From Desulfovibrio sp. JY (GTDB lineage: Bacteria; Desulfobacterota; Desulfovibrionia; Desulfovibrionales; Desulfovibrionaceae): DNA of 64,000 nucleotides. The notes below the pieces were generated by a model. That model saw only the letters and a program-made list of their open reading frames with translations. It had not been told where the DNA came from and searched no databases. Within the stretch, counting starts at the first letter, position 1, and every line of letters begins with the position of its first letter. Below are positions 1-64,000 of the stretch, piece by piece. The translations under genes and the position numbers were made by a program. Location of the stretch: NCBI GenBank assembly GCA_021730285.1, contig CP082962.1:3224001-3288000 (forward strand), read 5' to 3'.

Positions 1-2643
1 ACCATGCCGCTGTACCGCGTGACCAACTACGCCAAGGTCTACATCGCCCAGCGCATTTCCATGATCAACGGCGTGGCCCAGGTGGCCGTGTACGGCGACC
101 AGACTTATTCCCCGCGCGTGCAGGTCAATCCGGACAAGCTGGCGGCGCTCGGCATCGGCGTGGACGAGGTGGCCACCGCCTTCAACAACGAGACCGTGCT
201 CCAGCCGACAGGCTCCCTCTATGGCCTCGACAAGCTGTACACCATCAAGGCCCAGGGCCAGCTGACCAGCGCCACGGCCTACAACCGCCAGATCATCGCC
301 TACAGGAACGGCAATCCCGTGCGCCTCCAGGACGTGGGCCGGGCCATCAATTCCACGATAAACGACAAGAATGCGGCCTTTTTCGACCAGCAGCAGGGTA
401 TCGTCATCGCGGTCAAGCGCGCGGCCGGCACCAACACCATCCAGCTCGTGGACGCCATCCGGGCCATGATACCGGGCATCGAGGCCACGCTGCCGCCCTC
501 GGTCAAACTGGAATTCCTCTACGACCGCTCGACCTCCATCAAGGCGGCCATCGACGACGTCGAATTCACCCTGCTCATTTCCACCATCCTGGTGGTCATC
601 GTCGTCTATCTCTTCCTCAACAACCTCCCCGCCACCATCATCGCCGGCCTGGCCCTGCCCACGGCCCTTATCGGCACCCTCTCGATCATGGTGGCCTTCA
701 ACTTTTCCATCGACAACCTCTCGGCCATGGCCATCATACTCGCCGTCGGCTTCGTGGTGGATGACGCCATCGTCATGATCGAAAACGTGGTGCGCCACAC
801 CGAGATGGGCAAAAAGATCATGCAGGCGTCCCTGGACGGGGCGCGTCAGATCGGCTTCACCATCGTGTCCATGACGCTGTCGCTGGTGGCGGTCTTTATC
901 CCCATCATGTTCATGGCCGGCATCCTCGGCCGGGTGCTCAACGAGATGGCCGTGACCATCACCCTGTGCATCCTCGTCTCCGGCTTCGTCACCCTGTCCC
1001 TGACCCCTATGCTGTGCAGCCGGTTTCTTTCGGGCAAGATTTCCGAATCGGGCCGGCTCTTCAAATGGGTCGAGCTGGGCTACGAGAAATCCCTGCATTT
1101 CGCCCTGCGCTGGCGTTTTTTCGTCATGATCCTGTCCGTGGCCCTGCTCGGCCTCACGCTGTGGCTTTTTACCGTCATTCCCACGGGCTTTATTCCGGCC
1201 ACGGACTCGGGCATCTTCTACGCCTTCGGCATGGCCGAGCAGAGCGCTTCCTTCGAGACCATGAAGGAACGGGTGCTCAAGGTCGGCCGCGTGTTCATGG
1301 CCGACCCGGACATCTTCAAATTCATCGGCGTTGTCGGCGTCGGCGGCCCCAACACCTCCATGAACAACGCGGCCATGTTTCCGCTCTTGGCGCCCATGGA
1401 CAAGCGCAAGCACAGCGCCCAGGAGATCATCGACTACCTGCGGCCCAAGGTGGCCCAGATCCCGGACCTCTTCGTCTTCATGTACAATCCGCCCTCCATC
1501 CAGATCGGCGGCAAGCAGACCAAGGCCCTCTACCAGTTCACGCTGCTTTCCCCCGATCCGGACGAACTCTATCCCGTGGCCCGAAAGATGGCCGGGGCGA
1601 TGCACAAACTGCCCGAGATCACCGACGTCAACACCGACATGCAAAACGACGGGCCCCAGGTCTTTATCGACATCGACCGGGACAAGGCCCAGGCGCTCGG
1701 CATCAGCACCTCCTCCATCGAGACGGCGCTCATGACCGCTTATGCGGCCCGGCAGGTCACCAACCTCTACGGAGCCACAGACACCTACAAGGTCATCGTG
1801 GAGGTGCAGCCCGAATTCCAGCGGCGGCCGGACCTGCTCAACAAGCTCTACGTCAAGTCCAGCAACATGGACGCGAACGGCAATCCCATCATGGTGCCCT
1901 TAAACGGGCTGGTCAAAATGCACGAAGGCGTGGGGCCCCTCGTGGTCAACCACACCGGCCAGCTCACCTCGGTGACCATCTCGTTTAACACCGCAGGCAA
2001 GTATTCCCTCGGCGAGGCCGTCACCGCCATCCAGTCCCTGGCCAAAAAGGAACTGCCGACCAACATCAGCTACATCTTCGAAGGCCAGGCCACGGCCTTC
2101 AACGAATCCCTGGCCAGCGTCCCGTTCCTGCTGTTTCTGGCCATCGTGGTCATCTACCTCATCCTCGGCATCCTGTACGAGAGCTTCATCCACCCGATCA
2201 CCATCCTGTCCGGCCTGCCCTCGGCGGCGCTTGGCGGCCTGATCACGCTCATGGTGTTCGGCCGCCAGCTCGACCTCTACGGCTTTATCGGCATCATCAT
2301 GCTGATCGGCATCGTCAAGAAGAACTCGATCATGGTCATCGACTTCGCCATCGAGGCCGAAAGAGAGGGCAAGACGCCCTTTGACGCCGTGTTCGAGGGC
2401 TGCATCGTGCGCTTCCGGCCGATTATGATGACCACCGTGGCCGCCATCGCCGGCATCATGCCCATCGCGCTCGGCATCGGCGCGGGCGGCGACGCGCGAC
2501 AGCCCCTGGGCCTTGTGGTGGCCGGCGGCCTGATCATCTCCCAGGTCGTCACGCTGTACCTGACCCCGGTCTTTTACACCTACATGGACCAGTTCCAGAC
2601 CTGGCTGTCCGGCGGCAAGCACGGGAAAGAGGATATCGTGTAA
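1..2643 (+). CDS. RND efflux transporter permease, 5' truncated by window edge
   Basis: This is the inner-membrane, proton-driven permease of a tripartite RND drug-efflux complex, of the HAE-1 (AcrB/MdtB-like) type. The reading frame is open to the first base, and about 880 residues remain of a family of roughly 1040, so the N-terminus lies outside the window. Visible features are the membrane segment with VDDAIVMIENVVRH, which carries the paired aspartates of the proton relay, and a later segment LIGIVKKNSIMVIDFA, which carries the relay lysine. The two large periplasmic porter and docking regions lie between the membrane clusters. The membrane-fusion partner would be expected upstream, out of view; no outer-membrane channel gene follows. 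Substrate cannot be told from sequence. It ends just before a family-A hairpin. Confidence 0.93.
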   Translation, partial: TMPLYRVTNYAKVYIAQRISMINGVAQVAVYGDQTYSPRVQVNPDKLAALGIGVDEVATAFNNETVLQPTGSLYGLDKLYTIKAQGQLTSATAYNRQIIAYRNGNPVRLQDVGRAINSTINDKNAAFFDQQQGIVIAVKRAAGTNTIQLVDAIRAMIPGIEATLPPSVKLEFLYDRSTSIKAAIDDVEFTLLISTILVVIVVYLFLNNLPATIIAGLALPTALIGTLSIMVAFNFSIDNLSAMAIILAVGFVVDDAIVMIENVVRHTEMGKKIMQASLDGARQIGFTIVSMTLSLVAVFIPIMFMAGILGRVLNEMAVTITLCILVSGFVTLSLTPMLCSRFLSGKISESGRLFKWVELGYEKSLHFALRWRFFVMILSVALLGLTLWLFTVIPTGFIPATDSGIFYAFGMAEQSASFETMKERVLKVGRVFMADPDIFKFIGVVGVGGPNTSMNNAAMFPLLAPMDKRKHSAQEIIDYLRPKVAQIPDLFVFMYNPPSIQIGGKQTKALYQFTLLSPDPDELYPVARKMAGAMHKLPEITDVNTDMQNDGPQVFIDIDRDKAQALGISTSSIETALMTAYAARQVTNLYGATDTYKVIVEVQPEFQRRPDLLNKLYVKSSNMDANGNPIMVPLNGLVKMHEGVGPLVVNHTGQLTSVTISFNTAGKYSLGEAVTAIQSLAKKELPTNISYIFEGQATAFNESLASVPFLLFLAIVVIYLILGILYESFIHPITILSGLPSAALGGLITLMVFGRQLDLYGFIGIIMLIGIVKKNSIMVIDFAIEAEREGKTPFDAVFEGCIVRFRPIMMTTVAAIAGIMPIALGIGAGGDARQPLGLVVAGGLIISQVVTLYLTPVFYTYMDQFQTWLSGGKHGKEDIV

Positions 2644-2660
2644 GGGGGCAGCTGAGAGAA

Positions 2661-2741
2661 GCGGGGGAGGGAGGCCCCTTTTTGAAAAAAGGGGCCTCCC
2701 TCCCCCGCGCCCCCTCCCTCCCCGAAAAACTTTCAAGGGGG
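2661..2741 (+). repeat. Family-A intergenic hairpin, copy 1
   Basis: A near-perfect hairpin (2661-2708) with arms starting GCGGGGGAGGGAGG and an apex of T/A runs is followed by the family tail (C-rich, then GAAAAACTTTCAAGGGGG). It lies just after the RND stop codon and probably terminates that transcript. Confidence 0.85.
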
Positions 2742-2869
2742 TTGCAATTATGGAAGAATCCTTGAAAGAAGGCGGGTTCCCTCAGGCGCTTGCGACGTCG
2801 GCTTAAGATGGCGTAAAAGAAGGGGGGCGGGCACTGTCGTCCGCACGGAAGCCTTTGGGAGGGCTTGGT

Positions 2870-3055
2870 ATGGACGAGCCCAATATCATCAGCAAGTTTT
2901 ATCATCCCGACTGGGATGTCACCTTCGCCGTCTGCGCCTACCGCAAGGTCACCAAGGTCGAGGGGGCCAAGGCGATCGAGGCTTTTTTGATCCGCAACGA
3001 GCGCCGTCCGCCCCGGCGCGGCGCCATGGTCACCATCTACTCCCGTCTGCGCTGA
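2870..3055 (+). CDS. Small protein of unknown function (61 aa)
   Basis: I do not recognise this protein. The ATG at 2870 is preceded by GGGAGGG at a good distance, which makes it a better start than the TTG at 2855. The product is a soluble, basic-ended polypeptide beginning MDEPNIISKFYHPDWDV and ending GAMVTIYSRLR, with no membrane segment or signal peptide. One cysteine is present, so a metal-binding role is unlikely. It lies 52 bases ahead of the ornithine-cyclodeaminase-like gene on the same strand and could be co-transcribed with it. The convincing ribosome site and non-repetitive composition favour a real gene over a chance frame. Confidence 0.6.
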   Translation: MDEPNIISKFYHPDWDVTFAVCAYRKVTKVEGAKAIEAFLIRNERRPPRRGAMVTIYSRLR

Positions 3056-3107
3056 CCCGGCTCCCCGCCGCTGCTTGGGCCTTCGCCCGACGGGGCCGGG
3101 AGAGCCC

Positions 3108-4004
3108 ATGTTCGATTATTTTTCCCTGTCCGACGCCATAGCCGACGTGCTGCGCGCGCGTCTGGCCGGCCGTGTCGCGGCCCCGGAACGCCTGACCGTG
3201 CCCGTGCCCGGGGGCGTGCTCCTGTGCATGCCGGCGGCCGACGACACCATCGCCATCGTGAAAAACATCACCGTGCATCCGCAAAACAAGGACCTGCCCG
3301 TCATCCAGGGCGAGGTACTGGTCCTCGACGCCGCAACCGGTCGCAAGCTCGCCGTGCTCGACGCCCGCGAACTCACCGCCCGGCGCACGGCGGCGGTCAG
3401 CCTGCTGGCGGCCCGGCTGTTGGCGGCTGACAAACAGGGGCCGCTTTTGGTCATCGGGGCCGGCGTGCAGGCCAGGGCCCATGCGGCGGCCTTTTGTCAG
3501 GGGCTCGGCGTGGGGGAGGTGCTGGTGGCGTCGCGCACCCGGGCCCGGGCCGTGGCCCTGGCGGTGGAACTCGGCGGGCAGGGAATTGCGGCGCGGGTAG
3601 CCGACGACGTGGCCGCAGCGGCCCGGGACGCGTCCATGATCGTCACGGCCACCACCAGCCGGGAGCCGGTTTTTCCGGATGTCGTTCGCGACGATGTCTT
3701 TGTCGCGGCGGTGGGGTCGTTTACGCCCGAGGCGGCCGAGGTGCCGGCGTCGCTGGTGTCCCGGGCCACGCTTTTCGTGGACGATATGCCCTCGGCCAGG
3801 GTCGAGGCCGGGGATTTCCTGCGCGCCGACGTAAACTGGGAGCAGGTCACGCCCCTGGAGCGCATCCTGGACGCTCCGCCGCATCCCGCCGGCCCCGTCA
3901 TCTTCAAGACCGTAGGCCATGCCATCTTCGACTTGGCAGGAGCCAAGCATGCCATGAGGGGGAGAAGAGGCGAGGAAGAAAGTGCGAGAGGGGAAACCCT
4001 TTGA
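3108..4004 (+). CDS. Ornithine cyclodeaminase / mu-crystallin family NAD(P)-dependent dehydrogenase
   Basis: This is a member of the family that includes ornithine cyclodeaminase, alanine dehydrogenase of archaea and ketimine reductases. The ATG at 3108 follows GGGAG. The Rossmann dinucleotide site is visible around residues 115-125 (LLVIGAGVQARAHAAAF), and the substrate-side residues KNITVHPQNKDLP lie near residue 50. The length of 298 residues is near the family norm of about 310-330. Exact substrate (ornithine, alanine or a cyclic imine) cannot be decided. The last residues, SARGETL and the TGA stop, are encoded by a family-A intergenic hairpin, so the native C-terminus has probably been replaced or extended by repeat sequence. 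Confidence 0.82.
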   Translation: MFDYFSLSDAIADVLRARLAGRVAAPERLTVPVPGGVLLCMPAADDTIAIVKNITVHPQNKDLPVIQGEVLVLDAATGRKLAVLDARELTARRTAAVSLLAARLLAADKQGPLLVIGAGVQARAHAAAFCQGLGVGEVLVASRTRARAVALAVELGGQGIAARVADDVAAAARDASMIVTATTSREPVFPDVVRDDVFVAAVGSFTPEAAEVPASLVSRATLFVDDMPSARVEAGDFLRADVNWEQVTPLERILDAPPHPAGPVIFKTVGHAIFDLAGAKHAMRGRRGEEESARGETL

Positions 4005-4054
4005 AAAGGGTTCTCCCCTCTCGCGCTCTCCCCTTCCTAAATTTTTCAAAGGGG
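3984..4054 (+). repeat. Family-A intergenic hairpin, copy 2 (overlaps a coding end)
   Basis: The hairpin at 3984-4024 has arms GCGAGAGGGG and CCCCTCTCGC with apex CCCTTTGAAAAGGG, followed by the tail GCTCTCCCCTTCCTAAATTTTTC. Its left arm encodes the end of the upstream dehydrogenase, including the stop codon. It forms a composite with the family-B copy that follows. Confidence 0.9.
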
Positions 4055-4084
4055 TAGCGCCCCAGCAACATCAACCCTTTTTAG

Positions 4085-4142
4085 AGTCTTTGGAAAGGGG
4101 GTCCGGGGGGAGAACCTTTCTGCAAGAAAGGTTTCCCCCCGG
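4085..4142 (+). repeat. Family-B intergenic hairpin, copy 1
   Basis: The conserved lead-in GTCTTTGGAAAGGGGGTC is followed by a hairpin (4103-4142) whose arms are CCGGGGGGAGAACCTTTC and its near-complement. It lies between two convergent genes and likely serves as a terminator for either strand. Confidence 0.85.
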
Positions 4143-4162
4143 CTCTTCTTCCCCAAAAATCC

Positions 4163-6139
4163 CTACGCCTCCGCGGGGGCGGCGTGGAAGAGGGCGGCAC
4201 CATCTTTGAGCGAGTCGGCCGTTCCCATCACGTAGAGCCTGTCCCCCGGGGAGAGGGCGAACGGCCCGTCGGGGTTGGGCAGGAATTCCCCGCCGCGCCG
4301 CACCGCCGCCACGGTCAGGTTGTGGTCGCGCCGCAACCGGATTTCCTCCAGGGTGCGCCCGGCCAGGGCCGACGCCTCGTCAACGGTGAAAATCGCCACA
4401 TGGAGCCCGGCCAGGGACTTGTCCGGCGAAAACGTGGCCATGGCGGCCAGGGAATCGGGCAGCATGGCCCGGTAGCCCTCGCGTCGGATGTCCTGGGCCA
4501 TGCGCTCGATGTCGTCGCGCGGCACCATGAACTTGGCCAGCACCCGGGCGAAAACCACCAGTGACGCTTCGAACTCCTCGGCAATGACGTCGTTGGCCCC
4601 GAGATCGAGCAGAGCCTTGATCTCGGTGTTGAACCGCGTGCGGGCGACGATATACAGGGCGGGATTTTCGCACCGGGCGATTTCCACCGCGCGTCTGGCC
4701 GCTGCCGCGTCGGAGATGACCACGGCCAGGGCCCTGGCGTCGCGGACCCCCATATGGACCAGCACGCCGGGCTTGGACGCGTCGCCGAAATGGATGGGCT
4801 CGCCTTTTTTCGCTTCGTTACGCACCGTGTCCGGGTTCATCTCCAAAATGACGTAGGGGATATCCGCCGCCTTGGCCGCCCGGGCGAGTTGGCGGCCGCC
4901 GGCCCCGAAGCCCAGGATGATCATGTGGTCGGCAAGCCCGGGTTCGGGCGTGGTGTCGGGCGTGTCCCGGATGCCGGTCAGGCGGCAAAAAAGCGCTGCC
5001 AGACGCGGCGCGGCGGCGATGAGGAAGGGGGCGAGCACCATGGTCACGATGCTTGCGGCCAAGAACTTCTGGTAGAAATGCTCGGAAATGACGTGGTGGG
5101 AAAAGCCGGCCTTGGCCAGGATGAAGGAGAATTCGCCCACCTGGCACAGGGCCACGCCGGCCAGCGCGGCTGTGCGCGCGGGGTAGCCCAGGATGCGCGT
5201 GGCGATGCCGGCCATGACCGCCTTGACGCACAGGATGAGGACCACGGCGCCGAGGATCTGGCCGGCGTGGTCCCAGGCCGCCGCGACATTGAGCAGCATG
5301 CCGATGGAGATGAAAAACAGCGAGGTGAAGACGTCCTTGAAGGGCAGTACCGCCTCGTGCAGGCTTTCCCGGTAGTCCGAGCCGGAAAGGAGCAGCCCGG
5401 CCAAAAACGCTCCCAGGGAGACCGACAGGCCGATGGCGGCGGTGAGCAGGCTCACGGCCAGGCAGATGCCGAGCGCGGTGAGCAGGAAAAGCTCCCGGCT
5501 GCGTGTGCGCACGATGGAGAGCAAAAGGCGTGGCATGAGCTTGCGCGAGAGCACCACCAGCAGGATGAGCACGGCCGCGCCTTTGAACACCGTAAAGACG
5601 ATGGAATTGGTGAATCCGAAGGTCCTGCCGGCCAGAAGCGGCACGGCCAGGGTCAGCGGCACGGCGAGCAGGTCCTGGAAGATCAGGATGCCGAGGATGA
5701 CCCTCCCGTGGGGGGCTTCCATCTCGGCCCGTTCCTGCAAGGTCTTAAGGACGATGGCGGTGCTGGAGAGGGCGGCCAGCATGCCGAGCAGAATGCTCGC
5801 GCCGCCGGAAAGGTCCAGGAACATGGCAAGGCCGAAAAAAAAGCCCCAGGTCAAAAGCACCTGGGCCGCGCCGCCGAGAAACACCGGTCGTTTGAGCCGC
5901 GACAGGTCGGACAGGGAAAGCTCCAGGCCGATGGTGAAAAGGAGCAAAATGACGCCGAGTTCGGCAAGGATCTCCACGTCGTGGGCCGAATGGACCAGCC
6001 CCAGGCCGTAGGGGCCGCAGACCACGCCCGTCAGGAGCATGCCGACCAGAGCCGGAATCTTCAGGCGATGGCAGACCAGGATAACCAGGACGGCCAGGGC
6101 GAAGATGATGGTGACGTCGGGAAGAAGAGGGATGTCCAT
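4163..6139 (-). CDS. Cation:proton antiporter, CPA2 family, with RCK (TrkA-N/TrkA-C) domains
   Basis: This is a KefB/KefC/YbaL-like monovalent-cation (K+ or Na+)/H+ antiporter of the inner membrane. The first ~390 residues form about a dozen membrane segments, starting with DVTIIFALAVLVILV. A cytoplasmic Rossmann-type RCK domain follows (DHMIILGFGAGGRQLARAAK, near residue 405), and then a TrkA-C-type ligand module ending GDRLYVMGTADSL. The length of 658 residues matches this class (550-670). The RCK domain implies gating by a nucleotide or glutathione adduct, which is family knowledge and cannot be seen here. The gene stands alone, and its 3' end faces the dehydrogenase gene across an A-B repeat pair. 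Confidence 0.92.
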   Translation of the reverse strand: MDIPLLPDVTIIFALAVLVILVCHRLKIPALVGMLLTGVVCGPYGLGLVHSAHDVEILAELGVILLLFTIGLELSLSDLSRLKRPVFLGGAAQVLLTWGFFFGLAMFLDLSGGASILLGMLAALSSTAIVLKTLQERAEMEAPHGRVILGILIFQDLLAVPLTLAVPLLAGRTFGFTNSIVFTVFKGAAVLILLVVLSRKLMPRLLLSIVRTRSRELFLLTALGICLAVSLLTAAIGLSVSLGAFLAGLLLSGSDYRESLHEAVLPFKDVFTSLFFISIGMLLNVAAAWDHAGQILGAVVLILCVKAVMAGIATRILGYPARTAALAGVALCQVGEFSFILAKAGFSHHVISEHFYQKFLAASIVTMVLAPFLIAAAPRLAALFCRLTGIRDTPDTTPEPGLADHMIILGFGAGGRQLARAAKAADIPYVILEMNPDTVRNEAKKGEPIHFGDASKPGVLVHMGVRDARALAVVISDAAAARRAVEIARCENPALYIVARTRFNTEIKALLDLGANDVIAEEFEASLVVFARVLAKFMVPRDDIERMAQDIRREGYRAMLPDSLAAMATFSPDKSLAGLHVAIFTVDEASALAGRTLEEIRLRRDHNLTVAAVRRGGEFLPNPDGPFALSPGDRLYVMGTADSLKDGAALFHAAPAEA

Positions 6140-6188
6140 GGCGGCAGTATGGACGAAACGCCGGCACTTGGGAAGTGGGATCCCCCCG

Positions 6189-6671
6189 TCAGGCCTTGAG
6201 ATCGGCCCGCACGGCGTCCATGCAGCGACGAAGGGATTCGAGGGAGGCCAGTACCCCTTCGCGCTTGGTCGGCTCCACCATGGACAGGATGCTGGTGAAG
6301 AGCCCGCTCATGAACGTGCGGATTTCCTCGCAGGCGCGCCGGCCGGCCGGCGTGAGGGAAAGCAGGATGACCCGGGCGTCGGCCGGATCGGGATGCTTTT
6401 CGATGAGCCCCTGGCGCGAGAGCCCGGTGGTGACGGCCGTCACCCGGCTTTTGGTCACGCCGAGCCGGCGGCCCAGTTCGCCCGGGGCCAGGTAGCGGGT
6501 TTCGCCCATGGTTAAAAGCGCCCGCAGCGCCGCCGGCGGCAGGTTGAACCGTTCGCTTTGCATGGCGATGCGGGCCTGGCAGCAGGCGAAAAGGTTTTCC
6601 ACGGCTTCCTGAAGCCGTTGCGCCTGCCCTTCGGAGACAGGCGCTTCCAGAATATTGGCGTGATCGCTCAT
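6189..6671 (-). CDS. MarR-family transcriptional regulator
   Basis: This winged-helix repressor is typically released from DNA by small aromatic or toxic ligands. The central winged helix is visible (ALRALLTMGETRYLAPGELGRRLGVTKSRVTAVTTGLSRQGLIEKHPDPADARV), with the MarR-type wing motif DPADAR. The long terminal helices form the dimer domain. The length of 160 residues is typical. An alternative in-frame ATG at 6683 would add four residues; neither start has a strong ribosome site. It lies directly downstream of the MFS exporter gene on the same strand, the usual arrangement in which a MarR protein controls its own efflux pump. Confidence 0.9.
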   Translation of the reverse strand: MSDHANILEAPVSEGQAQRLQEAVENLFACCQARIAMQSERFNLPPAALRALLTMGETRYLAPGELGRRLGVTKSRVTAVTTGLSRQGLIEKHPDPADARVILLSLTPAGRRACEEIRTFMSGLFTSILSMVEPTKREGVLASLESLRRCMDAVRADLKA

Positions 6672-6684
6672 GTGGAAAAACATG
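6669..6684. promoter_or_regulatory. Inverted repeat at the marR start (candidate operator)
   Basis: CATGT and ACATG half-sites separated by six bases overlap the two candidate start codons of the MarR gene. MarR proteins often bind such short palindromes over their own translation start. The half-sites are short and contain the start codons themselves, so chance is a real alternative. Confidence 0.3.
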
Positions 6685-6754
6685 TAGGTGAGGGATGTCG
6701 GCCCTGTCAATGCGGTATGGGAGACGGAATTGCCGTGGCTGTGGCCATGCCGTT

Positions 6755-8227
6755 TCAGGCGCGGCGCATCCGGTTGCGCCGCGCCGTCAGCAGCCAGGTG
6801 AGCGCGGCCAGGGCGATGGCCACGAGCAGCAGCCCGGCCAGCCAGCGGAACACGCCCGCCACTCCGGCGGCCAGGACCTCGGGCGGGGCGTTGGTCAGTT
6901 CCGTCCGCGCGCCCACATGGCCCGGCAGCAGCACCAGGGATGTGAAAATCGTACCCACCAGTGGCAGCCCCGTGGATTGGCCGAAGACCCGGGCATAGTT
7001 GGCCAGCCCGGACCCCACGCCGAGCCGGTGCGGCGGCATCTCGCCCATGATCGACGAGTTGTTGGGGGCCTGGAAGATGCCGATGCCGAGCCCCACCGGC
7101 ATGGAGCGCAGCATGTAGCCCCACCAGGGCGTGGCTACGGTCAGGCCGCCAAGGGCCATGGTGCCGCACCACAGGATCGAAAGCCCTACGATGCGGATCA
7201 GGCACGAGCCGTAGCGGTCGGCCAGACTGCCGGCGATGGGGGCCGTCAGCGCCATGGAGAAGGGCAGGATCATCATCATGAGCCCCATTTCCGTCACGGT
7301 CCGGCCTTGGGCCGACTGAAGGAAAAAAGGCATGATGAAACCGCTGGCTCCGGTGATGAAGACCAACACCGACATGGCCAGCCCGAGGCTTATAAACGGA
7401 TTGGCGAAAAGTGAGAGGTCGAGCATGGGCGCCTTGGCCCGGCGTTCGATGGCGATGAAAAGGACCAGTCCGGCCAGGGCGACACCCAGCAGCCCCATTG
7501 CCGCCGGATCGGAAAAACCCTGGCGCTGGGTCAGGGTCATGCCCAGGCAGTAGCTGCCGAGCGTCAGGCTGGCCGTGATCGCGCCCGGGATGTCGAAGCG
7601 TTCCCCTTCCTTGACCGGCGGCAGAGTGGGCATGAAACGGCGCACCACGAAAAAGGCCGCGATGCCGATGGGGACGTTTAAAAGGAACATGGAGCGCCAG
7701 CCGGCAAAACCGATGAGCACGCCGCCAAGGGGCGGGCCGAGCATGAGCCCCATGGCCACCGTGCCGCCGATGAGCCCCAGGGCCCGGCCCCGGCTGGATG
7801 GCGGGGAAATCTGGGTGATGATGGCCATGCCGAGGGACTGGCTCATGGCCGCGCCGATACCCTGGGCGGCCCGGAAGGCGATGAGCCAGTGGACCGACGG
7901 GGCCAGCCCGCAGCACAGCGAGGCGCTGACGAAAAGGAGCAGCCCCATGGAAAAAATACGTTTTTTGTCGTGCATGTCGCCAAGGCGCGAGACCAGGAGC
8001 AGCAGGCTGGCGATGACCAGCACGTAGCTTAAAATCACCCATTGGATGACGGCGAAATCGGTGTGCAGCGCCTTGACCAGGGTGGGCATGGCCACGTTGA
8101 CGATGCTCATGTCGAGGGTGGCCATGAACACCATGAGGTTGACCCCGAGCATGGCCAGGACGGGAGAATGGGCAGTCGTGACGGGCTGCGGTCCGGACAT
8201 GCCGGAACCGTGATCGAATGAATCCAT
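6755..8227 (-). CDS. MFS drug exporter, DHA2 (14-TM, EmrB/QacA-like) family
   Basis: This is a proton-coupled multidrug exporter of the inner membrane. The protein of 490 residues has about 14 membrane segments. The DHA2 signature in the first helix is visible as FMATLDMSIVNVAMPTL, and the loop motif LGDMHDKKRIFSMG matches the MFS motif A. The start at 8227 (MDSFDHGSGMSG) is preceded by AAGGA about ten bases upstream. The MarR gene follows 83 bases downstream on the same strand. No membrane-fusion partner (EmrA) is adjacent, so it may work alone in the inner membrane. Substrate is unknown. Confidence 0.9.
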   Translation of the reverse strand: MDSFDHGSGMSGPQPVTTAHSPVLAMLGVNLMVFMATLDMSIVNVAMPTLVKALHTDFAVIQWVILSYVLVIASLLLLVSRLGDMHDKKRIFSMGLLLFVSASLCCGLAPSVHWLIAFRAAQGIGAAMSQSLGMAIITQISPPSSRGRALGLIGGTVAMGLMLGPPLGGVLIGFAGWRSMFLLNVPIGIAAFFVVRRFMPTLPPVKEGERFDIPGAITASLTLGSYCLGMTLTQRQGFSDPAAMGLLGVALAGLVLFIAIERRAKAPMLDLSLFANPFISLGLAMSVLVFITGASGFIMPFFLQSAQGRTVTEMGLMMMILPFSMALTAPIAGSLADRYGSCLIRIVGLSILWCGTMALGGLTVATPWWGYMLRSMPVGLGIGIFQAPNNSSIMGEMPPHRLGVGSGLANYARVFGQSTGLPLVGTIFTSLVLLPGHVGARTELTNAPPEVLAAGVAGVFRWLAGLLLVAIALAALTWLLTARRNRMRRA

Positions 8228-8301
8228 AAAGGGAATTATCCTTGCTAGGTGAGAAAATCCGCTTCCCCCATACGCCATTGGCCGGCGCGGGGGAAGAGGG
8301 C

Positions 8302-9966
8302 TTACAGGGCCGGGCCCGGCTGGCGGTAGTCCAGGTCGCCGTGGGTGACGGCGGCGAAAAGCCACTGGGTGACGGCCTCCAGGGCGTCCGCGTCGGTCCG
8401 GCGGCACAGGGGATGGCGGGACAGCCTCGCCTCGAGGCCCGGCGGCAAGGAGGCTCCCGGGGGCAGGTCCAGGTACGGGGCCAGCGCGTCGATTTTCTGC
8501 CCGACGAGGTTTACGCCCCGGTCGATCAGCAGTTGCAGGGGGATGTCGCAGGCAAGCCGCCATTCCAGGTCGATGTAGCGGATGTCGCCCGTTTCGGGAT
8601 GCAAGAGCACGTTTCCCGGATGGGCGTCGAGCAGGCTTCCGGGCAGCCAGCCCTCGGCTTCCCGGTCCGGATAGACGGGCCGGCCCAGATGGTCGCGGCA
8701 AAAGGCGGCAAAGCCGGAGGCGCTTCCCGGCCCGGCCGGTCTGGCCCGGGAGGCGATGTGCTCCATCCAGGTCACGAGGCTCTTGGCCGCGCGGGCCATG
8801 TCGCCGCTCTCCACGGCGCAAAGCGTGGCCTCAAGGAAGCTGACGTAGCCGAGCCGGTAGGGCTCGCGGGCTTTTATGTGCTGGCTGCCCGAGGCGAAGG
8901 TGGCCGGCGGCTGGTCGTGGAGATTTCGCCGCAGCACGTCCACGCCGTCGCCGGTCGCCACGAACCGGGTCATGGTCTGGAAGCGCGGCGGACAGGAGTC
9001 GGCATTGACGGCCACGGCCAGGGTATCGCGATTGGCGGCGAGCAGCGGCGCATCGTCCGCGGCGGCGGCCAACACCAGAAAGGAATTCATGAAATGCCCG
9101 GCCGTGCCGGCACCCAGGGCCGAGCGCAAGAACTGGCGTTCGCTAAACGCCGGCCAATGCCGGCCTTCATAGTCCCGGGTCGGCAGCTCGAGCAGGGGCA
9201 GGACGTCGATCCCGTCCATGCCCAGGGCGCGTTCGGACACCACGGCGTCCGGGGTCTTGTAGTCGGGTGAGGGGTAATACCACTGTGCGGCGGGAAAGCC
9301 GGCCCGGGCGAGCAGGGCGGCTAGGGCCGGGCGGTCGAAGGTGCGCGCCGCGCCACGGCCGGGGTAGCCGTTTATGCCGGCGTAGGGTCGGCCGGTGTGG
9401 TCTTCGGGCAGTCCGGCCAGGTACTTATGGCCCATGCGGTTTTCGATGGCCAGGATCAGGCAGCCATCGTCCTTCAGATAGCGCCGGGCTTCGGCGAGGA
9501 GCCTTCCATGGGGCTTCGGATCGTCGACGAAGGCCGCGGCGTATTCCAGCACGCCGACAAGGGTCACCACGTCGTACTGGTGGTCATAGGGCAGTCCGAC
9601 GGCGTTGGCGGCCACGATTTCCAGATTGTGGGCATCCCGGCAGCGGGCCTTGATGACGGCCGCCCGTTCGGGGGAACCTTCCACGGCCGTGACCGCATGG
9701 GGCAGGGTGACGAGGTGGGCGGTGAGCGCGCCGCAACCGGCTCCGAGTTCCAGGATGCGTCCGCCCGGGCCGAAGTCGATCCAGGACAGCAGCGTCTTGC
9801 GGCGCGGGGTCAGGTGGTAGTGGATGGCCCAGGGGGCGTCCTTGGGGAAAAGCTCGTACTCGTCGACGGTATGTTCGCTGAAAAAACGCAACAGATAGCC
9901 TTCCGCGCCGTCGCTATAGCCGATGGTCCCCTCTCCGAGCGTTACTTCCGGTCCCTGTTCCGTCAT
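8302..9966 (-). CDS. Class I SAM-dependent methyltransferase fused to a kinase-like C-terminal region
   Basis: Residues ~65-190 form a class I methyltransferase domain. The SAM-binding motif is RILELGAGCGALTAHL (near residue 71), the acidic residue after strand 2 lies in AVEGSPERA, and later strands read YDVVTLVGVLEY and DDGCLILAIEN. The C-terminal half contains DAHPGNVLL (residues ~447-455) followed by YIDLEW (~464-469). This resembles the catalytic loop (D/H-x-x-x-N) and metal-binding aspartate of aminoglycoside-phosphotransferase-like kinases. Fusions of this kind are known for O-antigen chain terminators such as WbdD, where methyl and phosphate groups cap a glycan. A glycan-modifying role is an inference; no glycosyltransferase genes are adjacent. 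At 554 residues it is far longer than a lone methyltransferase. Confidence 0.72.
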   Translation of the reverse strand: MTEQGPEVTLGEGTIGYSDGAEGYLLRFFSEHTVDEYELFPKDAPWAIHYHLTPRRKTLLSWIDFGPGGRILELGAGCGALTAHLVTLPHAVTAVEGSPERAAVIKARCRDAHNLEIVAANAVGLPYDHQYDVVTLVGVLEYAAAFVDDPKPHGRLLAEARRYLKDDGCLILAIENRMGHKYLAGLPEDHTGRPYAGINGYPGRGAARTFDRPALAALLARAGFPAAQWYYPSPDYKTPDAVVSERALGMDGIDVLPLLELPTRDYEGRHWPAFSERQFLRSALGAGTAGHFMNSFLVLAAAADDAPLLAANRDTLAVAVNADSCPPRFQTMTRFVATGDGVDVLRRNLHDQPPATFASGSQHIKAREPYRLGYVSFLEATLCAVESGDMARAAKSLVTWMEHIASRARPAGPGSASGFAAFCRDHLGRPVYPDREAEGWLPGSLLDAHPGNVLLHPETGDIRYIDLEWRLACDIPLQLLIDRGVNLVGQKIDALAPYLDLPPGASLPPGLEARLSRHPLCRRTDADALEAVTQWLFAAVTHGDLDYRQPGPAL

Positions 9967-10022
9967 AGTGTCTTTATCGGCGAGAAATATCCCACTTCCC
10001 AACCAGTTATCACCCCTTAAAA

Positions 10023-10092
10023 GTTTTTCGGGGAGGGTGGGGGTGTGGGGGAGGGAGGCCCCTTTTTCCAAAAAGGGGCCTCCCTCCCCCAC
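10023..10092 (-). repeat. Family-A intergenic hairpin, copy 3
   Basis: The hairpin at 10045-10092 has arms GTGGGGGAGGGAGGCCCC and the exact complement. The family tail lies on its left, so the element points along the minus strand. It lies just beyond the aminotransferase stop codon and probably terminates that gene before the methyltransferase gene begins. Confidence 0.85.
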
Positions 10093-10096
10093 CAAG

Positions 10097-11284
10097 CTAT
10101 CCTTTTTTCCGCTCCGCTTCGAACCAGGCGGCCAGGCGTTCGCAGCCGGCGTCGATATCGGCTTCGTCGCCGCCGAACGACAGGCGCAGGCTGCTTTCGC
10201 CGCCGGGGCCGAAGCTGTCGCCGGGGATGGTGATGACGTTGGCCTCGCGGATCAGCCGCGTGGCCACGTTCATGGGCTCGGCGGGCAGGTCGTAGCGGGC
10301 CATGACGTAGAACGCGCCAGCCGGCGCGTTGTAGCGCACGGTCGGGGCCATGGCGTCGAGGTGCTTTTGTATGCGCGTACGTCGGGCGGCCAGGGCGGAC
10401 ACAAAGCCTTCGAAGATGCCCTGGGGGCCGGTCAGGGAGGCCAGGGCGGCGATCTGGGCCGGGGTGGGGGCGCAGATGGCCGCGCAGTCGTGCACTTTGA
10501 GCATTTGCGCCATGATCGGTTCCGGGGCGAAGGCGAAACCCACCCGCCAGCCGGTCAGGGCGTAGCGCTTGGAAAAACTGCCCACGGACACGAGGCGCGG
10601 TTGCAGGTCCTTTACCATGGCCAGGGAAAAGGCCGGCGCGTCATAGGACAGCGCATCATACGTGTCGTCGCAGATGACGTAGAGGTCGTGGCGCAGGGCG
10701 ATCTCGGCCACGGCCAGCAGGTCTTTTTCGGCAAAGACCGAGCCGGTCGGGTTGTGGGGCGAATTGATGATGATGGCCTTGGTGCGCGGGGTCACGGCGG
10801 CGGCGATGGCGTCGGGGTCGAGGCTCCAGTCCCCCCGGCGCAGGGACACGAGCACGGGCGTGGCCTCGGCCAGACACACCTGCTCCACATGGGAAGGATA
10901 GAAGGGCTCGGGCACGATGACTTCATCGCCGCTCTGGCACAGGCACAGGATGGCGCACAAAAGCGCTTCCATGCCACCGACGGTGATGGCGATTTCGGTC
11001 TCGGGATTGGCTTGCAGGCCTTTTTCGGTCGCGAGTTTGTCGGCCACGGCCCAGCGCAGTTCGGGCATGCCGGGTTGCAGCGAATACTTGCCCGCCGCCG
11101 GCGAGTCGCGCAGGGCCCGGCAGACCGCTTCGACCACATGGGCCGGGGTGGCGAACGAGGGCACGCCCTGGCCCAGGGAAACGCAGTCGCCAACGCCGGC
11201 GGCAATCATGGGCATGAGCTTGGTGGCCGAAATCTTGATGGCCTTCGCGCGCTGGCTGAAGGCGTGCAGGGGGGCGCTTGGCAC
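10097..11284 (-). CDS. PLP-dependent class I aminotransferase
   Basis: This is a fold-type I aminotransferase of the aspartate/aromatic (AspC/PatA-like) group. Motifs seen are the substrate-loop SLGQGVPSFATP near residue 37, NSPHNPTGSVF (the Asn that contacts the cofactor) near 170, CDDTYDALSY (Asp/Tyr for the pyridine ring), and SFSKRYALTGWRVGF, which carries the Schiff-base lysine near 235. C-terminal Arg for the substrate carboxylate is in SLRLSF. The start is GTG at 11284, supported by AAGGAG six bases upstream. The length of 395 residues is normal. The glutaredoxin-like gene lies 27 bases upstream on the same strand, so the two may share a transcript, but no functional link is evident. 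Confidence 0.9.
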   Translation of the reverse strand: MPSAPLHAFSQRAKAIKISATKLMPMIAAGVGDCVSLGQGVPSFATPAHVVEAVCRALRDSPAAGKYSLQPGMPELRWAVADKLATEKGLQANPETEIAITVGGMEALLCAILCLCQSGDEVIVPEPFYPSHVEQVCLAEATPVLVSLRRGDWSLDPDAIAAAVTPRTKAIIINSPHNPTGSVFAEKDLLAVAEIALRHDLYVICDDTYDALSYDAPAFSLAMVKDLQPRLVSVGSFSKRYALTGWRVGFAFAPEPIMAQMLKVHDCAAICAPTPAQIAALASLTGPQGIFEGFVSALAARRTRIQKHLDAMAPTVRYNAPAGAFYVMARYDLPAEPMNVATRLIREANVITIPGDSFGPGGESSLRLSFGGDEADIDAGCERLAAWFEAERKKG

Positions 11285-11311
11285 GGGAAACTCCTTGACG
11301 GCGCGGACGCT

Positions 11312-11674
11312 TTATTTGCCGTAGACCATTTTGGGCTGGGACGAGGCGGACGGTGCGGCCTTGGCCACGGCCAGCGCCTTTTCATATTCGGCCACGGAAT
11401 AGCCGGGGATGACGATATCGCCGATGACCACGAGCGGCACGCCGCGCTGGCCGTATTTCTGGAAGCGCATGCGGGCGGCGCTGTCTTTTTCGATGTCCGA
11501 TGCGGCAAAAGGCACGCCCTTGGCTTTGAAGAAGGCCTCGGCCTTGGCGCAGTAGGGGCACCAGCTCGTCATGAAGATCTCCACTTTCGGGCCGGCGGCA
11601 AAGGCGAGGGCTTCGGTGAAAAGCAGGATGGCGAAAAAAGCGGACAGGGCGTGGATGGTTTTTTTCACAGACAT
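11312..11674 (-). CDS. Exported glutaredoxin-like protein
   Basis: This is a small thioredoxin-fold protein with an N-terminal signal sequence (hydrophobic stretch in residues ~8-26 ending LAFAAG) and a glutaredoxin active site WCPYC at about residues 38-42. The cis-proline loop is GVPLVVIGD, and the glutaredoxin-type GYS motif follows (IVIPGYSVAEYEKAL). It should act in the periplasm as a thiol-disulfide oxidoreductase or a delivery factor, which is unusual because most glutaredoxins are cytoplasmic and need glutathione. The length of 120 residues fits a signal peptide plus one domain. The ribosome site is weak. Confidence 0.85.
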   Translation of the reverse strand: MSVKKTIHALSAFFAILLFTEALAFAAGPKVEIFMTSWCPYCAKAEAFFKAKGVPFAASDIEKDSAARMRFQKYGQRGVPLVVIGDIVIPGYSVAEYEKALAVAKAAPSASSQPKMVYGK

Positions 11675-11785
11675 TGGGATTCCGGGGTTGGGTGTTGCGG
11701 ATGTTTGGTGGTAGCGGCGGCGGGGTGCGGCGTCAAGACGCGTCGCGCCTTGCCAGGGGGCGTGGGCGATGCTACCAGCCTGTCC

Positions 11786-12235
11786 ATGCCGGGATACAAG
11801 ACGCATATGGCCGGTGCGGCGGCTGTGGCCGGCGCGGCGGTGGCCGGGGCCTGGTGGCTCGGCGTGTACCGCCCCGGCTACGAAACCATGGCCAGCCTGG
11901 GCTTTTTCGCCATCCTGGGGGGGCTTTTCCCCGACGTGGACACCGACTCCACCGGACGGCGTTTTTTTTACGGCGCGGCGCTTCTGGCCGATGCCGTGCT
12001 CATTGTCCGGCACCAATACCGCTATGCCGCGGTGCTTGGGTTTTGCGGCCTGCTGCCGGCCATCGGTTCCCATCGGGGCTGGACCCATACCTGGTGGGCG
12101 GCGCTCCTTGTCCCCTGCGTTGTCCTGCTTGGGCCCATGCTGCTTTTGGGCATGCCCTGGCGGCCGTTTCTCCCGTATTACATCGCCACCGTGCTCGGCT
12201 ATTTTTCCCACCTGCTGCTCGACCGCATCGCCTAG
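11786..12235 (+). CDS. Membrane-bound metal-dependent hydrolase, YdjM/DUF457 type
   Basis: This 149-residue membrane protein has the histidine/aspartate pattern of the YdjM (LexA-regulated) family. The pattern is an N-terminal KTHMAGAAAVAGAAV, then LFPDVDTDS and HRGWTHTWWAALL, which are the presumed metal ligands, and a final FSHLLLDRIA. Four or so hydrophobic segments cover most of the length. The biochemical activity of the family is not established. The ATG at 11786 lacks a strong ribosome site. It is transcribed divergently from the glutaredoxin-like gene. Confidence 0.78.
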   Translation: MPGYKTHMAGAAAVAGAAVAGAWWLGVYRPGYETMASLGFFAILGGLFPDVDTDSTGRRFFYGAALLADAVLIVRHQYRYAAVLGFCGLLPAIGSHRGWTHTWWAALLVPCVVLLGPMLLLGMPWRPFLPYYIATVLGYFSHLLLDRIA

Positions 12236-12277
12236 CCGCTTCCCCGCGGCGCGCTTCGCGTCTTTTCCCTCTCGCGC

Positions 12278-13069
12278 CTAATGGCGCATGGTCCCGATCC
12301 GCCGGATTTTGTCGGCGACAGGGCCGACCAGCTCGTCGATGGCCGCATCGAGGTGCTTCATGACGCCCGGGGAAACGGCGTCGTCGCACATGATGTACCG
12401 GGCCCGGGGCTTGGCGTCGGTCAGGGGCACGAAGCGGATAGCGGCCGCCAGTTGCGGCTCCTGCCCAAGCAGCCAGGACAGTTCCTCGGGCTCGATCAGC
12501 ATGGCGTCCAACCGGCCCTTGGCCAGAAGGCGCAGCATGATGGCCGGATCGGAAAAGCGCGTGACCGTGCCGGCCGGCGCGGCGGCGAAGGCCGCGTCCA
12601 TGGCCGGGCCATAGGAAAAGCCCAGGCGCAGCCCCCAGGTCCAATGGTTTTCCAAAAGCCTGCCGAGGGGCTGGGGTCGGGCGTTTTCCGGCGCGAGCGG
12701 CGCACGCGCGGCGACGCCCAGGGGCTTGTTGACGTAGATGGGATTGCTGAAGCGGGCAAAGCGCTGGCGCGCGGGGGTTCGCAGCCAACCCACGGCGCAG
12801 GCCTTGGCGTCTTCGGTCTCGAAGGTGGCCAGGATGCGGCCGGGCGGCATTTCCCGGACGTCGTAGGGCACGCCGGCCCGCTGAAAAACGGTTTGGGCCA
12901 GGATGAGGAGGAACCCGCCGTCGGGCTGGCCGTTTTCCAGATGGTAAAAGGGCGGCCTGTCAAAAACGAAAAGCGTGACCGGGTCTTCGGCCGCTCCCCG
13001 GGTCGGGGCGGCCAGGCAGATCGCCGTGGCAAGAGAAGCCAAAACGGCATGTAAAAGACATTTTCTCAT
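12278..13069 (-). CDS. Periplasmic solute-binding protein, family 3 type
   Basis: This is an extracytoplasmic binding protein of the bacterial type 3 fold (amino-acid/polar-solute or sensor type). A signal peptide is clear (hydrophobic residues 5-24, cleavage near GAAEDP). The mature domain starts with VTLFVFDRPPFYHLENGQPDGGFLLILAQTVFQRAGV, the standard first lobe. No ABC permease or ATPase genes adjoin it, so it may be an orphan binding protein that serves a sensor or a distant transporter. At 263 residues it has only the binding domain. It converges with the YdjM-like gene. Confidence 0.8.
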   Translation of the reverse strand: MRKCLLHAVLASLATAICLAAPTRGAAEDPVTLFVFDRPPFYHLENGQPDGGFLLILAQTVFQRAGVPYDVREMPPGRILATFETEDAKACAVGWLRTPARQRFARFSNPIYVNKPLGVAARAPLAPENARPQPLGRLLENHWTWGLRLGFSYGPAMDAAFAAAPAGTVTRFSDPAIMLRLLAKGRLDAMLIEPEELSWLLGQEPQLAAAIRFVPLTDAKPRARYIMCDDAVSPGVMKHLDAAIDELVGPVADKIRRIGTMRH

Positions 13070-13277
13070 GACACATTCCCGCGCGGCTCAAGGAATACAA
13101 CGTGCCTTTCCAGACCTTGTTCCCCATTAGCAAGGCTGCCAGGAAGCGTGGGGCGTGTCAATCCGTCGTTCCATGCTCGTCGGCTCTTGCTTTTTGTCTC
13201 GACAACGGCTTGATTTTTCCAATATCCTTTCCAGAAGGTCCCCACTGCCAGCACAGCCTTCCCGGAGCCCCAGCGCC

Positions 13278-14258
13278 ATGAGCAATACGAACATCCTTCT
13301 TGAATCCGGTACGAACGAACTTGAAATCGTGGAGTTCTATCTGGAGGAACCTACGCCTTCCGGCAAGGTTTATACCGGGTATTACGGGGTCAACGTGGCC
13401 AAGGTGCTGGAGATCATTCGGCTGCCAAAGGTCACGGAGCTGCCCCAGACGCCGCATCCCTGCGTTCTTGGCACCTTTAACCTGCGCAACAAAGTGGTGC
13501 CGTTGGTCGATCTCGCGTCCTGGCTCGGCAAGGAACGATCGGAAACGGATTCCGACAAGGTGGTGGTGACGGAATTCAACCGGGTGGTCAGCGCCTTTCG
13601 CGTTTCCGGCGTCACCCGTATCCATCGCCTCAGCTGGGAACGGATCGAGCCGCCGAGCATCCAGGTGCAGACCTATTCCGGCAACTCCGTCACGGGTGTG
13701 GTGCAACTTGAAGAGCGGGTGGTCTTCATCCTGGACATGGAAAAGATCGTGGCCGAGCTCAATCCCAACCTGGCGCTCAAGGAACTCGACCAGGAGGTCT
13801 TCGTCGAGCGCCACAAGGAACTGCCCGACAAGGACATGGTCTTCAAGGTCCTTATCGCCGATGATTCCACCACCATCCGTCGTATGATCGGGACGTCGCT
13901 GGAAAAGGCCGGCTTCGAGGTGACGCGCACGATCAACGGCCGCATCGCCTGGGAGCAGCTGACCGAGTGGAAAGAGGCCGCGGCCAAGGAAAACAGGCCC
14001 ATCACCGATTTCGTGCACATCCTGGTCTCGGATATCGAAATGCCGGCCATGGACGGCCACAGCCTCACCCGCAAGGTCAAAGAGGACCCGGTGCTCAAGC
14101 AACTGCCCGTCATCCTCTTTTCGTCGCTTATCACCGACAGCCTGCGCCACAAGGGCGAGGCCGTGGGCGCGGACGACCAGATCTCCAAACCCGAAATGCT
14201 CCAACTCGCCGAGCGCGCCCGGGCCCTGGCCTGGGAACGCCTGGCGGCGGTCATTTAG
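13278..14258 (+). CDS. cheV: Chemotaxis protein CheV (CheW-receiver fusion)
   Basis: This is a chemotaxis coupling protein linking receptors to CheA and adjusting adaptation. Residues ~15-165 are a CheW-like domain (VYTGYYGVNVAKVLEIIRLP, GTFNLRNKVVPLVDLASWLG). Residues ~193-320 are a receiver domain with the acidic pair in IADDST, phosphoacceptor Asp in VSDIEMPAMDG, and the conserved Lys in ISKPEM. The length of 326 residues matches CheV. The ATG at 13278 (MSNTNILLESGTNELEIVEF) is the natural start, although the frame is open upstream. It is monocistronic and ends at an A-B repeat pair. Confidence 0.93.
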   Translation: MSNTNILLESGTNELEIVEFYLEEPTPSGKVYTGYYGVNVAKVLEIIRLPKVTELPQTPHPCVLGTFNLRNKVVPLVDLASWLGKERSETDSDKVVVTEFNRVVSAFRVSGVTRIHRLSWERIEPPSIQVQTYSGNSVTGVVQLEERVVFILDMEKIVAELNPNLALKELDQEVFVERHKELPDKDMVFKVLIADDSTTIRRMIGTSLEKAGFEVTRTINGRIAWEQLTEWKEAAAKENRPITDFVHILVSDIEMPAMDGHSLTRKVKEDPVLKQLPVILFSSLITDSLRHKGEAVGADDQISKPEMLQLAERARALAWERLAAVI

Positions 14259-14271
14259 AAGGCGAAGAAGT

Positions 14272-14335
14272 GCGAGAGGGGAAACCCTTTTGCAAAGGGT
14301 TCTCCCCTCTCGCGCTCTCCCTTTCCTAAACTTTC
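14272..14335 (+). repeat. Family-A intergenic hairpin, copy 4
   Basis: The hairpin at 14272-14313 has arms GCGAGAGGGGAAACCC and GGGTTCTCCCCTCTCGC, followed by the tail GCTCTCCCTTTCCTAAAC. It lies directly after cheV and is paired with the family-B copy about 80 bases on. Confidence 0.9.
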
Positions 14336-14373
14336 TAACTTTTATGGGCTGATATTGATAACGGTTTGTTATC

Positions 14374-14435
14374 GTTAAAAGTCTTTGGAAAGGGGGTCCG
14401 GGGGGAAACTTTTCTTCAGAAAAGTTTCCCCCCGG
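14374..14435 (+). repeat. Family-B intergenic hairpin, copy 2
   Basis: The lead-in AAAAGTCTTTGGAAAGGGGG is followed by a hairpin at 14398-14435 with arms CCGGGGGGAAACTTTTC. The 27 bases from GTTATCGTT through the lead-in are the same as at the B copy near 36550. It lies between the convergent cheV and amidase genes. Confidence 0.85.
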
Positions 14436-14450
14436 TCTCTTTTCAAGCGC

Positions 14451-15206
14451 CTATGGCGCGGCGCACCAGTTCGTGACGGCCTGGGCGATGGCCTGGGCGG
14501 TTTTTTCCTGTCGCTTGCCGCCGGCGAGTTCCTTTTCCTCTTCCCGGTTGACGATGACTCCCGCTTCCAGCAGCACGGCCGGCATGCGCGCCCTGGCCAG
14601 CACCGCCAGCCCGTCGTAGCGGTAGACGCCGACCTTGTCGTCGACGAGCGGCCGGCGTTCGCCCGGGATGTCCGCCGCGTGGTGGCGGGTGAAGGGAAAG
14701 CCCGCCGCGGTCATCCGGCCGCCGATGCGTTTGGCCAGGTCCAGGCTGGCCGCCGCCTTGGGGTTTCTCCCCGAATAGAACACCGAATAGCCGTGATAAA
14801 GGTCGCAGTAGCGGCGGGTTTTGCCGTCCACGGTCCAGGTCTCGAAGAATTGGGGCTGCGCCGAATCGTGGTGGATGGAGAGCAGGAGTCCGGCGCCCGC
14901 CGCATTGGCTCGGGAGGCCCTGGCCGCCGGAGGCAGGTCTGCGCCCTTGGGATCGAGCAGGAAGGCGCGGCTGAAGCCGGCCGCTTTGAGGGCGGCGACG
15001 ACCTGTTTGGCTAGGCGCAGGTTGAAGGCGTATTCCGGCTGGCCCGTGGCGCTGGTCGCGCCGGAGATTTTCGGCCCGTGTCCGGCGTCCACGGCGATGG
15101 ACAGATTACCGGGCAGGCACCTGGCCGGGGCCAACGCCGGGGAGAGGCACAGGCCGGCCAGGACGAGCGATGCCAGGAAAAGGGCTCTTGTTGCGCGTGC
15201 GCCCAT
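14451..15206 (-). CDS. N-acetylmuramoyl-L-alanine amidase (AmiA/LytC type)
   Basis: This is a zinc hydrolase that cuts the amide bond between muramic acid and the peptide stem. Signal peptide: residues 1-30 (LFLASLVLAGLCLSPALAPARC). Zinc ligands are visible in VDAGHG (His), later in LSIHHDS (His), and catalytic Glu near the end in LLEAGVIVNREEE. The start at 15206 has GGAGGGCGAAC before it. At 251 residues it is a bare catalytic domain with no cell-wall binding repeats. Role: cell separation or peptidoglycan recycling in the periplasm. Confidence 0.9.
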   Translation of the reverse strand: MGARATRALFLASLVLAGLCLSPALAPARCLPGNLSIAVDAGHGPKISGATSATGQPEYAFNLRLAKQVVAALKAAGFSRAFLLDPKGADLPPAARASRANAAGAGLLLSIHHDSAQPQFFETWTVDGKTRRYCDLYHGYSVFYSGRNPKAAASLDLAKRIGGRMTAAGFPFTRHHAADIPGERRPLVDDKVGVYRYDGLAVLARARMPAVLLEAGVIVNREEEKELAGGKRQEKTAQAIAQAVTNWCAAP

Positions 15207-15269
15207 GTTCGCCCTCCCGTTGTTCCGATTGGGCTGGTTTGTCGCTTCCGCTCTGGCGGCCCGTTCAAT

Positions 15270-15333
15270 AAAAAAGTGGGGAAGGGGCGGGTGCGAGAGG
15301 GGGACCCTTTGGGAAGGGAGTCTCTCTCGCACC
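15270..15333 (-). repeat. Family-A intergenic hairpin, copy 5
   Basis: The hairpin at 15290-15333 has arms GGTGCGAGAG and CTCTCGCACC with a slightly imperfect middle. The tail sequence lies on its left, so it points along the minus strand. It follows the stop of the 243-residue membrane protein gene and probably terminates it. Confidence 0.8.
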
Positions 15334-15348
15334 CCGGGTCGCGTGGCG

Positions 15349-16080
15349 TCAGGCGATCTTGCCGGCGTCCTGCAACGTGTCCTTGAGGCCTTTTTCCAGC
15401 AGGCCTTCCGGCGTGGCGAGCAGGTGGTTCAAAAATTCCCCGGTTTTTTCCGACAGCCAGGGATCGCTGCCAAGAGATTCGATGGTGCGGCGGCGTTCGG
15501 CCCGCTTGGTGGTGTCCATGGATTTGTCGGCGGCGAGCTGCTGGAGCAGGAAATGGTTGAAGAGGCTCGAGCCGAAGATGGAGCCTTTGGGATCGAGGCC
15601 GACGAACACGCGATGCAGGTCGTCACGGGTGCGTTCGGCCGCGATGCCGCGCAGAAAACGCCAGGGCGCGACACCGCTGCCAAGAGAGGCCCACAAGTAA
15701 CGGACCTTGTAGTAGCGCTTTCCGCTGCTGAACGACTGTTCGAGGTCGGTCACGGTGCAGACGCCGTCCACGCAGCTTCTAAGAGCCCGGCGGTAGGGAA
15801 GTTCCACAGAGGAAACAATAACATGCCACAGCAGATAGATATTGATGAGCGTCATGATGACCAAGCTACTGTTGCGCAGGCTCGGGTTGACGTCACTGGC
15901 CCAGTTGAGAAAAATATAGAGGAAGATGCAGATAAGCACCACGTATTTCACGATGGCCGAGGCGACGTGCATGAATGAGCCGATTTTCCAATGCAGTCGC
16001 AGCAGGATGGCGATAAAAATCAGGAAGACGACAGACTGGAAGTATATGCTCATGTCCATTTGCGCCAGCTGATTGAGCAT
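15349..16080 (-). CDS. Membrane protein of unknown function (243 aa)
   Basis: I do not recognise this protein. It starts at 16080 behind a clear GAGGAG. Three hydrophobic segments occupy roughly residues 13-28 (IYFQSVVFLIFIAILL), 37-60 (FMHVASAIVKYVVLICIFLYIFL) and 73-92 (SSLVIMTLINIYLLWHVIVS). A cytoplasmic or periplasmic C-terminal domain of ~150 residues follows, rich in charged residues. Two cysteines (SCVDGVC) follow the third segment. It stands alone between two hairpins and a 153-base gap. Its function cannot be inferred from neighbours. Confidence 0.75.
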   Translation of the reverse strand: MLNQLAQMDMSIYFQSVVFLIFIAILLRLHWKIGSFMHVASAIVKYVVLICIFLYIFLNWASDVNPSLRNSSLVIMTLINIYLLWHVIVSSVELPYRRALRSCVDGVCTVTDLEQSFSSGKRYYKVRYLWASLGSGVAPWRFLRGIAAERTRDDLHRVFVGLDPKGSIFGSSLFNHFLLQQLAADKSMDTTKRAERRRTIESLGSDPWLSEKTGEFLNHLLATPEGLLEKGLKDTLQDAGKIA

Positions 16081-16233
16081 GATCGACTCCTCGGATGTTG
16101 CGGTGTGCGGGTATGCCGACCCGACGGCCGGCCTGGGGCGGACTTGGGCAAAGCGCCGGCGGGATGCCTACGCCTTTGTTTTTGTAACTCCGGGTACGTT
16201 GCTTGGCAACGGTTGCGGCCGATTCGGGCCGGA

Positions 16234-16527
16234 CTACAGCTTTTGCTCCACGGATTTGATCTTGGCCGAAAGCCGCCCGGAAGGGCCGTTGCGCCAGTCG
16301 ACCCGCATGGACACGTTGATGCGGTCGCAGTCCTTGGCCAGTTCCTCCTTGCAGCGGGTCACCAGGGCCAGCACCTCGTCCCATTCCCCCTCGACGCTCG
16401 TCGACATGGGCGAGAACACGTAGGGCAGGCCGCTTTCCTTGACGATACGCAGTGCCCTGGCCACGTAGGCGGATAAGCTGACACCCTTGTCCAGCGGAAA
16501 AATCGAGAAATCCAGAATAGCGCTCAT
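16234..16527 (-). CDS. MTH1187/YkoF-like thiamine-binding family protein (DUF77)
   Basis: This small cytoplasmic protein of 97 residues has the DUF77 fold. The pattern is an N-terminal beta strand MSAILDFSIFPLDKG, then VSLSAYVARALRIVKESGLPYVFSPMSTSVEGEWDEVLALV, and a closing strand with RINVSMRVDWRNG. Family members bind thiamine-like pyrimidines (YkoF) or form tetramers of unknown use (MTH1187). The start at 16527 has GGGAGG upstream. The gene lies 20 bases downstream of pbpC on the same strand, so it may be the last gene of the response regulator-pbpC unit. thiM-thiE are in the same window but 40 kb away. Confidence 0.85.
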   Translation of the reverse strand: MSAILDFSIFPLDKGVSLSAYVARALRIVKESGLPYVFSPMSTSVEGEWDEVLALVTRCKEELAKDCDRINVSMRVDWRNGPSGRLSAKIKSVEQKL

Positions 16528-16547
16528 GTGGGGTACCTCCCGAAAGG

Positions 16548-18896
16548 TTATTCGATGTGCACGGTGACGGCATCGGCCCGGCCCTGGTCGTCCACGGCCA
16601 CGAGCCGATGGCTGCCGAGGCTTGGTTGCCAGAAAAGGGTGGCTCCGGGCGCGCCCTGGGCGGCGAGTTCCCCGTCCACGTACCAGGACAGCCGTCGGCT
16701 CCCGGCCGGGGCGTCGGCGGCAAGCGCGATGCGCTGGAAGGCGGCCGGGGCGTCGCGCCGGAAGACGTAGGGCGTGCCGGGACTTGGCGAAACGATGCGC
16801 GGCCCTTCCCCGTGCGGCGCGCCGCAGCCCGGTTCCGGGCCGGGCGGGGGAACAAAGGGAATGCCGACCCCGCGCCACCAGGACACCAGCTCGGCCGGAT
16901 AGGTGGCCACCATCACGGATTTGGCCGCATGGGTGGCCAGACAGTCCCCGGAAAGGGCCAACCCCGAGGCGGCATCCACGAGCAGGCGGCGGTGGACGGG
17001 GCAGGGGCCGAGTTTGGTCACGCCGGGGATGATTTTGGCTGTCACGCGCCTGGGGCAGTCCGGCCCCGGCAACTGGCGGCTTTCGGCGCAGACCTCGATT
17101 TCGCGGATATTGAGGCCCGGCGGCGCGGCCAGACGCGACCCGTGGGGCTCCAGGGCCCGGAAGAGCTCGAAGAGGATCGGCCCGGCGTAGACCGCGCCGG
17201 AGATGCCCGAAACCGGCGTGCCGTCCATGTTGCCGACCCAGACGCCGATGACCCGGCCGGCGCTGTAGCCCACGGCCCAGGCGTCACGGTGGCCGTAGGA
17301 GGTGCCGGTCTTCCAGGCCACGGCCGGCACGGCCAGGGCCCGCTCCCAGGAGGTGGGCAGGTCCGGCCGCTCCAGCTTGGTCAGCATCTCGGTCACCAGG
17401 GCGCAGGCTTCGGGCGAAAAAAGCCGGATCGCGGGCACGGGCGGCGCATCACGCAGCAGCCGGGGCGGCCGGTGCTCGCCGCCGCTTGCCAGGTCGGCGT
17501 AAAGGTTGGCCAAATCGAGCAGCGTCACCTCACCGCCGCCGAGAATGAGCGACAAGCCGTAATGGGCCGCCGGCTGGTCCAGGGTGGTCAGGCCGCCGCG
17601 CCGCAGCAGTTCGAGGAAGGGCGATGTGCCGATGCTGTTGAGCAGCCGTACGGCCGGGACGTTGAGCGAGGCGACCAGGGCCTGTTCGGTGGTGACCCGG
17701 CCCCGGTAATGCCCGTCGTAGTTTTTGGGGCTGTAGTTGCCGAAGGCGGTCGGAATGTCGAGAAGCTGGCTTTGGGGAAAAACGAGCCCCTGGTCCATGG
17801 CGTAGGCATAGAGGAAGGGCTTGAGCGCCGAGCCGGGGGAGCGGCGGATGGTTGCGCCGTTGATCTGGCCGAAGCGGGTGTCGCCGAAAAAGTCCGTGGA
17901 CCCGACCATGGCCAGGACGTCGTGGCTGGCCGGATCGAGCACCACCGCGGCCACGGCCCCGATGCCCTGGCCGGCCAGCCAGGCCTTGCGACCGCGCAGG
18001 ATGTCCGTAGCCGCCTTCTGGGTTTCGGGATCGAGGGTGGTGTCCACGCGCGGGACCGCTCCGGCCGCCTCCCGGGCCATGTCGCAAAACTGCGGCGCGA
18101 AAAAGGGCGGCCGGTAAAGGCGCTGCGGCACCGGGACGCGCCGCGCTTGCGCGGCGGCCGCTTCCGTGATCACGCCCCGGCGGGCCATGGCCGCAAGGAG
18201 CCTGTCCCGGGCCGCCTTGGCCTTTTCCGGATGTTTCGTGGGGTCCAAGGCCAGGGGCGCGCGCGGCAGGACGGTCAAAAGCGCCGCCTCGGCCAGGGAC
18301 AGCCGGTCCGGCGTCTTGCCGCAGTAGAACATGCTGGCCGCGCCGACGCCCACGATGTTGCCGCCGTAAGGGGCCATATTGAGATACCGTTCGAGGATGG
18401 CCTCCTTGGAGAGCCTGCGCTCCAGGGCCAGGGCGGCCAGTGCCTCTTTGATCTTGGAGGCCAGGGTGCGCGGCTTGGGATCGGCCAGCCGGGCCAGCTG
18501 CATGGTCAGTGTGGAGCCGCCGGAGACCACGCGTCCGGCGCGCAGGTTGGCGGCGGCGGCGCGAAAAAGGGCCAGGGGATCGACCCCGGGATGGGCGTAG
18601 AAACGTTTGTCCTCGGCGGTGATGACCAGACGCGGCAGGATGGGGGACACGGCGGACAGGCGCACCGGGAAGCGCCAGGCGTCGTCCGGGGCCAGAAAAA
18701 GACGCAACGGCGTGCCGTTTCGGGCCGCGACCACGGTTGCGCCCGGCGGCGACAAGGCGGCCAGGGGAAAGGGCGGGGAGGCGGTGGCCCAAAAAAAAGC
18801 CAGTCCGGCCGCAAGAACCAGCCCGGCCGTAAGCGCCAGGACGAACGTCCGGCGGCGCGATCTGGCTGGTCGCGTTATTTGACCTGTTTGTCGCAC
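16548..18896 (-). CDS. pbpC: Penicillin-binding protein 1C (bifunctional glycosyltransferase/transpeptidase)
   Basis: This class A PBP is anchored by one N-terminal membrane segment (FVLALTAGLVLAAGLAFFWA). The glycosyltransferase domain shows the catalytic glutamate in TAEDKRFYAHPGVDPLA and GGSTLTMQLARL. The transpeptidase domain has the nucleophile in RRSPGSALKPFLY, SLN, and KTGTSYGHRDAW. A C-terminal BiPBP-type domain (from about residue 690) ends the protein, which is typical of PBP1C. The length of 782 residues is close to E. coli PBP1C. The start I give is the GTG at 18896, 22 bases inside the upstream response regulator gene; no later start leaves the membrane anchor intact. The alpha-2-macroglobulin partner often found next to pbpC is not adjacent. 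Confidence 0.9.
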   Translation of the reverse strand: MRQTGQITRPARSRRRTFVLALTAGLVLAAGLAFFWATASPPFPLAALSPPGATVVAARNGTPLRLFLAPDDAWRFPVRLSAVSPILPRLVITAEDKRFYAHPGVDPLALFRAAAANLRAGRVVSGGSTLTMQLARLADPKPRTLASKIKEALAALALERRLSKEAILERYLNMAPYGGNIVGVGAASMFYCGKTPDRLSLAEAALLTVLPRAPLALDPTKHPEKAKAARDRLLAAMARRGVITEAAAAQARRVPVPQRLYRPPFFAPQFCDMAREAAGAVPRVDTTLDPETQKAATDILRGRKAWLAGQGIGAVAAVVLDPASHDVLAMVGSTDFFGDTRFGQINGATIRRSPGSALKPFLYAYAMDQGLVFPQSQLLDIPTAFGNYSPKNYDGHYRGRVTTEQALVASLNVPAVRLLNSIGTSPFLELLRRGGLTTLDQPAAHYGLSLILGGGEVTLLDLANLYADLASGGEHRPPRLLRDAPPVPAIRLFSPEACALVTEMLTKLERPDLPTSWERALAVPAVAWKTGTSYGHRDAWAVGYSAGRVIGVWVGNMDGTPVSGISGAVYAGPILFELFRALEPHGSRLAAPPGLNIREIEVCAESRQLPGPDCPRRVTAKIIPGVTKLGPCPVHRRLLVDAASGLALSGDCLATHAAKSVMVATYPAELVSWWRGVGIPFVPPPGPEPGCGAPHGEGPRIVSPSPGTPYVFRRDAPAAFQRIALAADAPAGSRRLSWYVDGELAAQGAPGATLFWQPSLGSHRLVAVDDQGRADAVTVHIE

Positions 18897-19663
18897 AGTT
18901 CCCGATACTTGACCAGGATCTCCAGCATGTCGAGCTGCTGGTTGACCCGGCAGGAGAACTCTTCGACCTGTATCGGTTTGATGAGGAAGTCGTTGGCCCC
19001 GACCTTGAGGAACTTGACCGTGTGGCTGCCGTCCTCGGCCGAAACGCCGATGATGGCCAGCTTGTCCTTGGCCTGGGTCTGGCGGATTTCCTCGATCAGT
19101 CCGAAGCCGTCGAGGTTTGGCATGTTGTAGTCGGTGATGACCAGGGTCACGTCCTGGTTGGCGGCCAACACTTCCAAGGCCTGCCTGCCGTCCTCGGCTT
19201 CCAGGGTCTCGATGTTGAGGTTGCCGAGCAGTTCCTTCAGGCGATGGCGGAAAAGCTTGGAATCGTCGACCACCAGGGCGCGTACGAACTGGTTTTTGTA
19301 GAGTCGTTCGATCAGCCGCTCCATGGCGACCATCTCGGAGTAGTTCTTGATGAAGTAGTCCACCACGTGCTGTTCGAGCAGCAGCTGGCGGACTTCCTCG
19401 GAAAACGAGGCCGTCATGACCACGGAGGGGATGCCGAGCGAGGTGGCCAGGGGGACGATGCGTCCGTCCGGGTCGTCGGGCAGGTTGCGGTCCAGGATGG
19501 CCACGAAGATGGCGTCGCGGCGGCCGGTCATGACCTCCTCGGCCTCGGCCAGGGTGTGGGCCACGATGGTGGGAAAGGGCGTGGCTACGGCAATGTGTTG
19601 GCTTATGATCTTGGCCTGGACGCGGCTGTCCTCCACGACCAGGACATGGCGGTTTTCCATCAT
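18875..19663 (-). CDS. Tandem receiver-domain response regulator without output domain
   Basis: This 262-residue protein is made of two CheY-like receivers. Receiver 1 has the acidic patch VVEDS, acceptor Asp in AILDRNLPDDPDG and FIKNYSE in place of the usual K-P turn. Receiver 2 has VVDDSK, acceptor Asp in VITDYNMPNLDG and the K-P motif in LIKPIQ. Only a short helix follows the second receiver. There is no DNA-binding, GGDEF or HD-GYP module, so it must act through protein contacts or as a phosphate relay. The ATG at 19663 follows AAAGGA. Its end overlaps the start of pbpC, which suggests translational coupling of a signalling protein to a cell-wall synthase. Confidence 0.88.
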   Translation of the reverse strand: MMENRHVLVVEDSRVQAKIISQHIAVATPFPTIVAHTLAEAEEVMTGRRDAIFVAILDRNLPDDPDGRIVPLATSLGIPSVVMTASFSEEVRQLLLEQHVVDYFIKNYSEMVAMERLIERLYKNQFVRALVVDDSKLFRHRLKELLGNLNIETLEAEDGRQALEVLAANQDVTLVITDYNMPNLDGFGLIEEIRQTQAKDKLAIIGVSAEDGSHTVKFLKVGANDFLIKPIQVEEFSCRVNQQLDMLEILVKYRELCDKQVK

Positions 19664-19753
19664 GTTCCCATCCTTTTCCCGAATTGTGGAGAATCATAGG
19701 GGATGGCCCCGCCGCTGGCAAGCCGGCGGGGAGGGGAGGAAGCGGATGGAGAT

Positions 19754-19831
19754 GCGAGAGGGGGACCCTTTTTGGAAAAAGGGTCCCCCTCTCGCGCTCT
19801 CCCCTCCGAAAAACTTTTATCGATGAAAGGG
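19754..19831 (+). repeat. Family-A intergenic hairpin, copy 6
   Basis: The hairpin at 19754-19795 has arms GCGAGAGGGGGACCC and its exact complement, then the tail GCTCTCCCCTCCGAAAAACTT. It lies between two minus-strand genes but points along the plus strand, so it does not fit a simple one-way terminator for its neighbours. Confidence 0.85.
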
Positions 19832-19866
19832 GGCGTAAATAAAGTGGTTCTTTTGAGGCGCGGGCG

Positions 19867-20526
19867 CTACCAGTGCCGGCTCATGGAGTAGGGCAGCATG
19901 TCCCGCTCGAAGCTGGCCCGGTCGGTGGTGGAAACCGTGGGCGCGCCATAGTTCGCGCCGCCGCCGGCCAGCGCTCCCACCGTGGCGTCCATGGGCAGGG
20001 TGCGGTTGGCCGCGGCCACGATGTTGTTGTTGCGGGCGTCGACCACCTCGATGGCGAAGCGCACCCCGCCGGGCGTGACGACGTAGGTGCCGGCCACGAC
20101 CAGGGTGGCGGTGGCCCGGGACGTGGCCAGGGCCCGCACGTCGCGGGTCAGCGAGAACTCGCCCTGGCGGCGGCTGAAAATGATGTCGCTGGTCTTGCGG
20201 ATCTCCTGGACGTTGTAGCCAAGCGCCACGAAGGCCGTGGAAAGCTCCTGGCCGATGAGCCGCGACAGGGGCGAGGCCCGCTCCAGGTCGCCGAGGTCGG
20301 CCGGGGTGGTGATGACCACCCAGTAGAGCCCCCGGCTGTTGTCGCGGGTATACATGCCAAGGCGCGGCACGAGTTGGCGGTCGAGGTCGGCGGCCAGGGC
20401 CATGGCCACGTCCGGGTACTGGGGCTGCGGGGGCGGGGTCCGGTCGCAAAGCGCCCCCATGAGCAGCGGCGCGAAAAGCGGCAGCATGAGGACGAGGGAA
20501 AGGCGGCGCAAAAGTCGGATCGTCAT
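19867..20526 (-). CDS. FlgO-family outer-membrane/periplasmic protein
   Basis: This exported 219-residue protein matches the FlgO domain seen in Vibrio flagellar-ring accessory proteins. That domain is a long region beginning VAMALAADLDRQLVPRL, with QELSTAFVALGYNVQEIRKTSDIIFSRRQGEFSLTRDVRALA. The pattern continues VVAGTYVVTPGGVRFAIEVVDARNNNIVAAANRTLP. The N-terminal 25 residues are a signal sequence ending ALCDRTPPP. The Cys could be lipidated, but the residue before it is not a standard lipobox residue. It follows the proline-rich gene by 14 bases and likely forms an operon with it. No other flagellar genes are present here. Confidence 0.75.
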   Translation of the reverse strand: MTIRLLRRLSLVLMLPLFAPLLMGALCDRTPPPQPQYPDVAMALAADLDRQLVPRLGMYTRDNSRGLYWVVITTPADLGDLERASPLSRLIGQELSTAFVALGYNVQEIRKTSDIIFSRRQGEFSLTRDVRALATSRATATLVVAGTYVVTPGGVRFAIEVVDARNNNIVAAANRTLPMDATVGALAGGGANYGAPTVSTTDRASFERDMLPYSMSRHW

Positions 20527-20540
20527 GGCGGCCTCCTTGG

Positions 20541-21155
20541 CTATTTGGCCGGTGCCGGCGCCGGTGCCGGCGTTGGAGCCTGGTTGGGTGTCGCGGGCGT
20601 TGCCGGGCCGGGGGCCGGCATGGGCGCGGGTTGCGGTGCTGGGGTCGGCGTCGCCGTAGCGCCCGAGGGCGGTGCCGGGGCCGGCGCGGGTTCCGGCGGG
20701 AATTGTGCCGTGGCGGGCGGTTGGTCGCTGCCGGGGGCTGCCCCCGAGGTCTTCGTCGGGGGGGGGGCCGTCGGCTGGGCCGGAGCCTTGGCCGGCGCCA
20801 CGGGGGGCGGCAGGTACAGGGACTCGGTCGGCGCTTCGTAGCGCTGTTCGAGCCTGGGCATGCCCGGATTGGCCGGCGTCTGTCGTGGCGCGGGCGCGGG
20901 CGTTCGTGTCGGCGGACGCCTGGGCGCGCGTTTTTTGTGCCGGGTGACGCGGTGTCGCCGCACGCGGTAGGGCTTTGGCGCAAAGGGCACGGGCGGCGTG
21001 TTGGGCGTCGGGGGAGAACCTATGTCCCGGATGGGGATCTGCGTCGGCAGGGGTGCCGGCATGCCGGCCTCGGCCGTCTCCGGCGACTGCGGCACGGCAG
21101 CGGCCAGAAACACGACCGCCACGCCGCACACAAGTATGTTTCGCATCCCGTCCAT
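20541..21155 (-). CDS. Exported proline/alanine-rich protein
   Basis: I do not recognise a family. The start at 21155 (MDGMRNILVCGVAVVFLAAAV) has GGGAGCG before it and encodes a signal peptide. The mature protein of about 180 residues has a basic stretch (YRVRRHRVTRHKKRAPRR) and then almost entirely Pro-Ala-Thr low-complexity sequence to the end. This should be extended and could span the periplasm or peptidoglycan layer. The FlgO-like gene follows by 14 bases. The pair may form an envelope complex. The low complexity makes its limits hard to confirm by homology, but the ribosome site and signal peptide support expression. Confidence 0.65.
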   Translation of the reverse strand: MDGMRNILVCGVAVVFLAAAVPQSPETAEAGMPAPLPTQIPIRDIGSPPTPNTPPVPFAPKPYRVRRHRVTRHKKRAPRRPPTRTPAPAPRQTPANPGMPRLEQRYEAPTESLYLPPPVAPAKAPAQPTAPPPTKTSGAAPGSDQPPATAQFPPEPAPAPAPPSGATATPTPAPQPAPMPAPGPATPATPNQAPTPAPAPAPAK

Positions 21156-21248
21156 GTTCGCTCCCCCGGCCCGATTGGACCTTCTGTGAGCATCATCGGC
21201 CGGTCCGGCCAAATCTTTATGTCCGTCCTTTCCGTCGCCCTTTGGGGG

Positions 21249-21276
21249 TTGCGCACCCGGCCAAGAAGTGTTTTAT
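21249..21276 (+). promoter_or_regulatory. Candidate promoter of dfx-ftn
   Basis: TTGCGC and TTTTAT are spaced by 16 bases, about 95 bases upstream of dfx. Both boxes are partial matches to the housekeeping consensus. The leader that follows contains a short CCCCG/CGGGG stem (21331-21351) just before the ribosome site. Confidence 0.3.
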
Positions 21277-21371
21277 GAAAAAACAAGGTGTTGCTCATCC
21301 CGCGTCGGGGACGCCCCGCCCCGCCCGCGACCCCGGTTCCCGAAAACGGGGCTTTTAAAGGAGTATAAGTC

Positions 21372-21749
21372 ATGGCTGAACAACTGGAAGTCTACAAGTG
21401 CGAAGTGTGCGGTAATATTGTCGAGGTCCTGCATGGCGGCGCCGGCGAGCTTGTGTGCTGCGGCCAGCCCATGAAGCTCATGAGCGAGAACACCGTGGAC
21501 GCGGCCAAGGAAAAGCACGTCCCGGTCATCGAGAAGACCGACAAGGGCTATCTGGTCAAGGTCGGCGCCGTGGCCCACCCCATGGAGGAGAAGCACTACA
21601 TCGAGTGGATCGAGCTTTTGGCCGACGGCAAGGCCTATCGCCAGTTCCTCAAACCCGGCGACAAGCCCGAGGCCCTGTTCTGCATCGAGGCGGCCAAGGT
21701 GTCCGCCCGGGAATACTGCAACCTCCACGGCTTGTGGAAAAAGGACTAG
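21372..21749 (+). CDS. dfx: Desulfoferrodoxin (superoxide reductase, class with two iron centres)
   Basis: This protein reduces superoxide to hydrogen peroxide in the cytoplasm without releasing oxygen. The N-terminal desulforedoxin-like centre I is complete (Cys10, Cys13, Cys29, Cys30 in CEVC and VCCG). Centre II ligands are all seen: His49 (EKH), His69 (AHP), His75 (EKHY), Cys116 and His119 (CNLH). Glu47 and Lys48 of the catalytic loop are kept. The length of 125 residues is exactly typical of Desulfovibrio. The ATG follows AAAGGAG. Ferritin starts three bases after its stop, so the pair is coupled for superoxide and iron handling. Confidence 0.97.
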
Positions 21750-21752
21750 TCC

Positions 21753-22262
21753 ATGCTTTCCAAGACCATGGAAAAGGCCCTGAACGATCAGGTCCATTGG
21801 GAACTGTATTCCGCCTACCTCTACGTCTCCATGGCCACCTATTTCGAGGACAAGGGACTGATGGGGTTCGCCAACTGGATGCATGTCCAGGATCAGGAGG
21901 AAAAGTTCCACGCCGAAAAGTTCTACAATTACATTGTGGAACGCGGCGGCCGGGTCATTTTGCAGGCCATCGACGCGCCGCCCCATGACTGGGATTCGGC
22001 CCTGGCCGTGTTTCAGGACGCCCTGGCCCATGAGGAGGGCGTGACCGCCCGCATCTACAAGCTCATGGACCTGGCCCTGGAAGAAAAGGACCACGGCACG
22101 GCGTCCTTCCTCAAGTGGTTCATCGACGAGCAGGTTGAGGAAGAGGCCAACGTGTCCGACGTCATCGCCAAGCTCAAGCTCGTGGAGCAGACCCCGGGCG
22201 GGGCTTTCATGCTGGACAAGGACCTGGCCACGCGGGTGTTTACGCCGCCGACCACGGTCTAG
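21753..22262 (+). CDS. ftn: Ferritin (non-haem, ferroxidase type)
   Basis: This is a 24-mer iron-storage protein with ferroxidase residues in place: Glu17 (VHWELYSAYLY), Glu50 and His53 (QDQEEKFHAEKFY), and later Glu residues in AHEEGVTARIY and DEQVEEE. No haem-binding methionine of the bacterioferritin type is evident. The length of 169 residues is normal. Three bases separate it from dfx. Removing free iron next to the superoxide reductase that makes peroxide would limit Fenton chemistry; this is inference from context. Confidence 0.95.
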   Translation: MLSKTMEKALNDQVHWELYSAYLYVSMATYFEDKGLMGFANWMHVQDQEEKFHAEKFYNYIVERGGRVILQAIDAPPHDWDSALAVFQDALAHEEGVTARIYKLMDLALEEKDHGTASFLKWFIDEQVEEEANVSDVIAKLKLVEQTPGGAFMLDKDLATRVFTPPTTV

Positions 22263-22288
22263 TTTCCGGCCTTTAACCGTATCACCGA

Positions 22289-22325
22289 GGCCGCCCGCGT
22301 CCGCTGCGGGCGGCCGTCATTTTTG
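22289..22325 (+). terminator. Rho-independent terminator of dfx-ftn
   Basis: A perfect 10-bp GC stem (GGCCGCCCGC at 22289-22298 with GCGGGCGGCC at 22306-22315) around a 7-base loop is followed by GTCATTTTT. It ends the dfx-ftn unit and is of the classical type, unlike the family-A and -B hairpins. Confidence 0.88.
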
Positions 22326-22349
22326 CGCCAAGCGAAGGAGTGTTCGGGC

Positions 22350-24029
22350 ATGGGCGAAGCATCCCTCAATATCGTCATCGGCGGCGAAGCCGGACAAGGC
22401 CTCGTGACCGTGGGCGAGTTCCTGTCCCGTGCCCTGGTGCGGGCCGGCTACGCCATCGTCGTCACCCAGGATTACCTGTCCCGCATCCGGGGCGGCCACA
22501 ACACCTACGCCATCCGCGTGGACAGCCGGGAGGTGACCGCGCCGGCGGAGGGCATCGACCTGCTGGTGGCCCTTTCCGCGCAAACCCTGCCGTTGCTCAG
22601 GGATCGATTGTCGCCGCGCGCCCTGGTCCTGACCGATGCCGCCCACGGGCTCTCCGGCCATCCCGGGCTGGCCATTCCTTACAAGGAGCTGTGCCCCAAG
22701 CCGCTTTTCGAGAACACGGCCGCCCTGGGCGCGCTCGGCAGCCTCCTGTGCCTGGACCCGGCCTGGATCACCGGGCTTATCAAGGAAAAATTCGCCAAGA
22801 AGGGCGAGGCAATCGTGGCCGACAACCTGGCCGTGTTCCAGGCGGCCACGCACTGGACCATCAGCCAGAAGGCGTCCTTTGCCTGCCTGTCTCCGGCCGA
22901 ACCCCGGGGCAGACGCGTGATGCTTAACGGCAACACGGCCATTGCCCTTGGCGGACTGGCCGCCGGGGTCAACTTCGGTTCGTTTTACCCCATGACGCCC
23001 GGCACCTCGGTCATGCAGGCGCTCATCGACCACAGCGACCGCATGGGCGTGGTCTGCGAGCAGGCCGAGGACGAGATCGCGGCCGTGATCATGGCCATAG
23101 GCGCTTCCTACGCCGGGGCGCGCCCCATGGTTTCCACCTCGGGCGGCGGTTTCGCGCTCATGGTCGAGGGCGTGAGCCTTTCCGGCATGCTCGAAACGCC
23201 GGTGACCATCGTCGTGGCCCAGCGTCCGGGCCCGGCCACGGGACTCCCTACCCGCACCGAACAGGCCGACCTCGATTTGGTGCTCCACGCCGGGCACGGC
23301 GAATTTCCCCGGGCCATCTTCGCCCCGGGCACGGTGGAGCAGTGCTTCCATCTGGCCCACCGGGCCGTGGATACGGCCGAGCGCTTCCAGTCGCCGGTTT
23401 TCATCCTCACCGACCAGTTCCTGGCCGACAGCTACCGCGATGTGGCCCCCTTCGATCTGGCCTCCCTGCCGCCCGTGGCCCGGCCGCTCACCGCCGTTGC
23501 CGATCCGGCCGGCTACGAACGCTACGCCGTGACCGACTCCGGCGTGTCGCCGCGCCTTGTCCCCGGCTTCACCGAGGCCACGGTGGTCCTGGACAGCGAC
23601 GAGCACACCCCGGACGGACACATCACCGAGGACCTCGCCGTGCGCGTGACCATGCAGGAAAAGCGCATGCGAAAGTTCGCCGGCCTGACCCGGGTGGCCC
23701 TGCCCCCGAACCTGTACGGCAATGCCGACGGCGCGACGCTGCTCGTGTGCTGGGGCACGACCCTGGGGGCGGCCCGGGAGGCGGCGGCGATACGCAACGC
23801 CCGGGGCGAGAAAACGGCCGTGCTCCACTTCTCCCAGATCTATCCCCTGGTGCCGGACGCGTTTGTGCCGATTCTGGAAACGGCCAAACGCACGGTCATG
23901 GTGGAGGGCAATTTCGCCGGCCAACTGGCCCGGCTGATACGGCGCGAAACCGGCTACGTCTTTGACGCGCTGGTGACCCGCTTCGACGGCCTGCCGTTCA
24001 CGGCGGCCTATATTCTCGATCGACTTTAG
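22350..24029 (+). CDS. korA: 2-oxoacid:acceptor oxidoreductase, fused gamma-alpha subunit
   Basis: This subunit, with KorB, oxidatively decarboxylates a 2-oxoacid (2-oxoglutarate or a relative) to the acyl-CoA and reduces ferredoxin. Residues 1-190 are the gamma domain (IVIGGEAGQGLVTVGEFLSRALVRAGY). The alpha (pyrimidine-binding) domain follows from MLNGNTAIALGGLAAGVNFGSFYPMTPGTSVMQAL, with the TPP-contact glutamate region EQAEDEIAAVIMAIGAS. The length of 559 residues is standard for the fused form. The start at 22350 is preceded by GAAGGAG. Substrate identity is inferred; a branched-chain or pyruvate relative cannot be excluded. No ferredoxin-domain subunit is nearby. Confidence 0.9.
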   Translation: MGEASLNIVIGGEAGQGLVTVGEFLSRALVRAGYAIVVTQDYLSRIRGGHNTYAIRVDSREVTAPAEGIDLLVALSAQTLPLLRDRLSPRALVLTDAAHGLSGHPGLAIPYKELCPKPLFENTAALGALGSLLCLDPAWITGLIKEKFAKKGEAIVADNLAVFQAATHWTISQKASFACLSPAEPRGRRVMLNGNTAIALGGLAAGVNFGSFYPMTPGTSVMQALIDHSDRMGVVCEQAEDEIAAVIMAIGASYAGARPMVSTSGGGFALMVEGVSLSGMLETPVTIVVAQRPGPATGLPTRTEQADLDLVLHAGHGEFPRAIFAPGTVEQCFHLAHRAVDTAERFQSPVFILTDQFLADSYRDVAPFDLASLPPVARPLTAVADPAGYERYAVTDSGVSPRLVPGFTEATVVLDSDEHTPDGHITEDLAVRVTMQEKRMRKFAGLTRVALPPNLYGNADGATLLVCWGTTLGAAREAAAIRNARGEKTAVLHFSQIYPLVPDAFVPILETAKRTVMVEGNFAGQLARLIRRETGYVFDALVTRFDGLPFTAAYILDRL

Positions 24030-24038
24030 GAGGACGCC

Positions 24039-24878
24039 ATGGTGACGGAAAAAGACTACGGAGAGTTCGAGACGGCCTGGTGTCCCGGTTGCGGCAACTT
24101 CTCCATCCGCAAGGCCGTGGTCAAGGCCCTGGCGGCGCTGGATTTGCCGCCGCACAAGGTGGTTTTTTCCACGGGCATCGGTCAGGCGGCCAAGGCGCCG
24201 CACTACATCCGGGTCAATACCCTAAACGGCCTGCACGGCCGGTCCCTGCCGGCGGCCACGGGCATCAAGCTGGCCAACCCGGAACTGGCCGTTTTCGCCG
24301 AATCCGGCGACGGCTGCTCCTACGGCGAGGGCGGCAACCATTTTCTGGCGGCGCTTAGGCGCAATGTGGACATGACCTACATCGTCCACGACAACCAGAT
24401 TTACGGCCTGACCAAGGGCCAGGCCAGCCCCACCACCATGACGGGCCAGAAAACCAAGACCCAGCCCCACGGCGTGGCCTCCGCCCCCTTCAACCCCGTG
24501 GCCGTGGCCGTGACCATGGGCGCGGGATTCGTGGCCCGGGGCTTCGCCGGCGAAATCGACCACCTGGCCGATCTTATCGTCCAGGCCGCGCGCCATCCCG
24601 GGTTTTCGCTCATCGACGTGCTGCAACCGTGCGTGTCCTTCAACAAGGTCAACACCTTTGCCTGGTACAAGGAGCGCTGTTACAAGCTCGGTGGCGACCA
24701 CGACTCCACGAATTTCCAGGCCGCCCTGGCCAAGGCCATGGAGTTCGGGGACAAAATCCCCATCGGCGTGCTGTGGACAAGCGACCGGCCGGCCTTTCCG
24801 CTGACGGATGTGGGGCCGCTGGCCGGGCGTGAACCGGATATGGCCGCGCTTTCCCAGATCATCGAGGGCTACGCCTGA
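24039..24878 (+). CDS. korB: 2-oxoacid:ferredoxin oxidoreductase, beta subunit
   Basis: This is the thiamine-diphosphate and [4Fe-4S] subunit. Cluster cysteines are in AWCPGCGNFS and near the C-terminus LQPCVSFN. The TPP motif reads ESGDGCSYGEGGNHFLAALRRNVDMTYIVHDNQIYGLTKGQASPTT, with the first GDG and closing N intact. The length of 279 residues is typical of the two-subunit KorAB type. It follows korA by nine bases with AGGAGG in between, so the two subunits are made together. It is directly followed by a nitroreductase gene. Confidence 0.93.
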   Translation: MVTEKDYGEFETAWCPGCGNFSIRKAVVKALAALDLPPHKVVFSTGIGQAAKAPHYIRVNTLNGLHGRSLPAATGIKLANPELAVFAESGDGCSYGEGGNHFLAALRRNVDMTYIVHDNQIYGLTKGQASPTTMTGQKTKTQPHGVASAPFNPVAVAVTMGAGFVARGFAGEIDHLADLIVQAARHPGFSLIDVLQPCVSFNKVNTFAWYKERCYKLGGDHDSTNFQAALAKAMEFGDKIPIGVLWTSDRPAFPLTDVGPLAGREPDMAALSQIIEGYA

Positions 24879-24986
24879 GGCAAAGGGAGCGGCTGATGCG
24901 CCGTCCCCGCCACGATGACGGGGGAGCGGCCTTGTCGGCGGCCCGGTGTCTGGTGTGGAGTTTTGCGCGGAACCGGGAGGAAATGG

Positions 24987-25727
24987 ATGCGTATGGATTT
25001 GAAGTTTTTCTTGAAGGACACCATCCGCAAGATGGTGGATTTCACGGCGACGGAACAGAGCCGGGGCATCGAACCGCCGCCGGTGCAAAAGCCCTATCCG
25101 CCGGCGGCGACGCTTTTCGCCCTTCCCGGCCCCCACGGCTGGCCCGGCATCGGCAACGTGTCCGTCAAAAGGGCCATAGGCGACCGCAAATCCCATCGCG
25201 CCTTCACGCCCGAATCGCTTTCCCTGGAAGAGCTGTCCTTTCTGCTGTGGGCCACCCAGGGACTGCGCAAGATGCCGGCCGCCGTGACCTACCGTACCGT
25301 GCCCTCGGCCGGTTGTCGCCACGCCCTCGAAACCTATCTGGCCGTTTTCCGGGTGGAGGGCGTCACCCCGGGACTCTACCGCTATCTGCCGGTGGAGCAC
25401 GCGCTGTTGCCCCTGGCCGCGCCCGAACAGCTGGAACTGTCCCTCGGCCAGGCCGCCTTCAACCAGCGTTTCGTGGCCCGGGGGGCGGCGACGTTTATCT
25501 GGACGACCATTCCCGCGCGCATGGAATGGCGCTACGGCGACGCCTCGTACAAGGTCATCGCGCTCGACGCCGGCCATGTCTGCCAGAACCTCTATCTGGC
25601 CTGCGAGGCGATCCGGTCCGGCACCTGCGCCATCGCCGCCTACGACCAGGAAGCCATGGACGCCCTGCTCGGGCTCGACGGAGAAACGGAATTCACGATC
25701 TACCTGGCGCCGGTTGGCAAGGTGTGA
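24987..25727 (+). CDS. SagB/ThcOx-type nitroreductase family oxidoreductase
   Basis: This FMN-dependent enzyme belongs to the SagB-type dehydrogenase branch. The pattern is RAIGDRKSHRAFTPESLSLEELSFLLWATQGLR, the FMN-binding RKSxR region, followed by TYRTVPSAGCRHALETYLAVFRVEGVTPGLYRYLP, which is the SagB hallmark. It ends with VCQNLYLACEAIRSGTCAIAAYDQEAMDALL. I chose the ATG at 24987 because GGGAGG lies six bases upstream; the open frame reaches back to 24915. At 246 residues it is a single domain. No peptide-precursor or cyclodehydratase gene is near, so it is probably not a toxin-maturation enzyme. It lies in line with korAB and the DsrE-like gene. Confidence 0.88.
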   Translation: MRMDLKFFLKDTIRKMVDFTATEQSRGIEPPPVQKPYPPAATLFALPGPHGWPGIGNVSVKRAIGDRKSHRAFTPESLSLEELSFLLWATQGLRKMPAAVTYRTVPSAGCRHALETYLAVFRVEGVTPGLYRYLPVEHALLPLAAPEQLELSLGQAAFNQRFVARGAATFIWTTIPARMEWRYGDASYKVIALDAGHVCQNLYLACEAIRSGTCAIAAYDQEAMDALLGLDGETEFTIYLAPVGKV

Positions 25728-25758
25728 CGCCCGGCCCGTACCGCAAAGGAGGCTTGCT

Positions 25759-26106
25759 ATGAAGAAGGTGGCGCTGTTCGCTTTTCGCGGCGACCTGTCC
25801 TGCTTTATCCACGTGCTGTTAAACGCCATCGATTTTCGGGAAAAAGACTACGAAGTGCAGGTGATCCTGGAAGGCGAGGCGACCAAGCTCGTGGCCGAGC
25901 TGGCCAAGAAAGACAATCCCATGCACGGGCTTTTCGAAAAGACCAAGGGCCTGGGACTGATCGCCGGCGTGTGCAAGGCCTGCTCGCACCAGCTCGGCAG
26001 CCAGGAAGCGGCCGTGGCCGAGGGATTTCCGCTGCTCGACGACATGCACGGCCACCCCGGCATGGCCCGCTACATGAACGACGGTTTTACGGTGCTGATT
26101 TTTTGA
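25759..26106 (+). CDS. DsrE-like small cytoplasmic protein
   Basis: This 115-residue protein has the DsrE/DsrF-like fold (MKKVALFAFRGDLSCFIHVLLNAIDFREKDYEVQVILEGEATKLVAEL). It has two cysteines at positions ~75-78 (VCKACSHQLGS), in the place where DsrE-family members carry the sulfur-trafficking cysteine. The start has AAAGGAGG. It follows the nitroreductase by 31 bases. Family members carry persulfide or are of unknown role; sulfur transfer is inference. It ends at an A-B hairpin pair that separates it from glpX. Confidence 0.8.
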   Translation: MKKVALFAFRGDLSCFIHVLLNAIDFREKDYEVQVILEGEATKLVAELAKKDNPMHGLFEKTKGLGLIAGVCKACSHQLGSQEAAVAEGFPLLDDMHGHPGMARYMNDGFTVLIF

Positions 26107-26127
26107 TGATTTTTTAGAGGAAGATTT

Positions 26128-26201
26128 CCGGGGGAGGGGCTTTTTTGCAAAAAAGCCCCTCCCCCGGACCCCCTCCGCAAAAAACTTTCAAAGGGGTATC
26201 T
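26128..26201 (+). repeat. Family-A intergenic hairpin, copy 7
   Basis: The hairpin at 26128-26167 is a perfect palindrome with arms CCGGGGGAGGGGC and apex TTTTTTGCAAAAAA. The tail CCCCCTCCGCAAAAAACTTTC follows. The arms differ from other copies but still pair fully. Confidence 0.82.
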
Positions 26202-26213
26202 GCTGCCTCCTTG

Positions 26214-26275
26214 GGAAAGTTTTTAAAGGGGGTCCAGGGGGAAACTTTTTCCAAAGAGTTTCCCCCTGGCCGCCG
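26214..26275 (+). repeat. Family-B intergenic hairpin, copy 3
   Basis: The lead-in GGGAAAGTTTTTAAAGGGGG is followed by a hairpin at 26234-26269 with arms CCAGGGGGAAACT. The stretch TGGCCGCCGGAGGC after it is repeated at the B copy near 58800. It lies between convergent genes. Confidence 0.82.
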
Positions 26276-26283
26276 GAGGCTCT

Positions 26284-27267
26284 CTAGTCGTACTTTACGG
26301 CGCTGATTTCCATCAACTTGTCCAGACGAATGCGCGTTTCGATGCGTCGCATGGTGCCGGTTTTGCCCCGCATGACCAGGGAGTGGGTGATGGCGTGGGT
26401 ACCGGTGAATTTGACGCCGTGCAGGAACGTGCCGCCGGAGATGCCGGTGGCGGCGAAGTAGGTGTCGTCGCTTTTGACCAGCGTCTCCTCGGTGAAGATG
26501 CGCTTGCAGTCGATGCCGGCCGCGGCCAGGGCCTGTTTTTCGGCCTCTAGCTGGGGATCGAGCCGGGCCAGCAGCCGGCCGCCCAGGGCCCGGATGGCGC
26601 AGGCCGAAAGCACGCCTTCCGGGGTGCCGCCGGTACCGAGCATGACGTCGACCACGTTCTCCGGGTCCACGGCCATGAGCGATCCGGCCACGTCGCCGTC
26701 GGTATGGAGCTGGATGCGCGCGCCGACCGCCCGGATGGATTGGATAAGCGCCTTGTGGCGCGGCTTGTCGAGCACGAAGACTACGAGGTCGTCCACGTCC
26801 TTGCCGAGGGCCTTGGCGATTTTCTTGAGATTGTCCTCCACCGGCGCGTCCAGGTCGGCCACATCCTTGGCCTCGGCCGGAACCACCAGCTTCTGCATGT
26901 AATAGCTCGGCCCGGGATCGTACATGGACCCGCGCGGCGCGACGCCGACCACGGAAATGGCGTTCGGTCGGCCATAGGCGAGCAGGTTAGTGCCCTCGAC
27001 CGGGTCCACGGCCACGTCCACGGCATGCCCCTGGCCGCTGCCGACCCGTTCGCCGTTATAAAGCATGGGGGCTTCGTCCTTCTCCCCCTCGCCAATGATG
27101 ATCATGCCCTCGATGGGCAGGGTGTTGAACGAAAGCCGCATGGCGTCCACGGCGGCCTGGTCGCCAGAGTTCTTGTCGCCGCGCCCGAGCCAGCGCGAGG
27201 AACTCAGCGCCGCCGCTTCCGTCACACGTACCAAGTCCAACCCGAGATTTCTGTCCGGCGCTTCCAT
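26284..27267 (-). CDS. glpX: Fructose-1,6-bisphosphatase, class II
   Basis: This enzyme hydrolyses fructose 1,6-bisphosphate in gluconeogenesis and the pentose cycle (some homologues also act on sedoheptulose bisphosphate). Class II hallmarks are GDKNSGDQAAVDAMR, IIIGEGEKDEAPMLYNGE and DVAVDPVEGTNLLAYG (metal-binding acidic residues), and later GTGGTPEGVLSACAIRALGG. The length of 327 residues is typical. The start has AAAGGAG ten bases upstream. It lies downstream of rpiB and tkt on the same strand, forming a sugar-phosphate group, but a classical terminator separates it from tkt. Confidence 0.95.
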   Translation of the reverse strand: MEAPDRNLGLDLVRVTEAAALSSSRWLGRGDKNSGDQAAVDAMRLSFNTLPIEGMIIIGEGEKDEAPMLYNGERVGSGQGHAVDVAVDPVEGTNLLAYGRPNAISVVGVAPRGSMYDPGPSYYMQKLVVPAEAKDVADLDAPVEDNLKKIAKALGKDVDDLVVFVLDKPRHKALIQSIRAVGARIQLHTDGDVAGSLMAVDPENVVDVMLGTGGTPEGVLSACAIRALGGRLLARLDPQLEAEKQALAAAGIDCKRIFTEETLVKSDDTYFAATGISGGTFLHGVKFTGTHAITHSLVMRGKTGTMRRIETRIRLDKLMEISAVKYD

Positions 27268-27318
27268 TCGTTGGTGCTCCTTTTGGGTGGGTAGGGTGGG
27301 GAGAAGATGAGGAAGAGT

Positions 27319-27393
27319 GCGGGGAGGGGACCCTTTTTTGAAAAAAAGGGTCCCCTCCCCGCGCCCCTCCCCCCAAAAAAACTTTTCAAGGGG
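27319..27393 (+). repeat. Family-A intergenic hairpin, copy 8
   Basis: The hairpin at 27319-27362 has arms GCGGGGAGGGGACCC and the exact complement with a T7/A7 apex, then the tail GCCCCTCCCCCCAAAAAAACTT. It points along the plus strand although both neighbours are on the minus strand. Confidence 0.85.
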
Positions 27394-27456
27394 GATACTG
27401 GAAACGAGGTGGAAAGTCTAAACTTTCGAGGTGGAGAAGATGAAGAGGGAAAAGGA

Positions 27457-27492
27457 ATAAAAAGAAAAAGGGCGTCCTTTTTAAAACGCCCT
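27457..27492 (-). terminator. Rho-independent terminator of tkt
   Basis: On the minus strand a 7-bp stem (AGGGCGT/ACGCCCT, 27469-27475 and 27486-27492) is followed by TTTTTCTTTTTATT. It lies about 125 bases past the tkt stop codon. Confidence 0.75.
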
Positions 27493-27525
27493 GTCGGGAA
27501 AGCCTGTTGGGGGAATTCCCCCTTT

Positions 27526-27590
27526 AAAAAGTTTAGGAAGGGGAGAGCGCGAGAGGGGAGAACCCTTTGCAAAAGGGTTTCCCCTCTCGC
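27526..27590 (-). repeat. Family-A intergenic hairpin, copy 9
   Basis: The hairpin at 27549-27590 has arms GCGAGAGGGGAGAACCC. The reverse tail (AAAAAGTTTAGGAAGGGGAG) is on its left, so it points along the minus strand, directly after tkt. Confidence 0.9.
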
Positions 27591-27616
27591 ATCTTCCTCT
27601 CTTCCTAATCTTCTTT

Positions 27617-29614
27617 CTACTTCGCGGCGTAGGCGGCCTTGATCTTGGCGGCGAGGTGTTCGGGGGTAAATCCGTAGGCTTCGGCCAGCTTGCCGGCCGG
27701 GGACGAGGCGCCGAAGTGGGAGATGCCGTGCACGCGGTCGAGGCGGCCGGTGTACTGGCACCACAGTTCCGGCCGTCCGGCCTCGGTGGCGTAGCGGAAG
27801 GGCACGTCCGGCGGCAGCACCGCGTTTTTGTAGTCTTCGGGCTGCTCGTTGAAAAGCTCCATGCAGGGCATGCTGACGATGCGGATGGAGATTTCCGGCA
27901 GCAGTTTGGCGGCGGCCATGGCCAGGGAGACTTCCGAACCCGAGGCCATGAGGATCATGGCCGGTTTGGCCGAGGCCGCCTCGACCAGCACGTAGCCGCC
28001 GTGTTTCACGCCGTCCTTCAGGGCCGGATAGACGGCCGGGTCGAGGATGGGCAGGTTCTGGCGCGTCAGGAGCAGGCAGGTCGGCCGGCTGGTCTGGGAC
28101 AGGGCCGTATCCAAGCAGGCTGCGGTTTCGTTGGCGTCGGCCGGGCGCATGACCAGCATGTTGGGTATGAGCCGCAGCGAACTGGTCTGCTCAATGGGTT
28201 CGTGGGTCGGGCCGTCCTCGCCCACGTAAAAGGAGTCGTGGGTGTAGACGTGCAGGGCGGGGGTGCGCTGGAGCGCCGCCATGCGCAGGGCGTTTCGGGC
28301 GTAGTCGGAAAAGATGAGGAAGGTGGCGCTAAACGGGGTCAGGCCGCCGTGGAGGCTGATGCCGTTTATGATGGCGGTCATGGGAAACTCGCGCACGCCG
28401 AAGCAAAGCGCCCGGCCTGCGCGGTTGGCCTTGCCGAAGATGCCGGTGATGTCGCGGAACTTCTCGGTCTGGTTGGAGGGGTCCAGGTCGGCCGAGCCGC
28501 CAACGAAAAGCGGCATCTGGTCGATGAGTCCGCCCAGGCAGGCTCCCCAGGCGGAACGGGTGGCCACGGCCTTGCTCGGCTCGAACACCGGCCAGGCCAG
28601 GTCGCGGTTGCCCGGCGCGCGCTTGAGCTGCCGCCAGAGGTCCTCGAAGACGGGATCGCTGTTCAAGCGGTCTTCCAGGGCCTTGTTCCATTCCTTGGCG
28701 GCCGTTTCCAGCTCGGGGAAGCGGACGCGGAAATGATCGGCCACGTCGGCCGGCATGTAAAACGTCTTGTCCAGGGGCAGATCCAGGAGCTTTTTGGTCT
28801 CCTCGATCTCCTTGTCGGAAAACGGCGCGCCGTGGGCGGCGCTTTTGCCTTCCATGGAGAAGGAGCCCTTGGCGATGATGGTGTGTCCGATGATGATGCT
28901 CGGCTTCTGGGTCTCGGCCCGGGCCGCGTCCAGGGCCTGATGGATGGCGGCGTGGTCATGGCCGTTAATTTCGACGACGTGCCAACCCAGGGCTTCGAAC
29001 AGCTTCTTGTGGTCGGTGTCGTCGCAGACGCTGGTGGGGCTGGCCAGCTGGACGCTGTTTTTGTCGAACAGCACGATGAGGCGTCCCAGCCCCCACAGGC
29101 CGGCCAACGCGGCGGCGCCCTGGAAGACCGGGGTCTGCACGTCGCCGTCGGAGGACAGCACGTAGGTGTAGTGGGAGGCGATATCCTCGCCCAGGCGCTG
29201 GCGCAGCATTTCCTCGGCCACGGCCATGCCCACGGACATGGAAAATCCCTGGCCGAGCGGCCCGGTGGTGCATTCCACGCCGGGAGTGTCGAAATTTTCC
29301 GGATGGCCCGGGGTCCTGCTGCCGAACTGCCGGAAATGCATGAGGTCGTCGAGGGTCAAAATGCCGCGCAGGTAGAGCAGGGCATATTGCAGCATGGATT
29401 CGTGTCCGGCCGAGAGCACGAACCGGTCGCGGTTGAACCATTTCGGATCGGTCGGGTCGAAGCGCAGGTAGTCCTTGAACAGCACATACGCCATGTCGGC
29501 CGAGGACATGGCCCCGCCCGGGTGGCCGGAGGAGGCCTTGCGGGTGGCGTCCATGATCAGGCCTTTGATGGCGCGCACGGCTTTGGTGTCGATGGCGGAT
29601 GCGTTGGCGGTCAT
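27617..29614 (-). CDS. tkt: Transketolase
   Basis: This thiamine-diphosphate enzyme moves two-carbon ketol units between sugar phosphates. Motifs seen are SGHPGGAMSSADMAYVLF near residue 28, the TPP-binding SSDGDVQTPVFQGAAALAGLWGLGRLIVLFDKN near 150, and GEDGPTHEPIEQTSSLR in the pyrimidine domain. The length of 665 residues is standard. The start at 29614 (MTANASAIDTK) has AGAGGA before it; the frame is open a little further. It lies 75 bases downstream of rpiB, and the two probably form the nonoxidative pentose-phosphate unit. Confidence 0.95.
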   Translation of the reverse strand: MTANASAIDTKAVRAIKGLIMDATRKASSGHPGGAMSSADMAYVLFKDYLRFDPTDPKWFNRDRFVLSAGHESMLQYALLYLRGILTLDDLMHFRQFGSRTPGHPENFDTPGVECTTGPLGQGFSMSVGMAVAEEMLRQRLGEDIASHYTYVLSSDGDVQTPVFQGAAALAGLWGLGRLIVLFDKNSVQLASPTSVCDDTDHKKLFEALGWHVVEINGHDHAAIHQALDAARAETQKPSIIIGHTIIAKGSFSMEGKSAAHGAPFSDKEIEETKKLLDLPLDKTFYMPADVADHFRVRFPELETAAKEWNKALEDRLNSDPVFEDLWRQLKRAPGNRDLAWPVFEPSKAVATRSAWGACLGGLIDQMPLFVGGSADLDPSNQTEKFRDITGIFGKANRAGRALCFGVREFPMTAIINGISLHGGLTPFSATFLIFSDYARNALRMAALQRTPALHVYTHDSFYVGEDGPTHEPIEQTSSLRLIPNMLVMRPADANETAACLDTALSQTSRPTCLLLTRQNLPILDPAVYPALKDGVKHGGYVLVEAASAKPAMILMASGSEVSLAMAAAKLLPEISIRIVSMPCMELFNEQPEDYKNAVLPPDVPFRYATEAGRPELWCQYTGRLDRVHGISHFGASSPAGKLAEAYGFTPEHLAAKIKAAYAAK

Positions 29615-29651
29615 GGCAGAATCCTCTGAGGGGCTTGTGGGTTGAAAAATC

Positions 29652-29674
29652 AAATCATACCGGAGTGATGATTT
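29652..29674. promoter_or_regulatory. Inverted repeat between rpiB and tkt
   Basis: AAATCAT, nine spacer bases and ATGATTT form a perfect 7-bp dyad in the otherwise short AT-rich gap ahead of tkt. It could be an operator for tkt or a weak rpiB terminator. The sequence alone does not decide between these. Confidence 0.35.
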
Positions 29675-29689
29675 AAAATAGAGGCGGCA

Positions 29690-30145
29690 TTACAGGGAAG
29701 CGGCCAGACCGCAGGATTCGATGCGGTCCACGCGTCGCTGATGGCGTCCGCCCTCGAAGTCGGTGGCGAGAAAGACGTCGGCGATGGAGGCGGCCAGGCC
29801 GGTTCCGATCACGCGCTCGCCCAGGCACAGGACGTTGGCGTCGTTGTGCAGCCGGGTCATGCGGGCCAGGTATTCGTTGACGCAAAGCGCGGCCCGGATG
29901 CCGGGCATGCGGTTGGCGGCCATGGACATGCCGATGCCCGTGCCGCAGATGAGGATGCCGGCGCAGCCCGGGGTCTCGAGGACCTTGGCGCACACGGCCT
30001 TGGCGTAGTCGGGGTAGTCGACGCTTTTGGCGTCGGACGGGCCGAGGTCGGTCACGTCATGGCCGGCGGCGCGCAGATGCTCGACCAGGGCGGCCTTGAG
30101 GATCACGCCGGCATGGTCGGAGCCGATGAAAACGGTTTTGGACAT
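29690..30145 (-). CDS. rpiB: Ribose-5-phosphate isomerase B
   Basis: This enzyme interconverts ribose 5-phosphate and ribulose 5-phosphate. RpiB motifs are complete: IGSDHAGVILK (phosphate-binding), CGTGIGMSMAANRMPGIRAAL (the Cys base and the anion loop), and ARMTRLHNDANVLCLGERVIG. The length of 151 residues is typical. The start at 30145 has GGAGAA before it. Transcription continues toward tkt. It is the only ribose isomerase seen in the window. Confidence 0.95.
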   Translation of the reverse strand: MSKTVFIGSDHAGVILKAALVEHLRAAGHDVTDLGPSDAKSVDYPDYAKAVCAKVLETPGCAGILICGTGIGMSMAANRMPGIRAALCVNEYLARMTRLHNDANVLCLGERVIGTGLAASIADVFLATDFEGGRHQRRVDRIESCGLAASL

Positions 30146-30197
30146 GATTTCTCCGCGGTTGGCGGTTGGCGACAGGGCATTGTTGCGCGGGCGGCGC

Positions 30198-31022
30198 TCA
30201 CAATTCCGGCAGGGGCGAATTGCCTGAGGCGTCGTCGAGCCCGCGCACGACGGCGCTTGGCGGAACGGGCAGTTCCAGGTCGGCGGCCGGGTAGGGCGAC
30301 TGGCGCGCCTGCAGGCTTTTGACGCGAAGGATCAAGGAAGTGCCGCCTGGGGTGGTCAGAACCAGCTTGCGGGCCACCGGCACGGCCATACCCGGCGCGG
30401 CTTCGTCATTGTCGAAGGCCACGCGCCAGGGTTCCACGCCTACCCCGGTGAGATGTCGCGGATTGCCCGCGAAGTCAAGAGTCAGCGAAGAAAGGCGCGG
30501 GTCTCCGGAAAAGTGGAATTCGTAGCCGTCGGCGGTCTTTTTGGCCGAAGCGTACCGGGTCGGGACCAGCTCCCCGAATCGGCCCGAAACCAGGGCGGCC
30601 ATTTCGCGCAGGGTAAAGGGCAGCGGCATGCCGAGCCGGGCCGCGCCTTCCCGTGTCCCTTCGTGACGATAGAGGGTGTCGCGGCCGGGCACGAAGGCGG
30701 AAAATTCCGAGCCGTCCTCGCGCAGGTGGGCGTAGGCCCCGCCGATGGGCGTGGTCAGGTCAAGGCGCACGGGGTCGGCGTAGTTGCCGTAAAAGCGGAA
30801 GTTGAGGCGACCGGAGCGGGAGCCCCGGGAAAAGCTCATGGACCCGGCCAGGGAAAAGGCCGGAGCCGGGGTGTTTTTCGCCTGGTTGGCCACAAAGGCC
30901 GCATACACGGCCTTGGCCTCGCCCGAACCCATCTGGCCGGGACGCGGCGCGGCGCAGCCCGTGGCGAGCAGGGCCAGGGAAATCCAGACCAGGACGCGCG
31001 GCGGCAGGGGGAGGCGTCGCAT
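30198..31022 (-). CDS. LolB-like outer-membrane lipoprotein
   Basis: This lipoprotein has a standard lipobox near residue 23 (LALLATGCAAP). The mature domain (FSLAGSMSFSRGSRSGRLNFRFYGNYADPVRLDLTTPIGGAYAHLREDGSEFSAFVP) has the beta-rich pattern of LolB/DUF4292 proteins that receive lipoproteins or lipids at the outer membrane. The length is 274 residues. The start at 31022 overlaps the TPR gene stop (TGATG), so the two are translationally coupled. A specific LolB assignment is likely but not certain, because this group is very divergent. Confidence 0.7.
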   Translation of the reverse strand: MRRLPLPPRVLVWISLALLATGCAAPRPGQMGSGEAKAVYAAFVANQAKNTPAPAFSLAGSMSFSRGSRSGRLNFRFYGNYADPVRLDLTTPIGGAYAHLREDGSEFSAFVPGRDTLYRHEGTREGAARLGMPLPFTLREMAALVSGRFGELVPTRYASAKKTADGYEFHFSGDPRLSSLTLDFAGNPRHLTGVGVEPWRVAFDNDEAAPGMAVPVARKLVLTTPGGTSLILRVKSLQARQSPYPAADLELPVPPSAVVRGLDDASGNSPLPEL

Positions 31023-32725
31023 CACAGGGCTCCGAGCTTCTTCTTGACGTCTTTGGGGTTATCCGATCCCAGTTCCAGGGCGGTGCGGTAGGCCTTTTGC
31101 GCCTCGGCCTTGTGCCCGGACGCGGCGGCGATGTCGCCGTAATGCTCCCAGACGATGGCGTCCTTGACCCTGGGCACGGCGGCTGAGCGTATGGTGGCCA
31201 GGGCTTCTTCGGTGCGCCCGAGCTTGAATTGGGCCCAGGCCAGGGAATCCAGGAAGAAGGGGTTGTCCGGCTCCTTGGACAGGGCCAGCCGGATCATGTC
31301 GATGGCCTTGTCTAGGTCGCGTCCCTCTTCGGCCAGGGAATAGCCGAGGTAGTTGAGGGCATCGGGATTGACCGGGTCCTTGGCCACGATTTTTTCCATC
31401 ACGGCCTTGGCCTCGTCGCGGCGCTTGAGTTTTTCCAGGGCCACGCCGTAGCGGTACAAGAGGTCCAGGTCGTCGGGGGAGGCGGCCAGGGCCTTTTCCA
31501 GCACCGTTGCCGCCTGGGCCGTGTCGCCGCGCTTGTCGAGCAGGGCGGCCTCCACGGCGATGAATTCCTTGCGGTCGGGATAGCGGGTCCTGGCCTCGCG
31601 CACGAGTCCCTCGGCCTTGGCGTAGTCGCCAAGCTCCGTGGCGATCTGGATGCGAAAGCTCAGGCTCTTGTCGTAATTGGGGTTGTCCGGCGCGACTTCG
31701 GCCAGGATTTCCAGGGCCTTCTTGGGATTCTTGTCCCCTTCGTAGGCCAGGACCGCCTTGTAAAACGGCAGGTCCGGGCTCGCGGGATCGGCGGCCACGA
31801 GCATGTCCAGGGCCTGCCGGGCCTGCTTCGGATAGCCGGCCTCGACAAAGGCCGACATGGCGTCCAGAAGATGGGGCTTGTCCGGCGTCTCGTCGCGCAA
31901 AAGCTTCATGGCCTGATCCGGCTTTTTGCGCTTGAGCAGGATCCGCAGGAGCCTGGCCTGGACTTCCGGGGAGCCGGCGTCCTGGGACAGCATCTTGCGG
32001 TAGGCGTCCTCGGCTCCGGCCAGGTCGCCCTGGCTCTCGAGCAGGCCGCCGAGGTCGAGCCAGGCGGGCAGCAGCGTCTGGTCCTTGTCCACGGCCTGGC
32101 GCAGCAGGGCGACGGCCTTGGCGTTTTGCCCGAGCCCGGCCATGGCCTTGGCCATGAGGTAGCAGGTCGCGGCGTCGCGATCGGCCTCGGGGATGCGCGA
32201 GAGGACCTCCAAGGCTTCCTTGTGCTTGCCCGCGTCTTCCAAAAGCGAGGCCAGCTCGCGTCTGGCCGCGGCGTCGGACGGGTGGGCCGCGAGGAATTTT
32301 CCGAGGGTGGCCACGGCCTTATCGCCCATGCGGCGCATCTGGTAGGCGTTGGCCAGGTAGAGCGTCAGCTGTCGGGAGGCGGGAAAAGCGGCTGCGGCCG
32401 CTTCCAGGGTGGCGGTGGCTTTTTCGCGCTGGTTTTGTCCCCACTGGAGATTGGCCAGTTCCACGGCCAGCTCCGGCGAGGGGTATTTCTTGACCAGCGC
32501 CTCCAGCTCCGCCGTGGCCTCGTCCTTTTTCCCCTGGCGCATGAGGTCCTGGTAGACGAGGAAGCGGTAGGCGCTGTCCGCGTTGTCCGAAAGGCTCTTG
32601 GCGGCATAGGCCGACCGGGCCGGCCGGCTGGACGCGCAGGAGTTGGACAGCAGGCACGGCAACAGCACCAGCACCAGGAATACGGGCAGGCGCTTGGAAA
32701 AGCGGGGTTTCGTCTCGTCAGGCAT
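31022..32725 (-). CDS. TPR-repeat lipoprotein
   Basis: The N-terminus has a signal peptide with lipobox LLSNSCASS (Cys near residue 29). The rest, about 530 residues, is a solenoid of tetratricopeptide repeats, recognisable by repeated patterns such as AVATLGKFLAAHPSDAAARRELASLLEDAGKHKEALEVL and NPDALNYLGYSLAEEGRDLDKAIDMIRLAL. It should serve as an envelope scaffold, either for outer-membrane assembly or exopolysaccharide export. It is coupled to the LolB-like gene, which implies joint work at the outer membrane. No partner enzyme is visible. Confidence 0.85.
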   Translation of the reverse strand: MPDETKPRFSKRLPVFLVLVLLPCLLSNSCASSRPARSAYAAKSLSDNADSAYRFLVYQDLMRQGKKDEATAELEALVKKYPSPELAVELANLQWGQNQREKATATLEAAAAAFPASRQLTLYLANAYQMRRMGDKAVATLGKFLAAHPSDAAARRELASLLEDAGKHKEALEVLSRIPEADRDAATCYLMAKAMAGLGQNAKAVALLRQAVDKDQTLLPAWLDLGGLLESQGDLAGAEDAYRKMLSQDAGSPEVQARLLRILLKRKKPDQAMKLLRDETPDKPHLLDAMSAFVEAGYPKQARQALDMLVAADPASPDLPFYKAVLAYEGDKNPKKALEILAEVAPDNPNYDKSLSFRIQIATELGDYAKAEGLVREARTRYPDRKEFIAVEAALLDKRGDTAQAATVLEKALAASPDDLDLLYRYGVALEKLKRRDEAKAVMEKIVAKDPVNPDALNYLGYSLAEEGRDLDKAIDMIRLALSKEPDNPFFLDSLAWAQFKLGRTEEALATIRSAAVPRVKDAIVWEHYGDIAAASGHKAEAQKAYRTALELGSDNPKDVKKKLGAL

Positions 32726-32794
32726 ATCCGGCGTCCGATGCGGCGTTCACGGACCGTCCGCCATCGGCCTTGCGGCCGGCGGTGGTCCGCGCCG

Positions 32795-33823
32795 CTATTC
32801 TTCCCTGTGGATCCAATCCGAGGAAAAGTCCTCGATGCGTTTGGACAGGTGTTCCTTGAGTTTTTCCAGGAGACGGGCCTCGATTTGCCGCACGCGCTCC
32901 CGGGTGATGCCGTATTTGGCCCCGATCTCCCGCAGGGTCACCGGGGAGTCGGACAGGATGCGGTTATCGAGCAGATCGAGTTCCTTTTCATTGAGCGAGG
33001 GCCGGATGGTCTGGATGTGTTTCTCGAGCTGGTGCGATATTTCGTCGCCGGCCAGAATCTCCTCGATGCCGGGGGTGAGCGCCGGCAGAAAGTCCAGGCG
33101 GGTGGACGTGGAATCCTCGCCAAGCGACACGTCGAGGGACAGGTCGTTGCCGCTTAGGCGCTGGTCCATTTCCACGATGTCGGACTCGGTGACGTTTAAG
33201 GCCTCGGAGAGCTGGGAGTTGCTCGGGTCGAACCCCAGGTTCTGGAGCCGGTGGCGTTCCTTGTTCAGGTTGTAGAACAACTTGCGCTGGGCCTGGGTGG
33301 TCCCGATTTTCACCATGCGCCAGTTGTCCATGATGTATTTGAGGATATAGGCCTTGATCCAGTAGGCGGCGTAATAGGAGAACTTGATGCCCTTGTCGGG
33401 GTCGAACTTGGTCACGGCGCGCATGAGGCCGACATTGCCTTCCTGGATGAGGTCGAGCACGTTTTGCATCCAGCGGCGCTGAAAGTCCATGGCGATTTTG
33501 ACCACCAGTCGCAGATGGGAGGAGATGAGGCGGAAGGCCGCCTTCTCGTCGCCCGAGTCCCGCACGCGCCGGGCCAGTTCCTGCTCCTCCTCGGGCTTGA
33601 GCATCGGAAATTTGCCGATCTCGCGCAAATAGAGCTGGAGCGGGTCGCGGGTGGAAAGCGAACCGGAGGAGCCGGCCCGAGGGGCCGGCAGCCGAAAATC
33701 GTCAACAGGTTCGACGTCGAGGATCTTCTCTTCGGCGTCGTCCGGGGCCTCTTCCTGCTCCGTGTCGTCGATGTCGATGTCGGCGTCGTCTGGCGAAATA
33801 TCTTGATCGTCTCGATGTTCCAT
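32795..33823 (-). CDS. rpoH: RNA polymerase sigma factor, RpoH (sigma-32) type
   Basis: This sigma-70-family factor has regions 1.2 to 4.2. Region 2 reads DLIQEGNVGLMRAVTKFDPDKGIKFSYYAAYWIKAYILKYIMDNW. The RpoH-box-like stretch TQAQRKLFYNLNKERHRL and a region-4 helix-turn-helix (VTLREIGAKYGITRERVRQIEARLLEKLKEHL) follow. The N-terminus carries an unusual acidic stretch of about 40 residues (DDADIDIDDTEQEEAPDDAEEK) before region 1.2, which E. coli RpoH lacks. The length is 342 residues. It is divergent from metH. cbpA-cbpM and clpB, typical heat-shock clients, are in the same window. No heat-sensing RNA structure could be judged by eye. Confidence 0.85.
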   Translation of the reverse strand: MEHRDDQDISPDDADIDIDDTEQEEAPDDAEEKILDVEPVDDFRLPAPRAGSSGSLSTRDPLQLYLREIGKFPMLKPEEEQELARRVRDSGDEKAAFRLISSHLRLVVKIAMDFQRRWMQNVLDLIQEGNVGLMRAVTKFDPDKGIKFSYYAAYWIKAYILKYIMDNWRMVKIGTTQAQRKLFYNLNKERHRLQNLGFDPSNSQLSEALNVTESDIVEMDQRLSGNDLSLDVSLGEDSTSTRLDFLPALTPGIEEILAGDEISHQLEKHIQTIRPSLNEKELDLLDNRILSDSPVTLREIGAKYGITRERVRQIEARLLEKLKEHLSKRIEDFSSDWIHREE

Positions 33824-33966
33824 CGGATAAAGGCCGGGTTAGATGGTGCGGGCGGGCGCGCGGTCGGCCGCGAACAAGGCGTGGCGCTCCCGCCTGGAAG
33901 CGCCGTCTCGCATGCCTATCTTGTACTGTAAAGTTTTGATTTGTCCTTTTCAACGATTTTCAGTAG

Positions 33967-33999
33967 ACCGGCCGCGTTTCCTGCCGCCGCGCGGCCGGT
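33967..33999 (+). promoter_or_regulatory. Leader hairpin upstream of metH
   Basis: A perfect 10-bp stem (ACCGGCCGCG with CGCGGCCGGT) around a 13-base loop ends 25 bases before the metH GTG start. It has no following T-run, so it is more likely a leader structure than a terminator. It does not match SAM, SAH or cobalamin riboswitch patterns that I know. Confidence 0.4.
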
Positions 34000-34024
34000 T
34001 GAACAAGACTTTCAAGGAGATGCC

Positions 34025-36430
34025 GTGGGTGATTTCAGAAAAGCGCTGACGGATGCAGGCCTCCTCGTTTTCGACGGGGCCATGGGCACGCTGCTGCAGG
34101 GACGGGGACTCGCTCCGGGGCAGTCGCCGGAACTTTTCGGACTGGCCCATCCCGAGGCCATCGTGGCCACCCACCGGGAATACATCGAAGCCGGGTCCCG
34201 TGTCATCACCGCCAACACCTTCGGCGGTTCCCGGTTCAAGCTGCCCGCCGGCACGGACGTTGTCGCGCTCAACCGCGAGATGGCGCGTCTGGCCCGGCAA
34301 GCGGCCGGGGACACGGCCTTTGTCGCCGGATCGGTCGGCCCGACGGGCCAGTTCGTCGCACCCTTGGGCAAAGTGACGCTGCGCGAGCTCGTGGCCGCCT
34401 TTGCCGAGCAGATTCGCGGCCTGGCCGCGGGCGGCTGCGACCTGATCGTCGGCGAGACCCATTTCGACGTGGCCGAGGCCAAGGCGCTGGTGCTGGCCTG
34501 CCGCGAGGTCTGCGACCTGCCCGTGGCCGTGTGCATGACCTACGAGGGCGCGGCCAGCCTCACCGGTTCCGCGCCGGAGGTCTTCGCCGACGCCATGGAG
34601 AATCTGGGCGTCGACCTCATAGGCGTCAACTGCGGCGCCGGCCCGGACGACATGCGCCTTGTGGGCGAAGTCTATTCCCGGCGCCTGTCCACGCCCTTTT
34701 TCGTCAAGCCCAACGCCGGCATGCCGCGTCTGGAAAACGGCAAGACCGTCTTTCCCATGGGCCCGGAGGAATTCGCCGAGAAAACGGCCCGCTTCGCCGA
34801 TCTCGGGGCCAAGGCCCTTTCCGGCTGCTGCGGCACCACCCCGGCCCACATTGCGGCCCTGGCCAAGGCGCTTTCCGGGCGCTCCTGGACACGGCCCGAG
34901 GCCCCGGACCGGTCGGTCCTGGCCGTCACCTCCCGGGCCCTGACCGTCACCCTCGGCGGCACAAGCCCCTGCGCCGTCATCGGCGAGCGCATCAACCCCA
35001 CCGGCAAGGCGGAGCTGGCCGCTGAACTCGTGGCCGGGGAATATACGAAAGCCCTGGCCTTTGCCGAGGAGCAGGCGGCCGCCGGCGCGTCCATTCTCGA
35101 CGTCAACGTGGGTGCGCCCATGGTCGACGAGACCAGGACGCTTCCCGGACTGGCCCTTGAATTGACCAAGCGCCAGCGCCTGCCGCTGTGCCTCGATTCC
35201 AACAACGCCGAGGCGCTGACCAACGCGCTTTGGGCCTCGCCGGCAACACCCCTGGTCAATTCCATCAGCGGCGAGCCCGGCCGCATGGAGCTTTTGGGAC
35301 CCCTCTGCCGCGATCACGGCGCGCCGTTTATTCTGCTGCCGCTCAAGGGACGCAAGCTGCCGGTCACGGCCGCCGAGCGCCTGGCCATCATCGAGGAACT
35401 GCTCGCCCAGGCCGAATCTCTGCGCATCCCCAAAAGGCTGATCCTGGTCGACGCCCTGGCGCTCACCGTGTCCTCCAAGGCCGAGGCGGCCCTCGCCTGC
35501 CTGGAGACCATCCGCCACTGCCGCGACGCCTGGGGGTTGCCCACGGTCCTTGGCCTGTCCAACATTTCCTTCGGCCTGCCGGCCCGGGAGCTGGTCAACG
35601 CCGCCTTTTTCGCCATGTGTCTGGGGGCCGGGCTTTCGGCCGCCATCGCCAACCCCAACGTGGCCCGGCTCATGGAGACCGGCGCGGCCTGCGAAGTGTT
35701 GCTGGCCCGCGATCCCCAGGCCGGCCGGTTCATCGAGCGCTACGCCGGCTGGAAATCGTCCCCCGGCGGCGGGTCCGCTCCGGCGGCCGCAGCGAAAGAC
35801 GAGACGGGCGGCAGCCCCCTGCGCCAGGCCGTCATCAAGGGCCGCCGGGCCGAGCTCGACGGACTCATCGATGCCGCCCTGGCCGAGGGACGCGACCCGG
35901 CCGCCATTTTGAGCGAGGAGCTTATCCCCGGCATCATGGAAGTGGGCGAGCGCTACGAGCGCAAGGAATTTTTCCTGCCCCAGCTGCTCGTCGCCGCCGA
36001 GACCATGCGCGCCGGGTTCACCCGCCTCGAGCCGCTTCTGGCCGAAACGTCCGGAGCCGAGAAGGCCCGCATCGTCATGGCCACGGTCGAGGGCGACATT
36101 CACGACATCGGCAAGAACATCGTGTGCCTGATGCTCAAAAACCACGGCTTCGAGGTCATCGACCTGGGCAAGGATGTGCCCGCCGCGCGTATCGTGGACG
36201 AGGCCCAGGCCTGCAAGGCCGACATCATCGGCCTCTCGGCGCTTATGACCACCACCATGGTGCGCATGGAAGACACCGTGCGCCTGGTCAAGGAGCGGGG
36301 GCTTGCGACCAAGGTCATGGTTGGCGGGGCCGTGGTGACCGCCGCCTTCGCCAAGTCCATCGGCGCCGACGCCCACGCCGCAGACGCCGTGGACGCCGTC
36401 CGCCAGGCCAAGGCCCTCATCGGCGGGTAG
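34025..36430 (+). CDS. metH: Cobalamin-dependent methionine synthase lacking the activation domain
   Basis: This enzyme transfers the methyl group of methyltetrahydrofolate to homocysteine through cobalamin. Domains in order are a homocysteine-binding barrel (DGAMGTLLQGRG; zinc cysteines in GVNCGAGP and SGCCGTTPAH), a pterin-binding barrel (GERINPTGKAELAAEL, ILDVNVGAP), a cobalamin cap helical domain (~610-690), and a cobalamin-binding Rossmann domain with DIHDIGKNIV. It ends right after that domain at 801 residues, against about 1200 for enzymes with a C-terminal SAM-dependent reactivation domain. It must therefore rely on another protein for reductive reactivation, or work under strictly low-potential conditions. 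The start is GTG at 34025, five bases after AAGGAGA. Confidence 0.93.
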   Translation: MGDFRKALTDAGLLVFDGAMGTLLQGRGLAPGQSPELFGLAHPEAIVATHREYIEAGSRVITANTFGGSRFKLPAGTDVVALNREMARLARQAAGDTAFVAGSVGPTGQFVAPLGKVTLRELVAAFAEQIRGLAAGGCDLIVGETHFDVAEAKALVLACREVCDLPVAVCMTYEGAASLTGSAPEVFADAMENLGVDLIGVNCGAGPDDMRLVGEVYSRRLSTPFFVKPNAGMPRLENGKTVFPMGPEEFAEKTARFADLGAKALSGCCGTTPAHIAALAKALSGRSWTRPEAPDRSVLAVTSRALTVTLGGTSPCAVIGERINPTGKAELAAELVAGEYTKALAFAEEQAAAGASILDVNVGAPMVDETRTLPGLALELTKRQRLPLCLDSNNAEALTNALWASPATPLVNSISGEPGRMELLGPLCRDHGAPFILLPLKGRKLPVTAAERLAIIEELLAQAESLRIPKRLILVDALALTVSSKAEAALACLETIRHCRDAWGLPTVLGLSNISFGLPARELVNAAFFAMCLGAGLSAAIANPNVARLMETGAACEVLLARDPQAGRFIERYAGWKSSPGGGSAPAAAAKDETGGSPLRQAVIKGRRAELDGLIDAALAEGRDPAAILSEELIPGIMEVGERYERKEFFLPQLLVAAETMRAGFTRLEPLLAETSGAEKARIVMATVEGDIHDIGKNIVCLMLKNHGFEVIDLGKDVPAARIVDEAQACKADIIGLSALMTTTMVRMEDTVRLVKERGLATKVMVGGAVVTAAFAKSIGADAHAADAVDAVRQAKALIGG

Positions 36431-36451
36431 GAAAAGAGAGGGGAAGAGGAT

Positions 36452-36522
36452 GCGAGAGGGGAAACCCTTTCAAGAAAGGGTTCTCCCCTCTCGCGCTCTC
36501 CCCTTCCTCAAGTTTTCAAAGG
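36452..36522 (+). repeat. Family-A intergenic hairpin, copy 10
   Basis: The hairpin at 36452-36494 has arms GCGAGAGGGGAAACCC and its near-complement, followed by the tail GCTCTCCCCTTCCTCAAG. It lies just after metH, paired with family-B copy 4. Confidence 0.9.
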
Positions 36523-36558
36523 GTGTGGGGCGCTAGAGTTAATGGCGTGTTATCGTTA

Positions 36559-36619
36559 AAAGTCTTTGGAAAGGGGGCCTGGGGGGAGAACCTTTCGAAA
36601 GACAAGGTTTCCCCCCAGG
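36559..36619 (+). repeat. Family-B intergenic hairpin, copy 4
   Basis: The lead-in AAAGTCTTTGGAAAGGGGG is followed by a hairpin at 36578-36619 with arms CCTGGGGGGAGAACC and GGTTTCCCCCCAGG. Compared with copies 1 and 2, C-G in the outer stem has become T-A on both sides, a compensated change. Confidence 0.85.
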
Positions 36620-36696
36620 TTCATTTATCCTAAAAGCATCTGGCACGGGGCGGGCGTGCGCGTCCGCGCCGGAGTCGTTATTTCGGAGGATTATCC

Positions 36697-37173
36697 TTGC
36701 GCAAACGCATAGTTTTTTTCATGCTGGCCTTGCTGCTTGCGACGGTATCACGCGGGCTGGCCCAGGATGCCGGCCCGATCAAGGGGCAGGGCGTGCTCGA
36801 CGCCATTGTAGCCGCCCAGGGCAAGGTTGTGGTGGTGGACTTTTTCGCCTCCTGGTGCCGTCCCTGCCTGATGGAGATTCCGGACTTCATCGAGGCCCGC
36901 AAGCACTATCCGGCCGACAAGGTTGTTTTTATCGGCATCTCTCTCGACCAGGACAAGGGGGAGTATTTCCGCTTCGTCAAGCAGACGCCGTTCAATTTCC
37001 CGGTGCATCTGGCCGACCCGGACGTGCTGTCCACCTTCGGGGTCAAGATGATCCCCAAGACGCTCATTTACGACGGCAAGGGGCAACAGGCGGTCAACCA
37101 TGCCGGGTACATGCCCGGCGACATGCTGCGGCAGTCCATAGAGACCCTGCTTAAAAAAGACATTGGTTCATGA
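36697..37173 (+). CDS. TlpA/ResA-like exported thiol-disulfide protein
   Basis: This periplasmic thioredoxin-fold protein has a signal peptide (residues 1-22, FFMLALLLATVSRGLAQ) and the redox centre FFASWCRPCLMEIP at residues ~49-62. The cis-Pro region KMIPKTLIYD is intact. The length is 158 residues. The start codon is TTG, chosen because a perfect GGAGGA lies seven bases upstream and no ATG gives a whole signal peptide. It overlaps the next gene by four bases (ATGA). Members of this family reduce apocytochrome or other periplasmic disulfides; the target here is unknown. Confidence 0.88.
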   Translation: MRKRIVFFMLALLLATVSRGLAQDAGPIKGQGVLDAIVAAQGKVVVVDFFASWCRPCLMEIPDFIEARKHYPADKVVFIGISLDQDKGEYFRFVKQTPFNFPVHLADPDVLSTFGVKMIPKTLIYDGKGQQAVNHAGYMPGDMLRQSIETLLKKDIGS

Positions 37174-37637
37174 GCAATTTTTTCATCCGCAAGGCGAGAA
37201 TCCAGGACGTCAAGCAGATCCACGCGCTGCTGATGCACTGCGCCAAGAAGGAATTCCTGCTGCCGCGCTCGTTCAATCAGCTTTACAGCCATCTGCGCGA
37301 CTTTTTCGTTCTGGCCGGCCACGACATTCCGGGCATCCTCGGCTGCTGCGCCCTGTCCATCACCTGGGAGGATATCGCCGAGATACGCTCCCTGGCCGTG
37401 AGCGAGGAAATCCAGAAGCATGGCTGGGGCGGCAAGCTGGTGGAGGCCTGCCTGTCCGACGCGGTCACGCTTGGCATTTACAAGGTTTTCACCCTGACCT
37501 ATCGGCCGCATTTCTTCGAGCGCCTGGGATTTGCTCCGGCGGAGAAGGAACAGTTGCCCCAAAAGGTCTGGGCCGATTGCATCAACTGCCCGAAATTTCC
37601 CGAGTGCGACGAACACGCGCTGATCATGGAAATGTAG
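37170..37637 (+). CDS. GNAT acetyltransferase resembling short-form N-acetylglutamate synthase
   Basis: This single GNAT domain of 155 residues has the motif for acetyl-CoA binding (SLAVSEEIQKHGWGGKLVEACLSDAVTLGI), in which the usual GxG follows the Q-K-H-G pattern. The start MSNFFIRKARIQDVKQIHALL resembles short-form ArgA, which makes N-acetylglutamate in arginine biosynthesis. A C-terminal cysteine cluster (CINCPKFPEC) is notable and could bind a metal or act as a redox switch. The gene begins inside the stop of the TlpA-like gene. ArgA function is likely but not proven. Confidence 0.75.
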   Translation: MSNFFIRKARIQDVKQIHALLMHCAKKEFLLPRSFNQLYSHLRDFFVLAGHDIPGILGCCALSITWEDIAEIRSLAVSEEIQKHGWGGKLVEACLSDAVTLGIYKVFTLTYRPHFFERLGFAPAEKEQLPQKVWADCINCPKFPECDEHALIMEM

Positions 37638-37669
37638 GCGCGAAACGGAAAAGGCGATTGCAAAGCGAC

Positions 37670-38188
37670 ATGGCGGAGACATTGCGCGAGGTGTTCGGCG
37701 AAGCGGCCATTGCGGCGCGGGTGGCCGAACTTGGTCGGGAGGTGTCGGCCCATTACGCCGGCAAGGACGTGGTCATGGTCGGCGTGCTCAAGGGCGCGCT
37801 GCCTTTCATGGCTGATCTGCTGCGGGCCCTGGATTTCTGCCCGGTGCTCGATTTCATTCGGGTGGCCAGCTACGGCTCGGACACCGCACCCGGGCAGCTG
37901 CGGTTTCTCATGGACCTGCAAAGCGACATCGCCGGCCGTCATGTCCTCCTGGTGGAGGATATCGTGGACACCGGCCGCAGCCTGTCCTATCTCTTGGACA
38001 TCCTGTCGCGGCGCAATCCGGCCAGCATCAAGATATGCACCTTTCTGGACAAGGCCTATCGCCGCGAGGTGGACGTGACCGCGGATTTTGTGGGCTTCCC
38101 GGCGCCCCCTGTCTATCTTGTGGGCTACGGTATGGACATCGGGGAACGGTTGCGCCGACTGCGCGGTGTGTACGAGTTGATCGGGTAG
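37670..38188 (+). CDS. hpt: Hypoxanthine phosphoribosyltransferase
   Basis: This purine-salvage enzyme converts hypoxanthine or guanine to the nucleotide using PRPP. The PRPP signature HVLLVEDIVDTGRSLSYLL and the flexible-loop ASYGSD are clear. VVMVGVLKGALPFMADL and VGYGMDIGERLRRLRGVYEL complete the family pattern. The length is 172 residues from the ATG at 37670. A TTG at 37658 with AAAGG before it is an alternative start that adds four residues. It follows the GNAT gene by 32 bases. Confidence 0.93.
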   Translation: MAETLREVFGEAAIAARVAELGREVSAHYAGKDVVMVGVLKGALPFMADLLRALDFCPVLDFIRVASYGSDTAPGQLRFLMDLQSDIAGRHVLLVEDIVDTGRSLSYLLDILSRRNPASIKICTFLDKAYRREVDVTADFVGFPAPPVYLVGYGMDIGERLRRLRGVYELIG

Positions 38189-38204
38189 CGTGCGGCCTTA
38201 TAAT
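38177..38204 (+). promoter_or_regulatory. Sigma-70-type promoter of the DUF3426-radA unit
   Basis: TTGATC and a perfect TATAAT are spaced by 16 bases. The -35 box lies inside the last codons of hpt, and transcription would start about 38 bases before the zinc-ribbon gene. Confidence 0.6.
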
Positions 38205-38248
38205 TGCATAGCGTGACCCAAACCGTAACCGGCATGGGATAGACCGTC

Positions 38249-39304
38249 ATGATAGTACAGTGCCCGAATTGCCAGTCCAAGTTCAATCTGCCCGATGACC
38301 GGCTTGGTCCGGACGGCGCCAAGCTGCGCTGCGGCAAATGCCGCCAGGTGTTCCATGTCGATCCTCCGGCTCCGGCCGCGCCGCCCGTTTCGGAGGACCT
38401 GTCGGATTTCGATTTTCCCGACGACATGGCCGAAACGCCGGCCGCCGCCGCCGAGACGGAGAAGTCCGCCGCGCCCGGAGCCCGGGCCGATCAGGCCGCT
38501 TCCGACGAAGCGCCGCCCGATCTCTTTCATTCCGAGTCCTATGAAGCCTCGGCCGAGGAAGAGACTCCCGAGGAAGATCTCGACACCGGCCCGGTCAAGC
38601 CGGGATTCAGCCTCGACGACGTTGCCGACATTCCGCTGCCCGGCAGCACGGTGTCAAAAGACCGACGCCGTCGCATCGGCATCATCCTCGGCGCCATCGT
38701 GCTGGTGCTCGCGGCCACGCTGGCCGCCATCTATTTCCTGGATCTGATGCCGGGGGCGAAGTCCGTCAAGCCGGGCGCGACGCCGCCGGCGGCCGAGGCC
38801 CCGGCCACGCCGGAAAAGGGCGCGACGGCCGAAAAGGCCGAGAAGGCCGCGCCGGAGAAGCCCGCTGCCGCCGAGGGGGAGGGCGCGAAAAAGCCCGAGG
38901 AGACGGCCAAGGTCAAGGACATCATGCTGCAAAACGTCCGCCAGTACTACGTGTCCAACGAGAAGGCGGGGCAGCTTTTCGTGATCGAGGGCAAGGCGGT
39001 CAACAATTTCAAGACGCCCAAGGAAATGATCAAGCTCGAGGCGACGCTCTTCGACGAGAAGGGCGGTTCCCTGGCCACCCAGGAAGAGCTGGCCGGCAAC
39101 ACGGTGTCGCTTTTCCAGCTGCAGGTCATGACCCGGGACGAGCTGAAAAACGCCCTGGCTTCCCAGGTCGGCGTGCTCACCAACAACACCAACATCGCCC
39201 CGGGCGGCGAAGCGCCTTTCATGATCGTCTTTTTCGATCCGCCCGAAGCGGTCAAGGAATTCGGCGTCAAGGTCATCGACGCCAAGGACCCGCCCCGCCA
39301 GTAG
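38249..39304 (+). CDS. Zinc-ribbon DUF3426 membrane protein
   Basis: The N-terminus is an MJ0042-type zinc ribbon (VQCPNCQSKFNLPDDRLGPDGAKLRCGKCRQVFHV, with the two CxxC pairs). A disordered acidic stretch of about 90 residues is followed by one membrane segment (IGIILGAIVLVLAATLAAIYFLDL, near residue 137). An Ala/Pro/Lys/Glu linker follows, then a periplasmic DUF3426 domain ending DPPRQ. The length is 351 residues. Role is unknown in the family. It lies 14 bases upstream of radA, and the pair shares a promoter overlapping hpt. Confidence 0.82.
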   Translation: MIVQCPNCQSKFNLPDDRLGPDGAKLRCGKCRQVFHVDPPAPAAPPVSEDLSDFDFPDDMAETPAAAAETEKSAAPGARADQAASDEAPPDLFHSESYEASAEEETPEEDLDTGPVKPGFSLDDVADIPLPGSTVSKDRRRRIGIILGAIVLVLAATLAAIYFLDLMPGAKSVKPGATPPAAEAPATPEKGATAEKAEKAAPEKPAAAEGEGAKKPEETAKVKDIMLQNVRQYYVSNEKAGQLFVIEGKAVNNFKTPKEMIKLEATLFDEKGGSLATQEELAGNTVSLFQLQVMTRDELKNALASQVGVLTNNTNIAPGGEAPFMIVFFDPPEAVKEFGVKVIDAKDPPRQ

Positions 39305-39318
39305 CGGCGGCAACGCGC

Positions 39319-40659
39319 ATGGCGGCCAAGGCCAAGAAGATTTTCACCTGTTCGGCCTGCGGCGGGGTGTCCCCCACCTGGCGGGGGCAGTGTCCCCGCT
39401 GCGGGGCCTGGAACACCCTCGTCGAAGGCGTGGCCGGTCCGGGCGGTTCCCGGGCGCTGGCCGCGGCGTCCGCCACGCCCGTGCCGCTCGGCAGCCATCC
39501 GGGCGAGGATTTCACCCCCGCATCGACCGGCATCGACGGCCTGGACCGGGTGCTCGGCGGCGGGCTGACCCCGGGCGGGGCCGTGCTGCTGGGCGGCGAA
39601 CCGGGCATCGGCAAGTCCACGCTGCTGCTGCAATTGGCCGGCCTTGCCGCTGCCGCCGGCCGGCGCGTGGTGTACGTTTCGGGCGAGGAATCCCTGCCGC
39701 AGCTGAAGGCCCGGGCCGAACGCCTGGGTGTGCTGCACGACGGGCTGCTCGCCGCCGCCACCACCGATGCCGGCGCGGTGGTCGATATTCTCGGCGCGAC
39801 GCCGGCCCCTGACCTCGTCATCCTCGATTCCGTCCAGACCATGCATGTTTCCGGTGTGGAAGGCGCTCCCGGCTCCGTTTCCCAGGTGCGCGGCGTGGCG
39901 GCCTCCTGCGTGGAGGCGGCCAAGCGCGGCCAGGCCTGCCTCATGCTCGTCGGCCACGTGACCAAGGACGGCCAGATTGCCGGGCCCAAGCTCCTGGAGC
40001 ACATGGTCGACACCGTGCTCTACCTCGAAGGCGAGCGCCGACATCTTTTCCGCATCCTGCGCGTGCTCAAAAACCGCTACGGCCCCACCGACGAACTGCT
40101 GGTCATGGAAATGCGCGAGCGGGGGCTTTCGGAAGTTCCCGATCCGTCCACGTTTTTCCTGGGCGACCGCGATCCGGCCGTGTCCGGCTCGGCCGTGGTC
40201 ATGGCTGTGGAAGGCCGCCGGCCCTTTGCCGTGGAGGTCCAGGCGCTGGCCGCCAAATCCTTTTTGTCCATGCCCCGCCGGGCGGCGCTGGGGCTCGACG
40301 TCGGCCGGCTGCACCTGCTTTTGGCGGTTCTGGAAAAGCGTCTGCGCTTAAACCTCGGCCAGGTGGACCTCTACGCCAAGATCGGGGGCGGGCTCAAAAT
40401 CCCCGACCCGGGACTGGATCTCGGCATCGCCGCCGCCGTGCTGTCCTCGTTTTACGACCGGCCGCTGCCGGCCGGGGCGGTCTTTTGGGGCGAGGTGGAC
40501 CTGTCGGGGCGCATCCGGCCCGCGGCCGGCCATGACACGCGCCTCAAGCAGGCCGAGCGCCTGGGCTACGGCCCCATCCTGTGCCCCAACGCCGCCGGGC
40601 GCGGGCACAAGGTCGAAACCCTGCCCGATCTGGCGCGCCTGCTTTTCGCCAAAGCGTGA
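39319..40659 (+). CDS. radA: DNA repair protein RadA
   Basis: This helicase promotes branch migration in homologous recombination. The order of elements is complete: an N-terminal C4 zinc motif (CSACGGVSPTWRGQCPRCG), a RecA-like ATPase with Walker A GGEPGIGKSTLL and Walker B LVILDSVQT, the RadA-specific motif LKNRYGPTDE, and a C-terminal Lon-protease-like domain (SAVVMAVEGRRPFAVEVQAL to the end). The length of 446 residues is typical. Confidence 0.96.
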   Translation: MAAKAKKIFTCSACGGVSPTWRGQCPRCGAWNTLVEGVAGPGGSRALAAASATPVPLGSHPGEDFTPASTGIDGLDRVLGGGLTPGGAVLLGGEPGIGKSTLLLQLAGLAAAAGRRVVYVSGEESLPQLKARAERLGVLHDGLLAAATTDAGAVVDILGATPAPDLVILDSVQTMHVSGVEGAPGSVSQVRGVAASCVEAAKRGQACLMLVGHVTKDGQIAGPKLLEHMVDTVLYLEGERRHLFRILRVLKNRYGPTDELLVMEMRERGLSEVPDPSTFFLGDRDPAVSGSAVVMAVEGRRPFAVEVQALAAKSFLSMPRRAALGLDVGRLHLLLAVLEKRLRLNLGQVDLYAKIGGGLKIPDPGLDLGIAAAVLSSFYDRPLPAGAVFWGEVDLSGRIRPAAGHDTRLKQAERLGYGPILCPNAAGRGHKVETLPDLARLLFAKA

Positions 40660-40690
40660 GACGCGGAGCGCATCCGGCTGTCATCGTGAT

Positions 40691-40719
40691 TTGACCCTTC
40701 CTTGAGATTGGTGCATACA
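40691..40719 (+). promoter_or_regulatory. Candidate treZ promoter
   Basis: TTGACC is followed, 17 bases on, by CATACA (partial -10 match). Transcription would start at or within a few bases of the treZ ATG at 40727, implying a leaderless or near-leaderless message. No ribosome site is seen before that ATG, which agrees with this. Confidence 0.35.
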
Positions 40720-40730
40720 AATATGTATGC
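40713..40730. promoter_or_regulatory. Palindrome overlapping treZ start (candidate operator)
   Basis: GCATAC and GTATGC flank six AT bases, forming an 18-base perfect dyad that covers the -10 region and the start codon of treZ. A repressor bound here would block the trehalose operon. Its identity is unknown. Confidence 0.5.
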
Positions 40731-42589
40731 AGCGAATCTTCTCCGGGTCGTTGCCGGTCGGCCCGCAAAAAACCGGCTCCGCTTCCTGGCGCTTCACCGT
40801 CTGGGCGCCCAAACGCAAAAAACTTGCCCTGATCCTGCCCGATACGGCGCAATCCTTCCCAATGGAGCCGCTCCCCGGCGGCTACTTCACGGTCGAAACG
40901 GACGGTCTCGTTTCGGGCACACGCTACCTTTTCGAGCTTGATGGGGAGGTTCGTCGGGCCGATCCCGCCTCGCCCCACCAGCCGGACGATGTCCACGGCC
41001 CCTCGGCCCTGGTCGATACCGGCGCGTTCGCCTGGACCGACGCCGGCTTTGCTCCGCCAGCGCCCGAGGCGCGCATCACCTACGAAATCCATGTCGGCAC
41101 CTTCACCCCGGAAGGCACGTTCGACGCGGCCATAACGCGCCTGCCGCACCTGGGCGAGCTTGGCGTCACCTGCCTGGAGCTCATGCCCGTGGCCCAGTTT
41201 CCGGGCGCTCGCAACTGGGGGTACGACGGCGTCTATCCCTACGCCCCGTCCGCGGCCTACGGCGGTCCGGCCGGACTCGCCCGGCTCGTCGACGCCTGCC
41301 ACGCCGCCGGGATCGCCGTTATTCTCGACGTCGTCTACAACCACCTTGGCCCCGAGGGGAATTACCTGCGCGATTTCGGACCCTATTTCACCGACCGCTA
41401 CCACACGCCCTGGGGCGAGGCCGTCAACTTCGACGGTCCGGGCAGCGGCCCGGTGCGGGACTTTTTCATCGGCAACGCGCTCTACTGGCTGCGGGAGTAC
41501 CATATCGACGGCCTGCGCCTCGACGCGGTGCACGCCATCTACGATCAGAGCCCGATCCACGTGGCGGCCGAACTGGCCGCCCGGGTGGAGACCTGGGTGG
41601 CCGGCGCGGGAAGGCGCGTCTTCGTCGTGGCCGAGACGTATTGCAACGATCCGGCCGTCATTACCGAGGAAGCCGCCGGCGGCATGGGGCTCGATGGCGT
41701 CTGGAACGACGATTTCCACCACGCCGTCCATGCGCTGCTCACCGGCGAAAAGCGCGGCTACTACGCCGATTACGGCAGCCGCGACGACCTGATTGCGGCC
41801 GTGACCGAAGGGTTTGTCTACGCCGGCCGCCATTCCCCGTTTTTTAACCATCGCCGGGGTGGCGACGCCGCGCATCTCCCGGCCGACCGCTTCGTCAACT
41901 GCATCCAGAACCACGACCAGGTCGGCAACCGGGCCATGGGCGAGCGGCTGATTGACCTGGTCGGTCCCGAAGCGGCCAGGCTGGCCGCCGCGCTGCTTAT
42001 TTTGTCCCCGGGCTCGCCGTTGCTCTTTATGGGCGAGGAGTGGGGTGAGGCACGGCCATTTCTCTATTTTATCAGCCATCTGGACGCCGGCCTCGTCGAT
42101 GCGGTGCGCAAGGGACGAAAGCGCGAGTTCGCCTCGTTTCGCTGGCGCGGCGAGCCGCCGGACCCCTTTGCCCAGGCGACCTTCGAGGCCAGCCGTCCGG
42201 ATTGGGCCAAGCTCGCCTCGCCCGACCACGCCGCCATGTTCGCCTGGTACCGGGAGTTGTTGCACCTTCGCGCCGCAAGCCCGGCCCTGTCCGACACGCG
42301 CCGCCGCCTGACCCGGGTCTGGCCCCTGGACGCCTACCGCGCCCTGGCCATGGAGCGCCGGGGTGGCGACGGCCGCTACCTGTGCCTCTTCAATGCAGCC
42401 AAGCGTCCGTCCCGGGTCAAAGTCGGCACGGCCGGCCGGCCCGGCGACTACGTCCGGCTCCTGGACGCCGCCGAGGTCCGTTTCGGCGGCTGGGGCGCCA
42501 TGACGCCAGAGCGTCTGTCCACGAGCTTCTTTTCCCTGCCGGCGCATTGCGCCTGCGTCTACAGATTTTCGGAGAACATGCCCACATGA
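40727..42589 (+). CDS. treZ: Malto-oligosyltrehalose trehalohydrolase
   Basis: This GH13 enzyme releases trehalose from malto-oligosyltrehalose. An N-terminal beta domain (WRFTVWAPKRKKLALIL) precedes the barrel. GH13 regions seen are DVVYNHLGPEGNYL, GLRLDAVHAIYD (nucleophile Asp), VVAETYCND (acid Glu) and CIQNHDQVGNRAMGERL. The length of 620 residues is typical. The start overlaps a palindrome and lacks a ribosome site. Its stop overlaps the start of the GH57 gene (ATGA). With TreY it forms the two-step route from glycogen-type glucans to trehalose, an osmolyte and desiccation protectant. Confidence 0.94.
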   Translation: MQRIFSGSLPVGPQKTGSASWRFTVWAPKRKKLALILPDTAQSFPMEPLPGGYFTVETDGLVSGTRYLFELDGEVRRADPASPHQPDDVHGPSALVDTGAFAWTDAGFAPPAPEARITYEIHVGTFTPEGTFDAAITRLPHLGELGVTCLELMPVAQFPGARNWGYDGVYPYAPSAAYGGPAGLARLVDACHAAGIAVILDVVYNHLGPEGNYLRDFGPYFTDRYHTPWGEAVNFDGPGSGPVRDFFIGNALYWLREYHIDGLRLDAVHAIYDQSPIHVAAELAARVETWVAGAGRRVFVVAETYCNDPAVITEEAAGGMGLDGVWNDDFHHAVHALLTGEKRGYYADYGSRDDLIAAVTEGFVYAGRHSPFFNHRRGGDAAHLPADRFVNCIQNHDQVGNRAMGERLIDLVGPEAARLAAALLILSPGSPLLFMGEEWGEARPFLYFISHLDAGLVDAVRKGRKREFASFRWRGEPPDPFAQATFEASRPDWAKLASPDHAAMFAWYRELLHLRAASPALSDTRRRLTRVWPLDAYRALAMERRGGDGRYLCLFNAAKRPSRVKVGTAGRPGDYVRLLDAAEVRFGGWGAMTPERLSTSFFSLPAHCACVYRFSENMPT

Positions 42590-45012
42590 GCCGCTACATT
42601 TGCATTCACGGCCATTTTTACCAGCCGCCCCGGGAAAATCCCTGGCTGGAGGAAGTCGAGGTCCAGGACTCGGCCCATCCGTATCACGACTGGAACGAGC
42701 GCATCACGGCCGAGTGCTACGGACCCAACGCCGCCTCCCGCATCCTGGACGGGGAAGGGCGCATCATCGACATCATCAACAACTATTCCAAGATCAGCTT
42801 CAACTTCGGCCCCACCTTGCTCTCCTGGATGCAACGCCACCATCCCAAACTCCATCAGGCCATCGTGGACGCGGACAAATTGTCCATGGAGCGCTTCGAC
42901 GGCCACGGCTCGGCCATGGCCCAGGCCTTTTCCCACATGATCATGCCGCTGGCTGCCCGGCGCGACAAGATCACCCAGGTCCGCTGGGGCATTGCCGATT
43001 TCCGCTCCCGCTTTGGCCGCGACCCCGAGGGCATGTGGCTGCCGGAAACGGCCGTGGACCTGGAGACCCTGACCATCTTGGCCGACGCCGGCATCCGCTT
43101 CACCATCCTGGCCCCCAGGCAGGCGGCCAGGGTGCGGCCGCTTGGCGGCGGGGCGTGGCAGGACGTTTCCGACAGCCGGGTGGACCCGACCACGCCGTAT
43201 GTCGTGAAGCTCCCCCGGGGGAAATCCATCAACGTCTTTTTCTACGACGGCCCCATCTCCCAGGATCTGGCCTTCGGCGACATGCTGGCCACGGGCGAGG
43301 CCTTCCATTCTCGGCTCATGGCCGCGTTTACCGACGCCGGCCGCGACTGGCCGCAGCTCGTGCACATCGCCACCGACGGCGAGACCTACGGCCACCACCA
43401 CAGTTCCGGCGAGATGGCGCTGACCTATTGCCTGTCGCTGATCGAATCCGATCCCTCGGTGGAACTCATAAATTACGCCGCCTATCTCGACCGCCATCCG
43501 CCCCGGTTCGAGGCCGCGATTTTCGAGAATTCCTCCTGGAGCTGCATCCACGGCGTGGAGCGCTGGCGCGCCGACTGCGGCTGCAATTCCGGCATGCACG
43601 GCGGCTGGAACCAGAAGTGGCGCGCGCCGCTTCGGGAGGCCATGAACTGGCTGCGCGACAAGTGCGTCGAGATTCACGAACGCCTGGCCCCGGCCTATTT
43701 CAAGGGCATCTGGAAGGCCCGCGACGCCTACATCGAGGTCATGCTCGACCGTTCCCCCGAGCGGGTGTCCGCCTTTCTCGCCGCCCACTCCAGAAAGCGT
43801 CTTTCGCCGCAAAACATGGTCACGGCGCTCAAGCTTATGGAGCTCCAGCGCTACGCCATGCTCATTTTCACCAGCTGCGGCTGGTTCTTCGACGAGATCT
43901 CCGGCATCGAGACGGTGCAGATCCTGCAATACGCCGCCCGGGCCATCCAGCTCGCTTTGGAGCTCGACGGCGTCTCCCTGGAAAGCGCGTTTACCGAAAA
44001 GTTGCGCCAGGCCCCGAGCAACGTGCTGCAAAGCGGGCTTGCGGCCTACGAGAAGTACGCCAAGCCGGCCGCCGTGACCCTGCCCCGGGTCGGCGCGCAC
44101 TACGCCATCGCCTCGCTTTTCGAGGGCTATCCCGAGCACTACGCTTTCGGTTGCTACACGGTACGGGGCACCATCTCGCTTCGCGAACGGGCTGGCCGGT
44201 CGCGGCTGGTGACGGGCCGGGCGTCGATCGCCTCGGTGGTCACCCTGGAGCACCTCGACGTGCAGTTCGCCGTCATCCATGCCGGCGACCACAACCTGAC
44301 CTGCGGCATCGCCGCCTTGGGCGACCCCGAGGCCATGCGCGGCATGGAGAGCGCCTTGCGTCAGGCCTTCGAGCGCGGCGACCTGCCCGAGACCATCCGC
44401 ACCCTCGACGCCCACTTCGGGCAAAACATCTATTCCATCTGGCACCTGTTTCGCGACGAGCAGCGCAAGGTGGTGGCCGAGGTGCTTTCCCCGGCCTACC
44501 AGGAGGCCGAAGCCACCTATCGCAAGGTTTTCGAGAACAACTACCCCGTGCTGCGTTTTCTCCAATGGCTGTCCGTGCCGCCGCCGCGCCATTTCCTGGA
44601 CGCCGCCGCCTTTGTCGTGGAAACCGACCTCAAGCGGATGCTCGGTGGCGAGGCGATGAACCTCGACCGCCTGGACGACCGCATCAAGGAGGCCAGGGGC
44701 TTCGGGCTGACCCTTGACTACGACGCCTTGGGACTTCTGGCCGCCCAGTGGGTCAACCGGCGGCTGGCGGCCTTTGGCGAGACGCCCCGGGACATCCTGG
44801 CCCTCGACAACGTCAAGGAGGCCCTGGCGCGCCTTGGCGACCTGCCCATGGGGCTGAACCTGTGGAAGGCTCAGAACATCATTTTCGAACTTTCGCGCAG
44901 CCACTACCCGGACAAGGCCGGCGCCGCCGCCGGGGGCGACAGGACCGCCGATCGCTGGCGGGCGGCGTTCGAGGCCGTGGCCGACGCGTTGCATGTGAGG
45001 GTGCCGGCATGA
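42586..45012 (+). CDS. Glycoside hydrolase family 57 protein with DUF3536
   Basis: This 808-residue protein starts with a GH57 catalytic domain (ICIHGHFYQPPRENPWLEEVEVQDSAHPYHDWNERI). It keeps the family pattern GMWLPETAVDLETLTILADAGIRFTILAP, with the nucleophile Glu in WLPE, and VHIATDGETYGHH, where an Asp acid is expected. A C-terminal DUF3536 region of about 400 residues completes it. GH57 includes amylases and glucan branching enzymes; the exact activity here is unknown. It sits between treZ and treY with ATGA overlaps at both ends, so it is translated with them and probably supplies or trims linear glucan ends for TreY. Confidence 0.9.
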   Translation: MSRYICIHGHFYQPPRENPWLEEVEVQDSAHPYHDWNERITAECYGPNAASRILDGEGRIIDIINNYSKISFNFGPTLLSWMQRHHPKLHQAIVDADKLSMERFDGHGSAMAQAFSHMIMPLAARRDKITQVRWGIADFRSRFGRDPEGMWLPETAVDLETLTILADAGIRFTILAPRQAARVRPLGGGAWQDVSDSRVDPTTPYVVKLPRGKSINVFFYDGPISQDLAFGDMLATGEAFHSRLMAAFTDAGRDWPQLVHIATDGETYGHHHSSGEMALTYCLSLIESDPSVELINYAAYLDRHPPRFEAAIFENSSWSCIHGVERWRADCGCNSGMHGGWNQKWRAPLREAMNWLRDKCVEIHERLAPAYFKGIWKARDAYIEVMLDRSPERVSAFLAAHSRKRLSPQNMVTALKLMELQRYAMLIFTSCGWFFDEISGIETVQILQYAARAIQLALELDGVSLESAFTEKLRQAPSNVLQSGLAAYEKYAKPAAVTLPRVGAHYAIASLFEGYPEHYAFGCYTVRGTISLRERAGRSRLVTGRASIASVVTLEHLDVQFAVIHAGDHNLTCGIAALGDPEAMRGMESALRQAFERGDLPETIRTLDAHFGQNIYSIWHLFRDEQRKVVAEVLSPAYQEAEATYRKVFENNYPVLRFLQWLSVPPPRHFLDAAAFVVETDLKRMLGGEAMNLDRLDDRIKEARGFGLTLDYDALGLLAAQWVNRRLAAFGETPRDILALDNVKEALARLGDLPMGLNLWKAQNIIFELSRSHYPDKAGAAAGGDRTADRWRAAFEAVADALHVRVPA

Positions 45013-47828
45013 GCGCGCCGCTTGCCACGTATCGGTTGCAGTTTTCCCCGACCTTCACCTTCGAGGACTGCCGGGCCGTCCTCGACTACCTGGTTGCCCT
45101 TGGCGTCTCCCACATCTATGCCTCGCCCATTTTCCGGGCCCGGCCGGGGTCGACCCACGGCTACGACGTGTGCGACCACAAGGAGATCAACCCCGAACTC
45201 GGCGGCGAGGAGGGCTTCCGCGCCCTGGCCGCCGAGGTCAAAAAACGCGGGCTTGGCTGGATTCAGGACATCGTGCCCAACCACATGGCCGTCTCCGGCG
45301 ACAACCGCATGCTGGTCGACGTCCTGGAAAACGGCCCGTCGTCGCGCTACTACCACTATTTCGACATCGACTGGGACCATCCCTACGAAAGCATCAAGGG
45401 TCGGATGCTGGCCCCGTTTCTCGGCAATTTTTACGGCCGGACCCTGGAGAACGGCGAGATCGCCATCGGGTTCGACCACGACGGCTTTTTCGTGCGCTAC
45501 TATGACCTGCGCTTTCCGCTGCGCATCGATTCCTACATCCGCATCCTCACGCTGGGCCTCGATGCGCTGCGCCGCAAGATCGGCCGCGACGCGCCGGACT
45601 ACATCAAGCTCCTCGGCATCCTCTACACCATCAAGTCCCTGCCGCCCGACGATCCCCAGACCGACCGCTACGACCAGATCTATTTCATCAAGCAGATGCT
45701 CTACGAACTGGCCGAAACGAGCCAGGCCGTGCGTGAACATGTCCAGGGAAACCTGGCCAAGGTCAACGGCACCGAGGAGATCGAGGGCCAGGGGGATCAG
45801 CGGGCGCTTCTCGAAAGCATCCTGTCCGAGCAGTATTTCCGGCTGTCCTATTGGAAGGTGGCCGGCGAGGAGATCAATTACCGTCGTTTTTTTTCCATAA
45901 ACGACCTCATCTCGCTGCGGGTCGAAAACGAGGCGGTGTTTCGCAACTCCCACGGCAAGATTCTCGACATGGTGCGGGAAGGGCTTTTCTCCGGGCTTCG
46001 CGTGGACCACATCGACGGGCTCTACGATCCTTCGCGCTATCTGCGCCGGCTGCGCGAGGCCATCGGCGACGCCTATCTGGTCGTGGAAAAAATCTGCGTC
46101 GGCGACGAGCCGCTGCCCGCTTTCTGGCCCATTGCCGGCTCCACGGGCTACGATTTCATGAACGCCGTGTGCCGCCTGTTCGTGGACGACGCCAAGGAAC
46201 GGGCCTTCGAGAAAATTTACGCGGGCTATACCGGCCGGCGGCAGCGGGCCGAGGATCTGGTGGTCTGGAAAAAGCGCCGCATCATCGAGACCCACATGTA
46301 CGGCGACGTGGAAAACCTGGCCCGGCTGATAAATGCCGTTTCGAGCCTGGACCGGCAAGGCTTCGACATCACCCTGCGTTCGACCAAGCGGGCGCTGTCC
46401 GAGGTGTTGGCCAATTTTCCGGTCTACCGCACCTACATCTCCCCGGACGCCCTGCGGCCGGCGGACATCGGCTACATACGCACGGCGGTGCGTAGCGCCA
46501 AGCTCCACAACGACGACCTGGCCTATGAACTGGATTTTCTGGAGCGGTTTCTGCTCCTGCAATACGACGAGAATTTCAGCGAGGAAAAGAAGATGCAGTG
46601 GGCCAGGATCGCCATGCGCTTCCAGCAGGTGACCGGCCCGCTTATGGCCAAGGGCGTGGAGGATACGGCTTTTTACGTGCTCAACAGGCTTCTTTGCTTG
46701 AATGAAGTGGGCGGCGAGCCGGGGACCTTCGGACTTTCGGCCGCGGCCTTCCACCGCGTCATGGAGGAGCGGGCCAGGCAGTGGCCGACGGCCATGAGCG
46801 CCACCGCCACCCACGACACCAAGCGCGGCGAGGATGCGCGACTGCGCCTGGCCGCCCTGTCCGAGATTCCCGATGTCTGGCGGACGGGGCTGGCCCGTTT
46901 TTCGCGCATCAACCAGCGCCGCAAGACCAGGATCGGTGACAAGCTCGCGCCGGATAAAAACGACGAATACATGCTCTACCAGGCGATTCTGGCCCATTAT
47001 CCGGTCGCTGCCGGGGATATGGCGCAATTCAAGGACCGGCTGGTCGCATTTCTGATCAAGGCCGTGCGCGAGGGCAAGGAGCGCTCCAACTGGCTCAATC
47101 CGGACCTGGAATACGAAAAGGCGCTCACGGATTTCGCCACCAGGATGTTGCGCGATTCGTCCAAGAACGCTTTTCTGACCGATGTTGCCCCGCTTTGCCG
47201 CCGGGTCACGGAATTGGGCTTTTCCTATTCCCTGGCGCAGACGCTTCTCAAACTGACTTGTCCCGGCACCCCGGATCTGTATCAGGGGACCGAGGGCTGG
47301 GATCTGTCTTTCGTCGACCCGGACAATCGCCGGCCCGTGAATTTTGCCGCCCGAGCGAAGCGGCTTGCCGCGATCGGCAAGGCCTTTGACGCCGATCCCG
47401 TGGCCCTTTGCCGAACGCTTGCGGCCTCGCCCGAAGACGGCCGGATCAAGCTTTATACGCTGTGGCGGGGGCTTTACGCCAGACGCGCCCAGCCGGCGCT
47501 GTTCACCTCCGGTGCCTATGTCCCGGCGCGGTTCGAGGGCAGCCAGGCCAAACGCCTCTTCGGCTTCTGGCGCACCTTCGAGGGCGAGGCGGCCCTGGCT
47601 CTCGTGCCCCGGCGCATCGCCGCGCTTTCCCGGGGCGAGTCCGTCTTCGCCCTGGGCGGCATTTGGGAGGACACGCGGCTTGCGGAACCCGCCCCCGGCA
47701 TCACCGAATTCACGGACGTCATGACCGGTCGACGGTTTTCTTGCGGCGAATGCTACATCAAGGACGTGCTGCGGGACTTCCCGGTGGCGCTCCTCGTCAG
47801 CGGGAAGCGGGAAGTGGAGGAAGAATAG
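45009..47828 (+). CDS. treY: Malto-oligosyltrehalose synthase
   Basis: This GH13 enzyme converts the reducing end of malto-oligosaccharides into a trehalose unit by intramolecular transglucosylation. Signature regions are TYRLQFSPTFTFEDCRAVLDYLVALGVSHIYASPIFRARPGSTHGYDV, DIVPNHMAVSGDN, GLRVDHIDGLYDP (nucleophile), LVVEKICVGDEPLP (acid) and TATHDTKRGEDARLRL. The length of 939 residues is usual for TreY with its long insertions. It starts within the stop of the GH57 gene. The operon ends at hairpin B5. Confidence 0.95.
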   Translation: MSAPLATYRLQFSPTFTFEDCRAVLDYLVALGVSHIYASPIFRARPGSTHGYDVCDHKEINPELGGEEGFRALAAEVKKRGLGWIQDIVPNHMAVSGDNRMLVDVLENGPSSRYYHYFDIDWDHPYESIKGRMLAPFLGNFYGRTLENGEIAIGFDHDGFFVRYYDLRFPLRIDSYIRILTLGLDALRRKIGRDAPDYIKLLGILYTIKSLPPDDPQTDRYDQIYFIKQMLYELAETSQAVREHVQGNLAKVNGTEEIEGQGDQRALLESILSEQYFRLSYWKVAGEEINYRRFFSINDLISLRVENEAVFRNSHGKILDMVREGLFSGLRVDHIDGLYDPSRYLRRLREAIGDAYLVVEKICVGDEPLPAFWPIAGSTGYDFMNAVCRLFVDDAKERAFEKIYAGYTGRRQRAEDLVVWKKRRIIETHMYGDVENLARLINAVSSLDRQGFDITLRSTKRALSEVLANFPVYRTYISPDALRPADIGYIRTAVRSAKLHNDDLAYELDFLERFLLLQYDENFSEEKKMQWARIAMRFQQVTGPLMAKGVEDTAFYVLNRLLCLNEVGGEPGTFGLSAAAFHRVMEERARQWPTAMSATATHDTKRGEDARLRLAALSEIPDVWRTGLARFSRINQRRKTRIGDKLAPDKNDEYMLYQAILAHYPVAAGDMAQFKDRLVAFLIKAVREGKERSNWLNPDLEYEKALTDFATRMLRDSSKNAFLTDVAPLCRRVTELGFSYSLAQTLLKLTCPGTPDLYQGTEGWDLSFVDPDNRRPVNFAARAKRLAAIGKAFDADPVALCRTLAASPEDGRIKLYTLWRGLYARRAQPALFTSGAYVPARFEGSQAKRLFGFWRTFEGEAALALVPRRIAALSRGESVFALGGIWEDTRLAEPAPGITEFTDVMTGRRFSCGECYIKDVLRDFPVALLVSGKREVEEE

Positions 47829-47833
47829 AGAAT

Positions 47834-47893
47834 CCGGGGGAGAACCTTTCTGGAGAAAGGTTCTCCCCCGGACCCCCTCTCCCAAGACTTTTC
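47834..47893 (-). repeat. Family-B intergenic hairpin, copy 5 (reversed)
   Basis: The hairpin at 47834-47871 is a perfect palindrome with arms CCGGGGGAGAACCTTTC. The lead-in motif appears on its right in reverse complement (CCCCCTCTCCCAAGACTTTTC), so it points along the minus strand, directly after the plus-strand treY. Confidence 0.85.
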
Positions 47894-47931
47894 ATAGTAG
47901 TACGATGTGATATCACAGCACCATAGTTGAA

Positions 47932-47992
47932 AAATTTAGGAAGGGGAGAGCACGAGAGGGGAGAACCCTTTTTAAAGGGTTTCCCCTCTCGC
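47932..47992 (-). repeat. Family-A intergenic hairpin, copy 11 (overlaps a coding end)
   Basis: The hairpin at 47953-47991 has arms CGAGAGGGGAGAACCC. The reverse tail (AAAATTTAGGAAGGGGAG) is on the left. Its minus-strand reading supplies the last codons and the TAA stop of the MBL-fold hydrolase gene. Confidence 0.9.
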
Positions 47993-48721
47993 ATTTTCTT
48001 TCCCTCTTCCAACCTCCAACACATCACCGGCGTTGGCGTAGTGGAAAAGGGTGACGTCCGGGTGGGTGAGTTGCGGGGCGAAGCGGTCGAGGTAGTGCGT
48101 CTTGCCATTGACGTGCATGGGCACGAAGACGCGGGGCCTGACCGTTCCCACGAATTGCGGCGCGCCGGAAAGGCTCGGGAGTCTCGGGTCCATGTTGGAG
48201 AAGGCGATATCCACGGGCTTGGCGGCGATGCGTTTGAGCGCCAGCCGCCAGGACATGCCGACCGCCCGCCTGGCCGCCGGTGATTGCCCGGGCCAGTCCC
48301 AAAGCGCCAAGTCTCCGCCGAAATAGACGCGAAGCCCGGCGACGTCGATCAGGTAGGCCACTCCCATGTCGTTGCTTTCCAGGGCTTCGACGCGCACCCC
48401 GTCCACATCCTTGACCATATCCGGTTCCATGACCAGCGCGTCCGCGGGCAGGCTGTCGGCGTGGAGGTCGGCCACGTCGTCGGACACCACGAACCGGCGC
48501 GAGGCCGCCCGGCGCGTGGCGTTTACGATGTCCGGATCGAAATGGTCGTCGTGGGAGTGGGAGACGAAGACCGTGAGGTCCGCGCCGTCGATATGCGAAG
48601 CGGCGACCGTGGCCGCCGCTTCGGGGAGATAGCTTGGAGCGGGATAGTCGAAGAGCAGGGTTTTGCCTTCGGCTTCCAGGATGAAGCAGTCGTGGTGGAT
48701 ATAAACGATGCGCGCCGGCAT
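47972..48721 (-). CDS. MBL-fold metallo-hydrolase (UlaG-like)
   Basis: This metallo-beta-lactamase-fold hydrolase has the metal motif HSHDDH at residues 55-60 and further ligands around VYFGGDLALWDW and a C-terminal VFVPMHVNGKTHYLDRFAPQL. The length is 249 residues. The pattern resembles the UlaG/YtnP-like branch that hydrolyses lactones or phosphodiesters, but the substrate is unknown. The final residues ENARGETL and the stop come from a family-A hairpin, giving the same ARGETL ending as the unrelated dehydrogenase at 3108-4004. It lies 20 bases downstream of cysS on the same strand. Confidence 0.83.
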   Translation of the reverse strand: MPARIVYIHHDCFILEAEGKTLLFDYPAPSYLPEAAATVAASHIDGADLTVFVSHSHDDHFDPDIVNATRRAASRRFVVSDDVADLHADSLPADALVMEPDMVKDVDGVRVEALESNDMGVAYLIDVAGLRVYFGGDLALWDWPGQSPAARRAVGMSWRLALKRIAAKPVDIAFSNMDPRLPSLSGAPQFVGTVRPRVFVPMHVNGKTHYLDRFAPQLTHPDVTLFHYANAGDVLEVGRGKENARGETL

Positions 48722-48741
48722 GGCCCGATTTCGGCCTCGCC

Positions 48742-50199
48742 TTAGGCCACGTCCCACTGCGGCCCGGCGGGCGTGTCCATGACCGTGACGCCAAGGCCGG
48801 TCAATTCGTCGCGGATGGCGTCGGAGCGGGCGAAGTCCTTGGCCTTGCGCGCGTCCTGGCGCTCGGCCACGAGGGCATCCACCCGGGCCGGGTCGATGCC
48901 CAGGCGCGCGGCGCGGCAGGTTTTGAGTTCGCCGAGGAACTCCTGGCTGTCCCGGCCGCACACGCCGAGAATGATTGACCAGGTCTCGAAATCCGTGAGA
49001 ATGCGCCGCACGATGTCGGCCGTTTCGGCGCTCTTGGCCAAGGTCTTGTCTTCCATGAGCCGCCCGGCCAGCCGCACCGCGCCGAACACATGGCCCAGGG
49101 CCTGGGCCGTATTGAGATCGTCGTCCATGGCAGCGGTGAAGCCCTGTTCGTGCCTGGCCAGCTCCTCGGCGATTTCGGCCGGCAGCTTGGTCCCCGACCA
49201 TTTGGCCCGGGTCAGCGCCTGCTCCATTTGCGCCTTGGCCGCGTAGAGGCGTTTGATGCCTTTTTCCGCTTCGTCCAAGGCCTGGTCGGAATAGTCCAGC
49301 GGGCTTCTGTAGTGGGAGGAGACAAGGAAAAAGCGCAGCACTTCCGGCAGGTAGCGCTTGTAGATGTCGCGGATGGTGATGAAGTTGCCAAGGGACTTGG
49401 ACATCTTCTCGGTATTGATGCGCACGAAGCCGTTGTGCACCCAGAAGCGGCAGAATTCCTTGCCTGTGGCCGCCTCGCTCTGGGCGATCTCGTTTTCGTG
49501 GTGCGGGAAGATGAGGTCCTGGCCGCCGCCGTGGATGTCGAAGGGAATCCCCAGGATCTTTTCGCTCATGACCGAGCATTCCAGGTGCCAGCCCGGCCGT
49601 CCCGGGCCAAACGGGCTTTCCCAGACCGGCTCGCCGGGTTTCGACGCCTTCCACAGGGCGAAATCGAGGGGGTCTTCCTTTTCGTCGCCCGGGGCGATCC
49701 GCGCGCCGGCGCGCATGTCGTCGATATCGCGGCCGGAAAGCTTGCCGTAGCCGTCAAAGGAGCGCACCCGGAAATAGACGTCCCCGGACGGGGTGCGGTA
49801 GGCGTGGCCCGTTTCGATCAGGCGCCCGGCCATGGCCGCCATGGCTTCCACGTACTCCGTGGCCCGGGGCTCGGCGTCGGCGCGCAGGATGCCGAGCTTG
49901 TCCATGTCCTCGTAAAAAGCGGCGATGTAGCGTTCGGCGATAGCCGCGCAGGTCGTGTTCTCGCTTCCGGCCTTCTTGATGATCTTGTCGTCCACGTCCG
50001 TGAAGTTGCGCACGAAGGTGACGTCGTAGCCCAGATGGCGCAGGTAGCGCACCAGCACGTCGAAAACCACCGACGAACGGGCGTGCCCGATGTGGCACAG
50101 GTCATAGGCGGTGATGCCGCAGACGTACATGGCCACCTTGCCCGGGTGAAGCGGGGTAAAGGGCTCCTTGGCCCGGGCCATGGTGTTGAAAAGCTGCAT
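48742..50199 (-). CDS. cysS: Cysteinyl-tRNA synthetase
   Basis: This class I synthetase charges tRNA-Cys. It has the zinc-binding Cys27 (YVCGITAYD), HIGH at residues 36-39 (CHIGHARSS), the second zinc cysteine in GWHLECSVM, zinc-binding His/Glu in FPHHENE, and KMSKS (INTEKMSKSLGNF). The C-terminal anticodon-side tail reads AERQDARKAKDFARSDAIRDELTGLG. The length of 485 residues is normal. The start at 50199 is supported by GGAGG. It serves as an internal reference for the degenerate copy fused to cysteine synthase at 60730-63033. Confidence 0.96.
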   Translation of the reverse strand: MQLFNTMARAKEPFTPLHPGKVAMYVCGITAYDLCHIGHARSSVVFDVLVRYLRHLGYDVTFVRNFTDVDDKIIKKAGSENTTCAAIAERYIAAFYEDMDKLGILRADAEPRATEYVEAMAAMAGRLIETGHAYRTPSGDVYFRVRSFDGYGKLSGRDIDDMRAGARIAPGDEKEDPLDFALWKASKPGEPVWESPFGPGRPGWHLECSVMSEKILGIPFDIHGGGQDLIFPHHENEIAQSEAATGKEFCRFWVHNGFVRINTEKMSKSLGNFITIRDIYKRYLPEVLRFFLVSSHYRSPLDYSDQALDEAEKGIKRLYAAKAQMEQALTRAKWSGTKLPAEIAEELARHEQGFTAAMDDDLNTAQALGHVFGAVRLAGRLMEDKTLAKSAETADIVRRILTDFETWSIILGVCGRDSQEFLGELKTCRAARLGIDPARVDALVAERQDARKAKDFARSDAIRDELTGLGVTVMDTPAGPQWDVA

Positions 50200-50283
50200 G
50201 AAGGCCTCCGATGAAAAGTGCCCACCTGTTGCAAAGCGATCCCGGAAAGTCAAGGGAGGCGGGCGGGTGGGCGCGGCCGGGCG

Positions 50284-51021
50284 TCAGCGGATGTCGGGCC
50301 AGTCCTTTTCGAAGCGGACTTTTCCCTTGGTTTTTTTGAACTTGCGCAAAAGCACGTAGAGCGCCCCCGCCCCGCCATGTCGCGGCAGGGCCGTGCTGAA
50401 GGCCAGAACCACGCGCTTTAAGGGATCGCGGGTGAGCCAGGTCTTGAGTTCTTCCTTGAGCACGGCCACGCCGCCGGGGGAGTTGGAGCCGCGCCCGGGG
50501 ATGATGAGCAGGCAGCGCTTGCCGGCCAGGTAGTGCTCGCGCACGAAATGCAAAAGCGTCAAATTGGCCTGGTCGATGTTGAGCCCGTGCAGGTCGAGAT
50601 GGGCTTCGGGCGAGTACTGGCCGGCGCGCAACTGGCGGTAGACCTTGGGGTCGAGGTCGGTCACAAACCCCTGCACGTACTCGTCGCTGTATTCCAGCGT
50701 GAAGTCCACCTTGCCGGAAACGAGGTCGTGCAGGACGGAAAGGGCCTTGGCCTCGTCGTCGGCCGGGGAGGGGGGCGGCGGGGGCGGCGCGGCCGGGCGC
50801 ACGTCGCGGCCCTTGGTCTTTTCCCGGTCGAGCTTGTCCACGCCGGACATGGCTCGAAAAAAATCGGATTCGTCCGCGTCTTCCGGTGTCGCGGGCTTGG
50901 CGGCGGCCGCGACGACCTTGGCCACTTGTTCGGGCAGATGTTGTTTCTTGGCGACCTTCACACCCTTGAGCGCTGCGGCAAAGGGATGATGGCCGTCCTT
51001 GTTGGGGTCTTTCGCTGACAT
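50284..51021 (-). CDS. Smr-domain protein
   Basis: Residues ~155-245 form an Smr domain (HLDLHGLNIDQANLTLLHFVREHYLAGKRCLLIIPGRGSNSPGG, with the LDLHG and GRG motifs), related to the MutS2 nuclease tail. The first ~110 residues are low in structure, with an eight-proline run (PPPPPPSP), a layout common for stand-alone Smr proteins that act as endonucleases on DNA or stalled-ribosome mRNA. The length is 245 residues. The cytosolic role is inferred. It is in line with cysS, 84 bases upstream of that start. Confidence 0.85.
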   Translation of the reverse strand: MSAKDPNKDGHHPFAAALKGVKVAKKQHLPEQVAKVVAAAAKPATPEDADESDFFRAMSGVDKLDREKTKGRDVRPAAPPPPPPSPADDEAKALSVLHDLVSGKVDFTLEYSDEYVQGFVTDLDPKVYRQLRAGQYSPEAHLDLHGLNIDQANLTLLHFVREHYLAGKRCLLIIPGRGSNSPGGVAVLKEELKTWLTRDPLKRVVLAFSTALPRHGGAGALYVLLRKFKKTKGKVRFEKDWPDIR

Positions 51022-51337
51022 GGCCGAGGAAGCTACCGGCAAGGCCCGGCCTTGGCAAGGGATGGCGCAAGGAGAGGGGACGGGGCAGGCTGCCCCGGCC
51101 GATTGCGCGCCAAGTCGGGACGACGGCTTGCTTTCGGCGTCGATGGGTGTAGCGGCCAGGCAGGGGCGGGACCGGTGCGGGGCAAGCCCGCTCTGGCTTT
51201 TGGGTGCGTCCTGGGATAATACTGGCAGTGCCGTTTCTTGCGCGGATAATCGGCCGGGATGGTTGACGGAATCGTATACCGACTTATTATGTTAACTTGC
51301 CGGAAAACCAGCCGGACAAACGGGAGATGTTGCCCTT
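51022..51337. other. Intergenic region between smr and cbpA (316 bases)
   Basis: It separates two divergent genes. No coding frame with a ribosome site is visible. Its right end carries the cbpA promoter. GGATAAT occurs twice (near 51218 and 51244), which could mark further -10 boxes, but no good -35 partner was seen. Confidence 0.6.
51263..51290 (+). promoter_or_regulatory. Sigma-70-like promoter of cbpA-cbpM
   Basis: TTGACG and TATTAT are spaced by 16 bases, with one mismatch each to consensus. Transcription would start near 51297 and give a 40-base leader. No sigma-32-type CCCCAT box or CIRCE dyad is visible. Confidence 0.65.
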
Positions 51338-52375
51338 ATGAGCGTGGAATACAAGGATTACTATAAACTCCTCGGCGTATCCAAGACGGCCAGCCAGGAC
51401 GAGATCTCCAAGGCATTCAAGAAATTGGCGCGCAAGCACCATCCCGACCTCAATCCCAACGATCCCGAGGCCGAGAAAAAATTCAAGGAATTCAACGAGG
51501 CGTACGAGGTCCTCAAGGACCCCGAAAAACGCAAACTCTATGATTCCCTGGGTGCCGACTGGCAGCATGGCCAGAATTTCCAGCGTCCTCCGGGATTTGA
51601 AAACGCCCATTACAATTTCGGTGGAGCCGGTGGCCAGCAGTTCGACGCCGGGGCCTTTTCCGACTTTTTCGAGACAATTTTCGGCGGCGGCATGGGCGGC
51701 GGCATGGGTGGCGGCCGGGCCCGTTTTACCCAGGGCGGTCCCTTCGGCGGTTTCGGCGGAGCTGGCGGGGCCGGCGGCTTTGGCGGCGGGGGAGGCTATT
51801 CGCGCGGACCGTCGCGGGGCGCGGACGCCAACGCCACCTTGGAACTGACCCTGGAGGAAGCCTACAAGGGCGGGGCCAAGGCCATCAGCTTGCAGGAGCA
51901 GACCATCGGCCCCGACGGTTCGCCGCGTCTGGGCACCAAGACGCTGAGCGTCAATATCCCGGCCGGGGTGCGTGAAGGCGGCAAGATCCGTCTGTCCGGC
52001 CAGGGCAATCCGGGTCGGGCCGGCGGCAAGCCCGGGGATTTGTACCTCAAGGTCAAGATTTTGCCGCATTCGCTTTTCAAGCTCGAGGAAGGCAACGTGA
52101 TCCTCGATTTGCCGCTGACGCCCTGGGAGGCGGCCCTTGGGGCCAAGGTCCGGGTGCCGACCCTGGACGGGGCGGTGGAGATGCAGATACCGGCCGGCTC
52201 CTCGTCGGGACGCAAGTTGCGGCTGGCCGGCAAGGGGCTTGGCGGCCGTGGCCAGCGCGGAGATCAGCTCGTGCGGCTGATGGTGCAGGTCCCGAGCAAG
52301 GCCACGGACGCGCAACGCGAGCTTTGGGAAAAACTCGCCGCGGCCAGCGCGGATTTTAATCCCCGGACGTTTTAG
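51338..52375 (+). CDS. cbpA: DnaJ-type co-chaperone CbpA
   Basis: This J-domain protein stimulates DnaK. The J domain (residues 5-72) has the essential HPD (ARKHHPDLNPND). A Gly/Phe-rich linker (GGGMGGGMGGGRARFTQGGPFGGFGG) and two C-terminal substrate-binding domains follow, without the cysteine-rich zinc region of DnaJ itself, as expected for CbpA. The length of 345 residues is slightly above the usual ~310 because of the long glycine linker. It precedes a MerR-like modulator by 18 bases. Confidence 0.93.
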   Translation: MSVEYKDYYKLLGVSKTASQDEISKAFKKLARKHHPDLNPNDPEAEKKFKEFNEAYEVLKDPEKRKLYDSLGADWQHGQNFQRPPGFENAHYNFGGAGGQQFDAGAFSDFFETIFGGGMGGGMGGGRARFTQGGPFGGFGGAGGAGGFGGGGGYSRGPSRGADANATLELTLEEAYKGGAKAISLQEQTIGPDGSPRLGTKTLSVNIPAGVREGGKIRLSGQGNPGRAGGKPGDLYLKVKILPHSLFKLEEGNVILDLPLTPWEAALGAKVRVPTLDGAVEMQIPAGSSSGRKLRLAGKGLGGRGQRGDQLVRLMVQVPSKATDAQRELWEKLAAASADFNPRTF

Positions 52376-52393
52376 CGCCCAAGCGAGGTCGTC

Positions 52394-52708
52394 ATGGACA
52401 TCAAGCAAGTCGTTGTCGCCGCCGTGCCCGCCCGGTCCGAACGCATCAGCTTCGCCCAGCTCCAGGAACTGACCGGGCTGCACCCGACCGTTGTGGGAGA
52501 ATTGATCGAACTGGGCTGGATCACACCGGAACGCACCACGGCAGATGCGTACCTCTTCCGGACGAGTGACCTCTACAGGTTGCGCAAGCTGGAACGCATT
52601 CGCCGCGATTTCGAACTTCCACTGCTCGGAGCGAGCATTGTGGTCGATCTTATCGAACGAATCGACTATCTGGAGAACAAGGTGCGCGAGCTTAATCGAC
52701 TTCTCTAG
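52394..52708 (+). CDS. cbpM: Chaperone modulator CbpM-like MerR-type protein
   Basis: This 104-residue protein has a MerR-like helix-turn-helix (ISFAQLQELTGLHPTVVGELIELGWITPERT) followed by a helical tail (RLRKLERIRRDFELPLLGASIVVDLIERIDYLENKVRELNRLL). CbpM binds the J domain of CbpA and inhibits it; its place directly after cbpA supports that assignment over a DNA-binding regulator, though it could also do both. Confidence 0.85.
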   Translation: MDIKQVVVAAVPARSERISFAQLQELTGLHPTVVGELIELGWITPERTTADAYLFRTSDLYRLRKLERIRRDFELPLLGASIVVDLIERIDYLENKVRELNRLL

Positions 52709-52757
52709 GCGCTATTTCTGCAAAGAGGAGTTGTCTTGCATCATATTTTTCAAGTTA

Positions 52758-52820
52758 TAAAGTTTAGGAAGGGGAGAGCGCGAGAGGGGAGAACCCTTTT
52801 CAAAGGGTTTCCCCTCTCGC
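52758..52820 (-). repeat. Family-A intergenic hairpin, copy 12 (reversed)
   Basis: The hairpin at 52780-52820 has arms GCGAGAGGGGAGAACCC. The reverse tail (AAAGTTTAGGAAGGGGAG) is on the left, so it points along the minus strand although cbpM and clpB on both sides run along the plus strand. Confidence 0.9.
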
Positions 52821-52844
52821 AATATCTTTTTTCTCCTCTTCGTA

Positions 52845-52873
52845 TTGCCATGTTGCGGAGGCGTTCTTATCTC
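52845..52873 (+). promoter_or_regulatory. Weak candidate promoter of clpB
   Basis: TTGCCA and TATCTC are spaced by 17 bases, about 28 bases before the clpB start. The match of the -10 box is poor. A clear heat-shock (sigma-32) promoter was not found. Confidence 0.25.
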
Positions 52874-52900
52874 TGATGCACGCATTCGGGAGGGTACACC

Positions 52901-55501
<2,601 letters not shown>

Positions 55502-55529
55502 GGTTTAGGGAGGGGAGGGTAAGGAAAGT

Positions 55530-55593
55530 GCGAGAGGGGAAACCCTTTGAAAAGGGTTATCCCCTCTCGCGCTCTCCCCTTCCCAAACTTTTT
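55530..55593 (+). repeat. Family-A intergenic hairpin, copy 13 (split by IS element)
   Basis: The hairpin at 55530-55570 has arms GCGAGAGGGG and CCCCTCTCGC. The tail GCTCTCCCCTTCCCAAACTTTTT is interrupted by the IS1595 element, and AACTTTTTAACGGGGG continues on the other side at 56627. Confidence 0.9.
55586..55593. repeat. Target-site duplication, left copy
   Basis: AACTTTTT adjoins the left end of the IS. It is part of the family-A hairpin tail. Confidence 0.88.
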
Positions 55594-56626
55594 CCTGCTT
55601 ACACACAATCATCAGCTAATTGTCAGCGGTCATTGTTTTGTGTATTTTCTGGGGGTTGGAGGCGCTGGATATGGCAAGAAACATTGTGCAATTCCAGAAG
55701 GGTATGAGCGAAGATGCGTTTGAGGCGCAATTCGGCACCGAGGAGAAATGCTGGGCACACCTCGTGCAATGGCGTTGGCCCGAAGGATTCGTTTGTCCAA
55801 TTTGCGGCAGGGATAAGTACTCGCTGCTTATTGTTGGCAGGCGACGGCTCTTTCAGTGCTCACATTGCCGTACGCAGACTTCGGTGACCGCTGGCACAAT
55901 CTTCGCTTCCACCAAAGTTCCCCTCAAGAAGTGGTTCCGCGCCATTTATCACCTCACTCAAAGCAAGGGCGGCATCTCCAGTGTCGAATTAGCCCGCAGA
56001 CTTGGTGTCACGCAAACGACGGCCTGGAAAATGTCTCACAAGCTGATGCAGGTCATGCTCGAACGTGAACACCAGCAACGTCTCACCGGCCGCGTAGAGA
56101 TGGACGATGCTTACCTTGGCGGTAAACGACGTGGTGGGAAACGTGGACGTGGTGCCCCAGGAAAAATTCCGTTTATTGCGGCAGTTGAAACGACAAAAAG
56201 TGGACAACCACACAAGATGAAGCTGTGCCGAGTCAAAGGTTTTCGGCGTAATGAGGTGCAGCGGGCATCTCAGAAAATCTTGCGTTCCGGGACATTGGTG
56301 GTGACGGACCGGTTGCCATGTTTTTCCGAGGTCCAGGCTGCGGGCTGTCGGCACGAACCCGTTCAAGACAGTGGCCGCAAGGCTGTGCAGGACTCAGTAT
56401 TTAAGTGGGTCAACACCATGCTTGGCAATGTGAAGTCAGCATTATTGGGAACATATCGTGCCGTGAGAGGCAAACATGTGTCGCGCTATCTGGCCTCGTT
56501 CGGATATCGATTCAATCGCCGTTATGACTTGGCGACAATGCTCACGCGGTTGGCCTGGGTCTCCTTGCGGACGCCGCCCATGCCTTACAGACTGCTCAAA
56601 CTGGCTGAGGATTGTGCGTAACCAGG
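55594..56626 (+). mobile_element. IS1595-family insertion sequence, complete (1033 bp)
   Basis: Both ends are visible. The left end CCTGCTTACACACAATC and the right end, read on the minus strand, CCTGGTTACGCACAATC are imperfect inverted repeats that extend for about 24 bases with few mismatches. The same 8-base sequence AACTTTTT lies immediately outside each end (55586-55593 and 56627-56634), as expected for the 8-bp duplication of this family. The transposase is intact, and its stop codon lies in the right repeat. Identical duplications and an intact gene suggest a recent insertion. Confidence 0.9.
55671..56621 (+). CDS. IS1595-family (ISXO2-like) transposase
   Basis: The 316-residue transposase has an N-terminal zinc ribbon (FVCPICGRDKYSLL and FQCSHCRTQTSVTAGTIF), the helix-turn-helix GGISSVELARRLGVTQTTAWKMSHKLMQVM, and an ISXO2-type DDE-like domain (VEMDDAYLGGKRRGGKRGRG; VVTDRLPCF; GTYRAVRGKHVSRYLASFGYRFNRRYDL). 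All motifs are whole, so it is probably active. I chose the ATG at 55671; the frame opens earlier at TTG 55620 inside the IS end. Base composition is lower in GC than its neighbours. Confidence 0.9.
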   Translation: MARNIVQFQKGMSEDAFEAQFGTEEKCWAHLVQWRWPEGFVCPICGRDKYSLLIVGRRRLFQCSHCRTQTSVTAGTIFASTKVPLKKWFRAIYHLTQSKGGISSVELARRLGVTQTTAWKMSHKLMQVMLEREHQQRLTGRVEMDDAYLGGKRRGGKRGRGAPGKIPFIAAVETTKSGQPHKMKLCRVKGFRRNEVQRASQKILRSGTLVVTDRLPCFSEVQAAGCRHEPVQDSGRKAVQDSVFKWVNTMLGNVKSALLGTYRAVRGKHVSRYLASFGYRFNRRYDLATMLTRLAWVSLRTPPMPYRLLKLAEDCA

Positions 56627-56634
56627 AACTTTTT
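56627..56634. repeat. Target-site duplication, right copy
   Basis: AACTTTTT adjoins the right end of the IS and matches the left copy exactly. Confidence 0.88.
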
Positions 56635-56751
56635 AACGGGGGATTGAACCCCAACCTGTTCGTTTTGGATGAAGACCGTTCCACACTGCATGAAGGCCGG
56701 TGGGGCGGTGGATTGGTGGTCTCACCCGGTTGGTCGCAGATGAGGAATTGT

Positions 56752-56865
56752 TCCCGAGTATGGATCGCGTGGCCAGGGCCGGCGGGACGTCTGGGGGGAC
56801 GCGAAGGCGTATTCTTCAAATATGCGCCGCACGCGTCCCCCCAGACGTCCCGCCGGCCAACCAAT
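56752..56865 (-). repeat. Type-C long hairpin element, copy 1 (upstream of thiM)
   Basis: Perfect 27-bp arms (56777-56803 and 56832-56858) enclose a 28-base apex that itself folds (GGCGTATT, five bases, AATA-TG-CGCC). On the minus strand the apex contains CATATTTGAAGAATACGCC, shared with copy 2, and the shared flanks ATTGGTY-GGCCGGCG and GCCCTGG-CACGCG. It lies between the IS element and thiM, 45 bases before the thiM start. It is not a TPP riboswitch. Confidence 0.9.
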
Positions 56866-56902
56866 CACGATTTTTGAACAGCCGCATGAGGATGTACCGT
56901 CT

Positions 56903-57703
56903 ATGAACCTTGCTTCGGCCGCCTTTGCCGATCTGGCCCGCATCCGCGAAACCCAGCCGCTGGTCGTCAACGTCACCAACAACGTCGTCACCAACACCAC
57001 GGCCAATACGCTCCTCGCCCTTGGCGCGTCGCCGGCCATGACCCACCATCCGGCCGACGCCGCCCAGCTTGCCGCCGTGGCCGGGGCGCTGGTCTGCAAC
57101 ATGGGCACCCCCGGCGAGGAGAACGTGGCCGCCATGCTGGCCGCCTCCGACGCCGCCCGGCAGGCCGGCGTGCCCGTGGCCTTCGATCCCGTGGCCGCCG
57201 GCGCCACGCCCTGGCGGCGCGAGGTGGCCCGACGCATGCTCGAGGCCGGGCCGGTGACCGTCATCCGTGGCAATGCCTCGGAAATTCTGGCCCTGGCCGG
57301 CGGGTCGGCCGCCTCCCGGGGCGTGGACAGCATGTACGCCAGCCTGGACGCAGCCGAGGCCGCCGCCGTACTGGCCCGAAAATGCGGTTGCGTGGTCTGC
57401 GTCAGCGGGGAACTCGACGTGGTGACCGACGGCCAAAGCAGCGTCACCCTGGCCGGCGGCCATGCGCTCATGCCCCGGGTAACGGGGCTTGGCTGCACGG
57501 CCACGGCCTTTGTCGGGGCTTTTCTGGCCGTCAACCGGGACGCCCTTGCCGCAACCGTCCACGCCATGGCCGTGATGGCCGCCGCCGGGGGGCTCGCCGC
57601 CGCCGGAGCGGCCGGACCGGGCAGCTTTTTCGTCCGCTTTCTCGATATCCTCTATACCCTGACCGAGGCCGACCTCGAGGCCGGAGCGCGGGTACTGCCG
57701 TGA
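56903..57703 (+). CDS. thiM: Hydroxyethylthiazole kinase
   Basis: This thiamine-salvage enzyme phosphorylates the thiazole alcohol. Family motifs are [30 protein letters not shown] at the N-terminus, [29 protein letters not shown] and [18 protein letters not shown], which carries the Cys/Thr ATP and substrate residues. The length of 266 residues is typical. I chose the ATG at 56903 ([19 protein letters not shown]), with GAGGA ten bases upstream, over an earlier in-frame ATG at 56822 that lies in the hairpin element. Its stop overlaps the thiE start (GTGA). Confidence 0.94.
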
Positions 57704-58344
57704 GCCGGCCCGCTTTCGACCTCGGGGTCTATCTGGTCACGGACCGGCCGGCGCTTATGGGTCGCCAACTGCTCGACGTGGTGGGGCGGGCCGTGGCCGG
57801 CGGCGCGACCATAGTGCAGTTGCGCGAAAAGGAAGCCGCCACGCGGGAGTTCGTGGAGCTGGCCCGGGCCGTGCTTGGCCTTACCCGGCCGCGCGGCGTG
57901 CCGCTCATTATTAACGACCGGGTGGATGTGGCGCTGGCCGCCGGGGCCGATGGCGTGCACGTGGGCCAGGACGACATGCACCCGGCCGATGTTCGGGCGC
58001 TTTTGGGGGCGCGGGCCATCATCGGACTGTCGGTGACGGGCGAAGACGAGGCCCGGGCCGCCCGGGGGATGCCCGTGGACTACCTTGGGGCCGGGCCGGT
58101 TTTCGCCACGGCCACCAAAAAGGATGCCGGTGCGCCGCAAGGACTTCCCGGGCTGGCCGCCATGCTTGCCCTGGCCGAAGTGCCGGTGGTGGCCATCGGC
58201 GCGATCAAGGAAGGCAATGCCCGGGAGGTCATGGAGACGGGTGTGGCGGGCGTGGCCGTGGTGTCCGCGATTTGTTCGGCCCCCGATCCGTGTGAGGCCG
58301 CCGTACAACTCCGGCACATCGTGGAAGCCGGGAGGACTCGCTGA
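57700..58344 (+). CDS. thiE: Thiamine-phosphate synthase
   Basis: This enzyme joins the pyrimidine diphosphate to thiazole phosphate. Motifs are [51 protein letters not shown] and [22 protein letters not shown] (phosphate loop). The length is 214 residues. The GTG start at 57700 overlaps the thiM stop, so the two are coupled into a thiazole-salvage unit. No thiD or thiC is adjacent, so the pyrimidine partner must come from elsewhere. Confidence 0.94.
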
Positions 58345-58376
58345 TTTTTTTGTTTTATTTTTTCGCTGTTGGATGC

Positions 58377-58490
58377 ATTGGTCGGCCGGCGAGGGGCGGG
58401 GCGGCCGCGCGCGGCGCATATTTGAAGAATACGCCTTCGCGTCCGCCCCACCCCTCGCCGGCCCTGGTCACGCGGCCCATGCACGGGGAA
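58377..58490 (+). repeat. Type-C long hairpin element, copy 2 (downstream of thiE)
   Basis: The 21-bp arms (58384-58404 and 58443-58463) pair with one mismatch around an apex containing CATATTTGAAGAATACGCC. The apex core and the outer flanks match copy 1 on the opposite strand, while the arm interiors differ but remain self-complementary. The element points opposite to copy 1, so thiM-thiE lie between inverted copies. Confidence 0.88.
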
Positions 58491-58744
58491 ATGCTGTGGC
58501 GCAACGAGGAAAGTCGTCCCCTGGATAGGGGGCTCCCCATCGGTCCCCAAATCCCGTCCCACCGGCCATACAGCCCATAGCTGAAAAAAACGTGCGACCC
58601 ATCCCGTCGCTGGCCGCGCAGCCCATCTTTGGGCGTCATACGAATCCATTCGGAATCGATTCCACTTTCCTAAAGCAATCACTTGGCCGCACGCGTCCGG
58701 CCCTGCTTCCTTCTCGATTTCTTTTCAGATTGAAAATGAACCCC

Positions 58745-58811
58745 GTTGAAAGTTTTTGAAGGGGGTCCAGGGGGAAACTTTTTTCAAAAAGTTTCCCCCT
58801 GGCCGCCGGAG
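58745..58811 (+). repeat. Family-B intergenic hairpin, copy 6
   Basis: The lead-in TTGAAAGTTTTTGAAGGGGG is followed by a hairpin at 58767-58802 with arms CCAGGGGGAAACTT. The following TGGCCGCCGGAGGC matches copy 3. It lies in front of the stop codon of the minus-strand DUF115 gene. Confidence 0.85.
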
Positions 58812-58837
58812 GCATCCCCCCTCTTCTTCCTACATCG

Positions 58838-60607
58838 CTACGCCGCCCAGGAGCCGGACGGGCCGAGGCGGGCGTCGATTTCCCGGATTTTCGTCACCAC
58901 GCGGCGGCGGATGGCTTTGAAGGCCGTCAATTCCTTGGCGCCGTAGCTTTTGTGGGTCTGGATGAGCCCGGCCATGTCCATGATTTCGTTGTAGAGATAC
59001 GGCATGTAAAGCGGATCGTGGCGCATGAAGAACTGTAACTGGGAGAGCAGTTCCTTGATTTCCTCCTGGTGTTTGTCCGCTTTGCGCATGAGTTTTTCCA
59101 GCCGGCGCGAGGCGTTTTTCAGTGACGTGGCCCAGGACTCGGCCTTGGGCGAAAAGACCGGCTTGGCCCGGGGCCGGGCAGCCCTGGCCAGGGCTCCCAG
59201 GAAGACTTCCCGGGCGGCGTTGCCGTTTGGCAGGATGTCGACCCGTTCCAGGTCCTCGGGGCCGATGTTGATCGCGCCCTTGATGACCACGCCGCCGCCG
59301 TAGATGTTGTAAAACGACGCGCCAGTGGCCGCGATGTCCTTTTCGATGTCCCGCTTGGCGGCCAGGAACCCGTGGTGGGTGTAGATGTCTTCGCCCTTGA
59401 TGTCCTTGAGCCGGACGTCGTGCTGCGGGGAAAAGGTGTAGTTGCCGCCCGCGCTGTGGTGGCCCGGGGCATGGGTCGAGCCTTCCTTCCAGGCCAGGTC
59501 CTGTCCGACCAGGAAGAAGCGGTCGGCCCCGGCCCAGCTGAGGAAGCGCTCCAGGGTCACGCCCACGTTGCCGCCGGCGTCGAGCACCAGCTCCTGGTCC
59601 TTGAGCACGAAGGTGGCGATGCCGCCCTGGGTCCACAGCGGGATTTTCGGGCCGGGATAGCGGTCGAGGACAGCCGGTTGCATCTTGGTGGAATAGATGA
59701 GCGGGATGTCGGCGGCGAAATTGTTGTCCTGCAAGTTGTCCAGGCAGCGGTTCATGCTGTCGTTGAAATCGAGGCCCAGGCACAGGTCCGGAGCGAGCCC
59801 CAGGCGTTCGAGGACGGGCAGGGTTTGCAGCGCCGCGACGAAAAGGGCCTTGTCGCGGTGGCGCAAGAGCGCCGGCACGAAGCGCGGCAGCGACGGTCCC
59901 GCGCCGAGCACCACCGTGGGCACGCCCCGGGCCATGCCGGCCATGCGCGAAAGACTTCCATCCTCCATGGCCCGCGAGTAGTTGCGCAGTTCGTTGCCGA
60001 CCATGGTTTCCTGCTTGTGGCGCAGGGTGGTCAGTTCCACGGACAGGCTTTCGAGCTTGGCCCGCACCAGCGCCGAGGCCTGGGCGTACTCCGGGCCGAG
60101 CTGGGTGCTCGGCAGGTCGCTTCGCAAGTTGATGCGGGCGAAAAGGAAGCTGACGTCGAGGGAGGTGAGCGCCTTTTCCAGCAGCTTCGCGTCCGGCGGC
60201 AGAAAGGCCAGCTTGCCGGCGGCCAGAAACGGCCGGTAGTCGGTCTGGCCCAGGCAGGCCACCAGCATTTCCGGCCGGGGTTCGACCACCAGCACCTTGT
60301 GGGAGCGGGGCGTGCCGGTCAACACGTGGTTGAGCCCGTAGCCGAGCGCCGTGCCGATGATCACCGTGGCCCCGCCTTCAGCCTTGTCCTTGGGCCGCCA
60401 GTCCCGGTACAGCATGGCCGGATGCATGGCCGCAAACAGGCTGCGGTCTTCTCCGATGCGCCAGTCGACGATGCCGTGCTGGTTTGTGAAAATGCGCGGG
60501 ATGATGGTTTCCGGGGCCGGGGCGTTTTGGGCCAGCCACTCGGCCACCGGGGCCTTGGCCTCGGCCAGGGCGGTGAGATTGTCGGCAAGAAAGATGTTGA
60601 TGCGCAT
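58838..60607 (-). CDS. DUF115/MptE-like protein (motility accessory factor type)
   Basis: This is a 589-residue cytoplasmic protein. Its middle (residues ~225-420) is a DUF115 domain related to 6-hydroxymethylpterin pyrophosphokinase MptE, seen as VPTVVLGAGPSLPRFVPALLRHRDKALFVAALQTLPVLERLGLAPDLCLGLDF and later ADRFFLVGQDLAWKEGSTHAPGH. The C-terminus is helical. This layout is that of Maf-type motility accessory factors, which take part in transfer of nonulosonic acid sugars to flagellin. That link is inference; no flagellin or sugar genes adjoin it. The start at 60607 (MRINIFLADNL) has AAGGA eight bases upstream. Confidence 0.8.
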   Translation of the reverse strand: MRINIFLADNLTALAEAKAPVAEWLAQNAPAPETIIPRIFTNQHGIVDWRIGEDRSLFAAMHPAMLYRDWRPKDKAEGGATVIIGTALGYGLNHVLTGTPRSHKVLVVEPRPEMLVACLGQTDYRPFLAAGKLAFLPPDAKLLEKALTSLDVSFLFARINLRSDLPSTQLGPEYAQASALVRAKLESLSVELTTLRHKQETMVGNELRNYSRAMEDGSLSRMAGMARGVPTVVLGAGPSLPRFVPALLRHRDKALFVAALQTLPVLERLGLAPDLCLGLDFNDSMNRCLDNLQDNNFAADIPLIYSTKMQPAVLDRYPGPKIPLWTQGGIATFVLKDQELVLDAGGNVGVTLERFLSWAGADRFFLVGQDLAWKEGSTHAPGHHSAGGNYTFSPQHDVRLKDIKGEDIYTHHGFLAAKRDIEKDIAATGASFYNIYGGGVVIKGAINIGPEDLERVDILPNGNAAREVFLGALARAARPRAKPVFSPKAESWATSLKNASRRLEKLMRKADKHQEEIKELLSQLQFFMRHDPLYMPYLYNEIMDMAGLIQTHKSYGAKELTAFKAIRRRVVTKIREIDARLGPSGSWAA

Positions 60608-60729
60608 GACGTCGTCCTTGGATGGGATGCCGTAAGCGAAGCAATAATCCTGCCACTCTTGCCGGTTGGCCGTTTTTTGCCTACCACGTTGCCAGCCGGA
60701 CAGGTCCGGTCCCAATCCATGAGGCAGCC

Positions 60730-63033
60730 ATGATCCACGACAATGTTCTTTCCTTGGTGGGCAAGACTCCGCTTGTGCGCATGACGCGCCTTTGTTTAAA
60801 CCCCGCAGTGACGCTTGTGGCCAAGGTGGAGATGCGCAATCCCGGCGGTTCGATCAAGGACCGGGTGGGCCTGGCCATGATCGAGGCGGCCGAACGTTCG
60901 GGGGACTTGAAGCCCGGGCGCACGCTTATCGAGGCTACTTCGGGCAACACCGGCATCGGCTTGGCCATGGTCTGTGCTGTAAAAGGTTATAAACTCAAAC
61001 TCCTCATGCCGGCTTCGGCCTCGGAGGAGCGCAAGCGCATCCTGCGCGCCTACGGCGCGGAAATCGTGCTCACCCCGGGCAACCTGGGGACGGACGGGGC
61101 CATCGAGGAAGCGTATCGGCTCGCCCGCGAGGAGCCGGAAACCTACGTCCTCATGGACCAGTTCAACAATCCGGCCAGCATCGAGGCGCATTACAATTCG
61201 ACGGCGGTGGAGATTTTCGAGGAAACCGGGGGCGCGGTCACCCATGTCGTGGTGGCGCTCGGCACTTCGGGCACGGCCATGGGGCTGGTCAAAAAACTGA
61301 AGGAACTGAAGCCCTCCGTCAAAGTCGTGGCGGTCGAGCCCCATCCCGGCCACAAGATCCAGGGGCTCAAGAACATGCAAGAGTCCTACCCGCCGGGGAT
61401 TTTCGACAAGCACGCCCTGGACGCCATCGAGCCGGTGGAGGACGAGGACGCCTTTGCCATGGCCCGGCGGCTGGCCCGGGACGAAGGCCTGCTTGTGGGC
61501 ATGAGCGGTGGGGCGGCCATGGCCGTTGCCGTGGACCTGTCCGGCAGGCTCGACTCGGGACTGGTGGTCGCCATCCTGCCGGACGGCGGCGAGCGCTATC
61601 TTTCCACCACGCTTTTCGCCTCGCCCGAGAAAAAGGGTGTGGCGCTTTCCGGCGCGGGCGCGGCCGAGCCGGTCTATCTCGATCCGGCCGGGGCCACACC
61701 CGGGCTCTTCACGTTCGGTCCGCCCCTGGCCTCGCCCGGCGACCTGGACGCCTGGCGACGGGTGGTGACCCTCGACGTTTTGCGGCGGACCCTGGCCCGG
61801 GGCGGCGCTCGGCCTGTCCTGGCCGTGGGCCTGGCCGACCTGGAGGACCGGTGCCTCGACGCGTCGCGCGCGGCCGGCGTCAAATGCCGCGAATTCGCGG
61901 TCAAGGCCCGGGAACAGGTGGCGGCCCGCGCCGCCGCCCTCGGCGTGGCCGACGCCCGCTTCCCCCTGGCCGGCGAGGCCCTCGACGAGGCCCTGGCCAT
62001 GACGCGGAAGCTTTTGAGCAAGGGCCTTGCCTACGAGAAATTGCGCAGTGTCTATTTCGACGTGGCCCGCGACAAGGCGTATGGCGGACTGCTCGGCACG
62101 GACATGACCAAGCTGGCCCTTGGCAAGACCGTGGACCTGCTGGCCTATGCCAAGGACAATCCCCAGGATTTCACGCTGCTCAAACGTGTGAGCCTCAAGG
62201 ACCTCAAGGCCGGCGACGCCTTGTCCACGCCCTGGGGCAATGTGCGGCCGAGCTGGTTTCTCCAGATGGCGGCGGCGGCGGTCAAGGCGCTTCCCGCCGT
62301 GACCGTTGTGCTGACCGACGAGGACAAGACCTTTCCGCATCTGGAAAATCTGCGGGCCATCTGGTCGGTTGGGGCGGGTTTTTCCCCGGCGGCCTGGCTG
62401 GTCGGCGGGCGGGTGGCCGGCCGGGAGGGCGAGGAAGCCGGTACGGCCGATCTGGCCGATTTGCTGGCCCTTGGCGTCCATCCCCTGGCCGTTCGGGCTT
62501 GGCTGCTTTCGGTCGGCTACCGCAAGCCGCTTTGCGCCGTGCCGGAATCGCTTCGGATGTGGGAGAAAAACCGCAACCGGGTGCAGGAGCTGGCCGCCAA
62601 TCTCGGGTTGGTCGCGGGCAGCCAGGGCAACGCCTCGGACGCGGTCGTGACCGAAGCCGAGAAACTGACCCAGTCCCTGGACACGGCCGTGGCCGACGAT
62701 CTGGCCGTTTTCCAGTTCTGGCCCCAGCTGTTCGCGTTTTGCCGGTTCGCCAACGGGCTCATTGCCGCCGGGTCCCTGACCCCGGCCGATGCCGCGCGCC
62801 TGGGCGGCGCGCTCAGTGCGGCCGACGGCGTGCTGGGGCTGCTCGATCCCGCCTGCCTGCCGGTCGCCCCGCGCCAGTGGCCCGAACCGGTGCCCAAGCT
62901 GGTCGCGGCCCGGGAACAGGCGCGTCGGGACAAGGATTTCACCAGGGCCGACGCCATTCGGGCGGATATCGAGGGCCTTGGCTACCGGGTCGAGGATGCG
63001 TTAGGCGGGGTGCGGCTTTTCCCGAGGAGCTGA
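60730..63033 (+). CDS. cysK: Cysteine synthase fused to a catalytically degenerate cysteinyl-tRNA synthetase
   Basis: Residues 1-300 are a complete PLP cysteine synthase (NPGGSIKDR with Lys43, TSGNTG at 70-75, GTSGTAMG, LPDGGERYLST). Residues ~325-767 align end to end with the CysRS encoded at 48742-50199. Examples are KLLSKGLAYEKLRSVYFDVARDKAYGGL against RLIETGHAYRTPSGDVYFRVRSFDGYGKL, NPQDFTLLKR against DPLDFALWKA, RPSWFLQMA against RPGWHLECS, TFPHLEN against IFPHHEN, and AREQARRDKDFTRADAIRADIEGLGY against ERQDARKAKDFARSDAIRDELTGLGV. The catalytic residues are gone: HIGH reads DLDA (338-341), KMSKS reads about EEAGT, and three of four zinc ligands are replaced. The synthetase part cannot activate cysteine and probably has a binding or regulatory role (inference). 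Confidence 0.9.
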   Translation: MIHDNVLSLVGKTPLVRMTRLCLNPAVTLVAKVEMRNPGGSIKDRVGLAMIEAAERSGDLKPGRTLIEATSGNTGIGLAMVCAVKGYKLKLLMPASASEERKRILRAYGAEIVLTPGNLGTDGAIEEAYRLAREEPETYVLMDQFNNPASIEAHYNSTAVEIFEETGGAVTHVVVALGTSGTAMGLVKKLKELKPSVKVVAVEPHPGHKIQGLKNMQESYPPGIFDKHALDAIEPVEDEDAFAMARRLARDEGLLVGMSGGAAMAVAVDLSGRLDSGLVVAILPDGGERYLSTTLFASPEKKGVALSGAGAAEPVYLDPAGATPGLFTFGPPLASPGDLDAWRRVVTLDVLRRTLARGGARPVLAVGLADLEDRCLDASRAAGVKCREFAVKAREQVAARAAALGVADARFPLAGEALDEALAMTRKLLSKGLAYEKLRSVYFDVARDKAYGGLLGTDMTKLALGKTVDLLAYAKDNPQDFTLLKRVSLKDLKAGDALSTPWGNVRPSWFLQMAAAAVKALPAVTVVLTDEDKTFPHLENLRAIWSVGAGFSPAAWLVGGRVAGREGEEAGTADLADLLALGVHPLAVRAWLLSVGYRKPLCAVPESLRMWEKNRNRVQELAANLGLVAGSQGNASDAVVTEAEKLTQSLDTAVADDLAVFQFWPQLFAFCRFANGLIAAGSLTPADAARLGGALSAADGVLGLLDPACLPVAPRQWPEPVPKLVAAREQARRDKDFTRADAIRADIEGLGYRVEDALGGVRLFPRS

Positions 63034-63756
63034 TCAGCGGGGCAGGGGCACGGCCACGAGCAGCACCTGCTTGTCGCCGAAGCGCTTTTCGGCGAATTCC
63101 TGCTCCAGGGCGGCCATGCCGGCCGGGGAGGACAGTTCGAGGCGGTGGACGCCGTGGCCGGGAGTGGCGTGGTAGAGGAATTTGCGTCCCTGGCTGTCGG
63201 TCACGATCAGGCCCACGTGGTAATAGAGCAGCCGGCCTTTCACTGCCTTGCTGTATGCCACAAGGGCCATTTCTCCCGGTCGCAGGGAGGAAAGGGCCGT
63301 GTTCCAGGCCGCCTTGTCGTGCAGGGGGAAGCCCCGAAAGCGGGAGGCATCGAGGGCCGCCGGGTCGCTTGTTGGGGCGTTTGGGGCCAGGACGCGGCGC
63401 GGGAGCCCGTCGGTGATGTTGACGATCAGGTCGTAGCCGAAGTCCCAGTCCTGGCCGCGTGGGCTGCCCGGGCCGGAATCGCCCTTGCGGTCGCGCCCCG
63501 CCGCATCGAGGGGCAGGGGGCGGCCGAGGAGCCCCCGCGAGGCCGTGGTCACGAAGCCGCTGCAGTTGTAGCCGGCCGTGGGCAGCGAGGCGGCCTGATT
63601 GGCGAACAGGGTGTGGCGGCCGGCCGGATCGTCCACGCCGTCGTCGCGGTAGGGCGCGCCGAGAAAGGGGGCCAGGGCAACAGTCGGATCGGCGGCCCGG
63701 GCGGCTCCCGCCGGCGCGAGCAGGCAAAGGCCCAAAACGAGCGCCGCGACGCGCAA
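63034..63756 (-). CDS. Exported NlpC/P60-like cysteine peptidase
   Basis: A signal peptide (LRVAALVLGLCLLAPAGAARA) leads a domain with the NlpC/P60-like order YNCSGFVTTASRGLLG (catalytic Cys), then YYHVGLIVTDSQGRKFLYHATPGHGV (His residues). Such enzymes cut peptidoglycan stem peptides. I place the start at the TTG at 63756 because it opens the signal peptide directly; longer versions would overlap the divergent gene at 63875. The ribosome site is weak. The length is 240 residues. The stop codon abuts that of the cysteine synthase fusion gene with no spacer (TGATCA). Confidence 0.72.
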   Translation of the reverse strand: MRVAALVLGLCLLAPAGAARAADPTVALAPFLGAPYRDDGVDDPAGRHTLFANQAASLPTAGYNCSGFVTTASRGLLGRPLPLDAAGRDRKGDSGPGSPRGQDWDFGYDLIVNITDGLPRRVLAPNAPTSDPAALDASRFRGFPLHDKAAWNTALSSLRPGEMALVAYSKAVKGRLLYYHVGLIVTDSQGRKFLYHATPGHGVHRLELSSPAGMAALEQEFAEKRFGDKQVLLVAVPLPR

Positions 63757-63874
63757 GGCAAATTGACCGGATAGCGGAAGCCGCGTAGGATCAGTACGAT
63801 AGCCGGGCCGGAAGGACTGGGGCCGTTTCCCGGAAAGGGCCGGAACACCATGGAATGTGCCGAGGAGGCAGAGG

Positions 63875-64000
63875 ATGAAGTTCAACATTGAGATCAAGGG
63901 TTTCGGTCAGCGCGTTTTCTATTCCTACATCGAGAAGGAAATGGTCCGTGAGGCCAGGGAGGCCAACCGGGAACGCTATATCGATTATATCTTCCATGGG
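63875..64000 (+). CDS. Start of a gene of unknown function, cut by window edge
   Basis: The ATG at 63875 follows a strong GAGGAGG and opens a frame of 42 codons to the last base. The protein starts MKFNIEIKGFGQRVFYSYIE and continues with charged helical sequence. There is no signal peptide. I do not recognise it. It is divergent from the NlpC-like gene. Confidence 0.65.
   Translation, partial: MKFNIEIKGFGQRVFYSYIEKEMVREAREANRERYIDYIFHG

Follow-up and report, generated by a model that had tools for sequence, protein, structure and literature searches.

What is the role of a nearly complete cysteinyl-tRNA synthetase (CysRS) body without its aminoacylation motifs when it is carried on the same polypeptide as a cysteine synthase? 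This question is raised by a gene located at 60730..63033 (+) of the analysed window, a 64,000-nucleotide stretch of the Desulfovibrio sp. JY genome. The gene is open and in frame from an ATG at 60730 to a stop codon ending at 63033 (ORFs were delimited by their stop codons, with no gene-calling program) and encodes 767 residues, in which Pfam and NCBIfam recognise a cysteine synthase joined to a CysRS-like body. A second in-frame ATG is found upstream, at 60622.

The N-terminal part is represented by a PALP (cysteine synthase) domain at residues 7-296 (60748..61617, +), matched by Pfam over residues 8-285 (E 1.5e-69) and by the CysK/CysM cysteine synthase model TIGR01136 with 355.2 bits, above the cut-off of 344.15. 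The C-terminal part contains (i) a CysRS-like core at residues 326-560 (61705..62409, +), delimited through Pfam, NCBIfam, solved-structure matches and dN/dS, and (ii) an anticodon-binding subdomain at residues 716-760 (62875..63009, +), defined by CysS_C and alignment. The Pfam models tRNA-synt_1e and CysS_C match residues 342-546 (79.6 bits, cut-off 27) and 718-756 (25.0 bits, cut-off 23), respectively, and the NCBIfam model cysS (TIGR00435) spans residues 342-762, equivalent to model positions 40-462 of 466 (E 1.6e-29), with a score of 103.4 bits, far under its cut-off of 340. The C-terminal 443 residues also match solved CysRSs from about residue 39 to the C-terminal part (8qhp, 1.1e-24; E. 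coli 1li5, 1.6e-17); the first 40 CysRS residues, which include C28 and HIGH, were placed by multiple alignment, the profile matches starting later. Chance similarity of this body to CysRS is ruled out by the Pfam, NCBIfam and solved-CysRS matches. A sequence-only reading of the locus had proposed a near-full-length CysRS body beyond residue 325, and the cysS and solved-CysRS matches bear it out, with strong similarity past that residue; the insertion, the FPH-EN turn and the tail listed in that reading are all present.

The multiple alignment places the sequence DLDA (residues 338-341; 61741..61752, +) at the position of HIGH. Around residues 564-572, which read GREGEEAGT (62419..62445, +), the KMSKS loop has been deleted or substituted. 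A single zinc ligand out of four is left. In E. coli numbering, C28 is replaced by Phe329 (61714..61716, +), C209 by Met513 (62266..62268, +) and E238 by Leu541 (62350..62352, +), and H234 is kept as His537 (62338..62340, +), a histidine in 167 of 170 fusions. The degenerate HIGH, the missing KMSKS and the loss of three zinc ligands had all been read correctly from the sequence.

The 170 distinct fusions were drawn from 201 fusion ORFs over all loci (68 from the phylum sample, 72 and 30 from two other sets), leaving out identical-sequence copies, X-rich C-termini and the truncated ORF L039 with its broken frame; thinning to under 90 percent identity gave 154. The phylum loci were chosen by hand and not at random, combining the top-scoring loci with one or a few from each family, and the trees were built by a quick method from the 79 fusion sequences left after thinning at 62 percent identity. 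In the alignment of C-termini KMSKS is found in none of the 170 and both HIGH histidines in one, so that no fusion combines HIGH with KMSKS. All four zinc ligands are nevertheless present in 79 of the 170, and several early-branching lineages possess HLGN or HLGL together with KMSRS and the zinc ligands, their GGGxD being mostly changed to TSGxD. The active-site motifs have decayed to differing states along the fusion tree; given the 79 fusions with four ligands and the lineages with HLGL/HLGN and KMSRS, the loss is graded, and it is most complete in Desulfovibrionales. The earlier statement that all chemistry is gone thus applies to the motifs of the window copy and not to the family as a whole.

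Hand counts place fusion-type matches in 52 of 99 family genomes, in at least 148 of 395 Desulfobacterota genomes (those whose open frame reaches at least 700 aa, part of them read as sequence) and in at least 47 of the 107 family codes of the phylum. One further copy occurs in a metagenome-assembled genome titled Pirellulales (L087). In both trees it groups as the sister of a copy from Desulfarculaceae, and none of the 58 other genomes of its class has a fusion match at 1e-128, which points to a misbinned contig or a single transfer and gives, for that class, no support to a spread into other phyla. A search of 72,556 plasmid records gave no fusion match at 1e-30.

The same genome encodes a canonical CysRS within the window (48742..50199, -; start codon hand-picked), with HIGH, KMSKS and zinc ligands intact, about 10.5 kb from the fusion. 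Among the matches listed, all but five of the 148 fusion genomes show at least two CysRS-type matches, the five exceptions being genomes 62-94 percent complete; a separate CysRS is therefore the rule. As regards the earlier suggestion that the body might hold the true CysRS nearby, general linkage of the two genes was not seen in the four other same-genus genomes compared: they lie within about 12 kb on one contig in G058 only, far apart in G080 and G025, and on separate contigs in G097. A Pfam search of one or two representatives per neighbour cluster revealed no sulfur operon shared across the fusion loci, and the window contains no tRNA genes.

Within the genus the fusion gene is under purifying selection. 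For five same-genus pairs, dN/dS amounts to 0.03-0.29 for the CysRS-like core, 0.10-0.16 for the PALP domain and 0.26-0.51 for the anticodon subdomain; the core values are of the same order as those of PALP, lower in one pair and higher in four. Local decay to a pseudogene is rejected by this selection together with the wide spread. About 45 positions, fusion-specific ones included, are near-invariant over the 170 sampled fusions, and most of the best conserved columns are located in the core, where conservation and dN/dS mark out a stretch at residues 438-495 (62041..62214, +) with the fusion-specific residues S440, T467, D469, Y473, R486, L492, K493 and G495. The selective maintenance and wide distribution of a CysRS body devoid of aminoacylation motifs fit the non-catalytic role suggested earlier.

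The anticodon end shows a different pattern from the catalytic sites. R728, R732, F737, D741, R744 and D756 (62911..62997, +) align with E. coli R423, R427, W432, D436, R439 and D451, of which R439 and D451 are presumably tRNA-contact residues. The other four contact G34 in the E. coli CysRS-tRNA structure 1u0b, according to PMC12684709, and in the window copy they are kept as R728, R732, the aromatic F737 and D741. Among the 170 fusions, R423 is retained in 170, R427 in 159 (with Lys in nine more), an aromatic residue at 432 in 170 (conserved only as a class), D436 in 170, R439 in 170 and D451 in 169. All six occur together in 167 of 170 (151 of the 154 that share less than 90 percent identity), in 61 of the 64 fusions with at most one zinc ligand and in 79 of the 79 with four. 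Inside the 45-residue subdomain they rank 1, 2, 3, 4, 7 and 13 in conservation, and three of the four contacts named in the paper fall in the most conserved fifth of columns. Columns invariant in 21 true CysRSs have a mean retention in the fusions of 0.89 in the anticodon part (seven columns only), 0.57 in the catalytic part (96) and 0.46 in the helical part (22), the invariance being overstated because 19 of the 21 comparison sequences come from the family of the window genome. With anticodon-contact residues near-invariant and catalytic ones lost, the earlier idea that the domain may sense tRNA-Cys gains support of a kind that the sequence-only reading had not mentioned. The subdomain evolves faster than the core and the best conserved columns are mostly in the core, so the anticodon end is perhaps not the main function, and its conserved Arg and Asp could be structural instead.

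The synthase half had been treated as a cysteine synthase, which stands, and its CysE-independent type had been missed. Lys43 in GGSIKDR (60856..60858, +), which we take from the OASS family to be the PLP lysine, is invariant in 68 aligned fusions, and the loop TSGNTG, assumed to bind the free carboxylate of the substrate, is invariant or nearly so in 68 fusions. Lys214 in GLKNM (61369..61371, +) occupies the place that Arg220 (as counted in 3dwi) has in the LRNM motif of M. tuberculosis CysM/OPSS, a position that we take to be the functional basic residue of O-phosphoserine sulfhydrylase. All 79 of 79 fusion PALP domains have Lys there, which is basic but differs from the Arg of OPSS, and the loop is of another kind in the CysE-linked CysK that the window itself encodes. 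For residues 190-246 the best solved match is M. tuberculosis CysM, a weak one (E 8e-4), whereas over the whole PALP domain ordinary OASSs outscore OPSS.

The gene content of 47 fusion genomes and 33 others, chosen by hand at about one per family, bears on the same point. Twenty of the 47 lack any other CysK (1e-55), and exactly those 20 lack CysE (1e-20); PGDH, searched like SepCysS in 28 genomes of this set, is above the cut-off in all 20. On the other side, both CysE and a second CysK are encoded in the window genome, where the best match to PGDH stays under the cut-off, as in G069 and G075. CysE is also missing from eight of the 33 genomes without the fusion, one of which (G108) has a long-loop OAS-like enzyme as its sole synthase, and CysE-bearing genomes contain six stand-alone LKN-type synthases. 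We read the synthase half as one that does not depend on CysE and probably uses O-phosphoserine.

The explanation we favour, which in our judgement stands about midway between doubt and acceptance, is that a CysE-independent synthase is joined to a pseudo-CysRS that would bind tRNA-Cys and thereby regulate or position the synthase. The loss of catalysis with retention of the tRNA-recognition residues suggests that cysteine production is tied to tRNA-Cys. The CysRS paralogue would no longer charge tRNA, at least in the window lineage, and would still bind tRNA-Cys via the anticodon domain. The amount or charging state of this tRNA may set or position synthase activity; cysteine output could then be matched to demand in sulfide-filled cells. 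In the lineages with a zinc site, a further probable ligand of the core is cysteine, acting as a feedback signal; Desulfovibrionales, the window included, have lost that site and are left with the end that would read the tRNA and with a basic core that has been remodelled. The more specific form, in which a dead synthetase domain would recognise tRNA-Cys by the anticodon and the tRNA would thereby gate the synthase of the same chain in much of the phylum, is put forward tentatively and is itself open to considerable doubt.

The core could alternatively be the working part, the CysRS-like body acting as an allosteric or assembly domain for a ligand other than tRNA, with the core binding a small anion or docking on the synthase active site and the anticodon residues kept for fold stability. 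The core does hold most of the 45 best conserved columns, it contains all ten fusion-specific residues (R343, R344, S440, T467, D469, Y473, K475, R486, K493 and W509), its dN/dS within the genus is comparable in size to the PALP values, and the four zinc ligands in 79 of 170 fusions would permit cysteine binding. Conservation in the anticodon subdomain, however, is centred on tRNA-contact positions and the rest of the subdomain drifts, and we regard this alternative as rather unlikely. The decay of the motifs to differing states along the tree would also suit a vestigial or purely structural appendage needed for synthase folding or oligomerisation, which is unlikely considering the near-invariance of some 45 positions, fusion-specific ones included, and the stand-alone LKN-type synthases of the same phylum that lack the domain.

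In the early-branching lineages with HLGN/HLGL, KMSRS and zinc ligands the domain might still activate cysteine, either as a second CysRS or as an MshC-like ligase, and others such as Desulfovibrionales would have lost this activity. Against this stand the absence of both HIGH histidines with KMSKS from all 170 fusions, the mostly TSGxD state of GGGxD, the separate CysRS that is the rule among the fusion genomes listed and the lack of motifs in the window copy, which make it decidedly unlikely. The presence on a single polypeptide of an OPSS-like synthase and of a body that keeps its anticodon residues also recalls the tRNA-dependent cysteine synthesis of methanogens by SepRS/SepCysS, with PALP acting on an aminoacyl-tRNA held by the pseudo-CysRS. 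SepCysS is above the cut-off in none of the 28 genomes (three weak matches lie under it), the window genome has a normal CysRS, and the conserved TSGNTG loop presumably binds the free carboxylate; this route is very improbable. Cysteine persulfide synthesis is a PLP-dependent side activity reported for CysRS, and it could be imagined for a polypeptide that unites a PLP enzyme with the body of a CysRS in cells rich in sulfide. According to PMC10655014 it depends on the KIIK and KMSK lysines; these four lysines are found together in none of the 170 fusions and none is present in the window copy, making this scarcely credible, a count softened by the fact that just eight of the 21 true CysRSs have all four.

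If the domain does bind tRNA-Cys, amino-acid synthesis in bulk sulfide producers would be coupled directly to translation demand, and this would help to explain the cysteine supply of the 20 of 47 fusion genomes in which no CysE was found. If the gating of the synthase by tRNA is true, translation demand would control synthesis with neither a transcription factor nor a riboswitch. The plain label "cysteine synthase" would be corrected.

Compared to the CysRSs of TIGR00435, the fusion shares near-full-length homology that takes in the insertion, the FPH-EN turn and an anticodon domain in which the contact residues are retained; it differs in having no HIGH or KMSKS, in the loss of three of four zinc ligands in the window copy, in its fusion to a synthase and in scoring far under the cut-off. 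Another CysRS paralogue in the same phylum is CysRS* of Desulfobacterales, which, as told from Mukai 2017 in PMC9437257, is active, lacks the anticodon domain and charges SelC*; the fusion, in contrast, keeps that domain (CysS_C, 718-756) and its window copy is without catalytic motifs. MshC, the mycothiol cysteine ligase, is likewise a CysRS paralogue outside translation, but an active ligase, and its profile matches the fusion over residues 346-655 with 46.9 bits against a cut-off of 485.1. M. tuberculosis CysM/OPSS (3dwg, 3dki, 3dwi) shares the loop EP..G....L(R/K)NM, with Arg in place of the fusion's Lys and without a CysRS domain, and other OASSs score higher over the whole domain. The literature search found no repurposed synthetase described for cysteine and none fused to a cysteine-forming enzyme. 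Synthetase-derived regulators of enzymes are already known in HisZ, a class II HisRS paralogue without aminoacylation, and in Gcn2. HisZ is described in PMC10795190 and PMC10998830 as a regulatory subunit activating ATP phosphoribosyltransferase, an amino-acid-pathway enzyme; it is a separate subunit of the histidine pathway, whereas in the fusion the paralogue is of class I, shares its chain with the synthase and has kept the anticodon residues. In Gcn2 an HisRS-related domain inside a larger enzyme binds uncharged tRNA to regulate that enzyme (PMC4335047), and a regulatory role in the fusion would be analogous, Gcn2 being a eukaryotic protein kinase whereas the fusion is a biosynthetic enzyme.

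The gene at 60730-63033 (+) encodes a protein of 767 aa, in which residues 8-285 form a PALP-type cysteine synthase, scoring above the NCBIfam cysKM cut-off, and residues 342-762 align to CysRS from about its residue 40 through its end. The sequence-only reading had described a CysRS-like body behind the synthase, with HIGH changed to DLDA, KMSKS lost and three of the four zinc ligands missing, and these details have been confirmed. The C-terminal part passes the Pfam cut-offs of both tRNA-synt_1e and CysS_C, and residues 325-767 alone match solved CysRSs (8qhp, 1.1e-24; E. coli, 1.6e-17). HIGH is DLDA, the KMSKS loop is missing, and among the zinc ligands C28, C209, H234 and E238 (E. coli numbering) the sole survivor is H234, present as H537. 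The same window also encodes a canonical CysRS (48742-50199, -), in which HIGH, KMSKS and every zinc ligand are intact.

The same reading had asked whether the two motifs are degenerate throughout the fusions. A set of 170 distinct fusion C-termini was compared with true CysRSs (21, of which 19 are from the window's family, Desulfovibrionaceae): both HIGH histidines are present in a single fusion, KMSKS in none and KMSRS in 20; a plain text search gave concurring motif counts, with the true CysRSs positive in 21/21. The single fusion, L162 of genome G422, reads HLGH at HIGH and RTSKA at KMSKS. Of the 170 fusions, 79 retain all four zinc ligands and 64 no more than one. A quick tree built from 79 fusion domains and 6 domains of true CysRSs places every fusion on one side (support 100); HLGL, HLGN or NLGH occurs on the early fusion branches, in several cases together with KMSRS or KMSVS. 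The Desulfovibrionales branch, with intact KMSKS in none of its 31 rows, is very long in the CysRS-domain tree (1.49 changes per column), whereas the corresponding branch of the PALP tree is short (0.26). Together with the graded motifs, these lengths indicate that the chemistry faded stepwise, with the anticodon residues retained and the synthase evolving normally.

At the anticodon end, R423 is found in all 170 fusions, R427 in 159 (Lys in 9 more), an aromatic residue at 432 in 170, D436 in 170, R439 in 170 and D451 in 169. All six occur together in 167/170 copies, in 151/154 once thinned at 90 percent identity, and in 61/64 of the copies that retain no more than one zinc ligand. R439 and D451 we take to be anticodon-reading residues of CysRS, in addition to the other four. 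According to passages of PMC12684709, R423, R427, W432 and D436 contact G34 in the E. coli CysRS-tRNA-Cys complex (1u0b). Five within-genus pairs revealed purifying selection, with dN/dS of 0.26-0.51 for the anticodon subdomain as a whole versus 0.03-0.29 for the core; the subdomain evolves faster than the core, and thus a few positions are held rather than the subdomain. Ranked by conservation, the top fifth of the subdomain's 45 columns includes five of the six residues and three of the four named in that paper; for the six, a set drawn only in part from that paper, the hypergeometric p is 6e-4. The core is strongly conserved and possesses ten residues absent from the 21 true CysRSs: P331, R344, S440, T467, D469, Y473, R486, L492, K493 and G495 (window-protein numbering). 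The core probably binds something in zinc-keeping and zinc-less members alike; in zinc-keeping lineages cysteine may be bound.

By hand count, a fusion-type match is present in 52 of the 99 genomes of the window's family, the others having mostly a CysRS-level match only and, in six, no match. Across the phylum Desulfobacterota such a match occurs in at least 148/395 genomes and at least 47/107 family codes (hand count of rows with an open frame of at least 700 aa among the matches listed). Among 84,980 species genomes scanned, the best 80 loci bear titles of Desulfobacterota or broad labels (Proteobacteria, Pseudomonadota, Deltaproteobacteria), with one exception. This locus, L087, is a Desulfarculaceae-type fusion in a planctomycete MAG, on a contig of 370 kb titled uncultured Pirellulales; it forms a sister pair with a Desulfarculaceae copy, and the fusion was found in 0/58 other genomes of that MAG's class. 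It represents either a misbinned contig or a transfer.

No common operon was found among 122 loci examined. In eight Desulfobulbales-type loci (L092, L102, L105, L107, L108, L110, L112 and L194) the fusion is directly preceded by a co-oriented NrfD-family gene (about 170 nt away in L092), accompanied at most of these loci by ferredoxin-like genes. The former is presumably DsrP-like, and the latter seem to us to resemble dsrO and dsrK; these assignments come from searching one representative per cluster. At other loci the fusion is flanked by SurE, an HD-OB protein and thymidylate kinase or, as in the window, by a divergent MptE-like gene. The ORF at 55620-56621 (+), flanked by a ClpB-like gene on one side and thiM/thiE-like genes on the other, presumably resembles an IS1595-type transposase.

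Gene content was searched in 80 genomes, 47 with the fusion and 33 without. In 20/47 fusion genomes there is no CysK/CysM besides the fusion (1e-55), and exactly those 20 have no CysE (1e-20); in these genomes the fusion must therefore work without any CysE of the family searched for. The other 27 possess both a second CysK/CysM and CysE, often adjacent, as in the window genome (CysK at G000:C1:3087124, CysE at 3088437). The substrate of the fusion may be O-phosphoserine. Its loop reads EP..GH.IQGLKNM.ES, with K214 in 79/79, and among solved structures this stretch is matched best (E 8e-4) by the O-phosphoserine sulfhydrylase CysM of M. tuberculosis, in which Arg occupies the Lys position. In CysE-linked CysKs the loop is longer and ends in GIGAGF; stand-alone synthases of the phylum with GLKN or GLKH separate together with the fusions from this type in the PALP tree (support 99). 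Phosphoglycerate dehydrogenase exceeds the cut-off in 20/20 CysE-less fusion genomes, which makes a supply of O-phosphoserine plausible.

Against this reading, however, the best solved matches of the whole domain are ordinary O-acetylserine sulfhydrylases, and six LKN-type stand-alone synthases (L232-L236, L238) occur in CysE-bearing genomes. CysE is also absent in 8/33 non-fusion genomes, one of which (G108, no CysE at 1e-20) has as its sole CysK-type match a long-loop, O-acetylserine-type enzyme (L231, GIGDGF). The window genome has CysE, and its best phosphoglycerate dehydrogenase match, like those of G069 and G075 (all three Desulfovibrionaceae), is below the TIGR01327 cut-off, in contrast to the other 25 genomes searched; the serine route in these three may differ. 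O-acetylserine is described in parts of PMC9855970 as the only substrate of C. jejuni CysM, so the CysM label alone leaves the substrate unsettled. Six genomes without fusion and CysE (G114, G151, G186, G214, G335, G356) encode stand-alone synthases (L224-L229) that group closely among themselves and read GLKHM around the Lys214 position; they are perhaps further CysE-independent cysteine synthases.

In the portions seen of the open-licence literature searched, no description of a CysK-CysRS fusion was found. DVU0663 of D. vulgaris is presumably the fusion. In the available sections of PMC3431258 this gene is labelled plain cysK and raised in biofilms, and those of an amino-acid pathway paper on bacteria including D. 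vulgaris (PMC5764234) do not mention such a fusion. The portions at hand of PMC2922099 and PMC5424206 concern other synthetase-like proteins and SepRS/SepCysS; the CysRS entries in the table of a synthetase-paralogue review are CysRS* and MshC only (PMC9437257, in part). By analogy, the favoured mechanism is that the pseudo-synthetase still docks tRNA-Cys and would thereby regulate or position the synthase; we infer both the tRNA binding and the sign of regulation. Analogues of such regulation may be seen in Gcn2, which binds uncharged tRNA through its HisRS-related domain (excerpts of PMC4335047), and in HisZ, which activates HisG (excerpts of PMC10795190 and PMC10998830).
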